64,000 nucleotides of DNA, from NCBI RefSeq assembly GCF_025200715.1, contig NZ_CP104143.1:2108001-2172000 (forward strand), given 5' to 3'. Positions within the stretch are counted from its first letter, which is position 1. Each line of letters opens with the position of its first letter. Shown here piece by piece: positions 1 through 64,000 of the stretch. Source of the DNA: Rhizobium sullae. Lineage in GTDB: Bacteria > Pseudomonadota > Alphaproteobacteria > Rhizobiales > Rhizobiaceae. A program made the position numbers and the translations under genes. The notes below the pieces were generated by a model that was not told the DNA's origin, made no database searches, and was given only the letters and a program-made list of their open reading frames with translations.

Positions 1-626
1 TTCGTCAGCGAATGCACGATGATATCGGCGCCATGCTCGATCGGCCGGATGAGGTAAGGCGTCGCCATCGTATTGTCGACGATCAGCGGTAGGCCGCGTC
101 TGTGCGCCACCTCGGCGATCGCGGAGATATCGACGAAGGTGCCGCCCGGATTGGCAAGGCTCTCGATGAAGATCGCCCGCGTCTTCTCGTCGATTTGGCT
201 TTCGAAGCTTGCCGGATCGGCGGAATCGGCCCAGCGCACCTGCCAGCCGAAATTCTCGAAGGCATTGCCGAACTGATTGATCGAGCCGCCGTAAAGCTGC
301 CTTGCCGCGACGAAATTCTCGCCCGGCCGCATGATCGTATGAAAGACGATGACCTGCGCGGCATGACCGGACGCCACGGCAAGCGCTGCGGTGCCGCCCT
401 CAAGGGCCGCCACGCGCTCCTCCAATACCGCCTGCGTCGGGTTCATGATGCGCGTATAGATATTGCCGAAGGCCTGGAGGCCGAAGAGCGAAGCGGCGTG
501 ATCGGAATCGTTGAAGATGAAGGCTGTCGTCTGGTAGATAGGCGTCGCCCGCGCCCCCGTCGCAGGGTCGGGCTGCGCACCGGCATGGATTGCCAGCGTA
601 TTGAAACCCGGATCGTTCTTCGCCAT
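1..626 (-). CDS. O-acetylhomoserine sulfhydrylase-type PLP enzyme (N-terminal part only)
   Basis: The gene runs off the left edge, so only the first 208 residues are visible. The protein starts MAKNDPGFNTLAIHAGAQPD, followed by the Cys/Met-metabolism PLP-fold signature TPIYQTTAFIF and a VDNTMATPYL stretch whose Asp contacts the cofactor ring nitrogen. The sequence stops at VHSLT, exactly where the PLP lysine is expected, so that codon is split by the window edge. Members of this family use O-acetyl- or O-succinylhomoserine and sulfide to make homocysteine in the cytoplasm. I cannot separate MetY from MetZ without the C-terminus. The ATG at 626 is preceded by a strong GGGAGGACGAC site, which fixes the start. 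A CoA-binding protein gene lies upstream on the same strand. Confidence 0.9.
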   Translation of the reverse strand, partial: MAKNDPGFNTLAIHAGAQPDPATGARATPIYQTTAFIFNDSDHAASLFGLQAFGNIYTRIMNPTQAVLEERVAALEGGTAALAVASGHAAQVIVFHTIMRPGENFVAARQLYGGSINQFGNAFENFGWQVRWADSADPASFESQIDEKTRAIFIESLANPGGTFVDISAIAEVAHRRGLPLIVDNTMATPYLIRPIEHGADIIVHSLT

Positions 627-730
627 GTCGTCCTCCCGTCGCTATCGATGGCGGGAGCATAGACTACGATCCGCAAAAGTTAACCGCTTTGCGTTTCAGC
701 CATCGGACGTTCCCCGAAAAATCCATGCAC

Positions 731-1159
731 TCATGCGGCAAGGCGCGGGATTTCGATTGCGGGGCAGCGGTCCATCACGACCTTTATACTGGCCGCTTCT
801 GCCTTCGCCGCGGCAGCATCGTCGCGCACGCCAAGCTGCGACCAGATTACCTTCGGCCTCCATATAAGCGTCAGAGCCTCATCCACCACGCCCTGGAGAT
901 ATTCGGAGGCGCGAAACACATCGACCATATCGACCGGCACTGGGATATCGGCGAGCCGGGCGTAGACGAGCTGGCCCTGGATCTGCTTGCCTGCCTGCCC
1001 GGGATTTACGGGAATGACATTGTAGCCGCGCGACAGGAGATAGCCCATCACGCCGTTGCTCGGCCGTGCCGGATTGGGCGACGCGCCGGTCAGCGCAATC
1101 GTCTTCACGGAGTTCAGAATTCCGGCAATGTAATCATCAGGATAACGGTCGTGGTTCAT
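731..1159 (-). CDS. CoA-binding domain protein (YccU-like)
   Basis: This 142-residue protein is a single Rossmann-like CoA_binding_2 domain. It shows the early glycine-rich turn TGASPNPARPSNGVMGYL (residues about 20-37), then NVIPVNPGQAG and a strand reading VDMVDVFR. Family members bind CoA or a related nucleotide, but no reaction is established for this stand-alone form. A longer reading frame upstream is open to 1258, but the ATG at 1159 has GGAGGAAAGCC just before it and begins MNHDRYPDDYIAGIL, so I use that start. It is transcribed toward the sulfhydrylase gene with about 100 bp between them and may share its transcript. It diverges from the small secreted protein gene at 1257. Confidence 0.82.
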   Translation of the reverse strand: MNHDRYPDDYIAGILNSVKTIALTGASPNPARPSNGVMGYLLSRGYNVIPVNPGQAGKQIQGQLVYARLADIPVPVDMVDVFRASEYLQGVVDEALTLIWRPKVIWSQLGVRDDAAAAKAEAASIKVVMDRCPAIEIPRLAA

Positions 1160-1216
1160 CGGCTTTCCTCCAGCCGCCACTATCTGCAGAAAGTTGAAAC
1201 CGGCGGCTTTTTTCGG

Positions 1217-1230
1217 GCGTATATATACGC
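1217..1230. promoter_or_regulatory. Perfect 14-bp palindrome between divergent genes
   Basis: GCGTATATATACGC is fully self-complementary. It lies 26 bp before the start codon of the secreted protein gene at 1257 and 57 bp upstream of the CoA-binding protein gene on the other strand. A TTGAAA at 1194-1199 lies about 20 bp upstream of its TATATA core, a poor but possible promoter spacing. The site could be an operator overlapping a -10 region. This is inference from position and symmetry only. Confidence 0.4.
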
Positions 1231-1256
1231 GCTCAGGATCCAAGGAGGAACAACCC

Positions 1257-1580
1257 ATGAAAAAACTTGCTCTCGCCGCAGCACTTGTCCTTGCGGCCGC
1301 GCCGGCACTGGCGATCTCCCGCTACAATCCGCTTTCCATGACCTGCCAGAGCGCGCGTGCCACCATCCACAATCAGGGCGCCGTCATCTTCCGCTGGACC
1401 TCGCCGCGCGGCCTGCCGCTTTACGATCGTTACGTCCGCAACAGCCGCTACTGCGATGCCAACGAATACGCGGAGTGGAAGAACATACCGACAAGAGACG
1501 ACCGATCCTGCCCGGTTCTCAATTGCCAGAGCATCGACAACCTGGACGGGATGTTCTTTGTGCCGGACAATTACTTGTAA
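1257..1580 (+). CDS. Small secreted protein of unknown function
   Basis: This 107-residue protein begins with a clear signal peptide (MKKLALAAALVLAAAPALA, cleavage near residue 19). The mature part is about 88 residues with four cysteines, two of them close together near the C-terminus (SCPVLNC), which suggests disulfides in the periplasm. I recognise no enzyme motif. The ATG at 1257 follows a near-ideal AAGGAGG site, so the start is well supported. It is likely monocistronic, with AT-rich DNA downstream. I infer export from the signal peptide; the function is unknown. Confidence 0.75.
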   Translation: MKKLALAAALVLAAAPALAISRYNPLSMTCQSARATIHNQGAVIFRWTSPRGLPLYDRYVRNSRYCDANEYAEWKNIPTRDDRSCPVLNCQSIDNLDGMFFVPDNYL

Positions 1581-2056
1581 TCCTCCGCAGCGATGCGAAA
1601 ACGATTTCGTAAAGGCCGGAACCAATCAGCAGCCGACTTTTGGCTGTTCGAAATGATTCGAATTACTACTTGGGTTTGCATCAAAATGGATATAGCAAAA
1701 TTATAGAACAATCTCCTTATTACAGAAGTATAAATCGAAGGAGGACTAAGCGGAGAAATATTATCATCTATTAAGCTTCTTTCGTCTTCCTTTTGTTCCT
1801 TTTTCGTTCGCATATCTATTAGAAACATCTCATAGTTGAATAAGTATGACTAAAATAAACGCATGTCGAGCGCACGCTTTACGGGCCGATTTTGCAATGC
1901 TTTAACCGCGGAATTTGAATGTCACAATTCCCATTTCTGAACAGAAGGCCAGCCGCTGGTTGCAAAATACGCCCCGCAAGATTGATTTCTACGTGAACGC
2001 GGCTCATACCGTGTTCCCTCCAGATTGCCTCCCGTTTCTCCATTCCGGTCCGCATC
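1581..2056. other. AT-rich gene-free stretch
   Basis: Between the secreted protein gene and the DMT transporter there are 476 bp with no convincing gene. Bases 1650 to about 1860 are much richer in A and T than the rest of the window. A weak hairpin (CAGCC 1630-1634 with GGCTG 1642-1646) lies just after the secreted protein gene and may end its transcript. A GAAGGAGG at 1737-1744 looks like a ribosome site, but no start codon or reading frame follows it. Short frames on either strand have no recognisable product. Confidence 0.5.
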
Positions 2057-2893
2057 GTGTCCCTCGACGTCATTCTGCTCGTTCTCTTCGGCGCATTTTT
2101 GCACGCAACATGGAACGCGATCATCAAGGCCGGAACCAACAAGTCGCTGGACGCGGCGCTGGTTTCGGCCGGCGGGGCCGTCGCGGCGATGCCGTTCCTA
2201 GCCTTCCTGCCATTGCCGCAGCCTGCGGCCTGGCCTTTCATCGGCGCATCGGCGATCCTGCAATTTGCGTATTTTCAGCTGGTCGCGGCCGCTTACCGCG
2301 CAGGCGATATCGGCCTCGTCTATCCGCTGATGCGCGGTTGCGCGCCGCTCCTAATCACCGCCACAAGCGGTTTCGTACTGAACGAGAGCCTTTCGGGCGG
2401 CGCTCTTATCGGCACGATGACGATCTGCGCCGGCATTCTGACGCTTGCCTTCGAGGCGCGGCACGGCAGCCGGCATGCCATCATGCTCGCGCTCGTCAAC
2501 GCCTGCGTCATCGCCAGCTATACCTATGTCGACGGCATTGGCGCGCGCATTTCCGGCAATGCTATTTCCTATACGCTGTGGATGGCGCTGCTGCCGCCGG
2601 TGCTGCTTTTCGCCTGGGCGATCGGCCGGCACGGGCTCTTCACCGTTGCCGTTCACGTCCGCTACAACTGGTGGCGCGGTCTCCTCGGCGGCTCAGGCTC
2701 GATTGCCTCCTACGGGTTCGCCCTCTGGGCCATGACAAAGGCGCCTGTCGCCACCGTCGCCGCGCTGCGGGAAACGTCGATCCTTTTCGCACTCATCATT
2801 TCCGTCGTAGTGCTGAAGGAAAAGGCGAGCGTCTGGCGCTACATCGCCGGTGCGGTCATCGCTCTCGGCGGACTGATCCTGAAGCTGGGGTAA
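2057..2893 (+). CDS. EamA/DMT-family membrane transporter
   Basis: This 278-residue integral membrane protein has about ten hydrophobic segments arranged as two EamA repeats. The first repeat opens with FGAFLHATWNAIIKAG, and the end of the second reads LRETSILFALIISVVVLKEK, both typical of drug/metabolite transporters. The substrate cannot be read from the sequence; members export amino acids, sugars or other metabolites through the inner membrane. The start is GTG at 2057 (VSLDVILLVLFG). A longer upstream frame exists but encodes no membrane segment. It stands alone on the plus strand, and its 3' end lies 3 bp from the end of a decayed antitoxin gene on the opposite strand. Confidence 0.83.
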   Translation: MSLDVILLVLFGAFLHATWNAIIKAGTNKSLDAALVSAGGAVAAMPFLAFLPLPQPAAWPFIGASAILQFAYFQLVAAAYRAGDIGLVYPLMRGCAPLLITATSGFVLNESLSGGALIGTMTICAGILTLAFEARHGSRHAIMLALVNACVIASYTYVDGIGARISGNAISYTLWMALLPPVLLFAWAIGRHGLFTVAVHVRYNWWRGLLGGSGSIASYGFALWAMTKAPVATVAALRETSILFALIISVVVLKEKASVWRYIAGAVIALGGLILKLG

Positions 2894-2896
2894 GGC

Positions 2897-3085
2897 CTAC
2901 GCAGCAGATTGAGCTGGATCCTCTTCCGAAATCCGCTCGCCGTTTTCACGCTCCGCAACGGCAACAGATTGCAGATTGAGCCAAAACTGCGGATCGCTTT
3001 AACGGCCGAGGTGAAGCGGGGCTGACGGCACGCTTCTCGTTGAGAATTTCCGAAATACGGCCACGGATGCGGACGAACGTCGAAC
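2897..3085 (-). pseudogene. Decayed HigA-family (XRE) antitoxin gene
   Basis: Read on the minus strand, two different frames give consecutive pieces of a HigA-type antitoxin. One frame gives VRIRGRISEILNEKRAVSP, the conserved recognition-helix region. The next usable frame gives LHLGR, then a stop, then DPQFWLNLQ, followed by VAVAERENGERISEED and a stop at 2897-2899. In intact HigA proteins these segments are joined as ...RLGRYFG.DPQFWLNLQ..., so a small deletion and frame change destroyed the gene. No start codon or N-terminal third is recognisable upstream, and no HigB toxin gene is adjacent, since the neighbour is an enoyl-CoA hydratase. I see the peptide fragments directly; the family call is from memory. 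Confidence 0.7.
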
Positions 3086-3097
3086 ATTGCCTTCCTG

Positions 3098-3931
3098 CTA
3101 CTCGCCCGTCCATTCCGGCATCCGCTTTGCAAGGAACGCGCCGATGCCTTCCTCCGCGTCCGCGGTCAGCATGTTGTCGACCATCACCTGGGCCGCATAG
3201 CTGTAGGCTTCTTCCACAGGCATATCGAGTTGGCGGTAGAAGGCCTCCTTGCCGATCTTCAGCGTCAGCGGCGATTTCGAGGCGATGACGGACGCGTATT
3301 TCGTCACGACCTGCGTCAGGTACTGCCTGGGCACGATGCGGTTGACGAGGCCGAAATCCTTGGCGGTCGAGGCATCGATCGTCTCGCCGGTCAGCAGCAT
3401 TTCCATCGCCTGCTTGCGGTGCGCGGCGCGCGTAACGGCGACCATGGGCGTCGAGCAGAAGAGCCCGATATTGACACCCGGCGTACAGAAGGTCGCATTG
3501 TCGGTGCAGATCGCCAGATCGCAGGAGGCCACGAGCTGGCAGCCTGCTGCCGTTGCCAGGCCTTCGATCTCCACGATCACCGGCTTCGGCAGGCGGATGA
3601 TTTCCAGCATCAGATCGGCAGCGAGTGCAAATGTCTCCTCGAAGAAGGCCACCCCGTCGTCCGGATCGGCGCGATGGGCCGTCAGTTCTTTGAGATCGTG
3701 GCCGGCCGAGAAGACGTTGCCGGTCGATGCGATGACCACGACGCGGACAGCCGTGTCCTTTGCGGCGTTTTGCAGTTCGCCCATCAACGTTTCCATGACA
3801 GCGATCGAAAGCGCGTGGGCCGGCGGATTGTTGAATGTCAGCCGCAATATGCCGTCGCTGAACTGGCGAAGGACGAGTGCACCCTCACCCGCTTTGCTTG
3901 GATCCTTCCTGAAGGATACGACTTCGGCCAT
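3098..3931 (-). CDS. Enoyl-CoA hydratase/isomerase (crotonase) family protein
   Basis: This 277-residue crotonase-fold protein has the oxyanion-hole elements AGHDLKEL (near residue 75) and GLATAAGCQLVASCDLAI (residues about 124-141). The two catalytic glutamates of true hydratases appear to be replaced: the usual GCEL is GCQL here, and the usual QPE of the second site reads TPG. This resembles the ECHDC3-like branch, so simple hydration of enoyl-CoA is doubtful, although acyl-CoA binding is likely. The ATG is at 3931. The PaaI-type thioesterase gene at 4005 diverges from it with 73 bp between, so the two probably share a control region and possibly acyl-CoA metabolism. Confidence 0.85.
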   Translation of the reverse strand: MAEVVSFRKDPSKAGEGALVLRQFSDGILRLTFNNPPAHALSIAVMETLMGELQNAAKDTAVRVVVIASTGNVFSAGHDLKELTAHRADPDDGVAFFEETFALAADLMLEIIRLPKPVIVEIEGLATAAGCQLVASCDLAICTDNATFCTPGVNIGLFCSTPMVAVTRAAHRKQAMEMLLTGETIDASTAKDFGLVNRIVPRQYLTQVVTKYASVIASKSPLTLKIGKEAFYRQLDMPVEEAYSYAAQVMVDNMLTADAEEGIGAFLAKRMPEWTGE

Positions 3932-4004
3932 GCTCTAACTCCTCACATTGCGATTTCGTGCTAACAGTTCTGGCACAAGCTACCGGCAATTTCGAGGAGA
4001 AGCG

Positions 4005-4430
4005 ATGCAACCGGTGATGACGATCGCGGAGCTCCGCCAATTTCTGGAAACCGACTTCCCGCAAATCCATACAGACGGCCGCGTCTTCACGGTGACGGAC
4101 ATTACGCCCGGCAGCGTCTCGATGCAGCTCGATCCATCCGACCGGCACCTGCGCCCCGGCGGCACCGTGTCCGGCCCTGCCCTCTTCACGCTGGCGGACG
4201 TCACCGCCTACGCCGCGGTGCTCGCCCATGTCGGCCCCGTCGCGCTTGCCGTCACCACCAGCCTCAACATCAACTTCCTGCGCCTGCCGAAGCTGCAGCC
4301 GACGACCTGCACCTGCAAAATCCTCAAGCTCGGAAAGCGGCTCGCCGTCATCGAGGCGGCCATCTTTCAACAGAATCCGGCCGAATTGGTGGCCCATGCA
4401 ACGGCAACTTATTCGATTCCGCCGCGATAA
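4005..4430 (+). CDS. PaaI-type hotdog thioesterase
   Basis: This 141-residue hotdog-fold protein carries the characteristic stretch GTVSGPALFTLADVTAYAA, in which the Asp serves as the catalytic acid in PaaI-like acyl-CoA thioesterases. Near the C-terminus LNINFLRLPK and VAHATATYSIP complete the fold. It probably hydrolyses acyl- or aryl-CoA thioesters in the cytoplasm, but the substrate is unknown. I place the start at ATG 4005, which follows GAGGAGAAGCG. An upstream in-frame ATG at 3948 would add 19 residues with no family match. It is divergent from the crotonase gene and followed by the rplM promoter region. Confidence 0.82.
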   Translation: MQPVMTIAELRQFLETDFPQIHTDGRVFTVTDITPGSVSMQLDPSDRHLRPGGTVSGPALFTLADVTAYAAVLAHVGPVALAVTTSLNINFLRLPKLQPTTCTCKILKLGKRLAVIEAAIFQQNPAELVAHATATYSIPPR

Positions 4431-4508
4431 ATTTACGGTAGCATATTACCACATAAGCAACACATTGATTTTGTTCCGTATTTTTTATAGTAGAGCGAAT
4501 AGGTAATA

Positions 4509-4537
4509 TTGACCGTTAAAGCCTTTCCCTCTATACA
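4509..4537 (+). promoter_or_regulatory. Promoter of rplM-rpsI
   Basis: TTGACC at 4509-4514 and TATACA at 4532-4537 are separated by exactly 17 bp, close to the sigma-70 consensus used in rhizobia. Transcription would begin near 4544, giving a 5' leader of about 117 nt before rplM. A second, less well spaced pair (TTGATT 4465-4470, TATAGT 4486-4491, spacer 15) lies just upstream. Confidence 0.6.
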
Positions 4538-4538
4538 C

Positions 4539-4639
4539 CGCGCCAGAAACGCAGCCTTTCCGGGCGGCTTTCTTTTTGGCGCGCCTTCGGGTGCGTCAAA
4601 CCAAGCAACAAGAAACGCCCTTGGCCCTCGGGCTCAGGG
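4539..4639 (+). promoter_or_regulatory. Structured leader upstream of rplM
   Basis: The leader holds two hairpins. The first is bounded by CGCGCCA (4539-4545) and TGGCGCG (4577-4583), with an inner AGCC/GGCT stem. The second pairs CCCT 4618-4621 and GCCC 4624-4627 with GGGC 4630-4633 and AGGG 4636-4639 around symmetric internal loops. Ribosomal protein operons are often autoregulated through such leaders, and L13 leaders are known in other bacteria. The predicted transcript start falls inside the first outer stem, so that stem may form only in a longer transcript. The regulatory role is inference. Confidence 0.35.
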
Positions 4640-4660
4640 ATCCGAAAGAGAGAATTTACT

Positions 4661-5125
4661 ATGGCAACCTTCTCCCAGAAGCCTGCAGAGGTGGAGAAGA
4701 AGTGGGTGATCATCGACGCCGAAGGGCTTGTCGTTGGCCGTCTCGCTTCCATCATCGCTATGCGTCTTCGCGGCAAGCACAAAGCTACTTTCACGCCTCA
4801 CGTTGACGACGGCGACAACGTTATCGTCATCAACGCCGACAAGGTCGTTTTCACCGGCAAGAAGTATTCCGACAAAGTCTACTACTGGCATACCGGTTAT
4901 GCCGGCGGCATCAAGGAGCGTAGCGCTCGCCAGATCATCGAAGGCCGCTTCCCGGAGCGCGTCCTTGAGAAGGCCGTTGAGCGCATGGTTCCGCGCGGCC
5001 CGCTCGGCCGCCGCCAGATGAAGAACCTCCGCGTCTACGCCGGTTCCAACCATCCCCATGAAGCCCAGCAGCCGGCCGTCCTCGACGTCGCCAAGCTGAA
5101 CAAGAAGAATGTAAGGAGCGCCTAA
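4661..5125 (+). CDS. rplM: 50S ribosomal protein L13
   Basis: The 154-residue product is a full-length L13 protein of the large ribosomal subunit. Family landmarks are [16 protein letters not shown] near the N-terminus, [17 protein letters not shown] in the middle, and [20 protein letters not shown] toward the end. It has the extended N-terminus ([15 protein letters not shown]) seen in alphaproteobacteria. The ATG at 4661 lies 9-12 bp after a GAGAGA ribosome site. rpsI starts 2 bp after the stop, so the two are translated from one message that begins at the promoter near 4509 and ends at the terminator near 5621. Confidence 0.98.
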
Positions 5126-5127
5126 GA

Positions 5128-5595
5128 ATGGCTGACCTCTCCTCCCTGAAGGATCTCGGCACGTCGTCGGAAGCAGCTGCTCCCGTTCACGTCCGCAAGG
5201 TCGATTCGCTTGGCCGCTCCTATGCGACCGGCAAGCGTAAGGACGCCGTAGCCCGTGTTTGGCTAAAGCCCGGCTCAGGCAAAATCACCATCAACGGCAA
5301 GGACTTTTCGGCATACTTCGCCCGTCCAGTCCTTCAGATGATCCTGCGCCAGCCGATCGTCGCAGCTAGCCGCGACGGCCAGTTCGACATCGTTGCAACT
5401 GTTGCAGGCGGCGGTCTTTCCGGCCAGGCCGGTGCCGTTCGTCACGGTCTTTCCAAGGCACTCACCTACTTCGAGCCGGGCCTTCGCGGCGTGCTCAAGA
5501 AGGGTGGCTTCCTGACCCGCGACAGCCGCGTCGTCGAGCGTAAGAAGTACGGCAAGGCCAAGGCCCGCCGTTCGTTCCAGTTCTCGAAGCGCTAA
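5128..5595 (+). CDS. rpsI: 30S ribosomal protein S9
   Basis: The 155-residue product is S9 of the small subunit. It shows [56 protein letters not shown] and the basic C-terminal tail ending FQFSKR that reaches the P-site tRNA. An N-terminal extension of about 25 residues before the conserved core is usual in alphaproteobacteria. It is the second gene of the rplM-rpsI operon and is followed 25 bp later by a rho-independent terminator. Confidence 0.98.
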
Positions 5596-5620
5596 TCGCT
5601 TCGGCATACGGATTTTTGCG

Positions 5621-5650
5621 AAGGCCGGGTTTTCCCGGCCTTTTCTTTTT
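5621..5650 (+). terminator. Rho-independent terminator after rpsI
   Basis: AAGGCCGGG (5621-5629) pairs with CCCGGCCTT (5634-5642) around a TTTT loop and runs into TTTTCTTTTT (5641-5650). The position and T-tract fit the end of the rplM-rpsI message. The hairpin also lies just past the 3' end of the convergent Lrp gene and could serve both. Confidence 0.88.
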
Positions 5651-5666
5651 GCCACCCTCGCAACCG

Positions 5667-6128
5667 TCAGATCGGCAGCTCGGTCGTCGACTTCAGTTCG
5701 CGCAGGACGAAGCTCGAAACCACGTTGCGCACATGCGGATTGCGCATCAGGTAGCGTGTCATGAAGGCTTCGTAGGCCTCGACGTCGCGCGCCCTGATCT
5801 TCAGCATATAGTCGAACGTCCCCGACAGCGCGTAGCATTCCATGATCTCGGGCCGGTCGCGCACTGCGGCGGCAAAGGCTTCGATCGCCTCCTCGTGGTG
5901 ATCCTCCAACGTCACATGGGCGATGATGCAGAGCTTGAGATCAAGCTTGGCCGGATCGAGAAGCGCCACGCGCTTGCGAATGACGCCTTCCGTCTCGAGT
6001 TCCTGCATTTTGCGCCAGGCAGTGCTTTGCGACATGCCGGCCTTTTCGGCGAGTTCGGCAAGCGACAGACCGCTGCCGGCCTGCACAAGCTGCAGGAGTT
6101 TGCGGGCCGCTTTCACGTTTTCTTTCAT
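5667..6128 (-). CDS. Lrp/AsnC-family transcriptional regulator
   Basis: This 153-residue protein has an N-terminal helix-turn-helix (LSLAELAEKAGMSQSTAWRK, residues about 21-40) and a C-terminal RAM/AsnC ligand-binding domain containing YALSGTFDYMLKIRARDV. The overall length matches the family. I choose the ATG at 6128, because GGAGAGGGGAAA lies just upstream and the product aligns with normal Lrp length; an in-frame start at 6170 would add 14 unlikely residues. It diverges from the phenylalanine hydroxylase gene with about 155 bp between them. Such regulators often control the neighbouring amino-acid gene, so aromatic amino-acid sensing is a reasonable inference. Confidence 0.88.
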   Translation of the reverse strand: MKENVKAARKLLQLVQAGSGLSLAELAEKAGMSQSTAWRKMQELETEGVIRKRVALLDPAKLDLKLCIIAHVTLEDHHEEAIEAFAAAVRDRPEIMECYALSGTFDYMLKIRARDVEAYEAFMTRYLMRNPHVRNVVSSFVLRELKSTTELPI

Positions 6129-6144
6129 TTTTTCCCCTCTCCGC

Positions 6145-6175
6145 GGATTATTCTCCCATATTCCAACCATAATCC
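6145..6175. promoter_or_regulatory. Inverted repeat between lrp-like gene and phhA
   Basis: GGATTAT at 6145-6151 is repeated inverted as ATAATCC at 6169-6175, with 17 bp between the arms. It lies 17-47 bp upstream of the Lrp-type gene start and about 110 bp upstream of phhA. Arms spaced by about two helical turns suit a dimeric or oligomeric Lrp-type regulator. Binding is inferred from position only. Confidence 0.4.
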
Positions 6176-6284
6176 GGCAATGCTGAAATGTTTACCCGCA
6201 TTTCCGGGATATAATGGTGGTGACATGACAGCCGGCGACTGAAATTGCCCCAACTCATTGGATCAGAAGAACGGGAGGCCGCTC

Positions 6285-7076
6285 ATGACCAAGGAAAGCA
6301 CCTACACGGCGAACCTGCCGGATGCGGACGGCATCTATCACTACACGACCGAGGAAGACCAAATCTGGAGCGAGCTTTATCAGCGCCAGATGACGCTGCT
6401 CGCCGACAAAGCCTGCCGGGAATATCTGGACGGCGTGAAGACGCTCGGATTGAAGCCGGACAAGGTTCCGCAGCTTCGCGACGTCAACCGGCGCCTCAAT
6501 GAAACCACCGGCTTCGGCGTGGAAGGGGTGCCAGCCCTCATCCCGCCGTCGCGCTTCTATGAATTGCTGTCGCAGGGCAGGTTTCCACTGGCGACGTTCA
6601 TCCGCCGCCGCGAACACATCGACTACATCGAGGAGCCGGATATCTTCCACGAGGTCTTCGGCCATTGTCCGCTGCTGACCAACCAGAGCTACGCCAATTT
6701 CGTGCGCCGCTTCGGCGAGAAGGCTGTCGGCCTCGGAAAGGGATATTCTTGGCATCTGTTCCGGATTTTCTGGTTCACGGTGGAATTCGGCCTGATCAAA
6801 ACGTCGCAGGGACGCCGCTGCTTCGGCGCCGGCATTGTCTCCTCGCCCAGCGAGACGCGGGCGGCGATGGAGGGCAAGGCATGCGAGTTCCGGCCCTTCG
6901 ACCTGAAGACCGTGCTGAGGACGCCATACCGGATCGACATCGTCCAGCCAATCTACTACGTGATTGACAGCTTTTCGCAGCTGGAGTCGATCATCGAAGA
7001 AGATATCGGCGCCCGCATCAACGAGGCCAAGGCGCTCGGCGACTTTCCGCCGACATTCGAAGCCAAGGCGTCCTGA
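6285..7076 (+). CDS. phhA: Phenylalanine-4-hydroxylase
   Basis: This 263-residue protein is the single-domain bacterial form, which converts phenylalanine to tyrosine with tetrahydropterin, O2 and Fe(II). The iron ligands are visible: the two histidines in EPDIFHEVFGHCPLL (about residues 112-126) and the glutamate in FWFTVEFGLIK. Pterin- and substrate-site segments such as GYSWHLFRIFWF are also present. There is no N-terminal ACT regulatory domain, as expected in bacteria. The ATG at 6285 follows GGGAGG; an upstream TTG at 6258 is less likely. Divergence from an Lrp-type regulator suggests control by aromatic amino acids. Confidence 0.95.
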   Translation: MTKESTYTANLPDADGIYHYTTEEDQIWSELYQRQMTLLADKACREYLDGVKTLGLKPDKVPQLRDVNRRLNETTGFGVEGVPALIPPSRFYELLSQGRFPLATFIRRREHIDYIEEPDIFHEVFGHCPLLTNQSYANFVRRFGEKAVGLGKGYSWHLFRIFWFTVEFGLIKTSQGRRCFGAGIVSSPSETRAAMEGKACEFRPFDLKTVLRTPYRIDIVQPIYYVIDSFSQLESIIEEDIGARINEAKALGDFPPTFEAKAS

Positions 7077-7159
7077 GAGGCCGGAATCTCGCTTCCTTCG
7101 AGCTTGCCTTGTCGGCTCTGATTGTCCAACGTCGCGCCAAGCTATAATGGAGGGACGCC

Positions 7160-8113
7160 ATGGCACAGAAGTCGATCGATCACGCCTTTACGGCAACCAG
7201 CCTCACTTCGACGGCCACCGATCCGACCTTTGCCGGCGCGCTTTCGTTCATGCGGCGGCGGTTCACGAAGGATCTCGTGGGCGCCGACGCTGTTGTCTGG
7301 GGCGTCCCTTTTGACGCAGCAACCTCCAACAGACCGGGAACGCGCTTCGGGCCGCAGGCGATCCGCCGCGCCTCGGCAATCTTCGACAACGATCCGCAGT
7401 ATCCCTTCAATCGCGAGATTTTCGCCGAGATGGCGGTGATCGACTACGGCGACTGCTTGCTCGACTACGGCAATCACCAAGAGACGCCGGCGGCCATCGA
7501 GCGGCAGGCAAACACAATTCTCGACAGCGGCGCCTTCATGCTGACGCTCGGCGGCGATCACTATGTCACATGGCCGATCGTGAAAGCGCATGCCGCCAGG
7601 CACGGACCGCTGGCGCTGGTGCAGTTCGACGCACATCAGGATACCTGGCTCGACGACGACCGGCGGATCGACCACGGCTCCTTCGTGGCGCGCGCCGTTC
7701 GCGACGGCATCATCGATGCCGGCCGCTCCATCCAGATCGGCATCCGCACCCACGCGCCGGAGGATTTCGGCATCCGGATTCTCTACGGCCACCAGGTCGA
7801 AGAGATGAGCGCCGCCGAGATCGCTTCGATAGTGATCTCGCACACGAATGGCGCTCCAGTCTATCTGACCTTCGATATCGACTGCCTCGATCCGGCCTAT
7901 GCGCCGGGCACTGGCACGCCGGTTGCCGGCGGGCCGTCGAGCGCCAAGATTCTTTCGGTCCTGCAGCGCCTGCACCAGCTCGATATCCGCGGCGCGGACG
8001 TGGTCGAGGTCTCGCCGCCCTACGATCACGCAGATATCAGCGCCATTGCGGGGGCGACAGTCGCGATGTATATGCTGGGGCTCCGCGCCGAGAGGCGCGC
8101 GGCGGCACGCTGA
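7160..8113 (+). CDS. speB: Agmatinase (ureohydrolase family)
   Basis: The 317-residue protein is a ureohydrolase with the three manganese-binding signatures: GGDHYVTWP, QFDAHQDTW and TFDIDCLDPAYAPGTG. The early segment NRPGTRFGPQAIRRAS is typical of the agmatinase branch, which hydrolyses agmatine to putrescine and urea. Guanidinobutyrase or another guanidino-acid hydrolase activity cannot be excluded by sequence alone. The ATG at 7160 has GGAGGG upstream. It follows phhA by 83 bp on the same strand, and argC follows 78 bp later, so it may be co-transcribed with arginine biosynthesis. Confidence 0.88.
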   Translation: MAQKSIDHAFTATSLTSTATDPTFAGALSFMRRRFTKDLVGADAVVWGVPFDAATSNRPGTRFGPQAIRRASAIFDNDPQYPFNREIFAEMAVIDYGDCLLDYGNHQETPAAIERQANTILDSGAFMLTLGGDHYVTWPIVKAHAARHGPLALVQFDAHQDTWLDDDRRIDHGSFVARAVRDGIIDAGRSIQIGIRTHAPEDFGIRILYGHQVEEMSAAEIASIVISHTNGAPVYLTFDIDCLDPAYAPGTGTPVAGGPSSAKILSVLQRLHQLDIRGADVVEVSPPYDHADISAIAGATVAMYMLGLRAERRAAAR

Positions 8114-8191
8114 GGTCGTTATCAATCTGACTCAACTTCATGGCACATTGATCCGGAAGCAATCCGAACTCATTGAAAGCGCAGGATTATC

Positions 8192-9124
8192 ATGGCACCG
8201 AAAATCTTCATCGATGGCGAACACGGCACGACGGGTCTGCAGATCCGCACGCGCATGGCCGGCCGGCGTGATGTCGAGCTTTTGTCCATTCCGGAAGCCG
8301 AACGCCGCAATGCCGCAATGCGCGAGGACATGCTGAACAGCGCGGATATAGCCATCCTCTGCCTGCCCGACGATGCGTCGAAGGAAGCCGTTCAGATGGT
8401 TTCGGCGAACAACAATACGCGCGTCATCGACACGTCGACCGCCTTCCGCGTCAATCCTGGCTGGGCCTACGGGTTTGCCGAAATGGACAAGGAGCAGGCC
8501 GGTAAGATCAGGGCCGCCCGCTTCGTCGCCAATCCGGGCTGCTATCCGACGGGCGCCATCGGCCTCATCCGGCCGCTGCGTGCCGCCGGCATCCTGCCGG
8601 ACGGCTATCCGGTCACCGTCAACGCGGTCTCCGGCTATACCGGAGGCGGCAAGCAGATGATCGCGCAGATCGAAGACCAAAGCCGCGAAGACGCGATCAC
8701 CGCGCCGCATTTCCTTTACGGCCTGCCGCTGACCCACAAGCATGTGCCGGAAATGAAAATCCATGGTCTGCTCGACCGCGCGCCGATCTTCTCGCCTTCC
8801 GTCGGCAAGTTCCCGCAAGGCATGATCGTGCAGGTGCCGCTCTATCTCGACGATCTCCCGGGTGACGTGACGCTAGAGAGCATCCATGCGGCGCTGACGG
8901 CCCATTATGCCGGCCAGGACATCGTCACGGTCGTGCCGCTCGAGAAAAGCCGCACGCTTCCCCGCATTGATGCCGTCGAGCTTGCCGGCAAGGACACGAT
9001 GAAGCTCTTCGTGTTCGGAACGCCCGGCGCGGGCCAGATCAACCTCGTCGCCCTGCTCGACAATCTCGGCAAGGGGGCCTCGGGCGCAGCCGTCCAGAAC
9101 ATGGACCTGATGCTCGCCTCGTAA
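8192..9124 (+). CDS. argC: N-acetyl-gamma-glutamyl-phosphate reductase (type 2)
   Basis: The 310-residue protein begins [20 protein letters not shown], the nucleotide-binding start of the short type-2 ArgC class. The catalytic cysteine is in [12 protein letters not shown] (about residue 117). Later segments [10 protein letters not shown] and [11 protein letters not shown] are conserved in the family. It reduces N-acetylglutamyl phosphate to the semialdehyde with NADPH in arginine biosynthesis. The order rpsI-speB-argC is, as I recall, shared with Sinorhizobium, except that the lrp-phhA pair intervenes here. An 8-bp inverted repeat follows the stop but has no T-tract. Confidence 0.95.
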
Positions 9125-9204
9125 ACCGTCCGGAGCCCCGCCGACATGCCGAACGATACGCTTCGGCGGGCGTTGCCGAATAGTTTCCGCAGCGCTGTCA
9201 GAGG

Positions 9205-9912
9205 ATGGTATCCTTGCGTTGATCTTTTTGGCCTTCGTTGCCGGGCTCGCGCGCGGCTTTCGGGCCTCGGGGCGGCGCTGATCTTCATTCCGCTCGGCGA
9301 AGCGACCGTCGGCCGGAAGCTGATTCCGCCCGTTTTGCTGCTCATTGACGGACTTGCGACGCTCGGCATGATTCCACCTGCCTGGCACAGCGGCAACCGG
9401 CGCGAGGTGTTCGCGATGGCGGCCGGCGCAGCGCTCGGCGTTCCTGCGGGCACAGTCGCACTTGCGCTGATGTGATGCTCCGCTGGATCATCACCGTCAT
9501 CCCCATCTCACTGCTGGCACCGCTCGTATCCGGCTGGCGCTACCACGGCGAGCCGCGCGCCGCTCAGTGCCGGGGTCGGCCTCACCAGCGGCGCGGCACA
9601 GCTCGGCGACCCGCCGGTCGTTGCGTATTGGGCCGGCGGCAAGAGCGACTTCACCCCTGTCCGGGCGAATGTCATCCTCTACTTCGCGATCTCCACCCGA
9701 TTCAGCGCGATCAGCTATTATGCCGGAGGGCTTTTCGTCCAGGCCGTCTTCGCGCTGACGCTCGTCGTTCTGCCGGGCTATGCGCTCGGCCTCTATGACG
9801 GCTCGAAGCTATTCGGATTGGTAAGGAGAGCACCTTCCGGCTGATCTGCTATCTGCTCATCGCCGCGGCCGCCATCATCGGCATGCCGGCGCTCGACGGG
9901 ATTTTGCAGTAA
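9205..9912 (+). pseudogene. TauE/SafE-family permease pseudogene (about four frameshifts)
   Basis: The DNA encodes an entire TauE/SafE (sulfite exporter-like) membrane protein, but only if the frame is changed repeatedly. Frame 1 gives LIFLAFVAGLARGF near 9219-9260. After loss of one base it continues as GAALIFIPLGEATVGRKL to about 9475. The next frame gives LRWIITVIPISLLAPLVSGW to about 9560, and a third gives AQLGDPPVVAYWAGG and VILYFAISTRFSAISYYAGG to about 9840. A last shift gives FRLICYLLIAAAAIIGMPAL and ends at the stop 9910-9912. Base composition matches the neighbours, so this is recent decay in place. It lies between argC and the COX15 gene. Confidence 0.85.
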
Positions 9913-9933
9913 GCGCCCAACGCCACCTCCTGC

Positions 9934-11037
9934 TCAGTCTCTTTCGGCAACTATCGTGTCGCGCGGAAACTCGCCGTAGAAGGCGCGCCAGTTGGCGACG
10001 GCGAAGCCCAGGACGACGAGGGCACCGGCCTGGTGCAGAAGACCCCAATGAAGCGGGACCTGCAGGAGGAGTGTGGCGATGCCGATTGCGGCCTGCAGCG
10101 CGACGAGCGCGAAGAGGACGACGGCGCGGCGGGCGTGGGTGGTTTGAGGGGCTGCGCGGAGCGCGATCACCATGTTGATCAACGCGAGCGCGAAGAGCGC
10201 GTAGGCGCCGGCGCGATGGATGAACTGTACGGTCTTCGGGTTTTCAAAGAAGTTGATCCAGGCGGGCTGCTGGATAAGAAGATCGGACGGGATGATCGCG
10301 CCATCCATCAGCGGCCAGGTGTTGTAGGTGAAGCCTGCATCGAGGCCGGCAACCAGCGCGCCGAGATAGATCTGGAAGAGCGAGAGGGCTGCGATTATCG
10401 CAGCCCATGTCCGCGAGCTTGCGGTGGGCGCGGCGTCATCCGAATGGGGAGAAAGGCCCCGCATGATCCACATGCAGGCCGCAAAGATCAGACAGGCCAT
10501 GACGAGGTGCGTCGCCAGGCGATACTGGCTGACATCGGTGCGGACCGAAAGACCGGAAGAGACCATCCACCAGCCGATGAAGCCCTGCAGGCCGCCGAGC
10601 GCCAGGATGCCGATGAGCGGCCAGCGCAGATGCCGTTCGACCATGCCCGCCACCCAGAAATAGGCAAGCGGCAAAGCAAAAATGACGCCGATCCCGCGGG
10701 CGATCAGCCGATGCGCCCATTCCCACCAGAAGATGGTCTTGAAATCCTCGACGGTCATGTCGCTATTCAACTGCTGGAATTCGGGGATGCGCTGGTAGAG
10801 CTTGAACTCTTCCTCCCATTCGGCGGCAGTGAGCGGCGGAACGATCCCATGGATCGGCTTCCATTCGGTGATCGAGAGGCCGGAATTGGTAAGCCGCGTC
10901 GCGCCGCCGACGAGGACGAGACTGACGAGCGCGAGAAGCACGAAACCAAGCCACATGCGGAGCGCGCGGCGGTTCCTGTCCAGCCTGTGGACCTCGCTCA
11001 AGATCGCCTGTTCCGTGGTCGAGTTTGCGACAGCCAT
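9934..11037 (-). CDS. ctaA: Heme A synthase (COX15/CtaA)
   Basis: The 367-residue inner-membrane protein has eight hydrophobic segments and the heme-ligand histidines of the COX15 class in EWAHRLIARG, LATHLVMACL, FIHRAGAYALF and LLHQAGALV. The N-terminal signature GGATRLTNSGLSITEWKP is diagnostic. It oxidises heme O to heme A for cytochrome aa3 oxidase. A longer frame extends to 11271, but the ATG at 11037 (MAVANSTTEQAILSEVHRLD) has AGAAGGAGC just upstream and fits the family length. It diverges from the small DUF2842-like gene at 11149. Confidence 0.94.
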   Translation of the reverse strand: MAVANSTTEQAILSEVHRLDRNRRALRMWLGFVLLALVSLVLVGGATRLTNSGLSITEWKPIHGIVPPLTAAEWEEEFKLYQRIPEFQQLNSDMTVEDFKTIFWWEWAHRLIARGIGVIFALPLAYFWVAGMVERHLRWPLIGILALGGLQGFIGWWMVSSGLSVRTDVSQYRLATHLVMACLIFAACMWIMRGLSPHSDDAAPTASSRTWAAIIAALSLFQIYLGALVAGLDAGFTYNTWPLMDGAIIPSDLLIQQPAWINFFENPKTVQFIHRAGAYALFALALINMVIALRAAPQTTHARRAVVLFALVALQAAIGIATLLLQVPLHWGLLHQAGALVVLGFAVANWRAFYGEFPRDTIVAERD

Positions 11038-11148
11038 GATTGCTCCTTCTTTCCGGCAGTTGATTTGCCCCACCGGCTCATGCAAAACAAGCCCCGAAGC
11101 TTTGCGGCATGCCGTCGCGCCGCTCCATACGTTCCGGAAAGAGAATTC

Positions 11149-11358
11149 ATGCCCGTCCGCTTGCGCAAATTCATCGGCACGATCCTCATCGTCGTTCTCG
11201 TGATTCTTTATGCGCTTTTGGCGAACACGATCGCCGTCGCGACGCTCGCGGAATCCCCGTGGTGGGTCCACCTTCTCTATTTCTCGCTGACGGGCCTTCT
11301 CTGGGTTCTACCAGCTATGCTGATCATCAGATGGATGGCCGGCCCGCCGCCGAAGTGA
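11149..11358 (+). CDS. DUF2842-like small membrane protein
   Basis: This 69-residue protein starts MPVRLRKFIGTILIVVLVIL and has two hydrophobic segments (about residues 8-30 and 40-62) separated by an ESPWWVHLLYF loop. Length and sequence fit the DUF2842 family common in alphaproteobacteria, which has no known function. A GAAAGAGAATTC ribosome site precedes the ATG. It is divergent from the heme A synthase gene, as I recall from other rhizobia, which hints at a role near the respiratory chain without showing it. Confidence 0.75.
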   Translation: MPVRLRKFIGTILIVVLVILYALLANTIAVATLAESPWWVHLLYFSLTGLLWVLPAMLIIRWMAGPPPK

Positions 11359-11481
11359 GTGCCGTTAACGCCGGAATAACCGTGATCCGCGGAAAAGACG
11401 ACCTCCCCTCTTGCATTTAAGCCAAATGAAGGCACTCGCCCTTTATGTTTCCGGCCAAGCCATCTTGACCGGAGAAGACCC

Positions 11482-12720
11482 GTGCAGACGCAAAAGCTCG
11501 ATGCCCATCAACCGCCGCTCGACGAAGCGGCGAAAGCCGACACCAGCATCGCAAGCATTCACTCACTTGGTGCGAAGCTCGCCGTCGCAGAACTCGATGT
11601 CACGGTCTTCGACACGATGGCGCCGCTGGAAAAGGATTGGCGCGCGCTGGAGCGGAACAATCTGACATCGCTCCATCAGGCCTATGACTGGTGTCACAGC
11701 TGGGTCAGCGCCTACAGACGGCCGCTCGCCATTTTGCGGGGCGTCTGCGGGCTAGAGACGGCCTTTATCCTGCCGGTTGAAATCGAACGCGTCCATGGCG
11801 TGCGGATCGCGAAATTCATCGGTGCCGATCACAGCAATATCAATACGGGGCTTTTCTCGGAGCATGTTCTCCACGGCAGCGGTGATCTCGACGCGCATCG
11901 GTTCGCCAAGAGCCTTCGCCACGCCCTCCGCGGCAAGGCCGATATGCTGCTGCTGCAGAACGTCCCGCTGGAATGGCGCGGCCGGAGGAACCCGCTCGGC
12001 CTGCTGCCGGTGGTGCAGAACCAGAACCACGCCTATCAGCTGCCGCTGCTTGAAGACTTCGAGGCGACCCTCAAGCAATTGAACGCCAAGAGCCGCCGGA
12101 AGAAGTTTCGGGTGCAATCGAAGCGGCTCGAGGCCATTGGCGGCTTCGACTATGTCGCAGGCGGGATGGCCGACGAGCAGCACGCCTTTCTTGAGCAGTT
12201 CTTTGCGCAGAAAGCCGAGCGCTTCAAGGCACTCGGGCTGCTTGACGTCTTTGCGGATGCGGATACGCGGGCTTTCCTCCATGGCCTGATCGATATTCGC
12301 AACGGCGATGATTTCGGGCTGCAGATGCACGCGATCCGCCTCAAGGGCGAGAATGAAGGCCATATCGCCGCGTTGTCCGGCATTTCGCGCAAGGGCGATC
12401 ACGTGGTCTGCCAATTCAGCTCGATCGACGAGAGCCTGGCGGCCGATGCAAGCCCGGGCGAATTCCTCTTTTGGCAGATGATTTCCGGCCTGCATGGGAA
12501 GGGCACCGCGCTCTTCGATTTCGGCCTCGGCGACCAGGTCTACAAGCGCTCCTGGGCACCGATCGAAACGGATCACCACGACGTCATACTGCCGGTCTCT
12601 GCTATCGGACGCATCGCCGGGATTGCACACCGGATGATCACGCGGAGCAAGGCCTATATCAAGGCCCGCCCGGATCTCTATAAATTCGCACAGCGCATCC
12701 GGGCAAAGATCGGCGCCTGA
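11482..12720 (+). CDS. GNAT-type acyltransferase of the polysaccharide cluster (CelD/BioF2-like)
   Basis: The 412-residue cytoplasmic protein has the double GNAT fold of the CelD/Acetyltransf_6 group. The core LNAKSRRKKFRVQSKRLEAI (residues about 195-214) and the C-terminal half ending LFDFGLGDQVYKRSWAP are typical. These proteins are usually coded beside exopolysaccharide genes and are thought to transfer acetyl, amino-acid or similar groups during polymer assembly. The start is GTG 11482, after GGAGAAGACCC. It converges on the Wzz-like gene, whose stop codon abuts its own, and opens an 8-kb cell-surface polysaccharide region. Confidence 0.78.
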   Translation: MQTQKLDAHQPPLDEAAKADTSIASIHSLGAKLAVAELDVTVFDTMAPLEKDWRALERNNLTSLHQAYDWCHSWVSAYRRPLAILRGVCGLETAFILPVEIERVHGVRIAKFIGADHSNINTGLFSEHVLHGSGDLDAHRFAKSLRHALRGKADMLLLQNVPLEWRGRRNPLGLLPVVQNQNHAYQLPLLEDFEATLKQLNAKSRRKKFRVQSKRLEAIGGFDYVAGGMADEQHAFLEQFFAQKAERFKALGLLDVFADADTRAFLHGLIDIRNGDDFGLQMHAIRLKGENEGHIAALSGISRKGDHVVCQFSSIDESLAADASPGEFLFWQMISGLHGKGTALFDFGLGDQVYKRSWAPIETDHHDVILPVSAIGRIAGIAHRMITRSKAYIKARPDLYKFAQRIRAKIGA

Positions 12721-14874
12721 TCAGGCGGCGTGGCGTCGGAGGTCGTCCGCGATGGCCTCGCCGCCGGACATCAGCACGACTCGCTGATAGCCCGCCTTCT
12801 CGAACTCCGTCATCGCGAAGACGAATTCCTCTTCGATCACCTCCGGCATCGAAAGGATGATCTCGACATCCTTGCTGCGCGTGAGGCGGGAGACGCCGGC
12901 AACATCCGCTGCGCCGCACTCGACGATCACGAGGTCGTAGGCAGAGGACAATGCATCGAGCAGCAGCGAAAGCCGGTCTGCGCCGCGCATCGCCTGACGG
13001 ATATCGCTGGTGCCTTGCGGGATCAGGTGCGCGTCGGAGTGCCGATCGCCATGGATCGTTTCACCGAAGGCGGCAGCACCGCAGAGCAGATCGGTGACGC
13101 CCGGCGCGTTCAGATCCTCAGCCATCAGCTCGGTCGGATAGCCGGAACCGGTCATGTCGACCAGAACCACGCGCCGGCCGGCATCGGTCAGCGTGCGGGC
13201 AAGTGTAACGGTTGCCGCGGAGCCATCATCACCGGTTGGCGATATCGCGACGGCGAGCGTTGCCCGGCTGCTCGTCAGGTAGTCCGCGACGGAGCTGATC
13301 GAGAATTCGTTTTCTTCTTGCAGAGCTGCATGCGGTTCTGCGGAAGCCTCCTCCGCAGGCTCCTCCTCCACCGGTGCCGAAAGCATGCTGGGCTTGACGT
13401 CACGCCTGGCTTTCGGCGCCGCGGCGGCCTGCCTGCCTTCCTCGATCGGCGCGGCGGCGGGCTCGACGCTGCCGACGACCGGGCGCAAGGCCCGGCCGCT
13501 GAAGAGCTCAGCGAGCATTATGACGATCGCGCTCGTGATCAGTGTCGCGATGGCGGCAACGGCAACGATCGGCACGACTTTCGGGAAATACGGATCGACT
13601 GGCTCGATGGCGCTCGAGACGATGCGCGCATCCGCCGGGCTTGAATTGCTGTCGGCGCGGGAAGCGGCTTCCCGGTAGCGCGCGAGGTAGGTTTCGAGCA
13701 GCTGGCGCTGGGCGTTCGCCTCGCGCTGCAGCGCGTTGAGGCCGACCTCGTCCTCGCCCGCCTGGGCACTGTTTGCCTGCAACGTGCCGGACTGGCGCTC
13801 GAGTTCGGCGGCCCGAAGACCGGCGACCTTCGCCTCGCTCTCGATGCCGGCCAGGATCTTCTGCGTCTCCTGGCGGATCTGCGTCTTGATGTCGGCAAGC
13901 TGCGCACGCAGGCTCTTCAGCCTCGGATGGTTGTTGAGCAGCGACGTGCTGAGATCGGAAATCTGCGACTGGAGGCCGGATTCGGTGGCCTTCAGGCGCT
14001 GCATGGATTGCGACGCCATGATGTCCGGCAGCGTATCCGACGCCTCGCCGGAGGCAAGGGCGTTGCGGACGGACTGGGCGCGTGCCTCCGCATTTGCCTT
14101 CTCGCCGCGCACGCGGGTCAGCTCGGCTGAGATATCATTGAGCTGCTGCTGCGGAAAATTGCTGCCGCCGTTCGTTGGCAGGAGGCCGTGCTTGGCCCGG
14201 TATTCGGCAACCTTTTGCTCGGCCTCGCTCACCTTCCGGCGGAGGCTGTCGATTTCCGGCTCGAGCCAGCGGGTGGCTTCGGAGTTCGTATCGAGTTTGG
14301 CGCCGCTCTGCGTCGCGAGATAGACATTCGCCATGGCATTCGGGATGCGCGCGGCAACCTTCGGGTCTTTCGACGTGAAGGTGATGCCGATGACGCGCGA
14401 ACCCGGAACCTGGTAAACCTGGAGACGTTCCATGAACGCGTCGATCACCCGCTCTTCCGGCGGATTTTCGAGCGGGTTCTTCTTGATTTGCAGCGCCACG
14501 AGGATATCGCTCAGGGCCGAGCCGTTGGCGGCATTGTCGAACTCGGGCAGCTCGTAGAGCTTCTCGCTGTTGATGACCTGCTTGATGATATCGGCGGACT
14601 GCAGGAGCTGAACCTGGCTTGCAATGTTCAACTCGTCGAGCAGCGGCCCGGCATTACCGTCGTTCGGCCGCGTATTGGCGAAGGCCGGTGCGCGCTGCTC
14701 AATCAGCAGACGCGTTTCGGCACGGTATTTCGGCGAGATCATCTTGGCGCCGGCAAAGGCAACCCCTGCCCCGATCAGCGTGATCGCGAGAACCTTTAGC
14801 CGGCGCGTCCAGACTGCTCGCGCGAGCTGGCCAAGGTCGATGTCCACATCCTGATTACCCGCTACGCCGGACAT
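12721..14874 (-). CDS. Wzz/BY-kinase-like polysaccharide co-polymerase with degenerate P-loop
   Basis: The 717-residue inner-membrane protein has an N-terminal Wzz domain (DVDIDLGQLARAVWTRR, transmembrane helix near residues 27-47) and a long coiled-coil periplasmic part (about 180-430). A second membrane helix (VVPIVAVAAIATLITSAIVI) and a cytoplasmic C-terminal domain follow. The C-domain resembles a bacterial tyrosine kinase (LTDAGRRVVLVDM is the Walker A' strand). The P-loop, however, reads SPTGDDGSAATVTLA, lacking the GKS/T lysine, and no tyrosine cluster ends the protein. It probably sets chain length or partners the export channel without kinase activity. The start is ATG 14874 with GGAG upstream; it diverges from the Wza-like gene. 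Confidence 0.85.
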   Translation of the reverse strand: MSGVAGNQDVDIDLGQLARAVWTRRLKVLAITLIGAGVAFAGAKMISPKYRAETRLLIEQRAPAFANTRPNDGNAGPLLDELNIASQVQLLQSADIIKQVINSEKLYELPEFDNAANGSALSDILVALQIKKNPLENPPEERVIDAFMERLQVYQVPGSRVIGITFTSKDPKVAARIPNAMANVYLATQSGAKLDTNSEATRWLEPEIDSLRRKVSEAEQKVAEYRAKHGLLPTNGGSNFPQQQLNDISAELTRVRGEKANAEARAQSVRNALASGEASDTLPDIMASQSMQRLKATESGLQSQISDLSTSLLNNHPRLKSLRAQLADIKTQIRQETQKILAGIESEAKVAGLRAAELERQSGTLQANSAQAGEDEVGLNALQREANAQRQLLETYLARYREAASRADSNSSPADARIVSSAIEPVDPYFPKVVPIVAVAAIATLITSAIVIMLAELFSGRALRPVVGSVEPAAAPIEEGRQAAAAPKARRDVKPSMLSAPVEEEPAEEASAEPHAALQEENEFSISSVADYLTSSRATLAVAISPTGDDGSAATVTLARTLTDAGRRVVLVDMTGSGYPTELMAEDLNAPGVTDLLCGAAAFGETIHGDRHSDAHLIPQGTSDIRQAMRGADRLSLLLDALSSAYDLVIVECGAADVAGVSRLTRSKDVEIILSMPEVIEEEFVFAMTEFEKAGYQRVVLMSGGEAIADDLRRHAA

Positions 14875-15067
14875 ACTCGTACTCCAAGAACAAACATGGC
14901 GCGAAGTGTAAACGACTATAGTAACCCGACGGTTAATGTTGCCTGGCACAAGCAAAGCAAAGCGTGACCGGGCGAAGAGCAAAAAATCCGACGCATTTTT
15001 ACCGGCCATTAACCCTAACGGATCGATAACGGCAGCATCGAGTTCGTTTCCTGTGAGCATAACGCGG

Positions 15068-15643
15068 ATGCTTTTCGCCCAGCCCAAGACGCTTCTGGCT
15101 CTGAGCCTTGTCGCAATGACGGCGGCATTGAGCGGCTGCAACACCTATAAGCCAGCGCCGAGAGCTTTCAACCAGGCCACCATCCAGCCCTATGCGCTCG
15201 ACAGCGGCGACCGCCTGCGCATCACCGTTTTTGATCAGCCGAGCATGACCAATACCTATATGGTCGATCAGGCCGGCTACATCGCCTTCCCGCTCGTCGG
15301 ACAGGTGCCTGCGCGCGGACGCACGCTGCAGCAGCTTTCCGGCCAGATCGCCCAAAAACTGCAGCAGGGTTATCTGCGCGACCCCGACGTGACGATCGAT
15401 GTCGACCGCTACCGTTCCATCTTCATCATGGGCGAAGTCGGCCAGCCGGGCCAGTATTCCTATGTGCCGGGCATGACGGTGCAGAACGCGATCGCCGTTG
15501 CCGGCGGCTTCACCTCCCGCGCCAATCAGGGCACGGTCGACGTCACCCGCAAGATCAACGGCCAAGTACTGACCGGACGCGTCAACATTTCATCCTCGAT
15601 CATCGCCGGCGACACGATCTATGTCCGCGAACGGCTGTTCTGA
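15068..15643 (+). CDS. Wza-like outer-membrane polysaccharide export lipoprotein
   Basis: The 191-residue protein has a lipoprotein signal (lipobox LSGC, Cys near residue 23), then a Poly_export domain (YALDSGDRLRITVFDQ) and a SLBB domain (GEVGQPGQYSYVPGMTVQNA). It is a short OPX protein without the C-terminal membrane helix of full-size Wza, as common in rhizobia. It should form or gate the outer-membrane exit for the polymer. Two starts are possible, ATG 15068 and GTG 15053, neither with a strong ribosome site; the first gives a cleaner signal peptide. It is followed after 6 bp by the glycosyltransferase gene. Confidence 0.85.
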   Translation: MLFAQPKTLLALSLVAMTAALSGCNTYKPAPRAFNQATIQPYALDSGDRLRITVFDQPSMTNTYMVDQAGYIAFPLVGQVPARGRTLQQLSGQIAQKLQQGYLRDPDVTIDVDRYRSIFIMGEVGQPGQYSYVPGMTVQNAIAVAGGFTSRANQGTVDVTRKINGQVLTGRVNISSSIIAGDTIYVRERLF

Positions 15644-15649
15644 TCGCTG

Positions 15650-16831
15650 ATGGCTGAACAGCGACCTCTCCGCATACTCCATTGTTTCAGGTCCCCCGTT
15701 GGCGGGATATTTCGCCATGTTCGCGATTTGGTGGAAGAACACAGCAAGGCGGGACATGAGGTCGGCATCCTCTGCGACAGTTCCACCGGGGGCGAGCACG
15801 AGGACCGGCTGTTCGACGATATCCGTCCCTACCTCTCGCTCGGGCTGACGCGCATACCGATCCGGCGCTCCGTCGCGCTCTCCGATATCGGAGTGATATG
15901 GGACACATACAACAAAATCAAAAGTTTGCGGCCGGACGTGCTGCACGGACACGGCGCCAAGGGCGGCGTGCTCGCGCGGCTTGTCGGCTCAGCCTTGCGG
16001 GTGAACAGGTATCGCGTAGCCCGCCTCTATACCGCCCATGGCGGAAGCCTGCACTATTCCCGCTCGTCGCTCACCGGACAGTTCATTCTGCGGATGGAGC
16101 GGCTGCAGGAATATTTCACCGATGCCCTCGTTTTCATCTGCGAATACGAGCGCGACACCTATGCAAAGAAGGTCGGACGGCCGAGGCCCATGACGCGGCT
16201 GATCTACAACGGGATCGGAGAGCGGGATTTTCAGATCATCCCCACACGATCCGACGCCGTGCATTTCATCTATGTCGGCATGCTCCGAGACCTCAAGGGT
16301 CCCGATCTGTTTGTGGACGCATTTGCCAAAACCGAACGGCTGATCGGACGGCCCCTCTCGGCGCTGATGATCGGCGACGGGCCGGATCGCGAGAAATACC
16401 GCGACATGATGGTCGAACGCGGCCTCGGCAAGCGTATCGGCATGCTGCCGCCCATGCGTGTGCAGGAAGCCTTCGGGATGTCGCAGAACCTGGTGGTGCC
16501 ATCCCGCGCCGAAGCCATGCCCTACATCATCCTCGAAGGACTCGGCGCCGGAAAGACCGTCATCGCCAGCCGCGTCGGCGGCATCCCGGAAGTGCTCGGC
16601 GGGAACAGTCCCGCTCTCGTCGCACCTGACAACGCGGATGACCTTGCCCGCGTCATGGCCGAAGCGCTGACGACACCCGGCTGGCATCATGCCGTGATGC
16701 CTTCGATCGACTCGGTGAAATCCGTTTTTTCCGCTGCCGTGATGGCAAGAGATGTCCTGAAACTGTACCACACGCTCGTCGAGGGGGCGCCGACCTCCGA
16801 AACCTATGAGGCATCCGTAAATCTTTCTTAG
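15650..16831 (+). CDS. GT4-family glycosyltransferase
   Basis: The 393-residue protein has the GT-B fold of family 4. The N-terminal acceptor domain carries SPVGGIFRHVRDL and DVLHGHGAKGGVLARL. The C-terminal nucleotide-sugar domain carries FIYVGMLRDLKGPDLFVDAF and the E-x7-E motif inside EAMPYIILEGLGAG. It transfers a sugar onto a lipid-linked intermediate at the cytoplasmic face of the inner membrane; the sugar is not predictable. It starts 6 bp after the export lipoprotein gene and precedes the polyprenyl-phosphate sugar transferase gene, so all appear to be one operon. Confidence 0.87.
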   Translation: MAEQRPLRILHCFRSPVGGIFRHVRDLVEEHSKAGHEVGILCDSSTGGEHEDRLFDDIRPYLSLGLTRIPIRRSVALSDIGVIWDTYNKIKSLRPDVLHGHGAKGGVLARLVGSALRVNRYRVARLYTAHGGSLHYSRSSLTGQFILRMERLQEYFTDALVFICEYERDTYAKKVGRPRPMTRLIYNGIGERDFQIIPTRSDAVHFIYVGMLRDLKGPDLFVDAFAKTERLIGRPLSALMIGDGPDREKYRDMMVERGLGKRIGMLPPMRVQEAFGMSQNLVVPSRAEAMPYIILEGLGAGKTVIASRVGGIPEVLGGNSPALVAPDNADDLARVMAEALTTPGWHHAVMPSIDSVKSVFSAAVMARDVLKLYHTLVEGAPTSETYEASVNLS

Positions 16832-16876
16832 GGCCTTTCTGCTAATGCCGTTTGAGACAACGAGCGGCTGAAGCCC

Positions 16877-18427
16877 ATGAACAAAGCAGAGAAAAGCGAT
16901 CAGTTCGACGTGGAAGCCCTGCGCAAGCGGGTCTCCGCGGCCAACGCAGACGGCGGCGACCAGGAAACGCCGGGACAAATCAACCCTTATGCCCGGCAGA
17001 TCGCCGAACAGTTCCGCGAGGGAACGCGTTCGCCGTCGATGGTCATCGGCCAGCTGCGCCTCTTCGAATTCGTCTCGCAATTCACAATCGGGCTGCTCGC
17101 CTTCCTGATCTGGCCCGGCGACGGTAGCGAAAGCCTTGCTGCACGCGCGGGCATGGCAGCCGCCGTGGCGGCGCTGGGCGTTGTGGCGCTGCAGCTTGCG
17201 GATACCTATTCCATTCCGGCGCTCAGAGCCCGCATTCGCCTACTGCCGCGCATCCTCAGTGCCTGGGCAGCCGCCTTTACCGGAACGGAAGTGATCTTTT
17301 CGCTCTTCCGCGATCTCCCATGGTCGCAGATAAACCTGCATATCGCCTGGTTCTCGCTTGCCTCGCTCTTCCTGCTTGGGTCGCGCTTCCTGGTCGCCTA
17401 CGGCATCCGCAACTGGGCGCGCAACGGCGTCATGGAGCGCCGCGCCGTGATCGTCGGCGGCGGCGAACCTGCCAAGGATCTGATCCGCATCCTCGAGCAA
17501 CAGGCCGACAACGACATCCGCATATGCGGCATCTTCGATGATCGGGGCGAGAAGCGCTCGCCGGTCATGGTCGCCGGCTATCCGAAGCTCGGCACGGTTG
17601 CCGAGCTGGTCGAATTCGTGCGGCTCACCCGGATCGACATGCTGATCATCGCGCTGCCGCTCAGCGCCGAGGCCCGTATCCTGCAGCTCCTGAAGAAACT
17701 CTGGATCCTGCCGGTCGACATTCGCCTTGCTGCCCATGCCAACCGGCTGCGGTTCCGGCCGCGTGCCTATTCCCACGTCGGCTCCGTGCCGATGCTCGAC
17801 ATTTTCAAGAAGCCGATCCGCGATTGGGATTCCGTCGCCAAGCGCGGCTTCGACATCTTCTTCGCATCGCTTGCCCTTGCCCTGCTCTGGCCGGTGATGA
17901 TCCTCACCGCCATCGCAATCAAGCTGACGTCCAAGGGGCCTGTCTTCTTCATGCAGAAGCGGCATGGCTTCAATAACGAGGTCATTAACGTCTTCAAGTT
18001 CCGCTCGATGTACACCAGCATGAGCGATTACAACGCCAAGACAGTGGTGACCAAGGGCGATCCCCGCGTGACGCCGGTCGGCCGCTTCATCCGCAAATCC
18101 TCGATCGATGAATTGCCGCAACTATTCAATGTGCTAAAGGGCGATCTGTCGCTCGTCGGTCCCCGGCCTCACGCCGTCCTGGCGCAGACGAAGGATCGCG
18201 CCTGGGGCGATATCGTGGAAGGCTATTTCGCACGCCATCGCGTCAAGCCCGGCGTGACCGGCTGGGCGCAGATCAACGGCTGGCGCGGCGAGATCGACAA
18301 TGACGACAAGATCAAATTCCGCACGGCCTACGACCTCTACTATATCGAGAACTGGTCGCTCTGGTTCGATCTCAAGATATTGTTCCTGACGCCGATCCGG
18401 CTGCTCAACACGGAAAACGCCTATTGA
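16877..18427 (+). CDS. Polyprenyl-phosphate glycose-1-phosphate transferase (WcaJ-like)
   Basis: The 516-residue membrane protein has four to five N-terminal transmembrane helices and a Rossmann-like CoA_binding_3 domain (RRAVIVGGGEPAKDL). It ends in a complete bacterial sugar-transferase domain with KRGFDIFFASLALALLWPVM, VFKFRSMY, SSIDELPQLFNVLKGDLSL and VGPRPHA. It moves a hexose-1-phosphate from a nucleotide sugar to undecaprenyl phosphate, which is the committed step of repeat-unit assembly. The stop overlaps the TTG start of the next gene by 4 bp, so translation is coupled. In Agrobacterium a WcaJ-like enzyme (UppE) starts unipolar polysaccharide synthesis. Confidence 0.9.
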   Translation: MNKAEKSDQFDVEALRKRVSAANADGGDQETPGQINPYARQIAEQFREGTRSPSMVIGQLRLFEFVSQFTIGLLAFLIWPGDGSESLAARAGMAAAVAALGVVALQLADTYSIPALRARIRLLPRILSAWAAAFTGTEVIFSLFRDLPWSQINLHIAWFSLASLFLLGSRFLVAYGIRNWARNGVMERRAVIVGGGEPAKDLIRILEQQADNDIRICGIFDDRGEKRSPVMVAGYPKLGTVAELVEFVRLTRIDMLIIALPLSAEARILQLLKKLWILPVDIRLAAHANRLRFRPRAYSHVGSVPMLDIFKKPIRDWDSVAKRGFDIFFASLALALLWPVMILTAIAIKLTSKGPVFFMQKRHGFNNEVINVFKFRSMYTSMSDYNAKTVVTKGDPRVTPVGRFIRKSSIDELPQLFNVLKGDLSLVGPRPHAVLAQTKDRAWGDIVEGYFARHRVKPGVTGWAQINGWRGEIDNDDKIKFRTAYDLYYIENWSLWFDLKILFLTPIRLLNTENAY

Positions 18428-19668
18428 GCGCGGTCGAGGCGACACAGTTCCGCGTCGCCCAGCCGCAGCGCGCCGCACTGCGCCTCATTGGCTCGGCGAT
18501 GGTCGCCTTCGGCGTCTTCCTCGCCGGCTTCGTGATTAATGAGCCCGCGCCTTACGAACTGTGGATGGCGGGGCTTGTCGGTATCTGGTTCATCCTCGGC
18601 CTTCGCATCTCGCGCTACACCGCGGTGCTTCTGACCCTACTCCTCACCTTCAATGTCGGCGGCATGCTGTCGCTAACCCAAATGAAGGATATGACCGGCG
18701 GGCCGATGTATGTCGCTGTCTCGACCTTCCTGGCCCTGACCTCGGTGTTCTATGCGGCAATCATCGAAGACAGCGCCAAACGGCTGCCGCTGATGTTCAA
18801 TGCCTGGGTCTTTGCCGCCGTCATCACCTCGTTGCTCGGTATCCTCGGCTATTTCCATGCCTTTCCCGGCGCCGAAGTCTTCACGCTCTACGACCGTGCG
18901 AAGGGCGCATTCCAGGATCCGAACGTCTTCGGGCCGTTCCTCGTCGCCCCTTCCCTCTACCTCATCCATGGCATTCTGACGCGCGACCTGAAGACCTCGC
19001 CGTTGCGCGCCGCCGCACTGCTGATCCTAGCGCTCGGCGTGTTCCTGTCCTTCTCGCGCGCCGCCTGGGGTCTCTTCCTGCTCGCCGTCGCGCTGCTCAT
19101 ATTCATGATGCTGCTGAAGGAGCGAAGCGGCGCCTTCCGGCTGCGCATCCTCGTCCTCTCGCTGATGGCGATGGTCCTGATGGTCTCAGCGCTTTTGATC
19201 GCCCTGCAGTTTCCGCAGGTCAGCGATCTTTTCAGCGCACGCGCGCAACTCGTCCAGGAATATGACGGCGCCTATCTCGGCCGTTTCGACCGCCACCGCA
19301 TCGGCTTCCAGATGATGATGGAAAGGCCGCTCGGCATCGGGCCGATGGTGTTCGGCACGATCTTTCCGGAAGACGAGCACAATATCTGGCTGAAGACGCT
19401 GACAACCTATGGCTGGCTCGGCTTCGTCTCCTACGTGTCGATGCTCGTGTGGACGCTTTGCCTTGGCTTCAAGAGCCTCCTCAGGGACCGGCCATGGCAG
19501 CCTTACCTGATGATCGCCTGGATCTGCATCATCGGCCATGCGGCGGTCGGCAACGTCATCGACATCGACCATTGGCGGCATGTCTATCTTCTCCTCGGCA
19601 TCGTCTGGGGATGCGCTGCGCTCGAACACCGCCACCGACAGAATTTCACGGCCCCGGGCGCAGCCTAA
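18424..19668 (+). CDS. O-antigen ligase/polymerase-family membrane protein (Wzy/WaaL-like)
   Basis: The 414-residue protein has about eleven transmembrane helices. A Wzy_C/O-antigen ligase signature occurs in the second half: FSRAAWGLFLLA, then RFDRHRIGFQMMMERPLGIG, then EDEHNIWLKTLTTYGWLGF. The last stretch contains the conserved His of this family. It could polymerise the repeat unit or ligate the polymer to a carrier; with a Wzz-like gene in the cluster, polymerase is favoured. It starts with TTG at 18424, inside the TTGA that also holds the stop of the upstream gene. It is the last gene of the cluster. Confidence 0.83.
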   Translation: MSAVEATQFRVAQPQRAALRLIGSAMVAFGVFLAGFVINEPAPYELWMAGLVGIWFILGLRISRYTAVLLTLLLTFNVGGMLSLTQMKDMTGGPMYVAVSTFLALTSVFYAAIIEDSAKRLPLMFNAWVFAAVITSLLGILGYFHAFPGAEVFTLYDRAKGAFQDPNVFGPFLVAPSLYLIHGILTRDLKTSPLRAAALLILALGVFLSFSRAAWGLFLLAVALLIFMMLLKERSGAFRLRILVLSLMAMVLMVSALLIALQFPQVSDLFSARAQLVQEYDGAYLGRFDRHRIGFQMMMERPLGIGPMVFGTIFPEDEHNIWLKTLTTYGWLGFVSYVSMLVWTLCLGFKSLLRDRPWQPYLMIAWICIIGHAAVGNVIDIDHWRHVYLLLGIVWGCAALEHRHRQNFTAPGAA

Positions 19669-19707
19669 ATACTTGAGAACGGCGGCATTCGCGCTAAACT
19701 TCCAAAC

Positions 19708-20001
19708 ATGATCACAGGAATGCAGATACGCGGCGCGCGCGCCATGACCGGGATGAGCATCGATGAGCTTGCCGCTGCGTCTGGCCTGACGCCGGAAGCG
19801 ATAGAGGCACTCGAAGACGGCGACGGGACGGGCGAGCCCCGCGCCTTTCTGGCCGCCAAGCACGCGCTGGAAGCAGCCGGCGTGATCTTCATCGCAAGCG
19901 GCAATCAGGACGAAGGCGGTCCCGGCGTGCGGCTGCGGGCGCGCACGTCAAGCGACGATGGCATCCGCCCCGAAAACCTCAACGCCGCCAACGACGATTG
20001 A
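19708..20001 (+). CDS. Small XRE-like helix-turn-helix protein
   Basis: The 97-residue protein has one helix-turn-helix (ARAMTGMSIDELAAASGLTP, residues about 10-29) followed by EAIEALEDGDG, like the cro/C1 fold. An acidic, probably disordered tail of about 35 residues ends NAANDD. It begins 39 bp after the polymerase gene and may be in the same transcript or have its own promoter. Its target is unknown. No partner toxin gene is adjacent, so it need not be an antitoxin. Confidence 0.7.
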   Translation: MITGMQIRGARAMTGMSIDELAAASGLTPEAIEALEDGDGTGEPRAFLAAKHALEAAGVIFIASGNQDEGGPGVRLRARTSSDDGIRPENLNAANDD

Positions 20002-20035
20002 TAGTTGCCGCATTTCCGTCGATGAGAAGTGAGGG

Positions 20036-20248
20036 CTAGAGATAAGCCTGCGCAAGCGCGGCGAGTTTTGTGCTGTCCTTGGCGCCCTGGCGATAGAGCT
20101 GGATGATCAGCGCGCCGAGATGTTCGGCTTCGGGCGTGTTACGGCTCAGCCCCCTCGCCTCGCAGACAATATCGAGCACTCCGGAAATCACATCCAGATC
20201 CTCCGAAAAGAGCGGCAAATCACGGGGATGAAAAGGTGTATTGAGCAT
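20036..20248 (-). CDS. Small conserved-looking protein of unknown function
   Basis: The frame from ATG 20248 gives 70 residues, MLNTPFHPRDLPLFSEDLDV onward, then SRNTPEAEHLGALIIQLYRQ. It is helical, acidic and without a signal peptide. Similar small proteins annotated only as hypothetical occur in Rhizobium genomes, as I recall. A longer frame to 20305 is open, but its extra residues look unlike coding sequence. No strong ribosome site is visible upstream of the ATG, so expression is uncertain. Confidence 0.5.
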   Translation of the reverse strand: MLNTPFHPRDLPLFSEDLDVISGVLDIVCEARGLSRNTPEAEHLGALIIQLYRQGAKDSTKLAALAQAYL

Positions 20249-20567
20249 CGAGCCGCACTTCCCATGAGGGCGAAAGCACAACCGCATCATTCGCCAGCCG
20301 CCCATCCATGGCCGACGATATAGACAGTATGCACGCCGATTTCCGGCTTGGCAACTGGAACAAATGTCTCGAGGTTCGAGGTGGGTTGTTGGCGTGACGG
20401 CACTTGTGCTCGCACCCCCCTGACTGCCGTTTGCCTACTTTATTTCGCACGCCAATCGAGCTTATGCTTTCCTGCATAAAGCAGAGCACCATCTACCGTT
20501 GCGCGCGAAAGACGCGCAACATTGAAAACGTTACGCCGTTACGCGGCAAAACATTTGAAGGCCGGCA
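20249..20567. other. Intergenic region with a GC-rich hairpin
   Basis: These 319 bp contain no gene I can support. TTGCGCG (20499-20505) pairs with CGCGCAA (20513-20519) around a 7-nt loop, about 50 bp before the lipoprotein gene. A second weaker inverted repeat (CTTATGC with GCATAAAG) lies at 20461-20481. Either could be an operator or a leader hairpin. Confidence 0.4.
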
Positions 20568-20834
20568 ATGATGAAAATTCGGTGGACGATTTTGGTGGCT
20601 GCACTCGCGTTATCTGGCTGCTCCAGCGGCTCCGAAGGAATTGAGCCGATACGCGGGAGCATCACATATGGCGGCCAGCCACAGGCCCGACTTAGCAAAT
20701 CGCCGCCCGGCTCCGTTCTTCCCCACCAGTTTATCGACCCGACCGGCCGATGGGTGGAGGAGACCTACATCATTCAGGCAGACAGAAGCCTCAAGCTCGT
20801 CAGACGACGTGATGTGGTCGACAGCGCCGACTGA
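20568..20834 (+). CDS. Small lipoprotein of unknown function
   Basis: The 88-residue product starts MMKIRWTILVAALALSGCSS, a classic lipoprotein signal with lipobox LSGC and the lipidated Cys near residue 18. The mature part of about 70 residues has no recognisable domain and ends with a charged YIIQADRSLKLVRRRDVVD segment. The tandem ATGs at 20568 and 20571 are equivalent starts. It is followed by a GC-rich terminator-like hairpin. Confidence 0.65.
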   Translation: MMKIRWTILVAALALSGCSSGSEGIEPIRGSITYGGQPQARLSKSPPGSVLPHQFIDPTGRWVEETYIIQADRSLKLVRRRDVVDSAD

Positions 20835-20850
20835 GCAGCCAGTGATCCTC

Positions 20851-20889
20851 AAGGAAGGGCCGGCCCCCGCAGGAAGCCGGCCTCCTTTT
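20851..20889. terminator. Probable terminator between convergent small genes
   Basis: AAGGAAGGGCCGGC (20851-20864) pairs, with small mismatches, with GCCGGCCTCCTT (20876-20887), and the plus strand then reads TTTTC. It lies after the lipoprotein gene and just after the 3' end of the convergent secreted protein gene at 20903. It could work in both directions. Confidence 0.6.
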
Positions 20890-20902
20890 CGACAGCGCCC
20901 CG

Positions 20903-21211
20903 TTACTTGTTGCCGCACAATTCAGCCGTATCAGTCTGGTCGTCACCGCGGCCAGGAGAGGTCCGTGCCTTGTCGTACGCAGAGCAATTGCTTTCCATGG
21001 AGCCACCTGGCGTCGTGGTTATGCTGCCGGTTGGATTGGGATCAACCCTGGCAGGCGGATTGTTATCTTGGCCAAAGGGGTAGTCTTCCGCTTCGGGCAC
21101 CATTGGCGGCGAAGTCGTTGAGCCGGCCGGGGCGCCCTGGCTCTGGGCATAGGAAACCGATGTTGCCATGCCAAGGGCCAAAATCGATGCTGCTAAAAGT
21201 TTCATACGCAT
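20903..21211 (-). CDS. Small secreted, proline- and threonine-rich protein
   Basis: The 102-residue protein has a signal peptide (MRMKLLAASILALGMATSVS, cleavage after AYA or AQS near residue 23). A low-complexity mature part with TTSPPMVPEAEDY, GSITTTPGGSM and two cysteines follows. The GSITT motif resembles the PTGSI segments often found in short exported rhizobial proteins, including the one at 22472. The ATG at 21211 follows GGAGG with a 5-bp gap, which supports this start. Function is unknown. The tRNA-Pro gene lies about 180 bp upstream. Confidence 0.65.
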   Translation of the reverse strand: MRMKLLAASILALGMATSVSYAQSQGAPAGSTTSPPMVPEAEDYPFGQDNNPPARVDPNPTGSITTTPGGSMESNCSAYDKARTSPGRGDDQTDTAELCGNK

Positions 21212-21392
21212 AGGGTCCTCCAGTGTTGCGTGGGTGACGGAGGCTAACCCTGAGGGGGACGGACTTGTTCCGGAAAAAACCGGCATAACGCGATAACAGA
21301 TCATCACGGTTTCGCGAGCGGCCGGTTTTCTTCCGGCTTTGCTCCATGACGAGGTCATGGTCAAGTTTTGACTGAGATTTCAAGGGGATAAA

Positions 21393-21469
<77 letters not shown>

Positions 21470-21560
21470 ACCTGCCGAAACGGCTTGTTTCGTTTAGTTT
21501 TTCGCGGCGTCCAATGCAAGCGGAAAAAGCCGTTCTCCGCGCAAAAAGCCGATATCCCAC

Positions 21561-22226
21561 TCAGGCTCCGACGATTCCGATTCCGCTGCCGCCGATTGTC
21601 TTCACGGTCCATGCCTCGTAGTCCGCGATCGAGAAATGCGGCGTTTCGAAGGGTGTGGCATGTGTTGCGGTAATGACGGTGACATCGGCTCCTGCACCTT
21701 CTCCTGCAAGTATGCCCGCAACCGCATCTTCGAAGACCAGGCAGCGCTTTGGATCGACTCCCAGGCGGCTGGCGCCGAGCAGATAGCATTCCGGGCTGGG
21801 TTTGCCTGCCGAAACCTCCTCGCCGGTGACGATGACCTTCGGCATCGGGATGCCGGCGGCAGCCATGCGGCGCTTGGCGAGTTCGATCGGGGCCGACGTG
21901 ACAATCGCCCACCTATCGAAGGGAATGTTGTTTAGAAAGCGGATTGCGCCGGGGATCTGTATGATGCCTTCGACATCTTCCATTTCCTCGGCCAGCAGCT
22001 TATCCGCCTCGTATTTCGGATCCACACCGGGGAGCGCCAGCTGACGGATGACGTCGCTGGCGCGGATGCCGTGTATCGTCTTCAGGAAGACTTCCGGCTC
22101 GAGGCCGTGATCCTTTGCCCATTCGCTCCATACGCGCTCGACGACCGCTATGGAGTTGAGCAGCGTGCCATCCATGTCGAAGAGGAACGCATCATAGGCT
22201 TTGCCGGGTACATTGGGAGAAGACAC
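21561..22226 (-). CDS. HAD-superfamily sugar-phosphate phosphatase-like hydrolase
   Basis: The 221-residue protein has the four HAD motifs: the nucleophile FLFDMDGTLL near the N-terminus, VTSAP (motif II), the lysine in SAGKPSPECYL (motif III) and VFEDAVAG (motif IV). The small helical cap after motif I puts it with the beta-phosphoglucomutase/sugar phosphatase branch (like YfbT or DOG phosphatases). It probably dephosphorylates a small sugar phosphate. The start is GTG 22226. It lies about 90 bp from the tRNA-Pro gene and in the same direction. Confidence 0.87.
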   Translation of the reverse strand: MSSPNVPGKAYDAFLFDMDGTLLNSIAVVERVWSEWAKDHGLEPEVFLKTIHGIRASDVIRQLALPGVDPKYEADKLLAEEMEDVEGIIQIPGAIRFLNNIPFDRWAIVTSAPIELAKRRMAAAGIPMPKVIVTGEEVSAGKPSPECYLLGASRLGVDPKRCLVFEDAVAGILAGEGAGADVTVITATHATPFETPHFSIADYEAWTVKTIGGSGIGIVGA

Positions 22227-22471
22227 AGGGAATTCCTTGCGAAATGGACTTTGGAAGCAGAAAGGCGGACGCAGATCAGGATTGTCCCTTCTGTTTCTCC
22301 TGACGGTTCTCGTCGCACGAGTCCGCTCATGCGATCCTCTCTACACAGATGCCGGCAGCTTTGCCAAGGTCAGTGCAGAGGCAGCAGCAGGCGGCGGTGA
22401 CCTTTTCCGGAACAACGGACCCGTGGGGGCGTTTTTTTATCAAGGCTGGGTAAGGAAAGGAGGTTTGTCCT

Positions 22472-22786
22472 ATGCGCAAGACCATGCTGGCCACGACCGC
22501 CGCCGTGCTGACGGCCTGCTCCGCTGCCTTCGCGCAGGGTACGGTTGTCATCGACCCCGCCCCTACGGGTTCCATCGTGTTGCCGGGCGAAGTTCGCACC
22601 TATGTGATGGAGCAGCAGGTGCCTTCTGTCGTCTATGAGGGCGATGTCGTCGTCGGAACGACACTTCCGGAAACGGTCGAAATCCATGAGGTCCCGAATG
22701 TCGACGGCTATGCTTATACCGTCGTCAACAATCGCAGAGTGATCGTCGAACCTCAGACGCACCGCGTCATTGAAATCCTCGAGTGA
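22472..22786 (+). CDS. DUF1236-like small exported protein
   Basis: The 104-residue protein has a signal peptide (MRKTMLATTAAVLTACSAAF, ending AFA) and a mature part with LPGEVRTYVMEQQVPSVVYE, then a C-terminal YTVVNNRRVIVEPQTHRVIE. This last stretch is the core of DUF1236, a family of short periplasmic proteins in rhizobia with no known activity. A strong AAGGAGG site precedes the ATG. It appears to be a single-gene unit; the convergent merR-like gene ends 55 bp later. Confidence 0.78.
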   Translation: MRKTMLATTAAVLTACSAAFAQGTVVIDPAPTGSIVLPGEVRTYVMEQQVPSVVYEGDVVVGTTLPETVEIHEVPNVDGYAYTVVNNRRVIVEPQTHRVIEILE

Positions 22787-22840
22787 TCGGATCAGGCGTG
22801 AATCCGCCCGCTCGCGGAGGCGAGGCTCGAACGCAATCTT

Positions 22841-23377
22841 CTACCGCACTTGATCCAGGAGGCGCTTGCATTCCAGAAGATCGTAGAGCGCCTCCTGCAG
22901 AAGTGCCCTGTCCTCCTTGCTGACGCTCGATTTGCCGATCGAGACTTCCGCCTGATCGTCGTCGCCGGCAACGAAATTGAAGAAGCGGCGGGTAATCGGC
23001 GGCTTGGCGCGGCCGACCAATTGATCCTCCTCCGCAATGCCGACGCGCGGCTCACCCGGAGCGCTGTCCCTGCCACCCGAGGCAAGTGCCTCGACGCTGG
23101 CAAGATCACCCTGCGCAACAGCGACGACGAACTTGTTGCCGTTGGTCTTCAAGAGCTTCTGAACGCCCTTGATCGTATAGCCGTGGTCGTAAAGAAGATG
23201 CCGGATGCCCTTCAGCAGATCCACGTCTTCCGGCCGGTAATAGCGGCGCCCGCCGCCCCTCTTCATCGGCTTTATCTGCGGAAAGCGTGTTTCCCAGAAA
23301 CGCAGAACGTGTTGCGGCAGATCGAGGTCGTCAGCGACTTCGCTGATTGTTCGGAAAGCATCGGGGCTCTTGTCCAA
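22841..23377 (-). CDS. MerR-family transcriptional regulator
   Basis: The 178-residue protein has an N-terminal MerR winged helix ([20 protein letters not shown], residues about 8-27). The family hallmarks [11 protein letters not shown] and [19 protein letters not shown] follow. The C-terminal part is acidic and lacks metal-binding cysteines, so it is not a metal sensor. The start appears to be TTG 23377 ([11 protein letters not shown]). It follows ihfA with 181 bp between, an arrangement I recall from other rhizobia downstream of plsX-fabH-ihfA. The target is unknown. Confidence 0.85.
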
Positions 23378-23558
23378 GGTCGTACTCCCTACGCGATCAC
23401 CGGCGGCGGTTCAAACCGCGACTCATCATATTTCAACGGTTTGCGGCGTCGAATTCAAGTCACGTCTTCGCATAGCCCACAAGTCGGAAGCGCGATTGAA
23501 GAAAAAATGATCGGGAGATAGCAATCAGGGACAGGTGCAAACCTATCTCTTTGCATCC

Positions 23559-23897
23559 TTACATGGCCGGATTTGCGGGCTTCTGCTTGACCTTGCGCAG
23601 CGTATGCGCCTTGAGAATACGGGTCTTCAGGACATTCGAAGCCTTGAAGGTCATTACCCGACGGGGCGAGATCGGCACTTCTTCGCCCGTCTTGGGATTG
23701 CGGCCGATGCGCTCGTTCTTATCGCGGACCTGGAAGGTGGCGAAGGAGGAAAGCTTGACGGTTTCGCCACGGACGATCGCATTGCAGATTTCGTCGAGCA
23801 CGGTCTCTACGAGTTCGGCAGATTCGGTCCTGGAGAGACCGACCTTCCGGAAAACCGATTCCGCCAGGTCTGCTCGCGTCACTGTCTTTCCGGTCAT
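23559..23897 (-). CDS. ihfA: Integration host factor subunit alpha
   Basis: The 112-residue product is a DNABII protein. [20 protein letters not shown] and the DNA-binding arm core [18 protein letters not shown] are diagnostic, and the arm proline within NPKTGE intercalates into DNA. A lysine-rich tail ([13 protein letters not shown]) makes it somewhat longer than the Escherichia coli protein. As a dimer with IHF-beta it bends DNA at promoters and recombination sites. fabH lies about 110 bp upstream on the same strand, and a merR-type gene lies downstream. Confidence 0.95.
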
Positions 23898-24008
23898 GGT
23901 CTCCCCGCCAATTCTACAAAATATTTTTTAAAAGCGAGCAAAGACTATTTGTCTTGCGCCTTACGGTCAAGCTCTTGTTCGTCGCCAGTTTTTTGCGATT
24001 CTTCGCCG

Positions 24009-24980
24009 TCACCAGCGCAGCAGCATGGCACCCCAGGTGAAGCCGCCGCCCATCGCCTCCAGCATCACCAGATCGCCCTTCTTGATGCGTCCGTCGCCTG
24101 CGGCAGTGGCAAGTGCGAGCGGGATCGAGGCGGCTGATGTGTTGCCGTGCAGGTCGACGGTGATGACGACCTTCTCGGGAGCGATATGCAGCTTCTTGGC
24201 GGAGCCGTCGATGATACGGCGGTTCGCCTGGTGCGGCACGAGCCAGTCGAGGTCTTCGGCGGTCGTTCCCGTCGAATCGAACGCGGCCTGGATCACGTCG
24301 GTGATCATGCCGACGGCATATTTGAAGACCTCGCGGCCTTCCATGCGCAGCTTGCCGACGGTGCCGGTGGTGGACGGGCCGCCATCGACGAAGAGTTTCT
24401 CCTTGTGCGATCCATCGGAGCGAAGATGCGCCGTCAGGATGCCGCGGTCAGCCGTCGTTCCTTCACCTTCGGCAGCCTCGAGCACAATCGCGCCGGCACC
24501 GTCGCCGAAGAGCACGCAGGTCGTGCGGTCGTTCCAATCAAGGATGCGGGAGAAGGTTTCCGCGCCGATCACGAGGGCACGCTTGGCAAGGCCGCCGCGG
24601 ATATAGGCGTCCGCCGTCGTCACGGCATAGACGAAACCGGTGCAGACGGCCTGAACGTCGAAAGCAAAGCCGTGGTGCATGCCGAGGCGGTTCTGAATAT
24701 TGACCGCCGTCGCCGGGAAGGTGTTGTCGGGCGTTGAGGTGGCGCAGATGATGAGATCGATATCGGCAGACGTCAGGCCGGCCTTGTCGAGCGCCGCACG
24801 CGCAGCCTGCTCGCCGAGCGAGGACGTCGTTTCGCCGTCGCCTGCGATGTATCGCTGGCGGATGCCGGTGCGCTGGACGATCCACTCGTCCGACGTATCG
24901 ACGACATCTTCCATCTCGCGATTGGTCATTACGCGCTTCGGGAGTGCGGCTCCGAACCCGCGAACCACTGAACGGATCAT
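24009..24980 (-). CDS. fabH: Beta-ketoacyl-ACP synthase III
   Basis: The 323-residue protein shows the FabH triad: Cys in [11 protein letters not shown] (near residue 112), His in VPHQANRRI and Asn in [13 protein letters not shown]. It condenses acetyl-CoA with malonyl-ACP to start fatty acid synthesis. I place the start at ATG 24980 ([20 protein letters not shown]), matching family length; an open frame continues 20 codons upstream into the plsX end. It lies 19 bp downstream of plsX and is surely co-transcribed with it. Confidence 0.96.
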
Positions 24981-24999
24981 TCTGCTAAAACCCTGTCGC

Positions 25000-26046
25000 T
25001 CATGCAGCTTCCGGCCCCATCGGGGGCAGCCGCTTGGCATGATATTTCTTGAGATCGTTTTCTATTTTCTGATTAAGGCCATTCTTGGCCATGTCATAGC
25101 CGACCTCGATGGCTGCGGCGATGCCGTCTGCATCGGCGCCGCCATGGCTCTTGATGACGATGCCGTTGAGACCAAGGAATACGCCGCCATTGACCTTGCT
25201 AGGGTCCATCTTTTCGCGAAGCATGTCGAAGGCGCTCTTGGCGAAGAGATAGCCGATCCTAGCAAGTAGCGTGCGCGACATCGCGGCACGCAGGTATTCG
25301 GCGATCTGCTTTGCCGTACCTTCTGCCGCCTTCAGGGCGATATTGCCCGAGAAACCTTCGGTCACGACGACATCGACGGTGCCCTTGCCGATGTCATTGC
25401 CTTCGACGAAACCGGAATATTCGAGCGAATCGATATGGGCCTCGCGAAGCAGCCGGCCTGCCTCCTTGACCTCCTCCTGGCCCTTCACCTCTTCGACGCC
25501 GACGTTCAGCAAGCCCACCGTCGGACGTTCGAGTTCGAAAAGCGCGCGCGCCATCGCACCGCCCATCAGAGCGAAATCCATCAACTGCTGAGAATCAGCG
25601 CCGATCGTGGCGCCGACATCGAGAACGATGCTCTCGCCCCGAAGCGTCGGCCAGATGGCCGCAATCGCCGGGCGCTCGATATTGGCCATCGTGCGCAGAC
25701 AGAACTTTGCCATGGCCATCAGCGCGCCGGTATTTCCCGCGGAAACGGCGACATCGGCGTCGCCCTTCTTCACGGCCTCGATGGAGCGCCACATGGTGGA
25801 AACATAGCGGCCGCGGCGCAGCGCCTGGCTCGGCTTCTCGTCCATGCGAACGGCAAGTTCGCAATCGTGGAAGACAGACTTTTCCCTGACCTTCGGAAAC
25901 TTGGCGAGAACCGGATCGCACTGCTCTTTCAGTCCAAAAAAGACGAAGGAGATATCCGGATGCCTTTCCAAAGCTTTCGCGGCACCGGGGATGACAACTT
26001 GGGGACCAAAGTCGCCACCCATGAGGTCGAGAGATATTCTTATCAC
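25000..26046 (-). CDS. plsX: Phosphate acyltransferase PlsX
   Basis: The 348-residue protein begins [20 protein letters not shown], the PlsX signature. It continues with [16 protein letters not shown] and [20 protein letters not shown], which line the active site. It forms acyl-phosphate from acyl-ACP at the membrane for phospholipid synthesis. It stands before fabH on the minus strand, and the DUF177 protein gene lies about 105 bp upstream, the usual order in alphaproteobacteria (here without rpmF between). Confidence 0.96.
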
Positions 26047-26151
26047 GCGTCCCTGATCCTTTTCTTTCGCCTGAGGGGAGCGAAAATTTCGGCCAAAATA
26101 CCGGTTTTCCTATCGCTTACAACTGAATTGTATCAAATACTCAACGGGTTT

Positions 26152-26706
26152 TCAGTCCTTCTTCCAATCCTTGAGCACCGCAAAGGCAGAAGGCTTCTTG
26201 TCGTTTTCGCCGGTATCCTCGATATGGCCGGTAAACTCGACACCCTGCTTGCGGGGATAGGGATCGATCGCCAGCGCGGCGAATTCCATCACCACCTCAC
26301 CCGCGTCGATCGTGTCGCCGCAGAAGGTCTCCGGCAGGTCCGGCCCGTCGGGATCGAGAATCATTTCGCCGGCCTCGCTGGCCGGAGGTCGGGCGAGTTT
26401 CGAATTTTCGGGCACGAATATCTGATCGAACTGCTCGTCAATATCAGCCGGCACCGGCTCGAGCGTCACCACGCAGGCCTGAACGATCTTTGCCTGTACC
26501 CTGCCCTTCACGCGGATGCCATCCTTCTTCCAGCGATTGATCTGCAGGTCCGCACGCAGATCGTCGACGGACAGGACGTTCCAGTTTTCGGCAAGCGCCT
26601 TCCGCTCCTTCTCGTCCGCTTCGAGATGCACCTCGACGGGGTTCGCGGAGATATGGCCGACCTTGACGAGGTAAGAAAACGGAATGTCGTCGTTGCGGTG
26701 CTTCAT
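26152..26706 (-). CDS. DUF177 (YceD-like) protein
   Basis: The 184-residue product belongs to the YceD/DUF177 family. It shows the central RVQAKIVQACVVTLEPVP motif with its conserved Cys and the C-terminal FAALAIDPYPRKQGVEF followed by an acidic tail. In plants and bacteria the family is linked to 23S rRNA processing and large-subunit protein supply, and the gene often sits beside rpmF or plsX. The ATG at 26706 is preceded by AAGGAGGACGCC. The upstream chaperone gene ends 10 bp away, so the two are one transcript. Confidence 0.85.
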   Translation of the reverse strand: MKHRNDDIPFSYLVKVGHISANPVEVHLEADEKERKALAENWNVLSVDDLRADLQINRWKKDGIRVKGRVQAKIVQACVVTLEPVPADIDEQFDQIFVPENSKLARPPASEAGEMILDPDGPDLPETFCGDTIDAGEVVMEFAALAIDPYPRKQGVEFTGHIEDTGENDKKPSAFAVLKDWKKD

Positions 26707-26716
26707 GGCGTCCTCC

Positions 26717-27250
26717 TTACGCTGTCTGTGGCAGCGTCGCTGAGCCGGTGGCGATCCGGTCTTCGGACTGGGCCGACAGGTCGGCTTCGGCATCAAACAT
26801 CCAGTTGGCAAGCCTTGCCATATCGTAAGCGCCGGCGGCTTGCGGATGGATGTTGCGGTTAAGGGCTGCGGCAAGGGCCGCGCGGTCGCCGGCATCCATT
26901 GCCGCCGAATAGGATTCGAGCCGTCCATAGAACATGCCGGCAAGCTTCTTCATGCGTTTCGGCACACCATTGTCGCTGATGCCGAGTTCGCGGATCGAAT
27001 GGTCGATATCCTCAAAGAAGGCATCGACGATCTCCTGGGCGATTTCCTGTCCGCTGGTTCCGGAAGAGCGTGTGCGGCGGAAGAAGAGGATCATCACCAG
27101 CGACAGCATCTCGAAGCGGCCCATCACGGTGTCCGGAACATGCATGGTCTCATAGAATTCCGGCATGCGGGCTGCTGCGGTCAGTACCGAATACTGCCGC
27201 TCGACGATCACCTGATTATTGTTTTTCTTGCGAAAGAGCCCGAGGATCAT
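26717..27250 (-). CDS. Ubiquinol-cytochrome c chaperone (CBP3/UQCC1-like)
   Basis: The 177-residue protein has the conserved core MHVPDTVMGRFEMLSLVMIL and later DNGVPKRMKKLAGMFYGRLE, both hallmarks of the Ubiq_cyt_C_chap family. These proteins assist assembly of cytochrome b in the bc1 complex, probably at the inner membrane. I choose ATG 27250 (MILGLFRKK) over 27280 because GGAAGAAACA lies directly upstream. It opens the minus-strand group leading to DUF177 and plsX, and it diverges from bamE at 27496. Confidence 0.85.
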   Translation of the reverse strand: MILGLFRKKNNNQVIVERQYSVLTAAARMPEFYETMHVPDTVMGRFEMLSLVMILFFRRTRSSGTSGQEIAQEIVDAFFEDIDHSIRELGISDNGVPKRMKKLAGMFYGRLESYSAAMDAGDRAALAAALNRNIHPQAAGAYDMARLANWMFDAEADLSAQSEDRIATGSATLPQTA

Positions 27251-27495
27251 TGTTTCTTCCGGAAAAGCCTCATTCTTCACGCGGAGTTGCGTGGGTCGTG
27301 TTGCATGATTTCGAAAGCTGGTTTACCGAAGCAGGCGCGAATTGCAATGCCGAAGGTGGCCACTTTCGGGACAGTGCCCTCGTCGGTTCGATCTCGGGGA
27401 ATTGGGAGTATTCGACCCCGGAAAGGCCACAAAGGTTTTGCATCAGCGGTGATTGCAGGGCCGAGAAGTTGCCTATCGATACCTCAAGGGAGTAG

Positions 27496-28020
27496 ATGTC
27501 GTTGAAGAAACGGTATTTCAAGTCTGATATAAAATTCTTCAGCAGCGCAGCCATTGCCATCATGATTGCCTCAGCAAGCCTCACAGGTTGCCAAACGGGA
27601 ACAGTGCTCAACGGCGGCTATATCGTCGACGACCAATCCCTCAATCTCGTTCCGGAAGGCTCGAGCCGCGAACAGGTGCTCCTGTCGCTCGGCACGCCTT
27701 CGACGACGGCAACGTTCGACACCGAGGTCTTCTATTACATCTCACAGAAGCGCACTCGCGCCGTCGCCTTCCAGAAACTGAAGGTTGTCGATCAGAGCGT
27801 GCTTGCGATCTACTTCGACAAGGACGGTGTCGTCGCGCGCCGCGCGAACTACACGCTCCAGGACGGCAAGGTCTTCGATTCGGTCTCGCGCGTGACCGCA
27901 ACCGGTGGCCGCGAACTGACCTTCCTGCAGCAGGTTCTGGCAGGCGGCGCAGGCGGCGCAGCAAAGAGCCTTTTCGGAACGCCTTCAGGCAACCCACAGA
28001 ATCCTGCAAGTATCCGGTAA
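27496..28020 (+). CDS. bamE: Outer-membrane assembly lipoprotein BamE (SmpA/OmlA)
   Basis: The 174-residue product has a lipoprotein signal (lipobox LTGC, Cys near residue 32) and the SmpA/OmlA domain, seen in VPEGSSREQVLLSLGTPSTT and YYISQKRTRAVAF. BamE supports the BAM complex that folds outer-membrane beta-barrels. The alphaproteobacterial form has a C-terminal extension rich in Gly and Ala (AGGAGGAAKSLFG). It diverges from the bc1 chaperone gene with 245 bp between and converges on hppA with a shared terminator. Confidence 0.92.
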   Translation: MSLKKRYFKSDIKFFSSAAIAIMIASASLTGCQTGTVLNGGYIVDDQSLNLVPEGSSREQVLLSLGTPSTTATFDTEVFYYISQKRTRAVAFQKLKVVDQSVLAIYFDKDGVVARRANYTLQDGKVFDSVSRVTATGGRELTFLQQVLAGGAGGAAKSLFGTPSGNPQNPASIR

Positions 28021-28036
28021 ATATCCGACTCAACAA

Positions 28037-28069
28037 AGAAACCCGCCGGAGCGATCCGGCGGGTTTCTT
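28037..28069. terminator. Bidirectional terminator between bamE and hppA
   Basis: AGAAACCCGCCGGA (28037-28050) pairs with TCCGGCGGGTTTCT (28055-28068) around GCGA, one of the longest perfect stems in the window. T-rich sequence follows on the plus strand, and the A-rich 5' side gives T residues on the minus strand. It can therefore end both convergent genes. Confidence 0.88.
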
Positions 28070-28089
28070 CTTTGTCTCTATGCGTTCGA

Positions 28090-30225
28090 TCAGGCTAGGA
28101 CGGCCAAGAGCAGCAAGGCGACGATATTGGTGATCTTGATAGCCGGATTGACGGCCGGACCTGCGGTATCCTTATAAGGATCGCCGACCGTGTCGCCGGT
28201 GACGGAAGCCTTGTGTGCGTCCGAACCCTTCATGTGGCGGATGCCGTCCTTGTCGACGAAGCCGTCCTCGAAGGACTTCTTCGCGTTGTCCCATGCACCG
28301 CCGCCGGACGTCATCGAGATGGCGACGAACAGGCCGTTGATGATGACGCCGAGGAGCGACGCGCCGAGTGCGGCGAAGGCCGAGGCCTTGGAGCCGGAGA
28401 CCAGCAGAACACCGAAGTAGACGACGATCGGCGCCAGGACCGGCAACAGCGAGGGGATGATCATCTCGCGGATTGCGGCCTTGGTCAGAAGGTCGACGGC
28501 TTTACCGTAGTCCGGCTTTTCCGTGCCCTGCATGATGCCCGGCTTTTCCTTGAACTGACGGCGCACTTCCTCGACGATCGCGCCGGCGGCGCGGCCGACG
28601 GCCGTCATGGCGATACCACCGAAGAGGTAGGGAATGAGCCCACCGAAAATCAGTCCAGCCACCACATAGGGGTTGGAGAGATCGAATGAAATTTCCCCTA
28701 TGCCGGCGAAGTAGGGAAACTTGTCGCCATTTGCCGCAAAATACTTGAGGTCATAGGAATAGGCCGCAAAGAGCACGAGAGCGCCAAGACCGGCAGAGCC
28801 GATCGCGTAGCCCTTGGTCACGGCCTTCGTCGTGTTGCCGACGGCGTCGAGCGCATCCGTCGATTTGCGGACTTCCGGCGGCAGATGGGACATTTCGGCA
28901 ATGCCGCCGGCATTGTCGGTCACAGGACCGAAGGCATCGAGCGCGACGATCATCCCGGCAAGGCCGAGCATGGCGGTAACGGCGATGCCGGTGCCGAAGA
29001 GGCCGGCGAGCTGGTAGGTGCCGATAATGCCGCCCACGATGACGATCGCAGGCAGCGCCGTCGATTCCAGCGAGACCGCAAGGCCCTGGATGACGTTCGT
29101 GCCGTGGCCGGTCACGGATGCCTGGGCGATCGAATTGACCGGGCGCTTGTTAGTGCCGGTATAATATTCGGTGATGACGACAATGAGCGCCGTTACCAGG
29201 AGGCCGACGAGGCCGCAGAAGAAGAGATTGGTGCCCGTAATATCCGCACCGCCGGCCTGTCCGAGCGAACCCCAACCCACCGTCAACGATGTTGCGGCGC
29301 CGAGACCGATGATCGACAGGAGGCCGGTGACGACAAGGCCCTTATAGAGAGCGCCCATGATCGAGCCGTTGGTGCCGAGCTTGACGAAGAAGGTGCCGGC
29401 GATCGACGTGAGGATGCAGGCGCCGCAGATTGCCAGCGGATAGATCATCGCCGATTGCAGGATCGGCGCGCCGGCAAAGAAGATCGAGGCGAGAACCATG
29501 GTGGCGACGACGGAGACGGCATAGGTCTCGAAAAGGTCGGCAGCCATGCCAGCGCAGTCGCCGACATTGTCGCCGACGTTGTCCGCGATCGTCGCCGGAT
29601 TGCGCGGATCGTCTTCCGGAATGCCTGCCTCGACCTTGCCGACGAGATCGCCGCCGACATCGGCACCCTTGGTAAAGATACCGCCGCCGAGACGGGCGAA
29701 GATCGAGATCAGCGAGGCACCGAAGCCGAGCGCGACAAGCGCATCGATGACTTCGCGCGCACCACTTTCATGACCGAGCAAAATTGTAAGGATGAAATAA
29801 TAGATGGATACGCCGAGCAGCGCCAAACCGGCGACCAGCATGCCGGTGATGGCTCCGGATTTGAAGGCGATATCGAGGCCGGCCGAGAGGCTGTGCGATG
29901 CGGCCTGCGCCGTGCGGACGTTGGCACGAACGGATACGTGCATGCCGATAAAGCCGGCGGCACCGGAAAGCACAGCGCCGATCAGAAAGCCGATGGCGGC
30001 CATGCCGGAGAGAAGCAGCCAGGCTGCAATGAAAACAACGATGCCGACGATCGCGATCGTCTTGTACTGGCGCATGAGATAGGCCTGCGCGCCTTCACGG
30101 ATATAACCCGCGATTTCCTGCATGCGGCTGTTTCCCTGATCGGCGGCCAGCACCGAACGGGTTGCCCAGATGGCATAAACCACCGAGAGCAGACCGCATG
30201 CAATTACGCATAAAAGAATGATCAT
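28090..30225 (-). CDS. hppA: Proton-translocating inorganic pyrophosphatase
   Basis: The 711-residue protein has about sixteen membrane helices. Its catalytic loops include [20 protein letters not shown] and [18 protein letters not shown], which bind Mg-pyrophosphate. The motif [14 protein letters not shown] has Lys where potassium-dependent enzymes have Ala, so this is the K+-independent, proton-pumping type. It couples pyrophosphate hydrolysis to proton export, or to acidocalcisome filling as reported in Agrobacterium. The start is ATG 30225, after GGAGGAAAGAGC; an open frame reaches 30300 without a better site. Confidence 0.96.
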
Positions 30226-30358
30226 TTCGCTCTTTCCTCCAAAAGTGCCGGAGCACTCCTCCCTCCGGCCACGAACGCAGCCGAATCGTCTTCTCTCCAC
30301 AGAAACGCTCTAGCTTTGCGTGCGGAGATTGCGGGGTGAGAAACAGGACGTCAAGACC

Positions 30359-30379
30359 GCAAGGGACGAAAACCCTTGC
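30359..30379 (-). terminator. Hairpin after nusB
   Basis: GCAAGGG (30359-30365) and CCCTTGC (30373-30379) form a 7-bp stem with a 7-nt loop, 45 bp past the nusB stop. There is no run of T after the hairpin on the minus strand, so it may be a weak or factor-dependent terminator, or it may protect the 3' end. Confidence 0.45.
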
Positions 30380-30423
30380 AGTGCAGCGTAAAGAGCGAAA
30401 TGGTCCGATAGAGGACGGAAGGC

Positions 30424-30906
30424 CTACTTCTTCGTCTCGCCGCGCACCTGTTTGGCGATGCGGTCGAGAACGGCGTTGACGAGCTTCGGCTCGTCATCCT
30501 CAAAGAAGGCCTGGGCGATCTCGACATATTCCGTTACGATCACGGCTACCGGCACGTCCTTGCGGTCGAGAAGTTCAAAGACGCCAGCGCGCAGGATGGC
30601 CCGCACGGTGCTATCCAGGCGCGACAGCGCCCAGTCGTCCTGCAGGGCGGAGGCGATCAAAGGATCGAGACGAACCTGCTCGCGCACGACGCCCGAGACG
30701 ATGGAGCGGAACCACGAGGCATCGGCCTTGAGATAGGTTTCGCCGTCGATTTCCTGGCCGAGGCGATGCGCCTCGTATTCGGCGACGATTTCCAAGACGC
30801 CGGTGCCGCCGATATCCATCTGGTAGAGCGCCTGAACGGCAGCCAGACGCGCAGCGCCGCGCTGGTTTGCAGTTTTCACCTGACGCTCCGGATTTTCATT
30901 GCTCAT
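30424..30906 (-). CDS. nusB: Transcription antitermination protein NusB
   Basis: The 160-residue protein has the all-helical NusB fold with [20 protein letters not shown] near the N-terminus and the terminal helix region [20 protein letters not shown]. It joins NusE (S10) on boxA RNA for antitermination of rRNA operons. Its ATG overlaps the ribH stop by 4 bp, the classical ribH-nusB coupling. The stretch [20 protein letters not shown] is conserved in the family. Confidence 0.95.
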
Positions 30907-31364
30907 TCGTATGCACCCAGTTTCTTCTTCAGCTCAATCATCGTGAGAGCTGCGCGAGCGGCAAATCCGCCCTTGTCCTTCTCCGAGCGGCGGGCGCGTG
31001 CCCAGGCCTGCTCATCGTCTTCGACCGTCAGGATGCCGTTGCCTATGGCAAGGGATTCGCTGACGGCGAGATCCATCAGTGCGCGCGAGGATTCGTTCGA
31101 CACGATGTCGAAGTGATAGGTCTCGCCGCGGATGACCATGCCGAGCGCGACATAGCCGTCATAATGCGTGCCGCCATTGTCGGCCCCATCGAGGGCCATG
31201 GCAATCGTCGGCGGAATTTCCAAAGCGCCCGGAACGGTGACGACATCGTAGGTCGCGCCCGCTTCCTTGAGCGCAAAGGTGGCTCCTTCCAGAAGCGCGT
31301 CGGCCATGTCGTCGTAGAAGCGGGCTTCGACGATCAAAATATGGGGAGCGTTATCTCGCGCCAT
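30903..31364 (-). CDS. ribH: 6,7-Dimethyl-8-ribityllumazine synthase
   Basis: The 153-residue protein has the lumazine synthase landmarks [15 protein letters not shown], the [14 protein letters not shown] segment with the catalytic His, and [17 protein letters not shown]. It makes the riboflavin precursor lumazine and forms 60-mer or smaller shells. It is the first gene of ribH-nusB. The other riboflavin genes (ribD, ribE) lie 1.8 kb upstream on the same strand, separated by three plus-strand genes. Confidence 0.95.
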
Positions 31365-31696
31365 GCATCACCTTCGGTTTCTGAGGACTTGCCATTCGGC
31401 AGGCCGCGGTCAAAACATGCCTTTCGACGAATGGCAAGCAAATTCGGATCATGGCCGGAATGCAAATCCGGAAATCCCTGCAACAGGATATCAGAAATAT
31501 ACGCAGGCCGCTTACGCCGCGCCTCGCAAGCACGTTGAAAACGGCAAATCGAGGGCAATCGGCATGAACAATTTGTAATGTTATTTCAGGTAGTTAGCTA
31601 TTGATTTAGCGCCGCGGCCGACCCAACTCAAGAAGCGTAACGCCGACGATCCCCTGCGCGACAGCCGACCGTCATAGCAGATGAAAGGATACCATC
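31365..31696. other. Intergenic region upstream of ribH
   Basis: This 332-bp divergent spacer between ribH and the exported protein gene holds no gene I can support. I looked for an FMN riboswitch before ribH and did not see its conserved helices. The AT-rich part around 31575-31610 is the likely promoter area for the plus-strand gene. Confidence 0.45.
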
Positions 31697-32056
31697 ATGA
31701 ACCGCGTTGCCACAATCGCCATCGTTTCCGCCTTTTCCTCCCTCGCGCTTGCCGGCGCCAGCCGGGCGGAAAGCTTTGGCATGAACAGCCCATCGGGCAT
31801 CGAACAGACGCTCCGCAATTTCCGGGGCAACGACTTCAACGTTGAGCATTTCTATAACTGGCGCGATGCAGGTCCCGAAGCTTATGGTCCGCGCTCCGCT
31901 CCGCCGCGCTCAGCACAGGATGTGCGGCAGATCCAGGCATCGATCGGCGCCAACAGGATGCTGACGCGCAAGCTCGCCAATGACGGTGTCAATGTCCGCA
32001 ACGTCATCAATGCCGAAAAGGCGGCCGACGGCAGCATCACCTTCTACATCGACTGA
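31697..32056 (+). CDS. Small exported protein of unknown function
   Basis: The 119-residue protein has a signal peptide (MNRVATIAIVSAFSSLALAG, ending SRA near residue 24). The mature part of about 95 residues contains NFRGNDFNVEHFYNWRDA and DVRQIQASIGANRMLTRKLA, with no cysteines. It is probably periplasmic. The AAGGAT-type ribosome site lies about 10 bp before the ATG. It is the first of three plus-strand genes that sit between ribH and ribE. I do not recognise a family. Confidence 0.65.
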   Translation: MNRVATIAIVSAFSSLALAGASRAESFGMNSPSGIEQTLRNFRGNDFNVEHFYNWRDAGPEAYGPRSAPPRSAQDVRQIQASIGANRMLTRKLANDGVNVRNVINAEKAADGSITFYID

Positions 32057-32169
32057 TGGGCATGAGGCGGCACAGCGATTTGCGCCGCCTCTCCCCGACA
32101 ATTCTGCTGGCGCCTATTGAAAACTATCCCGGATTAATGGTCTGTTCCCTCTACAAAAGGGAAGAAGAC

Positions 32170-32673
32170 ATGCCACGGGACATCAAACCAGTTCTCAACA
32201 TTGCCGACCTGACACTGGAGCAATGGAAACAGGGCGCGCTCTACGAGAGCGCCGACACATCCTTCGGCCGCCTGCTCGGCCTTTCCAATCTCGGGATCAG
32301 CTACAACGAGGTGCCGCCCGGCAAGTCGGGCTGTCCGTTCCACAACCATCATGTCGAAGATGAGTTGTTCTTCGTGATCGAAGGAACAGGGGAATATCGC
32401 TTCGGAAGCGAACGCTATCCGATCAAGAAAGGCGACACGCTCGGCGCGCCCGCCGGGGGCAAGGAAACGGCGCATCAGATCCTCAACACCGGCAGCACGA
32501 CTCTGATCTATCTCGGCATCTCCACGATGGCGAAGACTGAGATCGTCGAATACCCGGATTCCGGAAAATTCCTTGCCAAGACGAACCGTGACGGCACAAG
32601 ATCCGGCCGCTTCGCCGTCATCGGACGCGAAGAGAGCAATCTTGACTATTGGGACGGGGAGCCCTGCGCGTAA
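32170..32673 (+). CDS. Cupin-domain protein
   Basis: The 167-residue product is a single-domain cupin. Motif 1 reads CPFHNHHVEDELFFVIEGTG, with the metal-binding His and Glu residues, and motif 2 includes GDTLGAPAGGKETAHQI with the last His. Such proteins may be isomerases, dioxygenases or metabolite sensors; the substrate cannot be predicted. I start at ATG 32170 (MPRDIKPVLNIADL), after GAAGAAGAC, because upstream residues in the same frame do not look like protein. It precedes a GNAT gene by 27 bp. Confidence 0.82.
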   Translation: MPRDIKPVLNIADLTLEQWKQGALYESADTSFGRLLGLSNLGISYNEVPPGKSGCPFHNHHVEDELFFVIEGTGEYRFGSERYPIKKGDTLGAPAGGKETAHQILNTGSTTLIYLGISTMAKTEIVEYPDSGKFLAKTNRDGTRSGRFAVIGREESNLDYWDGEPCA

Positions 32674-32700
32674 CGCGCAGTTTTTCAGAGAGCGATATTC

Positions 32701-33234
32701 ATGATCGATATTCCGACCATCGAAACGGAGCGATTGGTTCTGCGCCCGCACCGGCTCGATGATTTCGACGTCTATGTCGGTTTGTGGGCCGATGAAGACG
32801 TCGTCCGCTATATCAGCGGTGTGCCATCAACACGCGAACAGACATGGTCCCGCCTCATAAGGGCGAGCGGAATGTGGCATCATATGGGTTTCGGCTTTCT
32901 AATCATCGAAGAAAAGGAAAGCGGGCGGCTGATCGGCGAAGCGGGCTTCCATGAAGCCCGCCGCGACATGTTTCCCTCCATCGAGGAAACATTGGAAACC
33001 GGCTGGGTGTTGCTGCCTTCAGCACACGGACGGGGCTATGCGACTGAAGCGCTCGCGGCGCTGATCGCATGGGCCGACCGTCATATCCCCGGCAAGGAGA
33101 TGACCTGCATTATCAGCCCTGATAACAAACCATCGCTACGCGTCGCGGAAAAGCTCGGCTTCCGTGAAGTGACACGCACCAATTATCACGGCGAAATCAT
33201 TCTGTTCTCGCGGCAGGGAACTCAGCCAGCCTAG
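32701..33234 (+). CDS. RimJ/RimL-type GNAT acetyltransferase
   Basis: The 177-residue protein starts MIDIPTIETERLVLRPHRLD, the standard opening of the RimJ/RimL group. The acetyl-CoA loop is seen in SAHGRGYATEALAALIAWAD, and DNKPSLRVAEKLGFRE completes the fold. It probably acetylates an N-terminus, an amino acid or a small molecule. Its last 38 bp overlap the 3' end of ribE on the other strand, which is unusual for a core gene and fits a later insertion of this gene group. Confidence 0.85.
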   Translation: MIDIPTIETERLVLRPHRLDDFDVYVGLWADEDVVRYISGVPSTREQTWSRLIRASGMWHHMGFGFLIIEEKESGRLIGEAGFHEARRDMFPSIEETLETGWVLLPSAHGRGYATEALAALIAWADRHIPGKEMTCIISPDNKPSLRVAEKLGFREVTRTNYHGEIILFSRQGTQPA

Positions 33235-33817
33235 CCGCATAGCGCGCCATCGTGTCGACTTCGAAATTGACGAAGTCGCCCGCCTGGCGCTCGCCCCAGG
33301 TGGTGACCTCGAGCGTGTGGCGGATCAGCAGGACGTCGAAATCCGTTCCATTGACGGCATTGACCGTCAGCGACGTGCCATCGAGCGCGATCGAGCCCTT
33401 GGGCGCCACGAACTTTGCAAGATGCTCCGGCGCACGCAGGCGGAAGCGGGTCGCGTCACCCTCGGTGGTCACCGACAGGATTTCCGCCTTGCCGTCGACA
33501 TGCCCGGAGACGATGTGGCCGCCGAGTTCGTCGCCGATCTTCAGGGAGCGCTCGAGATTGACGCGGGTGCCTGATTTCCAGTTCGTGAGCGTCGTGAGCC
33601 TCAGCGCCTCTTCCCAGGCCTCCACCTCGAACCAGCGGCCGTTGCTGCCTTCGCCCGGCAGGCCGGTTACCGTGAGGCAAATGCCCGAGTGGGAAATCGA
33701 CGCACCCATATCGATGGTCTTGGGGTCGTAATTAGTCGCGACGCGGAGCTTCACACCCTCGTTCATGGGCGAAATGGATTCGATCGTGCCGATATCGGTG
33801 ACAATTCCGGTGAACAT
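33197..33817 (-). CDS. ribE: Riboflavin synthase (alpha subunit)
   Basis: The 206-residue protein has the two-fold repeated lumazine-binding domains. The first starts MFTGIVTDIGTIESI and carries SISHSGICLTVTG. The second contains GGHIVSGHVDGKAEI and SIALDGTSLTVNAV. It converts two lumazines to riboflavin and a pyrimidinedione. Its ATG overlaps the ribD stop (TGATG), so translation is coupled. The symbol ribC is also used in some organisms. Confidence 0.95.
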   Translation of the reverse strand: MFTGIVTDIGTIESISPMNEGVKLRVATNYDPKTIDMGASISHSGICLTVTGLPGEGSNGRWFEVEAWEEALRLTTLTNWKSGTRVNLERSLKIGDELGGHIVSGHVDGKAEILSVTTEGDATRFRLRAPEHLAKFVAPKGSIALDGTSLTVNAVNGTDFDVLLIRHTLEVTTWGERQAGDFVNFEVDTMARYAARLAEFPAARTE

Positions 33818-35103
33818 CAGGATTCTCTTTCGTATTCGTCCAGCCGGTCGTCGCCGAACATGAATGTGCCCTTGTGGACAAAACCCGGTGGCATATCGGT
33901 CTTCGTCAAAGGCGATTCAATACCGCCTTCGCCGATGATCACCTGCCCCTGGTAAAGCTGGATGCGGTCGACGAGACCGACGTCGAGGAAAAGCCGCGCC
34001 GTCTTCGCGCCACCCTCGATGAGGAGCGAGGAGATGCCGCGCGAGGCAAGTGCAGGGAGCAGCACTTCGGGATGGTAAGGATTGCAGTAAAGGATTTCGA
34101 CGCCTGCGGATTCCAGGGCTGAACGGCGGGTTTCGATTTCGAAGGTTTCGGCGAATGGCTTACCCCCCTCTGCCCCGCTGGGCATCTCCCGCACAAGTGG
34201 AAAGATTGGACGAGCGTGGGCTGCCTGCCCCTCATTCTCGGTCACGGGGGTCGAACTATCGCCGCCGGATTTTCTGGAATTAGGATCGTGCTGCTCGCCA
34301 ATCTCTCCCGTTGTGGGGGAGATGTCCGGCCGGACAGAAGGGGGGGCCTCGCTGGCAACCACGATGACCGGCACGTCTCGCGCCGACCTGACCAGCTTGC
34401 TCGTGAGCGGCAAGTCAAGCCAAGGATCAAGCACGACCCGCACCGGCGACAGCGATTGCAAGCCCGGCGTTCGCACCGTCAGTTCCGGATCGTCGGCGAT
34501 CGCCGTGCCGATGCCGACGAGGATGGCGTCGGTTTTGGCGCGGAGCGCCTGAACCTGCGCGCGCGCAAGCGGGCCGGTGATGGCGATCTGTCCCTCGCCT
34601 TTGCGGCCGATCATGCCGTCGGCCGAAACGGCAAGCTTGACGGTCACATAGGGCCGGTTCTTCGCCTGCCGGGTGAGATAGCCGGCAAGCGAGCGAGCGC
34701 CTTCCTCCTCCAGCACGCCGGTGTCAACCTCAATACCGGCGTCGCGCAGCATGGCGATACCGCGGCCGGAAACGCGGGCGTCAGGATCCGTAACACTGAT
34801 AACAACGCGGGCGACACCAGTAGCGATCAGCGCTTCCGCGCAGGGCGGCGTCTTGCCGTGATGCGAGCAGGGTTCGAGCGTCACATAGGCGGTGGCGCCG
34901 CGGGCAAGATCGCCTGCCTCGGCAAGCGCCTGCGGCTCGGCATGCGGACGGCCCCCAAGCGCGGTAACCGCACGCCCTACGATTTCGCCGTCTCTGACGA
35001 TAACGCAGCCGACGGAGGGATTAGTCGAGGTCTGGCCGAGATGCAAAAGACCAAGACGGATTGCCTCGGCCATGAAACGCTCGTCCTGCGGCCCCGTGCT
35101 CAT
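33817..35103 (-). CDS. ribD: Bifunctional diaminohydroxyphosphoribosylaminopyrimidine deaminase/reductase
   Basis: The 428-residue protein has an N-terminal deaminase with the zinc motifs PHAEPQAL and PCSHHGKTPPC (residues about 52-90). The C-terminal reductase domain includes RPYVTVKLAVSADGMIG and LLIEGGAKTARLFLDVGLVD. It catalyses two early steps of riboflavin synthesis. Family members are usually about 360-370 residues. The excess sits at residues about 253-314, a hydrophilic stretch (NSRKSGGDSSTPVTENEGQA) encoded entirely by a repeat element at 34162-34347. The frame stays open, so a functional enzyme with a surface loop is plausible. Confidence 0.93.
   Translation of the reverse strand: MSTGPQDERFMAEAIRLGLLHLGQTSTNPSVGCVIVRDGEIVGRAVTALGGRPHAEPQALAEAGDLARGATAYVTLEPCSHHGKTPPCAEALIATGVARVVISVTDPDARVSGRGIAMLRDAGIEVDTGVLEEEGARSLAGYLTRQAKNRPYVTVKLAVSADGMIGRKGEGQIAITGPLARAQVQALRAKTDAILVGIGTAIADDPELTVRTPGLQSLSPVRVVLDPWLDLPLTSKLVRSARDVPVIVVASEAPPSVRPDISPTTGEIGEQHDPNSRKSGGDSSTPVTENEGQAAHARPIFPLVREMPSGAEGGKPFAETFEIETRRSALESAGVEILYCNPYHPEVLLPALASRGISSLLIEGGAKTARLFLDVGLVDRIQLYQGQVIIGEGGIESPLTKTDMPPGFVHKGTFMFGDDRLDEYERES
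34162..34347. repeat. RIME-like palindromic element inserted in frame in ribD
   Basis: The left arm (34162-34209) and right arm (34298-34347) are long inverted repeats of about 48 bp, with some mismatches, around an 88-bp centre. Each arm contains two smaller palindromes: GTCCGGCCGGAC (34324-34335) and a CTCCC...GGGAG hairpin on the right, and their diverged versions on the left. The ATCTCCCxxxxxTGGGGGAGAT pattern and the GGGGGG ends are like the rhizobial intergenic mosaic elements (RIME). The length, 186 bp, is a multiple of three and contains no stop in the ribD frame. Confidence 0.75.
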
Positions 35104-35106
35104 GGC

Positions 35107-35583
35107 TCAGGTCTCCAGCGTGTCGCGGCTGATCTTGGCGTTGATTTCGGAAATGACCTTTTCGAAATCCTCGGCATGCGAGAAATCCCGGTAGACGGAC
35201 GCATAGCGGACGAAGCCGACGTCATCGAGGCTCTTGAGCGCTTCCAGCACCTGAAGGCCGATGGCCTCGGAGCTGATCTCGACTTCGCCGGAGCTTTCGA
35301 GACGGCGGACGATGCCGGAAACGGCCCTTTCGATGCGGTCGCGGTCGACCGGACGCTTGCGCAGCGCGATCTCGAAGGAGCGCACCAGCTTGTCGCGGTC
35401 GAAAGGCACCTTGCGGCCAGTCTTCTTGACGACCATCAGCTCGCGCAACTGCACGCGTTCGAACGTCGTGAAGCGGCCGCCGCAATCGGGGCAGATACGC
35501 CTGCGGCGGATGGACGTATTGTCCTCCGCCGGGCGTGAATCCTTAACCTGGGTGTCTTCCGATCCGCAGAATGGGCAGCGCAT
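35107..35583 (-). CDS. nrdR: Transcriptional repressor NrdR
   Basis: The 158-residue protein has an N-terminal zinc ribbon ([18 protein letters not shown] with [14 protein letters not shown]) and an ATP-cone domain ([20 protein letters not shown]). It senses ATP/dATP and represses ribonucleotide reductase genes. The stop lies 3 bp before ribD and the start 9 bp after glyA, so glyA-nrdR-ribD-ribE form one tight operon. Confidence 0.96.
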
Positions 35584-35592
35584 GCGCTATCC

Positions 35593-36891
35593 TTAGCCGA
35601 TGTAGTCGTACATTGGGAAGCGGCCGGTAAGGTCGACCACCTTGCCACGAACGGCTGCTTCGACTGCTGCGTTGCCTTCGTCGGAATTGGCGACCTTCAG
35701 GCCGTCGAGAACCTCAACGATGAGGTTACCGATTTCCTTGAATTCCGCTTCCTTGAAGCCGCGCGTCGTGCCTGCCGGAGCGCCGAGACGGACGCCGGAA
35801 GTGACGAAAGGCTTTTCCGGATCGAACGGAATGCCGTTCTTGTTGCAGGTGATGTAAGCGCGGCCGAGCGCTGCTTCGGCGCGCTTGCCGGTGGCGTTCT
35901 TCTTGCGGAGGTCGACGAGCATCAGGTGGTTGTCGGTGCCGCCGGAGACGACGTCGAGGCCGCCCGCCATAAGGGTCTCGGCAAGTGCCTTGGCGTTCTT
36001 GACGATCTGAGCGGCGTAGTCTTTGAATTCCGGCTGCAGCGCTTCGCCGAAGGCGACGGCCTTGGCGGCGATGATGTGCATCAGCGGACCGCCCTGCAGA
36101 CCAGGGAAAACGGCCGAATTGAACTTCTTCGCCAGATCTTCGTCGTTCGTAAGGATGACGCCGCCGCGCGGGCCGCGGAGCGACTTGTGGGTCGTGGTCG
36201 TCGCGACGTGGCAGTGCGGGAATGGCGACGGATGCTGGTCACCGGCGACGAGGCCAGCAATATGGGCCATGTCGACCATGAGATAGGCACCGACCGAGTC
36301 GGCGATCTCGCGGAAACGCTTCCAGTCCCAGATACGGGAGTAAGCCGTACCGCCGGCAATGATCAGCTTCGGCTTGTGCTCTTCGGCCTTGCGGGCGACT
36401 TCGTCCATATCGAGCAGGTTGTCGCCTTCGCGAACGCCGTAGGACACGACGTTGAACCACTTGCCGGACATGTTGACCGGCGAGCCGTGCGTCAGATGAC
36501 CGCCCGAATTCAGGTCGAGGCCCATGAAGGTGTCGCCCGGCTGCAGCAGCGCCAGGAAGACCGCCTGGTTCATCTGCGAACCGGAGTTCGGCTGGACGTT
36601 GGCGAAGTTGACGCCGAAGAGCTTCTTGGCCCGTTCGATCGCCAGTTCCTCGGCGATATCGACAAACTGGCAGCCACCGTAGTAGCGCTTACCCGGATAA
36701 CCTTCCGCATATTTGTTCGTCATGATGGAGCCCTGGGCTTCCAGCACCGCGCGGGAAACGATGTTCTCCGATGCGATCAATTCGATCTCATGCCGCTGGC
36801 GGCCGAGCTCCTTTTCGATCGCGCCGAAGATATCCGGATCGGTGTCAGCAAGCGAACGATTGAAGAAGGTCTGCGTGGAAGCATTTGTCAT
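35593..36891 (-). CDS. glyA: Serine hydroxymethyltransferase
   Basis: The 432-residue protein is full-length SHMT. It has [20 protein letters not shown], the PLP lysine in [14 protein letters not shown] (about residue 240), and [20 protein letters not shown]. It interconverts serine and glycine with tetrahydrofolate to supply one-carbon units. The start is ATG 36891 ([20 protein letters not shown]) with GAGGAG upstream; the open frame to 36975 is not conserved sequence. It leads the glyA-nrdR-ribD-ribE operon. I do not see a recognisable riboswitch in its leader. Confidence 0.97.
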
Positions 36892-37116
36892 GGGCGGGCT
36901 CCTCAACTGGAATGCGCGAAGGTTTAGCGTTCCACCCCGCAGAGAGCAATACGAAGAACGACATTTGCTGGGCAATCTACGCGCAGCCTATGCTCCCAAC
37001 TGAGTATCTTAGGATTTGGAGAGCTGAGTCCCTCGCCCAGCGCCATTCCTGTGGGCGCCCTTTCAGCGGCGTCGCATGCTTAGCGATGTGGCTGTTTCGC
37101 TGCGCTTCCCGCAATA

Positions 37117-37200
37117 TCCTCATCTCTGTGCTTGTCACAGAGATCCAACCACGGCGGCCCTTGCCTGCGATTCAAGTCAAGAATGCCGCCTGCCCTCGCC
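37117..37200. repeat. Rhizobial palindromic repeat (degenerate copy)
   Basis: ATCTCTGTG (37122-37130) and CACAGAGAT (37136-37144) form a perfect 9-bp stem with a CTTGT loop, followed by CCAACCACGGCGGCCCTTG. I recognise the pattern CCTCATCxCTGTGCTTGTCACAGxGATCCAxCCAC from many intergenic regions of Rhizobium genomes, where it often occurs as longer inverted copies. This one appears to be a single degenerate arm. The family assignment is from memory. Confidence 0.6.
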
Positions 37201-37233
37201 CTCGACTGACTTGCGGCGTGGCCTCCACAACAA

Positions 37234-37260
37234 AAAGCCGCGCCCGAAGACGCGGCTTTC
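37234..37260 (-). terminator. Rho-independent terminator after ldtP
   Basis: On the minus strand GAAAGCCGCG pairs with CGCGGCTTT around TCTTCGGG and continues as TTTTTGTTG. It lies 23 bp past the stop of the L,D-transpeptidase gene. Confidence 0.85.
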
Positions 37261-37282
37261 AGAAAGCTACAAGCATCAATTT

Positions 37283-38584
37283 TTACTGAACCGGCTGCTC
37301 CATTCCAGCGGTCGTATCGAGCGCCAGTTCGGCGTTGCCGTCCATCTGGTAGATGTCGTCGCGGAACTGGACGAGGCCGTCGGGCATGCCCCAGGCGGAG
37401 ATGTAGACGAAATAGACCGGGATTTCCTCGGCGAGCGTGATCGGCGTGTTGACGCGGCTCGCGATCACCTGCTCCATCTGCTGACGCGACCACGGCGGGG
37501 TGTCGCGCAGCAGCCAGGTCGTCAGGTCGCGGACGTTCTGGACGCGCACGCAACCGGACGACTCGAAGCGCATCAGCTTGTTGAACAGGCCCTGCTGCGG
37601 CGTGTCGTGCATGTACTCGCCGTTCTTGTTATGGAAATTGATCTTCGCCGAAGCCATGGCGTTAATCTTACCCGGATCCTGACGGAACATCAGGTTCGGC
37701 GCCTCGCCATTCCAGTCGATCGTTTCCGGGGCGACTTCGTTGCCCTTGCCGTCAATCAGACGAATGGCGTTCCTCTCGAGATAGGTCGGATCCTTGCGCA
37801 TCAGCGGCATGATGTCCTTCTCGACGATCGAGCGCGGCGCAGTCCAATAGGGATTGAGGATGACCTCGTAGATCTTCGAATTGACGATATGCGTTGGACG
37901 GCTGATACGTCCGACGACGGCCGCATGACGCGTCGCCACGCTGCCGTCTTCGACCGCCTCGACATAGGCGGCCGGAATATTGACCATGACGTGGCGGCGG
38001 CCGAGATCTTCCGGGAAGGTCTGTAGCCGGACGAGGTTGGTGTTCAGCTGCTGCAGGCGCACGTCGACCGGAATGTTCATCGCCTTTAACGTGAATTCGC
38101 CGATGACGCCGTCTGCGGGAAGGCCATGACGGGCCTGGAAGCGCTTGACCGCACCGTCGACATAGGAATCGAAGGCGGAAGACATGCCGGCTTCGCGCGG
38201 CAAGTCGCCGGTGATGGCGAGGCGCTGGCGCAGCGCCTGAACGGAAGGATCCGTCACGCCGAGCTGGAGACGCACGCCAGCAGGATTGACCTCAGGCCAA
38301 CCGCCTGCGGACGCGATCTGCTGATATTCCATGATCGCCAGCTGGATGCTCGGAACCGATTGCGGACTGAGGATCGGGGTATTGGAAACGGCGGCGTTCG
38401 CCGTGCGCGATGCGGCCTTGGCGTCGAACTGATCGTCCCAATCGCCGCGGCGGGGCGCGTTGATCAACGCATCGAGCGCGGACTGCGCGAAAGCCGGGGC
38501 GGCGATTGCGCTGGCGCCGACGGTTGCCGCAGACGCAAGAAAGGCGCGGCGCGAAAGAGCTTCAATTCGGTTTTTCTTCGACAT
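37283..38584 (-). CDS. ldtP: L,D-transpeptidase (YcbB-like, LdtP)
   Basis: The 433-residue exported protein has a signal sequence with a twin arginine (SRRAFLASAATVGASAIAAP), then a peptidoglycan-binding domain (VKRFQARHGLPADGVIGEFT). A YkuD catalytic domain follows, with the motif MRFESSGCVRVQNVRDL holding the active-site Cys and an upstream HDTP His segment. It makes 3-3 cross-links or attaches proteins in the cell wall. I start at ATG 38584 (MSKKNRIEALSRRAFL). The gene for an LdtR-type MarR regulator lies upstream on the same strand; in Liberibacter and Sinorhizobium LdtR activates ldtP and supports osmotic stress tolerance. Confidence 0.9.
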   Translation of the reverse strand: MSKKNRIEALSRRAFLASAATVGASAIAAPAFAQSALDALINAPRRGDWDDQFDAKAASRTANAAVSNTPILSPQSVPSIQLAIMEYQQIASAGGWPEVNPAGVRLQLGVTDPSVQALRQRLAITGDLPREAGMSSAFDSYVDGAVKRFQARHGLPADGVIGEFTLKAMNIPVDVRLQQLNTNLVRLQTFPEDLGRRHVMVNIPAAYVEAVEDGSVATRHAAVVGRISRPTHIVNSKIYEVILNPYWTAPRSIVEKDIMPLMRKDPTYLERNAIRLIDGKGNEVAPETIDWNGEAPNLMFRQDPGKINAMASAKINFHNKNGEYMHDTPQQGLFNKLMRFESSGCVRVQNVRDLTTWLLRDTPPWSRQQMEQVIASRVNTPITLAEEIPVYFVYISAWGMPDGLVQFRDDIYQMDGNAELALDTTAGMEQPVQ

Positions 38585-39036
38585 AATCCCAACCACTGAA
38601 TGCCGCAGCCTGATAAGGAAAACCGCGGGCTTTAAGATTCACTGCGCCACGGCGCAGATCACTACCATTCCGTTCTCCGGCGCATCACAAGTTTTCCGCG
38701 CCTGGCCATCACAAGATTGCGAGCCGGAAGCGCGGACGACTTTGAACTATTGTGTTAGAAAGCGCCGCTTTGCCGTGCATTTCCGCTGTCATACCAATAT
38801 GGCCAATTCGTGTCGCCGACGTCCAATATGCCTACCATTGGTAGGGAGCGGCACGGACGAAACCATATCGATCCGTAATCGGTGCTGGTTAATAACGGCT
38901 AAAAGACCGCCTGAATACAGGGCCGCTGCGCGCGGGCGCGATGCGTTGCAAAGATGACACGCTGGCTGCGAACACGGCAAACCGGACGCGCAGGGACGCA
39001 TCCGGTTTTCTTCGACCTTGGAGGAGGTCTCTTACC
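38585..39036. other. Long control region between ldtR and ldtP with two palindromes
   Basis: These 452 bp have no supported gene. CTGCGCC AC GGCGCAG (38642-38657) is a 7-bp inverted repeat with a 2-bp centre, 58-73 bp upstream of the ldtP start. CCTACC ATT GGTAGG (38831-38845) is a perfect 6-bp inverted repeat about 250 bp upstream. Either could be a binding site for the neighbouring MarR-type dimer or part of a long leader. The ldtR terminator lies at 38980-39007. Confidence 0.45.
38980..39007 (-). terminator. Terminator after ldtR
   Basis: AACCGGACGCG (38980-38990) pairs with CGCATCCGGTT (38997-39007), one mismatch in an 11-bp stem, about 30 bp past the ldtR stop. The minus strand reads TTTG after the stem, so the T-run is short. 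It probably separates ldtR from ldtP transcription. Confidence 0.6.
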
Positions 39037-39552
39037 TTAGAGCCGATAAAGGATCTGGTCGTTCCAGAAGCGGTCGAGGCGCTGCAGGAGCTTGTTCATC
39101 TGGGTGAACTCGTCGGTGCCAATGCCGCCGACCTTGTCGATCGAAGTGATGTGGCGTTCGTAGAGCTTGGCCACCGTTTCGGCGATCTCCGTGCCGGTTT
39201 CCGTCAGGCTGATGCGGACGGAGCGGCGGTCGATGCGCGAACGCTGGTGGTTGATGAAACCGAGATCGACCAGCTTCTTCACGTTGTAGGACACATTCGA
39301 GCCGAGATAGTAGCCACGCGAGCGCAGCTCGCCGGCGGTCAGCTCGGAATTGCCGATGTTGAAAAGGAGCAGGGCCTGGATGGCGTTGACGTCGCTGCGG
39401 CCCTGACGGTCGAACTCGTCCTTGATGACATCCAGAAGGCGGCGGTGAAGACGTTCGACAAGGTGAAGGGATTCCATGTAAAGATCACGGATGTCGTGGT
39501 CCTGCTGATCACGGAAGTTCGATACCGCCTGCGGCTTGATTTTCGTATTCAT
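39037..39552 (-). CDS. ldtR: MarR-family regulator LdtR
   Basis: The 171-residue protein is a MarR-type winged-helix dimer regulator: ELTAGELRSRGYYLGSNVSY forms the recognition region and LGFINHQRSRIDRRSVRISL the wing. The sequence and length match LdtR as described from Candidatus Liberibacter asiaticus and Sinorhizobium, where it activates the L,D-transpeptidase gene and others. The gene lies 452 bp upstream of ldtP in the same orientation with a terminator between, so LdtR probably acts on a separate ldtP promoter. Its own upstream region has an AT-rich TACAAATAAAATTCTA stretch. Confidence 0.88.
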   Translation of the reverse strand: MNTKIKPQAVSNFRDQQDHDIRDLYMESLHLVERLHRRLLDVIKDEFDRQGRSDVNAIQALLLFNIGNSELTAGELRSRGYYLGSNVSYNVKKLVDLGFINHQRSRIDRRSVRISLTETGTEIAETVAKLYERHITSIDKVGGIGTDEFTQMNKLLQRLDRFWNDQILYRL

Positions 39553-39683
39553 GATGACTGCCTCACTGTTTTGTTTGGCGGCGTTGGTTTTCTTCCCGCC
39601 TTGAGACAGACCCTATCGAATACAAATAAAATTCTACTTAAACTGCAGGCTTAACAGCACCTTACCGAAAACCCCGCGTTGTA

Positions 39684-40121
39684 TCAGGGTAAATCAACGC
39701 TTACTTTGCGGCGTTGGCGGCGCTTCTCCAGCCAGAGCGCCAGGCGGAAAACCAGGTAGACAGCGGCAACCGCGCCATGCATCAGCAGGATGAGCCGGTT
39801 GGAGCCGAAGGTCTGCGGCAGCAGGCCGTACATCAGGATTTGACCGCCTGCGGCGAGCACCCAAACGACCGGCCCCCAGGATACCGTCAGCCAGAGGCCG
39901 AGCGACGCGACGGGGAAGAGAACGGCAAGGCTGGTGGCCGCAACCTTCCACGGCAGGCTCAGGAGATCGAAGCGCCCTGCTCCCACCAGCGAATAGCCGA
40001 CGAGCATCGCCCAATATTGCAGGCCGAACCAAAAGCAGGAGATCGCAACCAGCCTCAAGAAGAGGATGAACAGGATGTCTATCAGCGTCCGCTTCGGCAT
40101 CGTCGGAGAATCATTTTCCAT
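39684..40121 (-). CDS. DUF6163-like membrane protein
   Basis: The 145-residue protein has four hydrophobic segments (FILFLRLVAISCFWFGLQYW; KVAATSLAVLFPVASLGLWL; PVVWVLAAGGQILMYGLL; a last one near LLMHGAVAAVYLVFRLALWL) and a basic C-terminal tail EKRRQRRK. I recall such proteins beside hemB in rhizobia as DUF6163. The function is unknown. ATG 40121 (MENDSPTMPKRTLID) is the most likely start; the longer frame to 40295 overlaps the hemB gene start. Confidence 0.7.
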   Translation of the reverse strand: MENDSPTMPKRTLIDILFILFLRLVAISCFWFGLQYWAMLVGYSLVGAGRFDLLSLPWKVAATSLAVLFPVASLGLWLTVSWGPVVWVLAAGGQILMYGLLPQTFGSNRLILLMHGAVAAVYLVFRLALWLEKRRQRRKVSVDLP

Positions 40122-40253
40122 GGCGCAGACTTTAGGGTTCCCGTTGCAGCTCCACCAGCGGCTTATCCGCCGCGGCCAATCGCCCGGTTTGGTTTTCCGG
40201 ATCGTCATGATAATGAGCGGACCTATAAATGGAATGGCCAGGGACGAAAGACA

Positions 40254-41267
40254 ATGCAGACCAGGACCCACCTCGTTGACGAGATCACCGGACACCGCCG
40301 CATGCGCCGCAACCGCAAGGCGGATTGGACGCGGCGCCTTGTGCAGGAAAACCGGCTGACGGTGGACGACCTGATATGGCCGGTCTTCATAGTCCCCGGT
40401 TCAGGTATCGTGGAACCGATTCCGGCCATGCCGGGCGTCAACCGCATCAGCGTCGACAAATTAGCGGAAGCCGCCCGGGAGGCGGCCGATCTCGGCGTCC
40501 CGGCGATCGCCACCTTCCCAAACATCGAGATGGCACTGCGCGACGAGACGGGCTCGAACAGCCTTCAGGCCAGCAATCTCATCAATCAGGCGACGATTGC
40601 CATCAAGAAGGCCGTCCCGAACATCGGCGTGATCACCGATGTGGCGCTCGATCCCTTCACCAGCCACGGCCATGACGGCATCCTGCGCGGCTCAGAAATC
40701 GTCAATGACGAGACCGTCGATCAGGTGGCGCGCGCTGCCGTCATGCAGGCTGATGCCGGTTCCGACATCATTGCCCCGTCGGAAATGATGGACGGCCGCA
40801 TCGGAGCGATCCGCCGGGCACTCGATGCCGCCGGGCATCAGAATGTCGGGATCATGAGCTACGCGACCAAGTTCGCGTCCGCTTTCTATGGCCCGTACCG
40901 CGAGGCGATCTCGACCGGCAGCCTGCTGAAGGGCGACAAGAAGACCTATTATATCGATCCCGCCAACGGCACCGAGGCAATCCGCGATGCAGCACTCGAC
41001 GTTGAGGAGGGCGCGGATATGCTGATGGTCAAACCTGGTCTTCCCTATCTCGATATCTGCTGGCGGATGAAGGAGGCCTTCGGCCTTCCGACCTTCGCCT
41101 ATCAGGTTTCCGGCGAATATACGCAGATCAAGGCTGCGGCGATGAACGGCTGGATCGACGGCGAACGGGCGATGCTGGAAACGCTGCTCGCCTTCAAGCG
41201 CGCCGGTTGCGACGGGATCCTGACCTATTTCGCGATCGAGGTCGCCAGACTGCTGGCAAAGCGCTGA
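40254..41267 (+). CDS. hemB: Delta-aminolevulinic acid dehydratase (porphobilinogen synthase)
   Basis: The 337-residue protein has the two Schiff-base lysines: one in MSYATKFASAFYGPYRE and the active one in DMLMVKPGLPYLDICW. It also has DVALDPFTSHGHDGIL, the Mg/Asp-type metal site variant in place of a zinc Cys cluster, and SDIIAPSEMMDGRIGAIR. It condenses two 5-aminolevulinates to porphobilinogen in heme synthesis. The start is ATG 40254. A longer frame extends far upstream but overlaps the DUF6163 gene antisense and is not coding. Confidence 0.96.
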   Translation: MQTRTHLVDEITGHRRMRRNRKADWTRRLVQENRLTVDDLIWPVFIVPGSGIVEPIPAMPGVNRISVDKLAEAAREAADLGVPAIATFPNIEMALRDETGSNSLQASNLINQATIAIKKAVPNIGVITDVALDPFTSHGHDGILRGSEIVNDETVDQVARAAVMQADAGSDIIAPSEMMDGRIGAIRRALDAAGHQNVGIMSYATKFASAFYGPYREAISTGSLLKGDKKTYYIDPANGTEAIRDAALDVEEGADMLMVKPGLPYLDICWRMKEAFGLPTFAYQVSGEYTQIKAAAMNGWIDGERAMLETLLAFKRAGCDGILTYFAIEVARLLAKR

Positions 41268-41338
41268 TCTTCACGCATTATTGTATCTCCGGCCACCGAC
41301 ACCATATCAGTGGCACCGATTTCCAGAGGAGACCGCAG

Positions 41339-41797
41339 ATGAGCCTTAACCCGAACCCGCTTTATGCCGCACCGGAAGACTGGCGCGCCTATAGCGGCAC
41401 GCTGAGCCGGCGGGTCTTTGCGTTCATTCTCGACTACATCATCGTGCTGCTGCTCTGCATTCCTGCCGCAGTCGTGCTGTTTTTCCTGTCGATTCTGACG
41501 CTCGGCCTCGGTTTCTTTCTCTATCCGGCGCTCTTCGTGCTGGTTGCCGGCCTCTATTTCGGCTTGACGGTCGGCGGGCCGAGTCAGGCATCGCCTGGCA
41601 TGCGGGCGATGGGGATCGCAATCGTGCGCGTCGATGGCCGCCCGATGGATTTCCTCCTAGCGATCGCACACCTGGCGCTTTTCTGGATCCTGAACTCTGT
41701 GCTGACGCCGCTGATTCTGCTCGCCGGTCTGTTTACCGAGCGCAGCCGACTCATTCACGATCTGCTTGTGGGCACGGTCACGGTGCGAACCGCCTGA
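41339..41797 (+). CDS. RDD-family membrane protein
   Basis: The 152-residue protein has three membrane helices and the RDD signature: SRRVFAFILDYIIVLLLCIP near the N-terminus, GPSQASPGMRAMGIAIVRVD in the middle and RLIHDLLVGTVTV at the end. Some RDD proteins are sodium/proton antiporters, but most have unknown function. GAGGAGACCGC precedes the ATG. It follows hemB by 71 bp on the same strand and may be co-transcribed. Confidence 0.86.
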   Translation: MSLNPNPLYAAPEDWRAYSGTLSRRVFAFILDYIIVLLLCIPAAVVLFFLSILTLGLGFFLYPALFVLVAGLYFGLTVGGPSQASPGMRAMGIAIVRVDGRPMDFLLAIAHLALFWILNSVLTPLILLAGLFTERSRLIHDLLVGTVTVRTA

Positions 41798-41969
41798 CGC
41801 GGCGAAATAAAGCCCGCCGCCGGTCTTTGCCGACCAGCCGGAGGCGCCATATCAAAAAAGAATGGGAAGATGATAGCGCGGACAGACCAGCCGCGCTGTT
41901 GACGTTTTCTATTCTTAGGTCATGCTGTCATAGTAAAACAATCAATGCGAAAGGACGTCTCTCCGGCAA

Positions 41970-42746
41970 ATGAATACGCAGGCCTCGCCATCACCGCAGT
42001 TTTATCTGACGGCTCCGGCTGCATGTCCGTATTTGCCGCATGAGATGGAGCGTAAGGTCTTTACGCATCTTGTCGGTCCGCGCGCTGCCGAAATGAACGA
42101 CATCCTGACGCAAGGCGGTTTCCGCCGTTCGCAGAACATCGCCTACCGCCCAGCTTGCGAATCCTGCCGCGCCTGCGTCTCGGTGCGCATCCTCGCGCAG
42201 GAGTTCCAGCCGACAAAATCGATGAAACGGGTGCTCGCTCACAACGCAGATGTCATTGCGACCGAATTTTCGGCGCAGCCTTCCAGCGAGCAGTATTCAC
42301 TCTTCCGCCGCTATCTCGACGACCGCCACCAGCAAGGCGGCATGTCCGACATGACCGTTCTCGACTATGCGATCATGGTGGAAGATACGCACGTAAACAC
42401 CAAAATCATCGAATACCGCAAACGGGAAGAAGGCTCGGGTCTCGATGCCCGCCCGCGCGGCGAACTCCTGGCTGCCGCGTTGACCGACACAATGAGCGAC
42501 GGCCTTTCCATGGTCTATTCCTATTTCAATCCGGAATATGACAGGCGCTCGCTCGGCACCTTCATGATCCTGGACCATGTGAAGCGCACCAAGGCGCTCG
42601 GCCTTCCGCATGTTTACCTCGGCTATTGGGTTCAGGGATCGCGCAAAATGGATTACAAGACGCGCTTCCAACCTCAGGAACACCTGACGCCACGCGGCTG
42701 GGAACGCTTCGATCCCTCTACCATGCCCGAAAGCACGCACGATTAA
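41970..42746 (+). CDS. bpt: Aspartate/glutamate leucyltransferase
   Basis: The 258-residue protein is the bacterial member of the arginyl/leucyl-tRNA-protein transferase family. It has the [18 protein letters not shown] opening, [13 protein letters not shown] with the conserved Cys pair, and [20 protein letters not shown]. Bpt adds leucine to N-terminal Asp or Glu, marking proteins for ClpAP degradation in the N-end rule pathway. The gene has its own upstream region of about 170 bp, and its order after hemB and an RDD gene is, as I recall, common in rhizobia. Confidence 0.94.
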
Positions 42747-42755
42747 ATGCCCCTC

Positions 42756-42930
42756 ACCTGGATGCGTGCGGAAGCCGTCTTCGGCATGCGGTGTTTTTCT
42801 GCTGCGGAACGGCTACGAAATAGAAACGACAGACGCGCGTCTATACGAGTTCGTCCTCGCTGTTGCCGCCGGCGAGATAGACGAAGCAGGCGCGACGCGC
42901 TTTCTGAGTGATTTCTCCGTTCCCCTAGCT
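42756..42930 (+). pseudogene. Remnant of a Doc/Fic-type toxin gene
   Basis: One plus-strand frame gives GVFLLRNGYEIETTDARLYE, then FVLAVAAGEIDEAGATRFLS, which matches the C-terminal third of Doc toxins (FLxxNGYxxE...AAGExDE). Just upstream, a different frame gives AEAVFGM, which fits the preceding helix, so a frameshift lies near 42793. The catalytic Fic motif HPFxDGNKR is absent, and no antitoxin is adjacent. The frame runs on into the antisense of the SRPBCC gene without its own stop nearby. The call is by recalled family pattern. Confidence 0.62.
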
Positions 42931-43380
42931 CGCCAGCCGGTCCGTCTGCTCCAGCACCCGTTCCAGGCCGTCCATAACGTGCATCCAGCCCTGGCGCGTC
43001 TTCTCTTCGAACGCCGCCCATTCGGCGCACATTTCGTGCGTCAGCGTTAGGCGGCTGCCGTCGCCCAGCGGCTCGATGTCGATTTCGACGCGGTCGGGAT
43101 TGTGGTCGTGCTCTTCAGCTGAGAAGCTAAAAACCATGTGTTTCGGCCTACGAAGTTCGAGGAAGATGCCGCAGTGGCACGCGTCGCCGGTCGGGCGTCG
43201 GTCGATGATCAGGAAGCGGCCGCCGACACGGGGATCGATTTCGGCGCGGACAACATGCCCCTGCTCCGTCGCAAAAAGAAAACGTTTGGCCATCTGCGGA
43301 TTAAGCCATGCGTCATAGACGACGGAAGGCGGCACGTTGTAAGTGTGATCGACATGCAACTTGATAGTGTTGGCAGACAT
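42925..43380 (-). CDS. SRPBCC (AHSA1-like) domain protein
   Basis: The 151-residue protein is a START/SRPBCC-fold domain of the AHSA1 group. It has TYNVPPSVVYDAWLNPQMAK near the N-terminus, RVGGRFLIIDRR in the middle, and GDGSRLTLTHEMCAEWAAFE and a terminal amphipathic helix MHVMDGLERVLEQ. These bind hydrophobic ligands or act as stress proteins; the ligand is unknown. The ATG at 43380 has a GGAGG-type site upstream. It converges on the Doc remnant and bpt. Confidence 0.85.
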   Translation of the reverse strand: MSANTIKLHVDHTYNVPPSVVYDAWLNPQMAKRFLFATEQGHVVRAEIDPRVGGRFLIIDRRPTGDACHCGIFLELRRPKHMVFSFSAEEHDHNPDRVEIDIEPLGDGSRLTLTHEMCAEWAAFEEKTRQGWMHVMDGLERVLEQTDRLAS

Positions 43381-43535
43381 TGAGGCTCCTCCGTTTCAGG
43401 GCAGCGCTCGCGCGCAAAGCCCAACGGCCATTCCGTCCGCCTTCGGAATGAACCCGTTCCCAATATTTGATAACAGGAAGGAGATAGAGGACGCGACCCG
43501 CGTGCCAAGAGCGGATCGCCAATTTGTCATCGCAT

Positions 43536-45791
43536 TCAGCCGGAAAATTTGCCGCTGCGCGGGAAGCCCTTCGGAACGAGGCGGCCCGCGGACGCACGGT
43601 CAGCCAACCATTCAGCCAGTTCTTCCTTGTTTTTTGTGAAGGTACGGCCCGCGCTGTCTTCCCAAACAAGGCCGTCAGCGATCGCGAAGCACCGAACGTC
43701 GGAAATGCCGCCATCCTTGTATCTCTGCAGGCGCACGCCCTTGCCGCGGGCCATTTCCGGCACCTGGGTCAGTGGGAAGACCAGCATCTTGCGGTTCTCA
43801 CCGACGACGGCAACGTGATCACCGCTGACGGGCACGATGAGCTTGGTCTCGTCCGGCATCGCAACGTTCATGATCTGCTTACCCTTGCGGGTATTGGCAG
43901 CCATTTCGGATTCCGCCACGACAAAGCCGTTGCCGGCGGTCGAGACGATCAGCTGCTTGCGCACCGGATCATGGACGAAGGCCGTCAGCACGTCCTGATC
44001 ATTATCCATGTCGACCATGATGCGCAGCGGCTCTCCGTGACCGCGTCCGCCGGGCAGCTTGTCGCCGCCGAGCGTGAAAGCTTTGCCGCCGGTCGTGACG
44101 ACAAGTATCTTGTCCGTCGTCTGTGCCGGAAAGGCTATCTTCAGCGCGTCGCCTTCCTTGAAGGTCAGGCTCGCCGTGTCCGCGATGTGGCCCTTCAGCG
44201 CACGTATCCAACCTTTTTCGGAAACGACGACGGTGATCGGTTCCTTCTCGATCATGGCGTGCTGAATGGCCTGCTCGTCGGCTTCGGGCGCCTCCGCGAA
44301 CTGCGTGCGGCGGCGGCCTATTTCGGTCGCCTTGGCGAACTTCTTCTTCACCTCGCCGATTTCCCAGGCGACCGTCTGCCACTGCTTTTCCTCGGAGGCG
44401 AGCAACGCCTCGATGCCGGCCTTCTCTGTGGTGAGCTCGGCAAACTCGGTCCGGATTTCGAACTCTTCGAGCTTGCGCAAGGAGCGTAGCCGCATGTTGA
44501 GGATCGCTTCGACCTGGTTGTCGGTCAGTCCCCAGCGGGCCACCATCACCGGCTTCGGCTCGTCCTCCTCGCGGATGATGCGGATCACCTCGTCGATGTT
44601 CAGGTAGGCGATCAACAGGCCGTCGAGGATTTCGAGGCGTCTGTCGATTGCGGCGAGGCGGAAGCGCGAACGGCGCTGCAGGACCTCGCGGCGGTGAGCC
44701 AGCCACTCCTTCAGCACCTCGTTCAGCGCCATGACGCGCGGAATGCGCCCCATGGAAAGAACATTCATGTTAAGCGGAAAGCGGTTCTCCAGCTCCGTCA
44801 GTTTGAACATCGACTCCATCAGGATCGTCGGATCGACGGTCCTGCTCTTCGGCATCAGCACGACGCGGACGTCTTCGGCGGATTCGTCGCGGATGTCTTC
44901 CAGCAGCGGCAGCTTGCGGGCAATCAGCAGCTCGGCGATCTTTTCGATCAGACGTGACTTCTGCACCTGGAAGGGGATTTCGGTGACGATAATCTGATAG
45001 CCGCCGCGTCCCAGATCCTCGATCTGCCATTTGGCGCGCACCCGGAAGCCGCCGCGGCCGGTGCGGTAGCTCTCGATGATGCTTTCGCGGTTGTCGATGA
45101 TGATGCCGCCCGTCGGAAAGTCCGGTCCCGGAATGAATTCGACGAGCTTTTCGACAGTCGCATCCGGATGCTTGATGAGGTGCAGCGCCGCATCGCAAAG
45201 TTCATGGGCGTTGTGCGAAGGAATGGAGGTCGCCATGCCGACGGCGATGCCGGAGGAGCCGTTCGCGAGCAGGTTAGGAAAAGCGCCGGGCAGGACGACC
45301 GGCTCGGAGTTGGATTCGTCGTAGGTGTCGCGGAAATCGACGGCATCCTGATCTATGCCTTCGAGCAGCAGCTCCGAGACTGCCGTCATCTTCGATTCGG
45401 TGTAGCGCATGGCGGCGGGACTGTCGCCATCGATGTTGCCGAAATTGCCCTGGCCGTTCACAAGCGTGTAGCGCTGCGAGAAATCCTGGGCCAGCCGGGC
45501 GAGTGCGTCGTAGATCGACTGGTCGCCGTGCGGGTGGAAGTTACCCATCACCTCGCCGACGATCTTGGCGCATTTCCTGAAGGCTGAGTTGGGTCTGAGC
45601 CCCATCTCGTTCATCGCATAGACGATGCGCCGATGGACCGGCTTCAGGCCATCGCGAACGTCCGGAAGCGCGCGGTGCATGATGGTCGAAAGCGCATAGG
45701 CCAAGTAACGCTCTTCGAGCGCGGCCTTCAGATCAACCGGGTGAATGCTGTCGTCGTCTCCGCCGGAGGGCGGCAAAATCTCTTGTCCCAT
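43536..45791 (-). CDS. parC: DNA topoisomerase IV subunit A
   Basis: The 751-residue protein has the breakage-reunion domain with the catalytic Tyr in [16 protein letters not shown] (near residue 125). The quinolone-resistance region reads [21 protein letters not shown] coiled-coil tower and a C-terminal beta-pinwheel follow. With ParE it decatenates daughter chromosomes. The spacing [11 protein letters not shown] fits ParC rather than GyrA, and there is no GyrA-box (QRRGGKG) in the C-domain. The gene stands alone; upstream lies the divergent exported protein gene. Confidence 0.94.
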
Positions 45792-46011
45792 AGGCTCTGC
45801 CTAGCCTAGAAGACGATTCACGGCAAGGAATCGAGGGCTTTGGCCTGTGGATGACGTCCCGGAACGACATGAATGGGTCATCATGCATCGCCACAAATTT
45901 GGACTTCGTTTGCTTTCCCCTTCAACAGAAATTTAGAACCCTCCAAATATAAACCGCGTTCGATCCGCAATAATTCGCTGCAATTTGCAACCGCGACCAA
46001 AGGACTTACCG

Positions 46012-47199
46012 ATGACTTTTTACCGGACAACCCGGCTGATGCTGTCTGGCGCCGCATTTCTGTCGCTCGCCGGCTCCGCAGTCGCCCTCGACGGGCAGGA
46101 TATTCTGAAGAAGTTGAATGCCGCCTATAGTACCCAAGGCGGAACGATCACTGCCGATGGTGTCGACGTCAACGACACGACGGTGACGCTGAAGAACGCG
46201 AGCTTCAAGCCGACTGGCAGCGACGCCCTCAACATCGGCGACATAACGATGACCGGCGTCGAGGAAGACGAAGACGGCGGCTACTACATCGAGGAAGCAG
46301 CCTTCCCCGACATCAACGTGACCAAGGATGGCACGACGGTCAGCGCCTCCGAACTGACACTCGGCGGCATCTCGATCCCGGCAGACGCCAACGGTGACCG
46401 CCTCGATTCGATCCTGCTTTATGAAACCGCTCATGCCGGTCCGATAAAAGTGGTCAACGGCGGCAAGGAAGTCTTCTCACTCGGCGAGACGGAGATGAAC
46501 CTGACGCTGCGCGAGGACGAATCCGGCTTCGACTTCGACGGCGCGTTCAAGAGCATGAAGGCAGACCTCAGCGATACTCCGGACCCGCAGGCGAAGGAAG
46601 CGATCGAGAAACTCGCCCTGCAGCACCTCAACGGCGACATCACCATGAAAGGCGCGTGGGACCTCGGCCCCGGTGCAATCGATATCTCCGAATTCGCCCT
46701 CGACGTCACGAATGTCGGCCGCCTGAACCTTGCCTTCAAGATTTCGGGATACACCCTGCCCTTCGTGAAGTCGCTGCAGGAGGCAACCAAGGCTTCCGAA
46801 ACCAATCCGAACAAGGAAGAAGCGCAGCAGGCGCTCGGCCTCGCCATGCTCGGCCTCATGCAGCAGCTTTCGTTCAACGGTGCCGAAATCCGCTTCGATG
46901 ACGCGTCGATCACGAAGCGGGCGTTGGAATATGCAGGCTCTAAGCAGAACATCTCGGCACAGCAGATGGCAGACGCGCTGAAGGCGATGGCGCCGATCGC
47001 GCTGACGCAGCTCAACATCCCGGAACTGCAGAACGCGATTTCGGCAGCGGTCAACACCTATCTCGACGACCCGAATAGCTTCACCGTCAGCGCCGCGCCG
47101 CCTCAGCCGGTCCCCTTCCCGACCATCATGGGCGCTGCCATGGGCGCACCGAACACTTTGCCGAACGTGCTTGGTGTGAAGGTAACGGCGAACCAGTAA
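46012..47199 (+). CDS. Large exported protein of unknown function
   Basis: The 395-residue protein has a signal peptide (MTFYRTTRLMLSGAAFLSLA, cleavage near AVA, residue 24). The acidic mature part of about 370 residues is rich in beta-type alternation early (GTITADGVDVNDTTVTLKNA) and helical later (EEAQQALGLAMLGLMQQ). There are no cysteines, no membrane helix after the signal, and no motif I recognise. It is probably periplasmic. Proteins of this type are, as I recall, annotated only as hypothetical in rhizobia. It has its own terminator-like palindrome downstream. Confidence 0.75.
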   Translation: MTFYRTTRLMLSGAAFLSLAGSAVALDGQDILKKLNAAYSTQGGTITADGVDVNDTTVTLKNASFKPTGSDALNIGDITMTGVEEDEDGGYYIEEAAFPDINVTKDGTTVSASELTLGGISIPADANGDRLDSILLYETAHAGPIKVVNGGKEVFSLGETEMNLTLREDESGFDFDGAFKSMKADLSDTPDPQAKEAIEKLALQHLNGDITMKGAWDLGPGAIDISEFALDVTNVGRLNLAFKISGYTLPFVKSLQEATKASETNPNKEEAQQALGLAMLGLMQQLSFNGAEIRFDDASITKRALEYAGSKQNISAQQMADALKAMAPIALTQLNIPELQNAISAAVNTYLDDPNSFTVSAAPPQPVPFPTIMGAAMGAPNTLPNVLGVKVTANQ

Positions 47200-47212
47200 G
47201 TTGACGAAAAGG

Positions 47213-47284
47213 CCCGCCTTGTAAACCTGCCCCCGAAGTGGTCCAACTTTCGGGAGTAAGTTTACAAGGCGGGATTTTCTTTCT
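47213..47284 (+). terminator. Long nested palindrome acting as terminator; possible IS-end remnant
   Basis: CCCGCCTTGTAAAC (47213-47226) pairs perfectly with GTTTACAAGGCGGG (47260-47273). Inside it CCCGAAGT pairs imperfectly with ACTTTCGGG. ATTTTCTTTCT follows, so it can end transcription of the upstream gene. The halves TGTAAACCTGCCCCCGAA and GTCCAACTTTCGGG...TTTACA also resemble the joined terminal repeats of IS3-type elements. That origin is inference. Confidence 0.6.
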
Positions 47285-47356
47285 GCGTCGCTTGACCTCA
47301 ACTTAACTTGAGGAACTAGACCGGTTGCCGTGACATCGAAAACCAAGGAGATGGTG

Positions 47357-47677
47357 ATGAACGGCGCTTTTTATCGCGTGGACAAGTTTGTGGTGCCGGA
47401 GGCGGCACGCGAGGAGTTTCTGATCAATGTGCTGAAGACGCACGAGGTGCTGCAGGCCCAGGAAGGCTTCATTCGGCACACCGTTTTGGAGCAGGTTTCG
47501 GGACCGGGCGAATTCAATTTCGTGACGATCGCCGAGTGGGAAAGCGCTGAGGTCCTCGAGCGGGTGAAGGCCGCTGTCCAAGCGGCGCACCGGGCACGGA
47601 ACTTCGATCCGCAGGCGTTTTTCGCACGGCTCGGCATTCGCGCCGACATCGCCAATTACAAGCCAGTTGCGGCGTAG
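47357..47677 (+). CDS. Antibiotic biosynthesis monooxygenase (ABM)-domain protein
   Basis: The 106-residue protein has a single ABM ferredoxin-like domain: GAFYRVDKFVVPEAAREEFL, then LQAQEGFIRHTVLEQVSGPG and FVTIAEWESAEVL. Such small proteins act as monooxygenases, heme-degrading enzymes or dimeric chaperone-like proteins; the activity here is not predictable. Three starts lie close together; I choose ATG 47357 because AAGGAG sits 7 bp upstream. It stands alone between the palindrome and an acyltransferase gene. Confidence 0.8.
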   Translation: MNGAFYRVDKFVVPEAAREEFLINVLKTHEVLQAQEGFIRHTVLEQVSGPGEFNFVTIAEWESAEVLERVKAAVQAAHRARNFDPQAFFARLGIRADIANYKPVAA

Positions 47678-47778
47678 GAACATGGCATCGGCCCGGCGGT
47701 CAACAAGCCTTAATGGGGCCTTAAGATCGCTACTCTACAACCTCTGCGGCGAGCCTCAGGGCTTTTCAGAGGTTGGAT

Positions 47779-48858
47779 ATGGACAGGGAACGCCACATCG
47801 CTAGCCTTGACGGTCTGCGTGGCATTGCTGCCGCAGGCGTGATTGTCGCGCACGTCAATCTGATGTTTCCCTCCGCTCTCTCCATGCCTATCCGCGATAT
47901 CGGCAGCAATGCAGTAGGCCTATTTTTTGCACTAAGTGGCTTCCTGATGGCGTACATCTACGGCAATCGGCCGCTCAGTCCGAAAAGCTGTGCCGACTTT
48001 CTCGTAACTCGCTTCGCGCGCATCTATCCTGTTTATATTGCTGCAGTGCTGGCCATTGCGCTCCTGTCGCTCTTTCAGGACCTGAATTATTTCCAGCCGA
48101 TCAACGGTATAGGTCAGGTCCTCCGCCATATGGCACTAATGGGCTCCAGCGGGGTTTTCTGGTCTGTCCCGCCCGAGATTCAATTTTATCTGCTCTTCCC
48201 ATTAATATGGCTCTTTCTATCGAATCCCATTCGCTACCGGAATATCGCGATTGCCATCGCCACCTTCCTGGCGGTCGACGGACTACTCGGATTTCCCGGT
48301 AGCGGCATCATGCTGCCATCCAAGCTGCCGTTCTTTTTATTCGGCGTTGTCGCAGGTCGAATGCACCGGCGCATCGACAGACAAGAGCCAAACATCATCA
48401 TTGGAATGCTTGCGCTGCTGTTACCGCTGTTCCTACTGGTTCGTCAGGGCGTCGCACCGCAAACCGCGAGCTCACTCTGGGATATGGCGACGGCTTTTGC
48501 GGCTGCGCTATCGGTCTTTCTGGTGGCACTTGAGCATCCGATCTCCGTAGTAGCCTTCGGCGCAGCTCCGTTACGCTTCGCCGGCAGAATCAGCTTCTCG
48601 CTCTATCTCTTCCACGCGCCTGCGCTCTTTCTCGTCGAGAAGGCGCTCGGCGGTACCACACCGTCGGATCTCGTTATCGCCGTCGGACTAGCCACTGCCT
48701 TCGGGCTTGCTTGCGTGAGTTACTATGTGATCGAGGTACCGGCACGCCGCTTTCTCGTATCACGATGGAAACGGCATCGGGAAGACGCGAAATGGCTAGG
48801 GAAGCTCGATGCGGCTCAGGCGCCGGCCATTTTCTCCTCGCGGCGCACGAGAATGTAG
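47779..48858 (+). CDS. Acyltransferase-3 family membrane protein (OafA-like)
   Basis: The 359-residue protein has about ten membrane helices and the acyltransferase-3 opening RHIASLDGLRGIAAAGVIVA. The catalytic His of this family is at VAHVN, and RFARIYPVYIAA is the conserved Arg-rich turn. It likely O-acetylates a surface polysaccharide, possibly the polymer of the 11-20 kb cluster or LPS, or modifies a membrane lipid. The ATG at 47779 follows CAGAGG by 6 bp. Its last 43 bp overlap the MATE gene end on the other strand. Confidence 0.86.
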   Translation: MDRERHIASLDGLRGIAAAGVIVAHVNLMFPSALSMPIRDIGSNAVGLFFALSGFLMAYIYGNRPLSPKSCADFLVTRFARIYPVYIAAVLAIALLSLFQDLNYFQPINGIGQVLRHMALMGSSGVFWSVPPEIQFYLLFPLIWLFLSNPIRYRNIAIAIATFLAVDGLLGFPGSGIMLPSKLPFFLFGVVAGRMHRRIDRQEPNIIIGMLALLLPLFLLVRQGVAPQTASSLWDMATAFAAALSVFLVALEHPISVVAFGAAPLRFAGRISFSLYLFHAPALFLVEKALGGTTPSDLVIAVGLATAFGLACVSYYVIEVPARRFLVSRWKRHREDAKWLGKLDAAQAPAIFSSRRTRM

Positions 48859-50228
48859 AAACGTGCGCAGAGCATGATGGCAGCCGCCGCAAGGCCGACG
48901 AGGAAGCCGAACCAGATGCCGACGCCGCCGAAGCCCATCGGGAAAGCGAAGAACCAGGCAAGGAAGAAGCCGATCGGCCAATAGGCGATCAGCGCCATGA
49001 TCATCGGCACGCGCGCATCCTTGAGGCCGCGCAGCAAACCGCTGGCAACAGCCTGCATGCCGTCGACAAGTTGGAAAAGGCCGGCGACGACGATCAGCGG
49101 GCCGGCATAGGCAAGCACTTGCGAAGCCTCGGGACGACTGACGTCGAGGAACCAGCGCGCCAGGAACTCCGGCATGACCGCAAACAGGATACCCCCGATA
49201 CCCGAGATCGCCGCCGCGATGATCAGAACCGCGATCGAGGCGCGAACCAGAGCGGAATGGTTCCCTTGCCCGTGCGCAATGCCGACGCGGACGGTTGCGG
49301 CCTGCGAGAGGCCGAGTGGAATCATGAAGGCGATCGACGCCCATTGGAGCGCAATGCCATGTGCCGCAAGCTCGATCGTGCCGATATAACCCATCAGCAG
49401 CGAGGCAACCGTAAAGAGGCTGACCTCCGCAAGAATGGTCACGCTGATCGGCAGACCGAGACGAACGACATCCCAAAGCGCGTGCCAGTCCGGCCGCCAG
49501 AAACGCACCAGGATTTCATAGCGCCGTGTCTCCTCCCTCATCTGCACATAGGCGAGGATGAAGACAAAGCCCGCGGTCTGCACCGCGACCGAAACGATCG
49601 CAGCGCCCTGAAGGCCCATTGCCGGAAAACCGAAATGGCCGAGGATGAGGGCGTAGGCGAAGATCGCGTTCATCACCAGCATGGCAATGGTCACGTTCAG
49701 GACGACGGCAGCCTTGCCGATCGCGCTGACGAGCGCCCGCACGACGTTAAAGAGAAGCCCCGGCAGCACGCCGAAATGGCCGATCAGGATATAGCCGTGC
49801 GCAAGCTTTGCCACTTCCGGCTTCTGGCCAGCGACGAGCAATATCTCCTCGGCATAGAAAAAGGCCGGCTGCATGACGAGCCAATAGACGGTGACCATCC
49901 AAAGGCCCATGCGCATCGAGCGGCGAACTGTGACGATATCGCCCCGGCCGTAAGCCTGCGCGACCATCGGAATGACCGCGATGGCAAAGCCCGAACCAAA
50001 AATCAGGATCGTGAACAGAAACTGCGCCGAAAGGACCATGGCAGCGAGATTCTCGGCGCCGAGGCGGCCGACGATCATCACGTCCGTCGTGTTGATGCCA
50101 AGCTGGGCAAGCTGTGCGCCAATGAACGGAATGCCGAGCGCCAGCGTGGCGCGGAAATGCGCACCCCAACGGTTGTCGGTTTGCGGCGCAAGCCTGTGCA
50201 CCTCGATCGGCGCGTCCATCAGAGCCAT
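48816..50228 (-). CDS. MATE-family multidrug efflux transporter
   Basis: The 470-residue protein has twelve membrane helices in two MATE halves, with ALGIPFIGAQLAQLGINTTD in the first helix and LRGLKDARVPMIMALIAYWP in the second half. It is of the NorM type and should export cationic compounds using a sodium or proton gradient. The N-terminus has two close starts (50228 and 50219); the second has GGAATGGCTCTG upstream. It lies downstream of the MFS exporter on the same strand, with 136 bp between that hold a 17-bp palindrome. Confidence 0.9.
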   Translation of the reverse strand: MALMDAPIEVHRLAPQTDNRWGAHFRATLALGIPFIGAQLAQLGINTTDVMIVGRLGAENLAAMVLSAQFLFTILIFGSGFAIAVIPMVAQAYGRGDIVTVRRSMRMGLWMVTVYWLVMQPAFFYAEEILLVAGQKPEVAKLAHGYILIGHFGVLPGLLFNVVRALVSAIGKAAVVLNVTIAMLVMNAIFAYALILGHFGFPAMGLQGAAIVSVAVQTAGFVFILAYVQMREETRRYEILVRFWRPDWHALWDVVRLGLPISVTILAEVSLFTVASLLMGYIGTIELAAHGIALQWASIAFMIPLGLSQAATVRVGIAHGQGNHSALVRASIAVLIIAAAISGIGGILFAVMPEFLARWFLDVSRPEASQVLAYAGPLIVVAGLFQLVDGMQAVASGLLRGLKDARVPMIMALIAYWPIGFFLAWFFAFPMGFGGVGIWFGFLVGLAAAAIMLCARFYILVRREEKMAGA

Positions 50229-50325
50229 TCCTGTTTGGTTGAATCAGTTTGGGCCGCATTTCGCGGCAAAGTAATACCGGGCCTTAGATCAAAGCCCCGC
50301 AAAGAGCCACCCCGAAAGAGGCAAA

Positions 50326-50342
50326 TGATGAAAAATTCATCA
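50326..50342. promoter_or_regulatory. Perfect inverted repeat upstream of the MATE gene
   Basis: TGATGAA (50326-50332) and TTCATCA (50336-50342) flank AAA. The site is about 100 bp upstream of the MATE start and 23 bp past the MFS exporter stop. It could be an operator for the MATE gene or a weak terminator of the MFS gene. It is symmetric enough for a dimeric repressor; no regulator gene is adjacent. Confidence 0.35.
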
Positions 50343-50364
50343 CATCATCACGAATTCTGATAGC

Positions 50365-51612
50365 TCACTCTGCCGCCGCTTCCAGGGCTTCCGGGCGCTT
50401 CGCAGTCTTAACCTTCGCGAGAAAGACCAGAGCCGCCGAGAGAATAAAGAAAGCGGCCAGCAGATAGGGCGCACCGGCAAAGGTCACTGGAGCATCCGGC
50501 TTGGTGAAATAGCCGAACATCTGCGTGAAGATCAGCGGGCCGACGATCGTCGTGATGCTACTGAGGCTCGTGAGCGCTCCCTGCAATTCACCCTGTGCAG
50601 ACGGCGGCACCTTGCCGGCGGCAATACTGCGAAGCGGCGGATCGGCGACGTTTTCCATGACGGTCAGGATGATGACCGTATAGACAACCCAGCCCTCCCA
50701 GGCGAAAGCATAGCCCGTCAGGCCGACGACCGAGAAAGAAAGGCCGACGACCGCCGTCTTCCACTCGCCAAGCACCGGCACGATCTTCGGCAGCACGAGG
50801 CCCATGACGATCGCGGCGCCGATACCGTAGATGCCAAGCGAAAGGCCGATCTGGCCCTCGCTCCAGCCGTAGCGATAGGTCGAAACGAAGGACCAGACGG
50901 ACGGATAAACGGCATGTGCCAGCCAAAAGAGGAACATGACGGCGCCGACCCAGCCGATGCCGGGATAATTGCGCATCTGCTTCAACGCGCCCAGCGGATT
51001 GGCCCGCTTCCATTCGAAGGTGCGCCGATGTTTGGCGTCCAGCGTTTCCGGCAGCAGGAAATAGGCCGCGACGAAATTGAGGAAGGAAAGCGCCGCCGCG
51101 CCGAAGAACGGAACGCGCGGGCCGAACTCACCGAGGATGCCGCCGATAACGGGGCCGATGGTGAAACCGACCCCGAAGGCGATGCCGATTAGGCCGAAAT
51201 TCTTGGCGCGGTTCTCGTCATTGCTGATGTCAGCGATATAGGCCGAACACGTCGCATAGCTGCCGCCGCTGAACCCTGCGAGCGCCCGGCCGACAAAAAG
51301 CATCCAGAAGCTGGTGGCGACCGCGCAGATCAGATTGTCGATCGCGAAGGTCAATACGGAGAGAAGCAGGATCGGGCGGCGGCCGAAACGGTCACTGAGA
51401 TTGCCAAGCAGGGGCGAGAACAAGAATAGCATGCCGGCATAGACGACCAGCAGCCAGCCGCCGTCGAGTGCGGCATCGCTGATGGTGCCGCCGGTGAGTT
51501 CCTCCAGATAGGCGGGCAGCACCGGCATGATGATCGCAATGCCCATTACGTCCAGAAACAGGATCACGAAAACGAGGAAGAGGCCGCGGCGAACGAATTT
51601 GGGATCAAGCAT
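50365..51612 (-). CDS. MFS transporter of the TetA-like (TCR/Tet) group
   Basis: The 415-residue protein has twelve membrane helices. Helix 2-3 carries the MFS motif [16 protein letters not shown], and helix 5 the antiporter motif [16 protein letters not shown]. The first helix [20 protein letters not shown] matches TetA-type efflux pumps. It probably exports a drug or small organic compound by proton antiport; resistance to tetracycline is not shown by the sequence. The LysR-type gene lies about 160 bp upstream on the same strand. Confidence 0.88.
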
Positions 51613-51770
51613 GGAACATCTCTCAACAGGGAATTGCTTTCTGGAAAGACGATCTCGTCGCCGGGGTTGTTACATAGCTCATCGAGAAAAATGAAACAAT
51701 ACGTGAACATTTCAAAGTTTTTGATCAAGCCGCCAGCGAAATTGATTGGCGGGCGGAACAAACGGGGATT

Positions 51771-52673
51771 TTAGCCGGTCCGCCGCTGCTCCTTCACGAA
51801 ATCGACAAATGCGCGCAACGCCGACGGCATGTGCCTACGGCCGGCATAATAGAGAAACGGACCGGAGAATTCCGTGATCCACTCCTGAAGGATCGGCACC
51901 AGTTCGCCGCGCGCGATGGCAGGAGCGAGGACTTCCTCGAAGGAGCCGATGACGCCGAGGCCAGCGACGGCAGCACCAACCTCCATCTCGATGACGTTGG
52001 CCACCAGCGGCCCGGACGGCGAGATCACCAGTGTTTCGCCACCGCGCTCGAATTCCCAGGCGAACGGTGCGCCGCTCAGGAAACGGTGGCGGATGCAATC
52101 GTGCCCGAGCAGGTCTTTCGGGTGCTGCGGCACGCCGCGTCGTTCGAGGTAGGCAGGCGACGCAGCAACGATATAGCACTGTCGGCGTGGGCCGATCGGC
52201 ACGGCGATCATGTCGCGCTCCAACCGCTCGCCATAGCGTATGCCGGCGTCATAGCCCGCGGCGAGCACGTCGATGAAGCTGTCTTCGGCAACCACTTCAA
52301 GGGTGATCTGCGGATAGCGCTGCAGAAACCGGTTGGCGAGATCCGGCAGGAAGAGCTTTGCGGCGATCACCGGCACGTTAAGGCGCAGCGTCCCCGCCGG
52401 ACTGTCGCGAAAGGTATCGAGTTGGCTGAGTGCCGAAGCGACCTCGCCAAGCGCCGGCGCGAGGCGCTCCAGCAGCCTTTCGCCGGCCTCGGTCGGCGTC
52501 ACGCTGCGGGTCGTGCGGTTGAGAAGACGTACGCCGAGCCGCTCTTCGAGGCGCCGGAGGGATTCGCTGAGCGAGGAAGGCGACACTCCGCGCTTGCGGG
52601 CTGCCGCGCGAAAGCTCCGCTCTCTTGCAATGGCGGCAAAGGCAGCCAGATCACTGAGAGGCAAGTCATCCAT
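51771..52673 (-). CDS. LysR-family transcriptional regulator
   Basis: The 300-residue protein has the N-terminal winged helix of LysR proteins (FAAIARERSFRAAARKRGVS, residues about 12-31, then SLSESLRRLEERLGVRLLNR). A C-terminal periplasmic-binding-like co-inducer domain follows. Residues such as RYGERLERDMIAVPIG and DCIRHRFLSGAPFAWEFE resemble the group that controls oxidoreductases and exporters. It diverges from an aldo/keto reductase gene with about 110 bp between and probably regulates it. Confidence 0.92.
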   Translation of the reverse strand: MDDLPLSDLAAFAAIARERSFRAAARKRGVSPSSLSESLRRLEERLGVRLLNRTTRSVTPTEAGERLLERLAPALGEVASALSQLDTFRDSPAGTLRLNVPVIAAKLFLPDLANRFLQRYPQITLEVVAEDSFIDVLAAGYDAGIRYGERLERDMIAVPIGPRRQCYIVAASPAYLERRGVPQHPKDLLGHDCIRHRFLSGAPFAWEFERGGETLVISPSGPLVANVIEMEVGAAVAGLGVIGSFEEVLAPAIARGELVPILQEWITEFSGPFLYYAGRRHMPSALRAFVDFVKEQRRTG

Positions 52674-52782
52674 TGTGCATATTTCCGTACAGGTTGTTCA
52701 AGATTATCCAGATTATCGCACAAATTCTGCCGTAGTAAAAATACTTCAAGGATGCCGCTCGGGTATCGAAGAGGAGAAAGAG

Positions 52783-53778
52783 ATGCAGACCTATCGTTTG
52801 GGAAAGACCGGGCCCGAAGTTTCCGCCATCGGCCTCGGCTGCATGGGCATGTCGGGCATGTACGGCCCTTCCGATCGCGAAGAGGGCATCGCCACCATCC
52901 ACGCCGCGCTGGATGCCGGCGTCAACCTGCTGGATACTGGCGATTTCTACGGCATGGGCCATAACGAGATGCTGATCGGCGAGGCATTGAAAGGCCGCAA
53001 ACGGGACAGTGTCGTGATCAGCGTCAAGACCGGAGCGCTTCGCGATCCGCAGGGCGCGTGGCTCGGCTACGATTGCCGGCCCGCGGCACTCAAGAACTTC
53101 GTCGCCTATTCGCTGCAGCGTCTCGGCGTCGATTACATCGATATCTACCGCCCCGCCCGACTCGATCCCAATGTGCCGATCGAAGAAACCGTCGGCGCGA
53201 TCACCGATATGATCAAGGCTGGTTATGTCCGGCATGTCGGGCTTTCCGAAGTGGGCGCCGACACGATCCGCAGAGCGGCCGCCGTCCATCCAATCGTCGA
53301 TCTTCAGATCGAATATTCGCTGGTTTCCCGCGGCATCGAAGATGTGATCCTGCCCACCTGCCGCGAACTCGACATCTCAATCACCGCTTACGGCGTCCTT
53401 TCACGAGGCCTGATCAGCGGCCACTGGCACAAGGGCCTGGGCAGCAGCAAAGGCGATTTCCGCAACGACAGCCCGCGCTTCCAAGAGGGCAATATCGAGC
53501 AGAACCTGGCACTCGTCGAAGAACTCCGCAAAATCGCCGAGGCAAAGCGGGTCTCGGTCGCACAGATCGCGATCGCCTGGGTTGCCGCACAGGGCAAGGA
53601 CATCATCCCGCTCGTCGGCGCCCGCCGCCGCGACCGGCTGACAGAAGCGCTCGGTTCAAGAGCCGTCGAGCTTTCGGCCGACGATATGGCCGCGATCGAA
53701 CGCGCCGTGCCAAAGGATGCCGCGGCAGGCGCGCGCTACCCGGATGCGCAGTTGAAGCATATGGATAGCGAGAGATAG
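52783..53778 (+). CDS. Aldo/keto reductase
   Basis: The 331-residue protein has the AKR barrel with LGKTGPEVSAIGLGCMGMSG at the start. The catalytic Asp-Tyr are in LLDTGDFYGMGHNEMLIGEA, and the NADPH-binding IPLVGARRRDRLTEAL lies near the end. It is of the AKR11/13 type (YajO/PLR-like) and reduces aldehydes or ketones with NADPH. The family usually has a His after the lysine strand (KTGALR here) at the DYIDIYRPARLD position, where H is often present; here RPAR replaces HR, as in some relatives. A LysR gene diverges from it. Confidence 0.9.
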   Translation: MQTYRLGKTGPEVSAIGLGCMGMSGMYGPSDREEGIATIHAALDAGVNLLDTGDFYGMGHNEMLIGEALKGRKRDSVVISVKTGALRDPQGAWLGYDCRPAALKNFVAYSLQRLGVDYIDIYRPARLDPNVPIEETVGAITDMIKAGYVRHVGLSEVGADTIRRAAAVHPIVDLQIEYSLVSRGIEDVILPTCRELDISITAYGVLSRGLISGHWHKGLGSSKGDFRNDSPRFQEGNIEQNLALVEELRKIAEAKRVSVAQIAIAWVAAQGKDIIPLVGARRRDRLTEALGSRAVELSADDMAAIERAVPKDAAAGARYPDAQLKHMDSER

Positions 53779-53801
53779 CGACAGTCCGTCGACTGCGAGT
53801 A

Positions 53802-53839
53802 CCGCTTGCCCTCCCTTCGAAAGGTGAGAGAGCAAGCGG
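53802..53839. terminator. Hairpin between convergent genes
   Basis: CCGCTTGC (53802-53809) pairs with GCAAGCGG (53832-53839), and inside it CCTTCG pairs with CGAAAGG with a small bulge. It lies between the convergent reductase and metalloprotease genes. There is no T-run, so termination is only likely. Confidence 0.45.
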
Positions 53840-53853
53840 CAACGCCGCTCGAC

Positions 53854-54786
53854 TCAGACCGGGCCGGAGAACGTATCGCAGGCGGCGAGCTGACCGCTGT
53901 CGAAGCCACGCTTGAACCAGCGCATGCGCTGGTCCGACGTGCCGTGATTGAAGCTTTCCGGCACGACATAGCCTTGGCTGCGCTTCTGCAGCGTATCGTC
54001 GCCGATCTGTTGGGCGGCGTTCAGCGCCTCCTCAAGGTCGCCGGCTTCGAGGATGCCCTTCTGCTCGGTATATTTGCCCCAGATGCCCGCAAAGCAATCG
54101 GCCTGCAGCTCGATGCGCACCGACATCTTGTTGGCGTCGGCTTCGCTCATGCGCTGGCGCGCTTCGTTGAACTTCGGCAGGATGCCGAGAAGGTTCTGGA
54201 CGTGGTGGCCGACTTCGTGGGCCACGACATAGGCTTCGGCGAAATCGCCGGAGGCGCCGAACTTGCTCTCAAGCTCCTGGAAGAATGCGGTGTCGAGATA
54301 GACCTTGTGATCGCCTGGGCAATAGAACGGCCCGGTGGCGGCGGATGCGAAACCACAGGCCGATCGTGTGGCATCCGCAAAGAGCACCAGCGTCGGGTCT
54401 TCATATTCCCTGCCCTGTGCCTGGAAGATGCCGCGCCAGGTGTCCTCGGTCTCGGCGAGCACGGTGCGCATGAACGCGGTCATCTCGTCATTGGCAGGCG
54501 TGCTCGTGCCCTCCGATTGGCTTTGCTCGTAGCCGGAGCCGCCCGTCATGCCGCCGTCCAACGCCTGCATCAGGTCGATGCCCATCGCCTTGAAGATCAG
54601 ATAGATGACGACGAGGAAGATGATCGTGCCGATCGAAAGCCCGCCACCCCTGCGCCCCACACCGCCGCCGGACGGAAAGCTGAAGCCGCCGTTGCGACCG
54701 AACGGATTGCGCCGGAGCCCGCCACCTGTCGCATCACCGCGGCGATCCTCGACATTGTCCGACTGGCGGCGCCCCTTCCATTCCAT
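53854..54786 (-). CDS. YpfJ-type neutral zinc metallopeptidase
   Basis: The 310-residue protein has one N-terminal membrane helix (IGTIIFLVVIYLIFKAMGI, residues about 52-70) after a Gly/Arg-rich cytoplasmic part. The catalytic domain is outside, with the zinc motif VVAHEVGHHVQNLLG and later IELQADCFAGIWG giving the third ligand. The pattern CPGDHKVYLDTAFFQEL is typical of the YpfJ/zinc_peptidase family. The substrate is unknown. The ATG at 54786 (MEWKGRRQSDN) follows GGGGGAG. Confidence 0.88.
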   Translation of the reverse strand: MEWKGRRQSDNVEDRRGDATGGGLRRNPFGRNGGFSFPSGGGVGRRGGGLSIGTIIFLVVIYLIFKAMGIDLMQALDGGMTGGSGYEQSQSEGTSTPANDEMTAFMRTVLAETEDTWRGIFQAQGREYEDPTLVLFADATRSACGFASAATGPFYCPGDHKVYLDTAFFQELESKFGASGDFAEAYVVAHEVGHHVQNLLGILPKFNEARQRMSEADANKMSVRIELQADCFAGIWGKYTEQKGILEAGDLEEALNAAQQIGDDTLQKRSQGYVVPESFNHGTSDQRMRWFKRGFDSGQLAACDTFSGPV

Positions 54787-54867
54787 CTGAATTCTCCCCC
54801 GACGATGCGCAGGCATGCGCTCTAAGTGCAATTATATATCCGGCAAGGGTGCGAATGCCAGCAGGTT

Positions 54868-55392
54868 TCAGGCGAAGAGCTTTAGACGCGGACGAAGCAC
54901 GAGAATAGCGCCGATAGTCACGAGCCCAATGCCGGCCATGGCCGAAGCCGTATCATTCCCGCTGAAGATCACCTCATTCATGATTCGCCCCGGCACGAGC
55001 GTGAACAGACCAGCGCTGACAACGCCGCCGAAATAGAGGCCTTTGACGATACGCTTGTGCGTACGAATGTCGCGCCGGCGCGCCGCAGCTATCGCCTGCC
55101 AGCTGCCGAAGAGCGTTGCAGTCGAAAGGAGATGGATGGGGCCGAAGCCGAAAAACAGATCGATCTCATGAATAAAGAAGCTGGAAAGCGCCGTGACCAC
55201 CATCAGTATCATCCAGATCCTGCCAAGCGCCTTGTGGCGGCGGGTACCTTTCGGGCGAAGCAGAATGTAGGCGCCGAGGAGTGCTGCAGGCGTGACGGCA
55301 GCAACGTGGATCTGGATGGCAAGCGGGGCTTGAAGAAGCGGCTCAAGGGTCATGGTTGGTATCCGGTTGAACTTGAGCGATCTTTCCGCCAT
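54868..55392 (-). CDS. DUF2306-like membrane protein
   Basis: The protein of 174 residues (or 161 from ATG 55353) has four membrane helices and the conserved segments TRRHKALGRIWMILMVVTAL and RRDIRTHKRIVKGLYFGG with paired histidines. This matches the DUF2306 family, possibly heme-linked membrane proteins, of unknown function. I prefer ATG 55392 (MAERSLKFNRIPTM) because GAGAGAGAACTC lies upstream. It diverges from the LytTR gene, and the two control regions nearly overlap. Confidence 0.72.
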   Translation of the reverse strand: MAERSLKFNRIPTMTLEPLLQAPLAIQIHVAAVTPAALLGAYILLRPKGTRRHKALGRIWMILMVVTALSSFFIHEIDLFFGFGPIHLLSTATLFGSWQAIAAARRRDIRTHKRIVKGLYFGGVVSAGLFTLVPGRIMNEVIFSGNDTASAMAGIGLVTIGAILVLRPRLKLFA

Positions 55393-55438
55393 GAGTTCTC
55401 TCTCTCAATCGATTTGCCGTGAACGGCAGGAAAAATTC

Positions 55439-56218
55439 GTGGATCACTCCTTCATGCAATCCACGCTTCGCGAATTGCGGCTATTCATCCGTTCGCCGCG
55501 CTTCTGGGGAACCTTTGCCGTAGTCATTCTGATCTTTGCGGTCAGCGGTCCCTACGGGACGTCCGAGCGAATGACAGCGGGCCAAAGGCTCGGCTACTGG
55601 CTGGTCATTCAGGCGGCGGCCTGGTCGATCGCGATCCTCTGTTCGGTGATTGCGGAGGTTCTGTTGCGCCGCCATATCGCGAGCATGTTCTGGCGGATGA
55701 TGCTCGGCGCGGTCGCCGCAGCGCTGCCGATCGGCTATGTTCTTAGCCTTATAGACTTCATCTTCGACGGCACCGGGCATTCGATGCAGAGCGGCCTGCA
55801 ACGCGCGTTCTTTGCCGTACCGCTCTGCGCGCTCTTCTGTCTGCTCACCTACATGGCAATGAACGAGCGGATCAAAGAAGTGGTTGCGACATCAGGCAGT
55901 ACGCCGCGACCGCCTTCCATTCTTGACCGGGTGAAGCCGCAGAACCGGGGCGAACTGCTCAGGCTCTCGGTGCAAGATCATTACACCGAGGTCGTGACAA
56001 GTCTCGGGCGCGAACTCGTGCTGCTGCGCTTTGCCGACGCGCTGAGGGAGACGGGCGGCACAGCCGGGCTTCAGGTTCATCGCTCGCATTGGATCGCCGA
56101 TGCCCATGTCGAGCGCTTGAAGCGGGACAACGGAAAGCTGCTTATCCTGACGCGCGACGGCTTCGAAATTCCAGTCAGCCGCAGCTACGCGGCAGAGGTG
56201 CGGCGGCACTTTGGTTGA
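55439..56218 (+). CDS. Membrane-anchored LytTR-domain regulator
   Basis: The protein of about 259 residues has four hydrophobic segments in its N-terminal two-thirds (for example WGTFAVVILIFAVSGPYG and LGYWLVIQAAAWSIAILCSV). A C-terminal LytTR DNA-binding domain carries ELLRLSVQDHYTEVVTSLGR and HRSHWIADAHVERLKRDNGK. Such proteins act at the membrane and bind direct repeats near target genes. The start is uncertain: GTG 55439 follows CAGGAAAAATTC and gives VDHSFMQSTLRELRL; ATG 55391 and ATG 55454 are alternatives. The DUF2306 gene diverges from it and may be its target. Confidence 0.83.
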   Translation: MDHSFMQSTLRELRLFIRSPRFWGTFAVVILIFAVSGPYGTSERMTAGQRLGYWLVIQAAAWSIAILCSVIAEVLLRRHIASMFWRMMLGAVAAALPIGYVLSLIDFIFDGTGHSMQSGLQRAFFAVPLCALFCLLTYMAMNERIKEVVATSGSTPRPPSILDRVKPQNRGELLRLSVQDHYTEVVTSLGRELVLLRFADALRETGGTAGLQVHRSHWIADAHVERLKRDNGKLLILTRDGFEIPVSRSYAAEVRRHFG

Positions 56219-56290
56219 GGAAATTGCAGCAAATGCTTGACGGGACTCCTGCTTTCGCCCTCACTGAAGGAGAGGATGCAGGAGGATCTA

Positions 56291-57316
56291 ATGAAAGCTG
56301 TGCGCCTGGAAGCGACGGGACGGCTTGCGGTGAGCCGTGTGGCAAAACCGGTACCGGAGCCTGGCGAAGTGCTGGTGAAGGTCGAGGCCTGCGGCATCTG
56401 TGGCACTGACCGTCATCTGTTCCTGGGTGAATTTCCGTCGAAGCCGCCGGTGACGCTCGGGCATGAATTCACCGGCATCGTCGAAGTCGCCGGAGAAGGC
56501 GTAACCGCCTTTCGTCCCGGCATGCGGGTGACAGGCGACCCGAACATCGCCTGCGGACGCTGCCCGGACTGCCAGCGCGGACGTGTCAATCTCTGCCGGA
56601 ACCTGCAGGCGATCGGCATTCACCGGGATGGCGGTTTTGCCGAATATGTCTGCATACCGGAGCAACAGGCGTTCGAGCTGCCACAGTCGCTGGTACCGCT
56701 GCATGGCGTCTTCTGTGAGCCCCTCGCCTGCTGTCTGCACGGCGTCGATCTGGCGGAGATCAAGGCCGGCGCATCCGTGGCGGTGCTCGGGGGCGGCGTG
56801 ATCGGCTTGCTCGTCGTGCAGCTTGCGCGGCTTGCCGGCGCAACGCGCGTCGTGCTCGTGACGCGCAACGCCGCTAAACGGCGGCTCGCCGAAGAGCTTG
56901 GCGCGACGGTCACGGTCGATCCGTTGGCAGGCGACACCGCCGGTCTGGTGACGCCTGACGACGGCCTTCTGCCGGGCGGGGCCGATATCGTATTCGAATG
57001 CGCGGGGGTGACTGAGACCATGGAGCAGGCGCCTCTCCTCGCCCGCCGCGGCGGCACCGTCGTGGTCCTCGGTGTCATGCCGCAAGGCGCCAGAATTTCG
57101 CTGCAGCCCTTCGACCTGCTGTTTCGCGAGATCAAGCTGGTGAACTCGTTCCTAAACCCGTTCACCCATGGCCGCGCCGCGGACCTGATCGCCTCTGGCG
57201 CCATCAAGGTCGAGCCTCTCATCTCCCGCCGGATCGGGCTTGATGACGCACCGGACGCGATCGCCAATCCGGCGCGAAACGGCGAAATTCGCGTGATCGT
57301 CGTGCCGGCTCCCTGA
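56291..57316 (+). CDS. Zinc-dependent alcohol/polyol dehydrogenase
   Basis: The 341-residue protein is a medium-chain dehydrogenase. The catalytic zinc ligands are in EACGICGTDRHLF and GHEFTGIVE, the structural zinc is held by ACGRCPDCQRGRVNLCRN, and the NAD(P) fold is in SVAVLGGGVIGLLVVQLARL. It resembles the sorbitol/threonine dehydrogenase branch; the natural polyol or alcohol is not predictable. I start at ATG 56291 (MKAVRLEATGRLAV), preceded by AGGAGG with a 5-bp gap. It follows the LytTR gene by 72 bp. Confidence 0.9.
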   Translation: MKAVRLEATGRLAVSRVAKPVPEPGEVLVKVEACGICGTDRHLFLGEFPSKPPVTLGHEFTGIVEVAGEGVTAFRPGMRVTGDPNIACGRCPDCQRGRVNLCRNLQAIGIHRDGGFAEYVCIPEQQAFELPQSLVPLHGVFCEPLACCLHGVDLAEIKAGASVAVLGGGVIGLLVVQLARLAGATRVVLVTRNAAKRRLAEELGATVTVDPLAGDTAGLVTPDDGLLPGGADIVFECAGVTETMEQAPLLARRGGTVVVLGVMPQGARISLQPFDLLFREIKLVNSFLNPFTHGRAADLIASGAIKVEPLISRRIGLDDAPDAIANPARNGEIRVIVVPAP

Positions 57317-57488
57317 CCGGCATTTCAGGAGTTTTCGGATTCCTGTCGATTCCGCGATTTATGGGGTTCCGTTTGCAAATACATTTGCCTATAAGCCGCT
57401 TCTAGCCTGAAAAGACCCTCCATGCGCGACCCGACCCGGTGCCTCCCACCCTGGCCGGCTTTTTGCGCAGCTAGAAACGGATATCGCC

Positions 57489-60400
57489 ATGCCGAAGCGC
57501 CAAGACATCAAATCGATCCTCATCATCGGCGCGGGACCGATCGTCATTGGCCAGGCTTGCGAATTCGACTATTCCGGCACCCAGGCCTGCAAGGCGCTGA
57601 AGGAGGAAGGCTACCGCGTCATCCTCGTCAACTCCAACCCGGCGACGATCATGACCGACCCAGGTCTCGCGGACGCGACCTATGTCGAGCCGATCACCCC
57701 GGAGGTCGTCGCCAAGATCATCGCCAAGGAGCGGCCGGACGCGCTGCTGCCGACCATGGGCGGCCAAACGGCGCTGAACACCGCTCTGTCGCTGAAGCGC
57801 ATGGGTGTGCTCGACCGCTACAGTGTCGAGATGATCGGCGCCAAGCCAGCCGCAATCGATATGGCCGAAGACCGCGCCCTCTTCCGCGAAGCCATGGCCC
57901 GCATCGGGCTGGAAACGCCGCGCTCGATGCTGGCGAACGCCACAGACATCAAGGATACCGACCGCAAGACGCACGAGGCCGAACGCACGAAGCTGCGCGA
58001 AAGCCTCTCCGGCGCGGCATTGGACACTGCGCTGGACGAGCTAGAAAACCACTGGAACCTCGGCGAGAGCGACCGCAAGCAGCGCTATCTGAACCACGCC
58101 ATGGCGATCGCCGCGCAGGCGCTCGACGACATCGGCCTGCCGGCCATCATCCGCCCGTCCTTCACGCTCGGCGGCACCGGCGGCGGCATTGCCTACAACC
58201 GTTCGGAATTCTTCGACATCGTCAGCGGCGGTCTCGATGCGTCTCCGACGACCGAGGTCCTGATCGAGGAGTCGGTCCTCGGCTGGAAGGAATATGAAAT
58301 GGAAGTCGTCCGCGACAAGGCGGACAACTGCATCATCATCTGCTCGATCGAGAACATCGATCCGATGGGCGTCCACACGGGCGACTCGATAACCGTCGCG
58401 CCGGCGCTGACGCTGACCGACAAGGAATACCAGATCATGCGCAACGCCTCGATCGCGGTGCTGCGCGAGATCGGCGTCGAAACCGGCGGCTCGAACGTGC
58501 AGTTCGCCGTCAATCCGAAAGACGGCCGCCTCGTCGTCATCGAGATGAACCCGCGCGTGTCGCGCTCCTCCGCGCTTGCCTCGAAGGCCACCGGCTTCCC
58601 AATCGCCAAGGTCGCCGCCAAGCTCGCGATCGGCTATACGCTCGACGAGCTGGAAAACGACATCACCGGCGGCGCAACGCCTGCGTCGTTCGAACCCTCG
58701 ATCGACTACGTGGTCACCAAGATCCCGCGCTTTGCCTTCGAGAAGTTCCCGGGCGCCTCGCCGGTCCTGACGACAGCGATGAAGTCCGTTGGCGAAGTCA
58801 TGGCCATTGGCCGCACCTTCGCAGAATCGCTGCAGAAAGCCCTGCGCGGGCTGGAAACGGGTCTGACCGGCCTCGATGAAATCGAAATCCCCGACGTCGA
58901 AGAGGGCGAATCCAGCCAGAACGCCATCCGCGCCGCCATCGGCACGCCGACGCCTGATCGCCTGCGCATGGTCGCCCAGGCGCTTCGCCAGGGAATGAGC
59001 GAGGCCGAAGTCCATGAGGGCTCCAAGATCGATCCTTGGTTCATCGCCCAGTTCAAGGCAATCGTCGATATGGAGGCCCGTATCCGCGAGCATGGCTTGC
59101 CGGCGGATGCTGCGAACCTGCGCATGCTGAAGGCCATGGGCTTCTCGGACGCGCGCCTCGCGACGCTGACGGGCAAGCGTCCGAAGGAAGTGGCGGAATT
59201 TCGCAACAGTCTGAATGTCCGCCCGGTCTTCAAGCGCATCGACACCTGCGCCGCCGAATTCGCCTCGCCGACTGCTTACATGTACTCGACCTACGAGACG
59301 CCTTTTGTCGGCGTCGCGCGCTCCGAAGCGCAGGTCTCGGACCGCAAGAAGGTCGTCATCCTCGGGGGCGGCCCGAACCGCATCGGTCAGGGCATCGAGT
59401 TTGATTATTGCTGCTGCCACGCCGCCTTCGCGCTGAAGGATGCGGGTTATGAAGCGATCATGATCAACTGCAACCCGGAGACGGTCTCGACCGACTACGA
59501 CACGTCAGACCGCCTCTATTTTGAGCCGCTGACGGCCGAAGACGTGATCGAAATCCTGCGCGCCGAGCAGGAAAAGGGCGAAGTCGTCGGTGTCATCGTC
59601 CAGTTCGGGGGCCAGACGCCGCTAAAGCTTGCCGAAGCGCTGGAGAAGAACGGCATCCCGATCCTCGGCACCGCACCGGATGCGATCGACCTTGCCGAAG
59701 ACCGCGACCGTTTCCAGAAGCTCCTGATGAAGCTCGACCTCAACCAGCCGAACAACGGCATCGCCTACTCGGTTGAGCAGGCCCGCCTCGTCGCCGCCGA
59801 AATCGGCTTTCCGCTGGTCGTGCGCCCGTCCTACGTCCTAGGCGGCCGTGCCATGCAGATCATCCATTCGGAATCGATGCTGCAGGCCTATCTGCTCGAC
59901 ACGGTTCCGGAATTGGTTCCGGAAGACATCAAGCAGCGCTATCCGAACGACAAGACCGGCCAGATCAACACGCTGCTCGGCAAGAACCCGTTGCTCTTCG
60001 ACAGCTATCTGACGAATGCCATCGAGGTCGACGTCGACTGCCTGTCAGACGGTACGGATGTCTATGTCGCGGGTATCATGGAACACATCGAGGAAGCAGG
60101 CATCCACTCCGGCGACTCGGCCTGCTCGCTGCCGCCGCGCTCGCTGTCGGCGGACTTGCTCGACGAGCTCGAGCGCCAGGCGAAGGCCATGGCGAAGGCG
60201 CTGAGGGTCGGCGGTCTAATGAACGTGCAGTTCGCCATCAAGGATGGCACCGTCTACGTACTCGAAGTCAACCCGCGCGCCTCACGCACCGTGCCGTTCG
60301 TGGCAAAGACCATCGGTGCGCCGATCGCCAAGATCGCTGCCCGCGTCATGGCCGGCGAGAAGCTGGATGCGGCCTTCGCAGCCTACGGCGAAAAGCCCGA

Positions 60401-60974
60401 TCCGCGCGCCCTGAAGCACATTGCCGTCAAGGAAGCCGTCTTCCCCTTCGCCCGCTTCCCGGGCGTCGATACGCTGCTTGGGCCGGAAATGCGGTCGACC
60501 GGGGAGGTCATCGGCCTTGACACCGATTTCGCTCTTGCCTTCGCCAAGTCGCAACTCGGCGCCGGTGTCGAACTGCCGCGCGACGGGACGGTCTTCGTCT
60601 CAGTTCGTGATCACGACAAGCCGCGCGTCCTGCCTGCGATCCGTGTTCTCGTAGGCGAAGGCTTCAAGGTACTTGCCACCGGCGGCACGCAACGGTTCCT
60701 GGCTGAAAACGGCATCGAAGCGACGAAGATCAACAAGGTGCTCGAGGGCCGGCCACACATCGAGGATGCGATTCGCAACCGCCAGGTCCAGCTCGTCATC
60801 AACACGACGGACGGCAACAAGGCGATCTCCGACTCGAAGTCGCTCCGCCGTGCGACGCTGATGCAGAAGGTGCCCTATTACACGACGATGGCGGGTGCTG
60901 AAGCCGCCGCACAGGCGATCAAGGCGTTGAAGGCGGGCAATCTCGAAGTCCGCCCGCTGCAGAGCTATTTCTGA
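57489..60974 (+). CDS. carB: Carbamoyl-phosphate synthase large subunit
   Basis: The 1161-residue protein has two homologous ATP-grasp halves ([20 protein letters not shown] and [20 protein letters not shown] begin them) and a C-terminal MGS-like regulatory domain. It is about 90 residues longer than the Escherichia coli protein. Most of the excess is an insertion of about 55 residues at 155-210 (containing [20 protein letters not shown]), seen in other alphaproteobacterial CarB as I recall. It makes carbamoyl phosphate for arginine and pyrimidines, with CarA supplied from elsewhere. The start is ATG 57489. Confidence 0.97.
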
Positions 60975-61046
60975 GTATTAGACGACCGGAAGTTGCCGCA
61001 AAATCTCTCGGATGTTACCCTTTCGGCGGTACATCCGGAGCGGTTG

Positions 61047-62261
61047 ATGGCAAAGAACATCGTCATTCTGTTCGATGGCACGTCGAACGAGATTTCGGCC
61101 GACCGGACCAATATTGTCAGATTGTTCGGCACCCTGAAACGCTCGGACGAGCAGATCGTCTATTATGATCCAGGCATCGGCACGTTCGGCGCGGCGAATG
61201 CCTGGTCGAGGCTGCTTCGCAAATCCTATGAGGTTTTCGGACTTGTCACCGGCTGGGGCCTCGACCAGAACGTCAAGGAAGCCTACCGTTTCCTGGTCGA
61301 GACCTACGATCGCGGCCCGCCTGACGCCGATGGGCGGCATTCCGGCCGCGACCGCATCTACATCTTCGGCTTTAGCCGCGGCGCCTATTCGGCGCGTGTC
61401 CTGGCAGGCTTTATCCATGCCTTCGGTCTGACAAGCCGATATCATCTCAACCTGCTCGATTATGCCTACAGAACCTACAAGGGAATTCCCGCGCAGGAAG
61501 AGAAAGCCGGCGGCGCTGCAGAGGATAGCGGCGACGATACCTCCTCTGCTTTCGCGGCCATGCGTCTCTACGAACGCATGCTCAGAAACGATCGCCCGCC
61601 GATCAAGCTGCTTGGTCTTTTCGATACGGTGACCTCAGTGATCGAAGCAGGGAAATGGCTTCCGCAATTCAAGACCCACCCTTTCACCCGCAAGAACCCG
61701 AGTGTCGAATGGGTGCGGCACGCGGTCGCCATCGATGAGCGGCGGACCATGTTCCAACCGGAGATCTGGGAGCGAGACCAGGAATATTGGGGCCGCCCGT
61801 TCCGGCCAAAGACGCCGGCAAAGCAGAATTTCAAGGAAGTGTGGTTTGCCGGCGTCCACGGCGATATCGGCGGCGGCTATCCGGAAGCGCAAAGCGGAGC
61901 CGTCAAGATTCCCCTCGCCTGGATGATAGAGGAAACGCAGCCGGCCGGGCTCCTCTATCGCACCCGCACCGTCAACGACATCGTACTCGGCAAGAACCAC
62001 AAAAAGTATGTGCCGCTGAACTCCAGTGCTCCGCTCCATGATTCGATGACCGCCGGATGGAAAATCCTTGAATACATCCCTCGGCGCGTGCCGGAAAATT
62101 CCTGGCGCAAGCGCGGCAACCGGAATGCCATCTATCTCCCTCTGAGCGACCAGCGCTTCATTCCTGACGACGCGTTGATCCATATTTCGGTCAAGGAGCG
62201 GAAGGATGCCGGCGCCTACAATCCGCCGAACCTGCCTGCAAATCCCGTCTTTGTCCCTTAA
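61047..62261 (+). CDS. DUF2235 alpha/beta-hydrolase domain protein
   Basis: The 404-residue protein has the DUF2235 fold of T6SS lipase Tle1-like hydrolases. It opens [15 protein letters not shown], the nucleophile elbow is [17 protein letters not shown], the acid region is [15 protein letters not shown], and the terminal His is in [15 protein letters not shown]. It should be a serine esterase or phospholipase. No VgrG, Hcp, PAAR or immunity gene is near, and no signal peptide is present, so a secreted effector is not supported. I start at ATG 61047 because GGAG lies 6 bp upstream; the open frame from 60993 is weaker. Confidence 0.86.
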
Positions 62262-62500
62262 TGGTTGAATCATTCTTTGATCCGACTCACCCGTTCCAGG
62301 GCAGCCCAATCGGGAACGCTGGCCGAGAGCGGGCGGTTAGCGGGCAGCGCGCCACATTACGAATTTTATGGAAATCGGCCGCAACGATCTGCTATAAGCG
62401 AGTGATTAGGATTATTGCACGGTTCCGAAGTCCCCTTCGGGACCTGTTTTCTTTTGTGTCGCTGCCTGACTATAGGACACGAAGATCAAAGGACAGGAAA

Positions 62501-62977
62501 ATGGTTGATAAGGTTCCGATGACACAGGGTGGTTTCGTCAAGCTGCAGGAAGAACTGCGCTGGCGTCAGCAGGAGGAGCGCCCGCGTATCATCGAAGCGA
62601 TCGCCGAAGCCCGTGCTCATGGCGATCTTTCGGAAAACGCCGAATATCACGCAGCCAAGGAAGCGCAGAGCCACAACGAGGGCCGCATCAGCGAGCTCGA
62701 AGACCTCACGGCGCGCGCCGAAGTGATCGACCTTGCGAAGATGTCCGGCGACAAGATCAAATTCGGCGCCAGGGTCAAGCTCGTCGACGAGGACACCGAG
62801 GAAGAAAAGACCTACCAGATCGTCGGCGATCAGGAGGCCGACGTAAGGGCCGGCCGCATTTCCATCTCCTCCCCGATCGCCCGCGCACTCATCGGCAAGG
62901 TTGTCGGCGATTCCATCGAGGTCATCGCACCGGGCGGCTCCAAAGCCTACGAAGTCCTGTCGATCTCCTGGGGTTGA
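62501..62977 (+). CDS. greA: Transcription elongation factor GreA
   Basis: The 158-residue protein has the GreA coiled-coil tip with the acidic pair in [19 protein letters not shown] and the C-terminal FKBP-like domain ending [29 protein letters not shown] is the standard start. It rescues backtracked RNA polymerase by stimulating cleavage of the transcript. ATG 62501 follows GGACAGGAAA. The glycosyltransferase gene starts 6 bp after its stop, so the two are likely co-transcribed, as in other rhizobia. Confidence 0.96.
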
Positions 62978-62983
62978 TAGCCT

Positions 62984-64000
62984 GTGGCGGAAACGGTCAA
63001 GCCGGCCGCGATAGATATAGCTGACGTCGAAATCATCGCGCCGAACTTCAAGCAGCGATTATCCGGCGTCACGTCGACGATCGTCCAGCTGGTTCCCTGC
63101 CAGATCAAACTCGGCATCAAGATCGCAACGCTCGGCCCCGGCCTGCCGGACGGCCTTCCGAAGTTGTCGTGGAGCCAGCTTCTTTCCGCCTGGCGTCCGC
63201 CTGCTGGACGCCAGCAGCGTGTTTGGCACGCACGCCGCAACAATGAAATGGCCGCGGGCGTCGTGCTGCGGCATATGTTCCGCATGCCGCTAAAGCTGCT
63301 GTTCACGTCGGCCGCGCAGCGCCGGCATACCGCCTATACGCGCTGGTTGATCCGCCGGATGGACGCCGTCGTTGCGACCAATGCCCGATCAGGATCCTTT
63401 CTTGAGGTGCCGCACACCGTGATCCGCCACGGCATCGACCTGGAACTTTTCCATCCGCCACAAACCGCCGAGGACAGCACCGAGGCCACTAGCCTGCCCG
63501 GCAAGTATCTCGTCGGCTGCTTCGGTCGCATCAGGCACCAAAAAGGCACCGACCTCTTCGTGCGGTCGATGATCGGACTGTTGCCGGAACATCCGGAGTG
63601 GACGGCAGTGATCTCCGGCCGGGTAGCGGCGGAGCATACCGCTTTTGCCGACAAATTGAAGGCTGATATCGCCGCCGCCGGTCTCGCCGACCGGATCGTC
63701 TTTCTGGGCGAAGTGCCAGACATCAAGGTCTGGTATCGCCGGCTCACCCTCTATGTCGCTCCTTCCCGCAACGAAGGTTTCGGGCTGACGCCGTTGGAGG
63801 CCATGGCATCAAAGACGGCAGTCGTTGCGTCGGATGCCGGGGCCTATGCCGAAATGATCGAGGAAGGAATGAACGGCAACATCGTTCCGGCCGGCGACGG
63901 CGAAGCCCTCACCAGGGCAGTCGCCCCCTACCTTGCCGATCCGCAAAAGGCCCTCGCCCATGGCGAGGCGGCGCTCGCGCATGTGCGGGCGCATTTCGCG
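62984..64000 (+). CDS. lpsB: LpsB-like LPS core glycosyltransferase (3' end cut by window)
   Basis: The gene runs off the right edge; 339 codons are visible from GTG 62984. The product is a GT4-family enzyme with DVEIIAPNFKQRLSGVTSTI near the N-terminus, VWHARRNNEMAAGVVL and VIRHGIDLELFHPP in the acceptor part, and FGRIRHQKGTDLFVRSMIGL in the donor domain. The E-x7-E motif follows in RNEGFGLTPLEAMASK. This order matches LpsB, the rhizobial mannosyltransferase of LPS core. It acts at the cytoplasmic face of the inner membrane. The greA-lpsB order is conserved in rhizobia as I recall. Confidence 0.88.
   Translation, partial: MAETVKPAAIDIADVEIIAPNFKQRLSGVTSTIVQLVPCQIKLGIKIATLGPGLPDGLPKLSWSQLLSAWRPPAGRQQRVWHARRNNEMAAGVVLRHMFRMPLKLLFTSAAQRRHTAYTRWLIRRMDAVVATNARSGSFLEVPHTVIRHGIDLELFHPPQTAEDSTEATSLPGKYLVGCFGRIRHQKGTDLFVRSMIGLLPEHPEWTAVISGRVAAEHTAFADKLKADIAAAGLADRIVFLGEVPDIKVWYRRLTLYVAPSRNEGFGLTPLEAMASKTAVVASDAGAYAEMIEEGMNGNIVPAGDGEALTRAVAPYLADPQKALAHGEAALAHVRAHFA

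Follow-up and report, generated by a model that had tools for sequence, protein, structure and literature searches.

Why should a bacterial enzyme be interrupted by a long inverted repeat that its own reading frame runs straight through? The ribD gene of Rhizobium sullae raises this question. It lies in the window analysed here, a stretch of 64,000 nucleotides on contig C1 of the R. sullae genome (G000), and an earlier note on this DNA had described within the gene a 186-bp element that has inverted-repeat arms, lacks in-frame stops and lengthens the protein. The element was further assigned to the RIME family and likened to the palindromic elements of Rickettsia. The explanation that we consider best as a whole, at a probability of about 0.78, is that of an old, in-frame insertion tolerated by the enzyme, with a near-neutral peptide and with arms that are kept alike as DNA.

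An inverted repeat inside the ribD reading frame

The two arms of the element (Table 1) are inverted copies of one another, agreeing at 38 of the 47 positions and differing at nine, and the full 186 bp is free of stops in the ribD frame, as had been described. Smaller palindromes within the arms, also part of that description, were recovered as two hairpins per arm, one small (TGYCC..GGRCA) and one larger (ATCTCCCCC..GGGGGAGAT). The coding-strand RNA of the element was predicted to fold with an energy of -103.8 kcal/mol (z = -6.1), a value equalled by none of 200 dinucleotide shuffles. A model of the arm, R1, was built from 15 arms of G000; both ribD arms were among these 15, so their R1 scores are not independent. 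At its default settings, a repeat finder left the long ribD arms unreported and gave one other 19-nt pair, and a search of Rfam produced no convincing match, the best being a microRNA family across the whole element, which reached 24.2 bits where the gathering score is 137.

Table 1. Coordinates of ribD and its internal repeat (window positions)
Feature	Position	Strand	Basis
ribD CDS, 428 aa, deaminase and reductase domains	33817..35103	-	single RibD match in G000; Pfam
palindromic repeat with two arms, in frame, RibD residues ~253-314	34162..34347	.	blastn, model R1, fold, AlphaFold2
arm 1, downstream arm in coding sense, read IFPLVREMPSGAEGG	34163..34209	+	model R1, 64.8 bits
inter-arm spacer	34210..34297	.	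relatives with equal-length spacers: drift at every codon position
arm 2, upstream arm in coding sense, read PPSVRPDISPTTGEI	34298..34344	-	model R1, 64.8 bits

At the protein level, Pfam places dCMP_cyt_deam_1 at residues 7-104 and RibD_C as two stretches, the best of which covers residues 152-257. The RibD of a named R. sullae isolate (L161) is identical. An AlphaFold2 model based on an alignment of 50 RibDs had a mean pLDDT of 85.8 and dropped below 50 only at residues 261-314, between a strand (246-250) and a helix (317-332). The model matches solved RibDs (3zpc, 2b3z and others), as well as the reductase domain of Brucella (7lrh, 37-38% identity). According to this prediction, the position of the insert would be compatible with the fold, and the repeat is probably read as a floppy, disordered loop, in line with the loop that had been anticipated for it.

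Copies elsewhere in the genome and in other genes

The element was also expected to recur in its host genome, and it does. A blastn search of G000 with the 186-bp segment, run before R1 was built, returned 38 matches (E <= 10); outside ribD, 17 matches had E <= 0.002. R1 identified nine arm pairs and three weak hits, with all of the pairs being located on C1 (near 402, 580, 706, 720, 1107, 2142, 2365, 2506 and 3371 kb). Three of the nine pairs lie in frame within genes, namely ribD, uvrD (1107 kb) and ftsY (3371 kb). Domain matches flank the element on both sides in RibD and UvrD, and the FtsY copy separates the conserved N-terminus MALSFIKKVFTFG from the SRP54 domains. We read the remaining six pairs as intergenic, several of them directly 5' of a recognisable start; four of the six are spanned by a long frame, and none of these four frames had a Pfam match. 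By our own reading, the neighbouring genes at these six pairs are presumably smc, glcF and similar.

Two relatives gave a comparable picture. Among the matches listed, 22 loci of G028 and 27 of G107 were inspected, and four in each genome were genic (RibD, CobN twice and FtsY). In the 31 spanning frames scanned at the other loci of these genomes, Pfam matches were either one-sided (CcmB, SLT_2, DUF1697, CobU) or lacking, and the loci were left out of the count of genic copies because the matches stay on one side of the element. Two contigs of G107, C5 and C33 (L389 and L390), stop 27 bases past an arm, as would be expected if the repeats break assemblies. Repeat matches also occurred in 103 annotated plasmid records, including arms in plasmid records of S. 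meliloti; an annotated gene lay beneath the match in none of the 40 plasmid records listed, several of which are without any annotation.

The arms occur as inverted pairs, and the element has inverted ends. A first reading of solo arms was dropped: a pattern scan gave one arm at seven of 36 loci, yet contig ends truncate two of the seven and the partner arm is present in four (L375, L381, L382 and L392). An A stands before the C-run in 53 of 58 arms, preceded by T (27) or C (26), and this YA ahead of the C-run was all that was seen in the arms by way of a target-site duplication. Stops are rare throughout the family. Forty of 62 distinct arms are stop-free in all six frames, compared with 9.0 in mononucleotide shuffles, and all 56 whole elements possess at least one open frame, compared with 45.6 in shuffles. 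This low stop content describes a trait of the repeat family rather than selection for coding. Since the arms seldom carry a stop in any frame, insertion into coding sequence would come easily to such a repeat.

In UvrD, an insert of 44 aa between LAQR and CCVGDDDQSIY was found in an unbroken alignment in seven of the 148 genomes searched, with G111 and G128 giving weaker matches only. Thirty loci were read in all, and the site was empty in the 23 other than these seven. The arm order is inside-out relative to RibD, and the reading frames are the same. At the FtsY locus, arms were present in all 11 repeat-bearing genomes examined and in none of nine repeat-free ones, these genomes having been chosen by hand; arms were also found in a twelfth genome, G112. 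The FtsY arm match of G021 is weak (20.9 bits). In G025 (L338), the open frame of 364 aa is limited to query residues 161-519 and has the repeat at its start, consistent with either a break or a later start. The five FtsY sequences displayed with both arms (G000, G102, G123, G112 and G086) all read the left arm in a shifted frame, which suggests that they go back to a single event.

CobN has two sites. The first was surveyed in 20 genomes, five of which have two in-frame arms (G116, G107, G113, G028 and G011) and five an empty site (G102, G021, G086, G050 and G048). G064 has the left arm only, G129 is partial, G123 has a broken frame, and five were left unread; in G000 and G138, another palindrome family takes the place of the ribD repeat. 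In G000, a weak R1 match on C1 at about 1324223-1324271 (L290) corresponds to another palindrome (CTTCTCTCC..GGGGAGAAG) that is in frame in CobN. The CobN domain match runs across the insert in G107 and G113. The five genomes with two arms at the first site also have a second arm pair at their CobN locus, and an in-frame reading of this second pair was seen in G064. The CobN frame of G123 (L305/L349) is broken at the repeat, whether by a true disruption or a sequence error; insertions may therefore not always be harmless.

Gain, loss and drift in the RibD loop

A RibD match was found in all 148 Rhizobium genomes searched. Of these, 130 (one per species) were analysed, and a RibD frame was obtained from each; in the remaining 18, the match extended only to about residue 256, mostly in a 408-aa frame, and the analysed members of that group are without the segment. 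R1 detected at least one arm in 66 of the 130 RibD loci, comprising 65 of 68 in one set and one of 62 in the other. The segment is thus far from universal in rhizobial RibDs, just as its arms are not confined to ribD. Arm-free RibDs (n = 64) measure 360-398 aa and arm-bearing ones (n = 66) 398-468 aa, with a median of 435 and one exception that ends at 326, which agrees with the claim that the element explains the extra length. The RibD of G115 (L091) breaks off within the element, either truly or through an assembly fault.

Both arms were readable by peptide pattern in 42 RibDs, and further RibDs have partial deletions or extra nested inserts, with the reading frame kept. Nested in-frame inserts within the arms are of YRGRATGLDPSFGPP and GEVRSGEAGAIDPV types (L064, L072, L073, L074, L081, L087 and L094; L076, L082, L083, L089 and L094). 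Some arm-free alleles (L128, L095, L090, L119 and L121) retain the right end of the element, GAGGGGG, as a scar and are therefore read as losses. The RibDs of R. leguminosarum Norway and USDA 2370 (L179 and L180) are also without the segment. Nine of the 148 genomes are R1-negative; eight of them have a RibD of 369 aa and one (G091) a RibD of 394 aa, and no arms were found in any.

It is conceivable that the loop is instead a hot spot, with most copies representing recent, independent insertions at one permissive site. Among 80 loci of other named genomes, the repeat fills, besides that of Rhizobium species, the RibD loop of two Agrobacterium (L184 and L186, one of them a metagenome bin), an unclassified Rhizobiales isolate (L196) and one uncultured Rhizobium bin, while the loop of Ensifer IC3342 (L183) and Sinorhizobium RM56 (L187) harbours a different insertion. 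The L183 insertion is partly palindromic, with a 21-nt inverted repeat; no inverted repeat was found in that of L187. The Agrobacterium, unclassified Rhizobiales, Ensifer and Sinorhizobium cases would suit a hot spot, as would the highest arm score of 77.8 bits, which six of the scanned RibD loci attain. We nevertheless consider the idea unlikely: the equal-length spacers of the main clade align with one another, their divergence approaching that of flanking third positions, and several arm-free alleles of that clade bear the right-end scar. The spacer of G107-type RibDs resembles, by eye, the spacer of another copy in G107, so that a single insertion may not account for all lineages.

How the parts of the insertion have diverged is informative with respect to what preserves them. 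Among the 42 RibDs with two readable arms, pairwise differences at codon positions 1/2/3 were.131/.085/.427 and.097/.050/.375 in the flanks, reflecting normal protein constraint, and.057/.089/.095 and.078/.073/.094 in the arms. Arm divergence is about four times below that of flanking third positions, or four to nine times below it when the sullae/mongolense clade is set aside. This combination of low divergence and no codon pattern argues that it is the DNA of the arms, and not the encoded protein, that is conserved. In the 19 RibDs with a 28-codon spacer, the spacer differed by.223/.324/.279, compared with.38 and.30 at flanking third positions; because it diverges at all codon positions, it behaves as neutral filler of about the age of the clade.

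The same data bear on a selected protein function of the segment in RibD, for example as an interaction loop. The segment has been kept in many species, and at the amino-acid level the arms differ by.15, much as the flanks do (.15 and.12), as such a function would predict. However, neither arms nor spacer have the codon pattern of a constrained protein, and the segment has been lost repeatedly. Moreover, in the RibD of G123 (L088), two compensating frameshifts enclose the spacer and right arm, which are read in a different frame, with both arms still scoring 66-67 bits. A protein function is, in our judgement, highly improbable.

Selection on the arms could also act through a hairpin in ribD mRNA or DNA, with a role in RNA processing, translation pausing or protein binding. 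Along with the low divergence of the arms relative to flanking third positions and the strong RNA fold of the element, the pairing itself would seem to recommend this: in 65 RibD arms chosen from 133 matches, hairpin pairing is intact in 94.2% of cells, a level reached by none of 500 shuffles, and one pair alternates between UA (27) and CG (25), with 25 sequences being double-changed at one pair. The covariation is nonetheless that of one pair and two family-wide subtypes. Double-changed pairs number 1, compared with 1.5 in shuffles, and further pair types 10, compared with 10.7, while the covariation score is higher in a control slid by -2 (0.123 versus 0.104). In addition, arms in intergenic DNA and in unrelated genes look the same, mongolense relatives have degraded arms yet an intact gene, and sister species, including R. 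leguminosarum, have lost the element repeatedly. With these points against it, a hairpin role in ribD appears quite unlikely.

Copying between repeats is another means by which the arms could stay alike. Across 35 distinct pairs, similarity between the two arms of the same RibD exceeded that under permutation (p = 0.002; 20,000 permutations); without the sullae/mongolense clade, p was 0.18 when every column was used and 0.025 when the two-subtype pair was left out. Arm score also correlated with copy number, as counted among the matches listed (up to 41) with phylogeny uncontrolled (rho = 0.43, p = 0.003, n = 45); without the same clade, rho was 0.26 (p = 0.10, n = 40). These comparisons are no more than suggestive of gene conversion.

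Under the preferred reading, that of a tolerated in-frame insertion, a copy of a repeat family widespread in Rhizobium would have entered a loop of the RibD reductase domain long ago and would then have been inherited along the sullae/mongolense and etli/leguminosarum-type lineages. Translated, it would form a disordered loop some 60 residues long, tolerated by the enzyme; the peptide would be near neutral, with nothing required but a length divisible by three, no stops and a harmless site. The arms would be kept alike as DNA, most likely via gene conversion, be it between the two arms or with copies elsewhere, and occasional loss would proceed through in-frame deletion joining the flank to the element's right end.

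A more tentative extension, toward which we are somewhat sceptical, is that such DNA-level copy correction, between arms or genomic copies, sets the amino-acid sequence of essential-enzyme loops in rhizobia. Arm codons would then be alike at all three positions, and residue pairs would co-change (V..D with A..G; P..A with S..T) owing to the pairing of their codons in the DNA hairpin, and not through protein contact. As a caution, residue covariation in loops of this kind may stem from DNA hairpins.

Relation to known palindromic repeats

Coding palindromic elements are already known from Rickettsia and Wolbachia. Rickettsia palindromic elements (RPEs) are short palindromic repeats of about 150 bp, located in frame in unrelated genes as well as between genes (PMC10969869), and inserts like the Wolbachia palindromic elements (WPEs) are described in addA, addB and priA (PMC4224334). 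The Wolbachia elements were reported later than those of Rickettsia. Both hosts are obligate intracellular bacteria. The comparison with Rickettsia that had been proposed for ribD is apt and now reaches further. The rhizobial repeat (186 bp in ribD) is likewise palindromic, occurs in frame in ribD, uvrD and ftsY of G000 and in cobN of relatives, and has copies read as intergenic, and insert-free orthologues exist for all four genes. By analogy, it would work like an RPE, as a tolerated loop insertion, the likeness being one of description and not of directly compared sequences. It differs in having a free-living host with a large genome, and in its DNA-conserved arms, drifting spacer and scarred in-frame losses.

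What appears to be new here is the occurrence of coding palindromic repeats in rhizobia, free-living bacteria with large genomes. Copies in RibD, UvrD, FtsY and CobN of free-living bacteria with genomes of 4-8 Mb would weaken the need to invoke genome decay. Furthermore, the RibD loop is found filled, nested, scarred and empty across the 130 species, which allows a coding repeat to be followed through its life history, and the long forms of RibD, CobN and FtsY in rhizobia require no functional explanation. A 2024 review considers a comparable mechanism in other prokaryotes conceivable and contains neither "Rhizob-" nor "RIME" (PMC10969869).

Other short repeats can be compared by description only. 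The A, B and C palindromes and REPs of S. meliloti are short intergenic palindromes of unknown function that number in the dozens in rhizobia (PMC2573895), and this paper and a second one on S. meliloti likewise treat RIMEs as intergenic. The ribD repeat resembles the former in being short and palindromic, and its arms occur in S. meliloti plasmids. The RU elements of enterobacteria, small mobile repeats whose frames form part of annotated genes (PMC2759123), share intragenic frames with the ribD repeat and differ in their hosts. Titles and abstract openings of the open-licence literature held no report of coding copies in rhizobia, and a literal search of the literature for the arm letters matched 69 papers, none of the 20 listed bearing a related title.

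The RIME label, finally, was rejected. RIMEs, or Rhizobium-specific intergenic mosaic elements, were reportedly described by Osteras in 1995, and we take chvI-chvG to be the published RIME locus (RIME1). The RIME and the ribD repeat are both short palindromic repeats of rhizobia, whereas the latter is also intragenic, and R1 had no match at chvI-chvG in any of 11 genomes, which argues that the ribD repeat is not RIME1. Four of these 11 loci (L399, L401, L403 and L404) possess, as judged by eye, a different element, some 105 bp long and containing two palindromes, which is perhaps the true RIME1.
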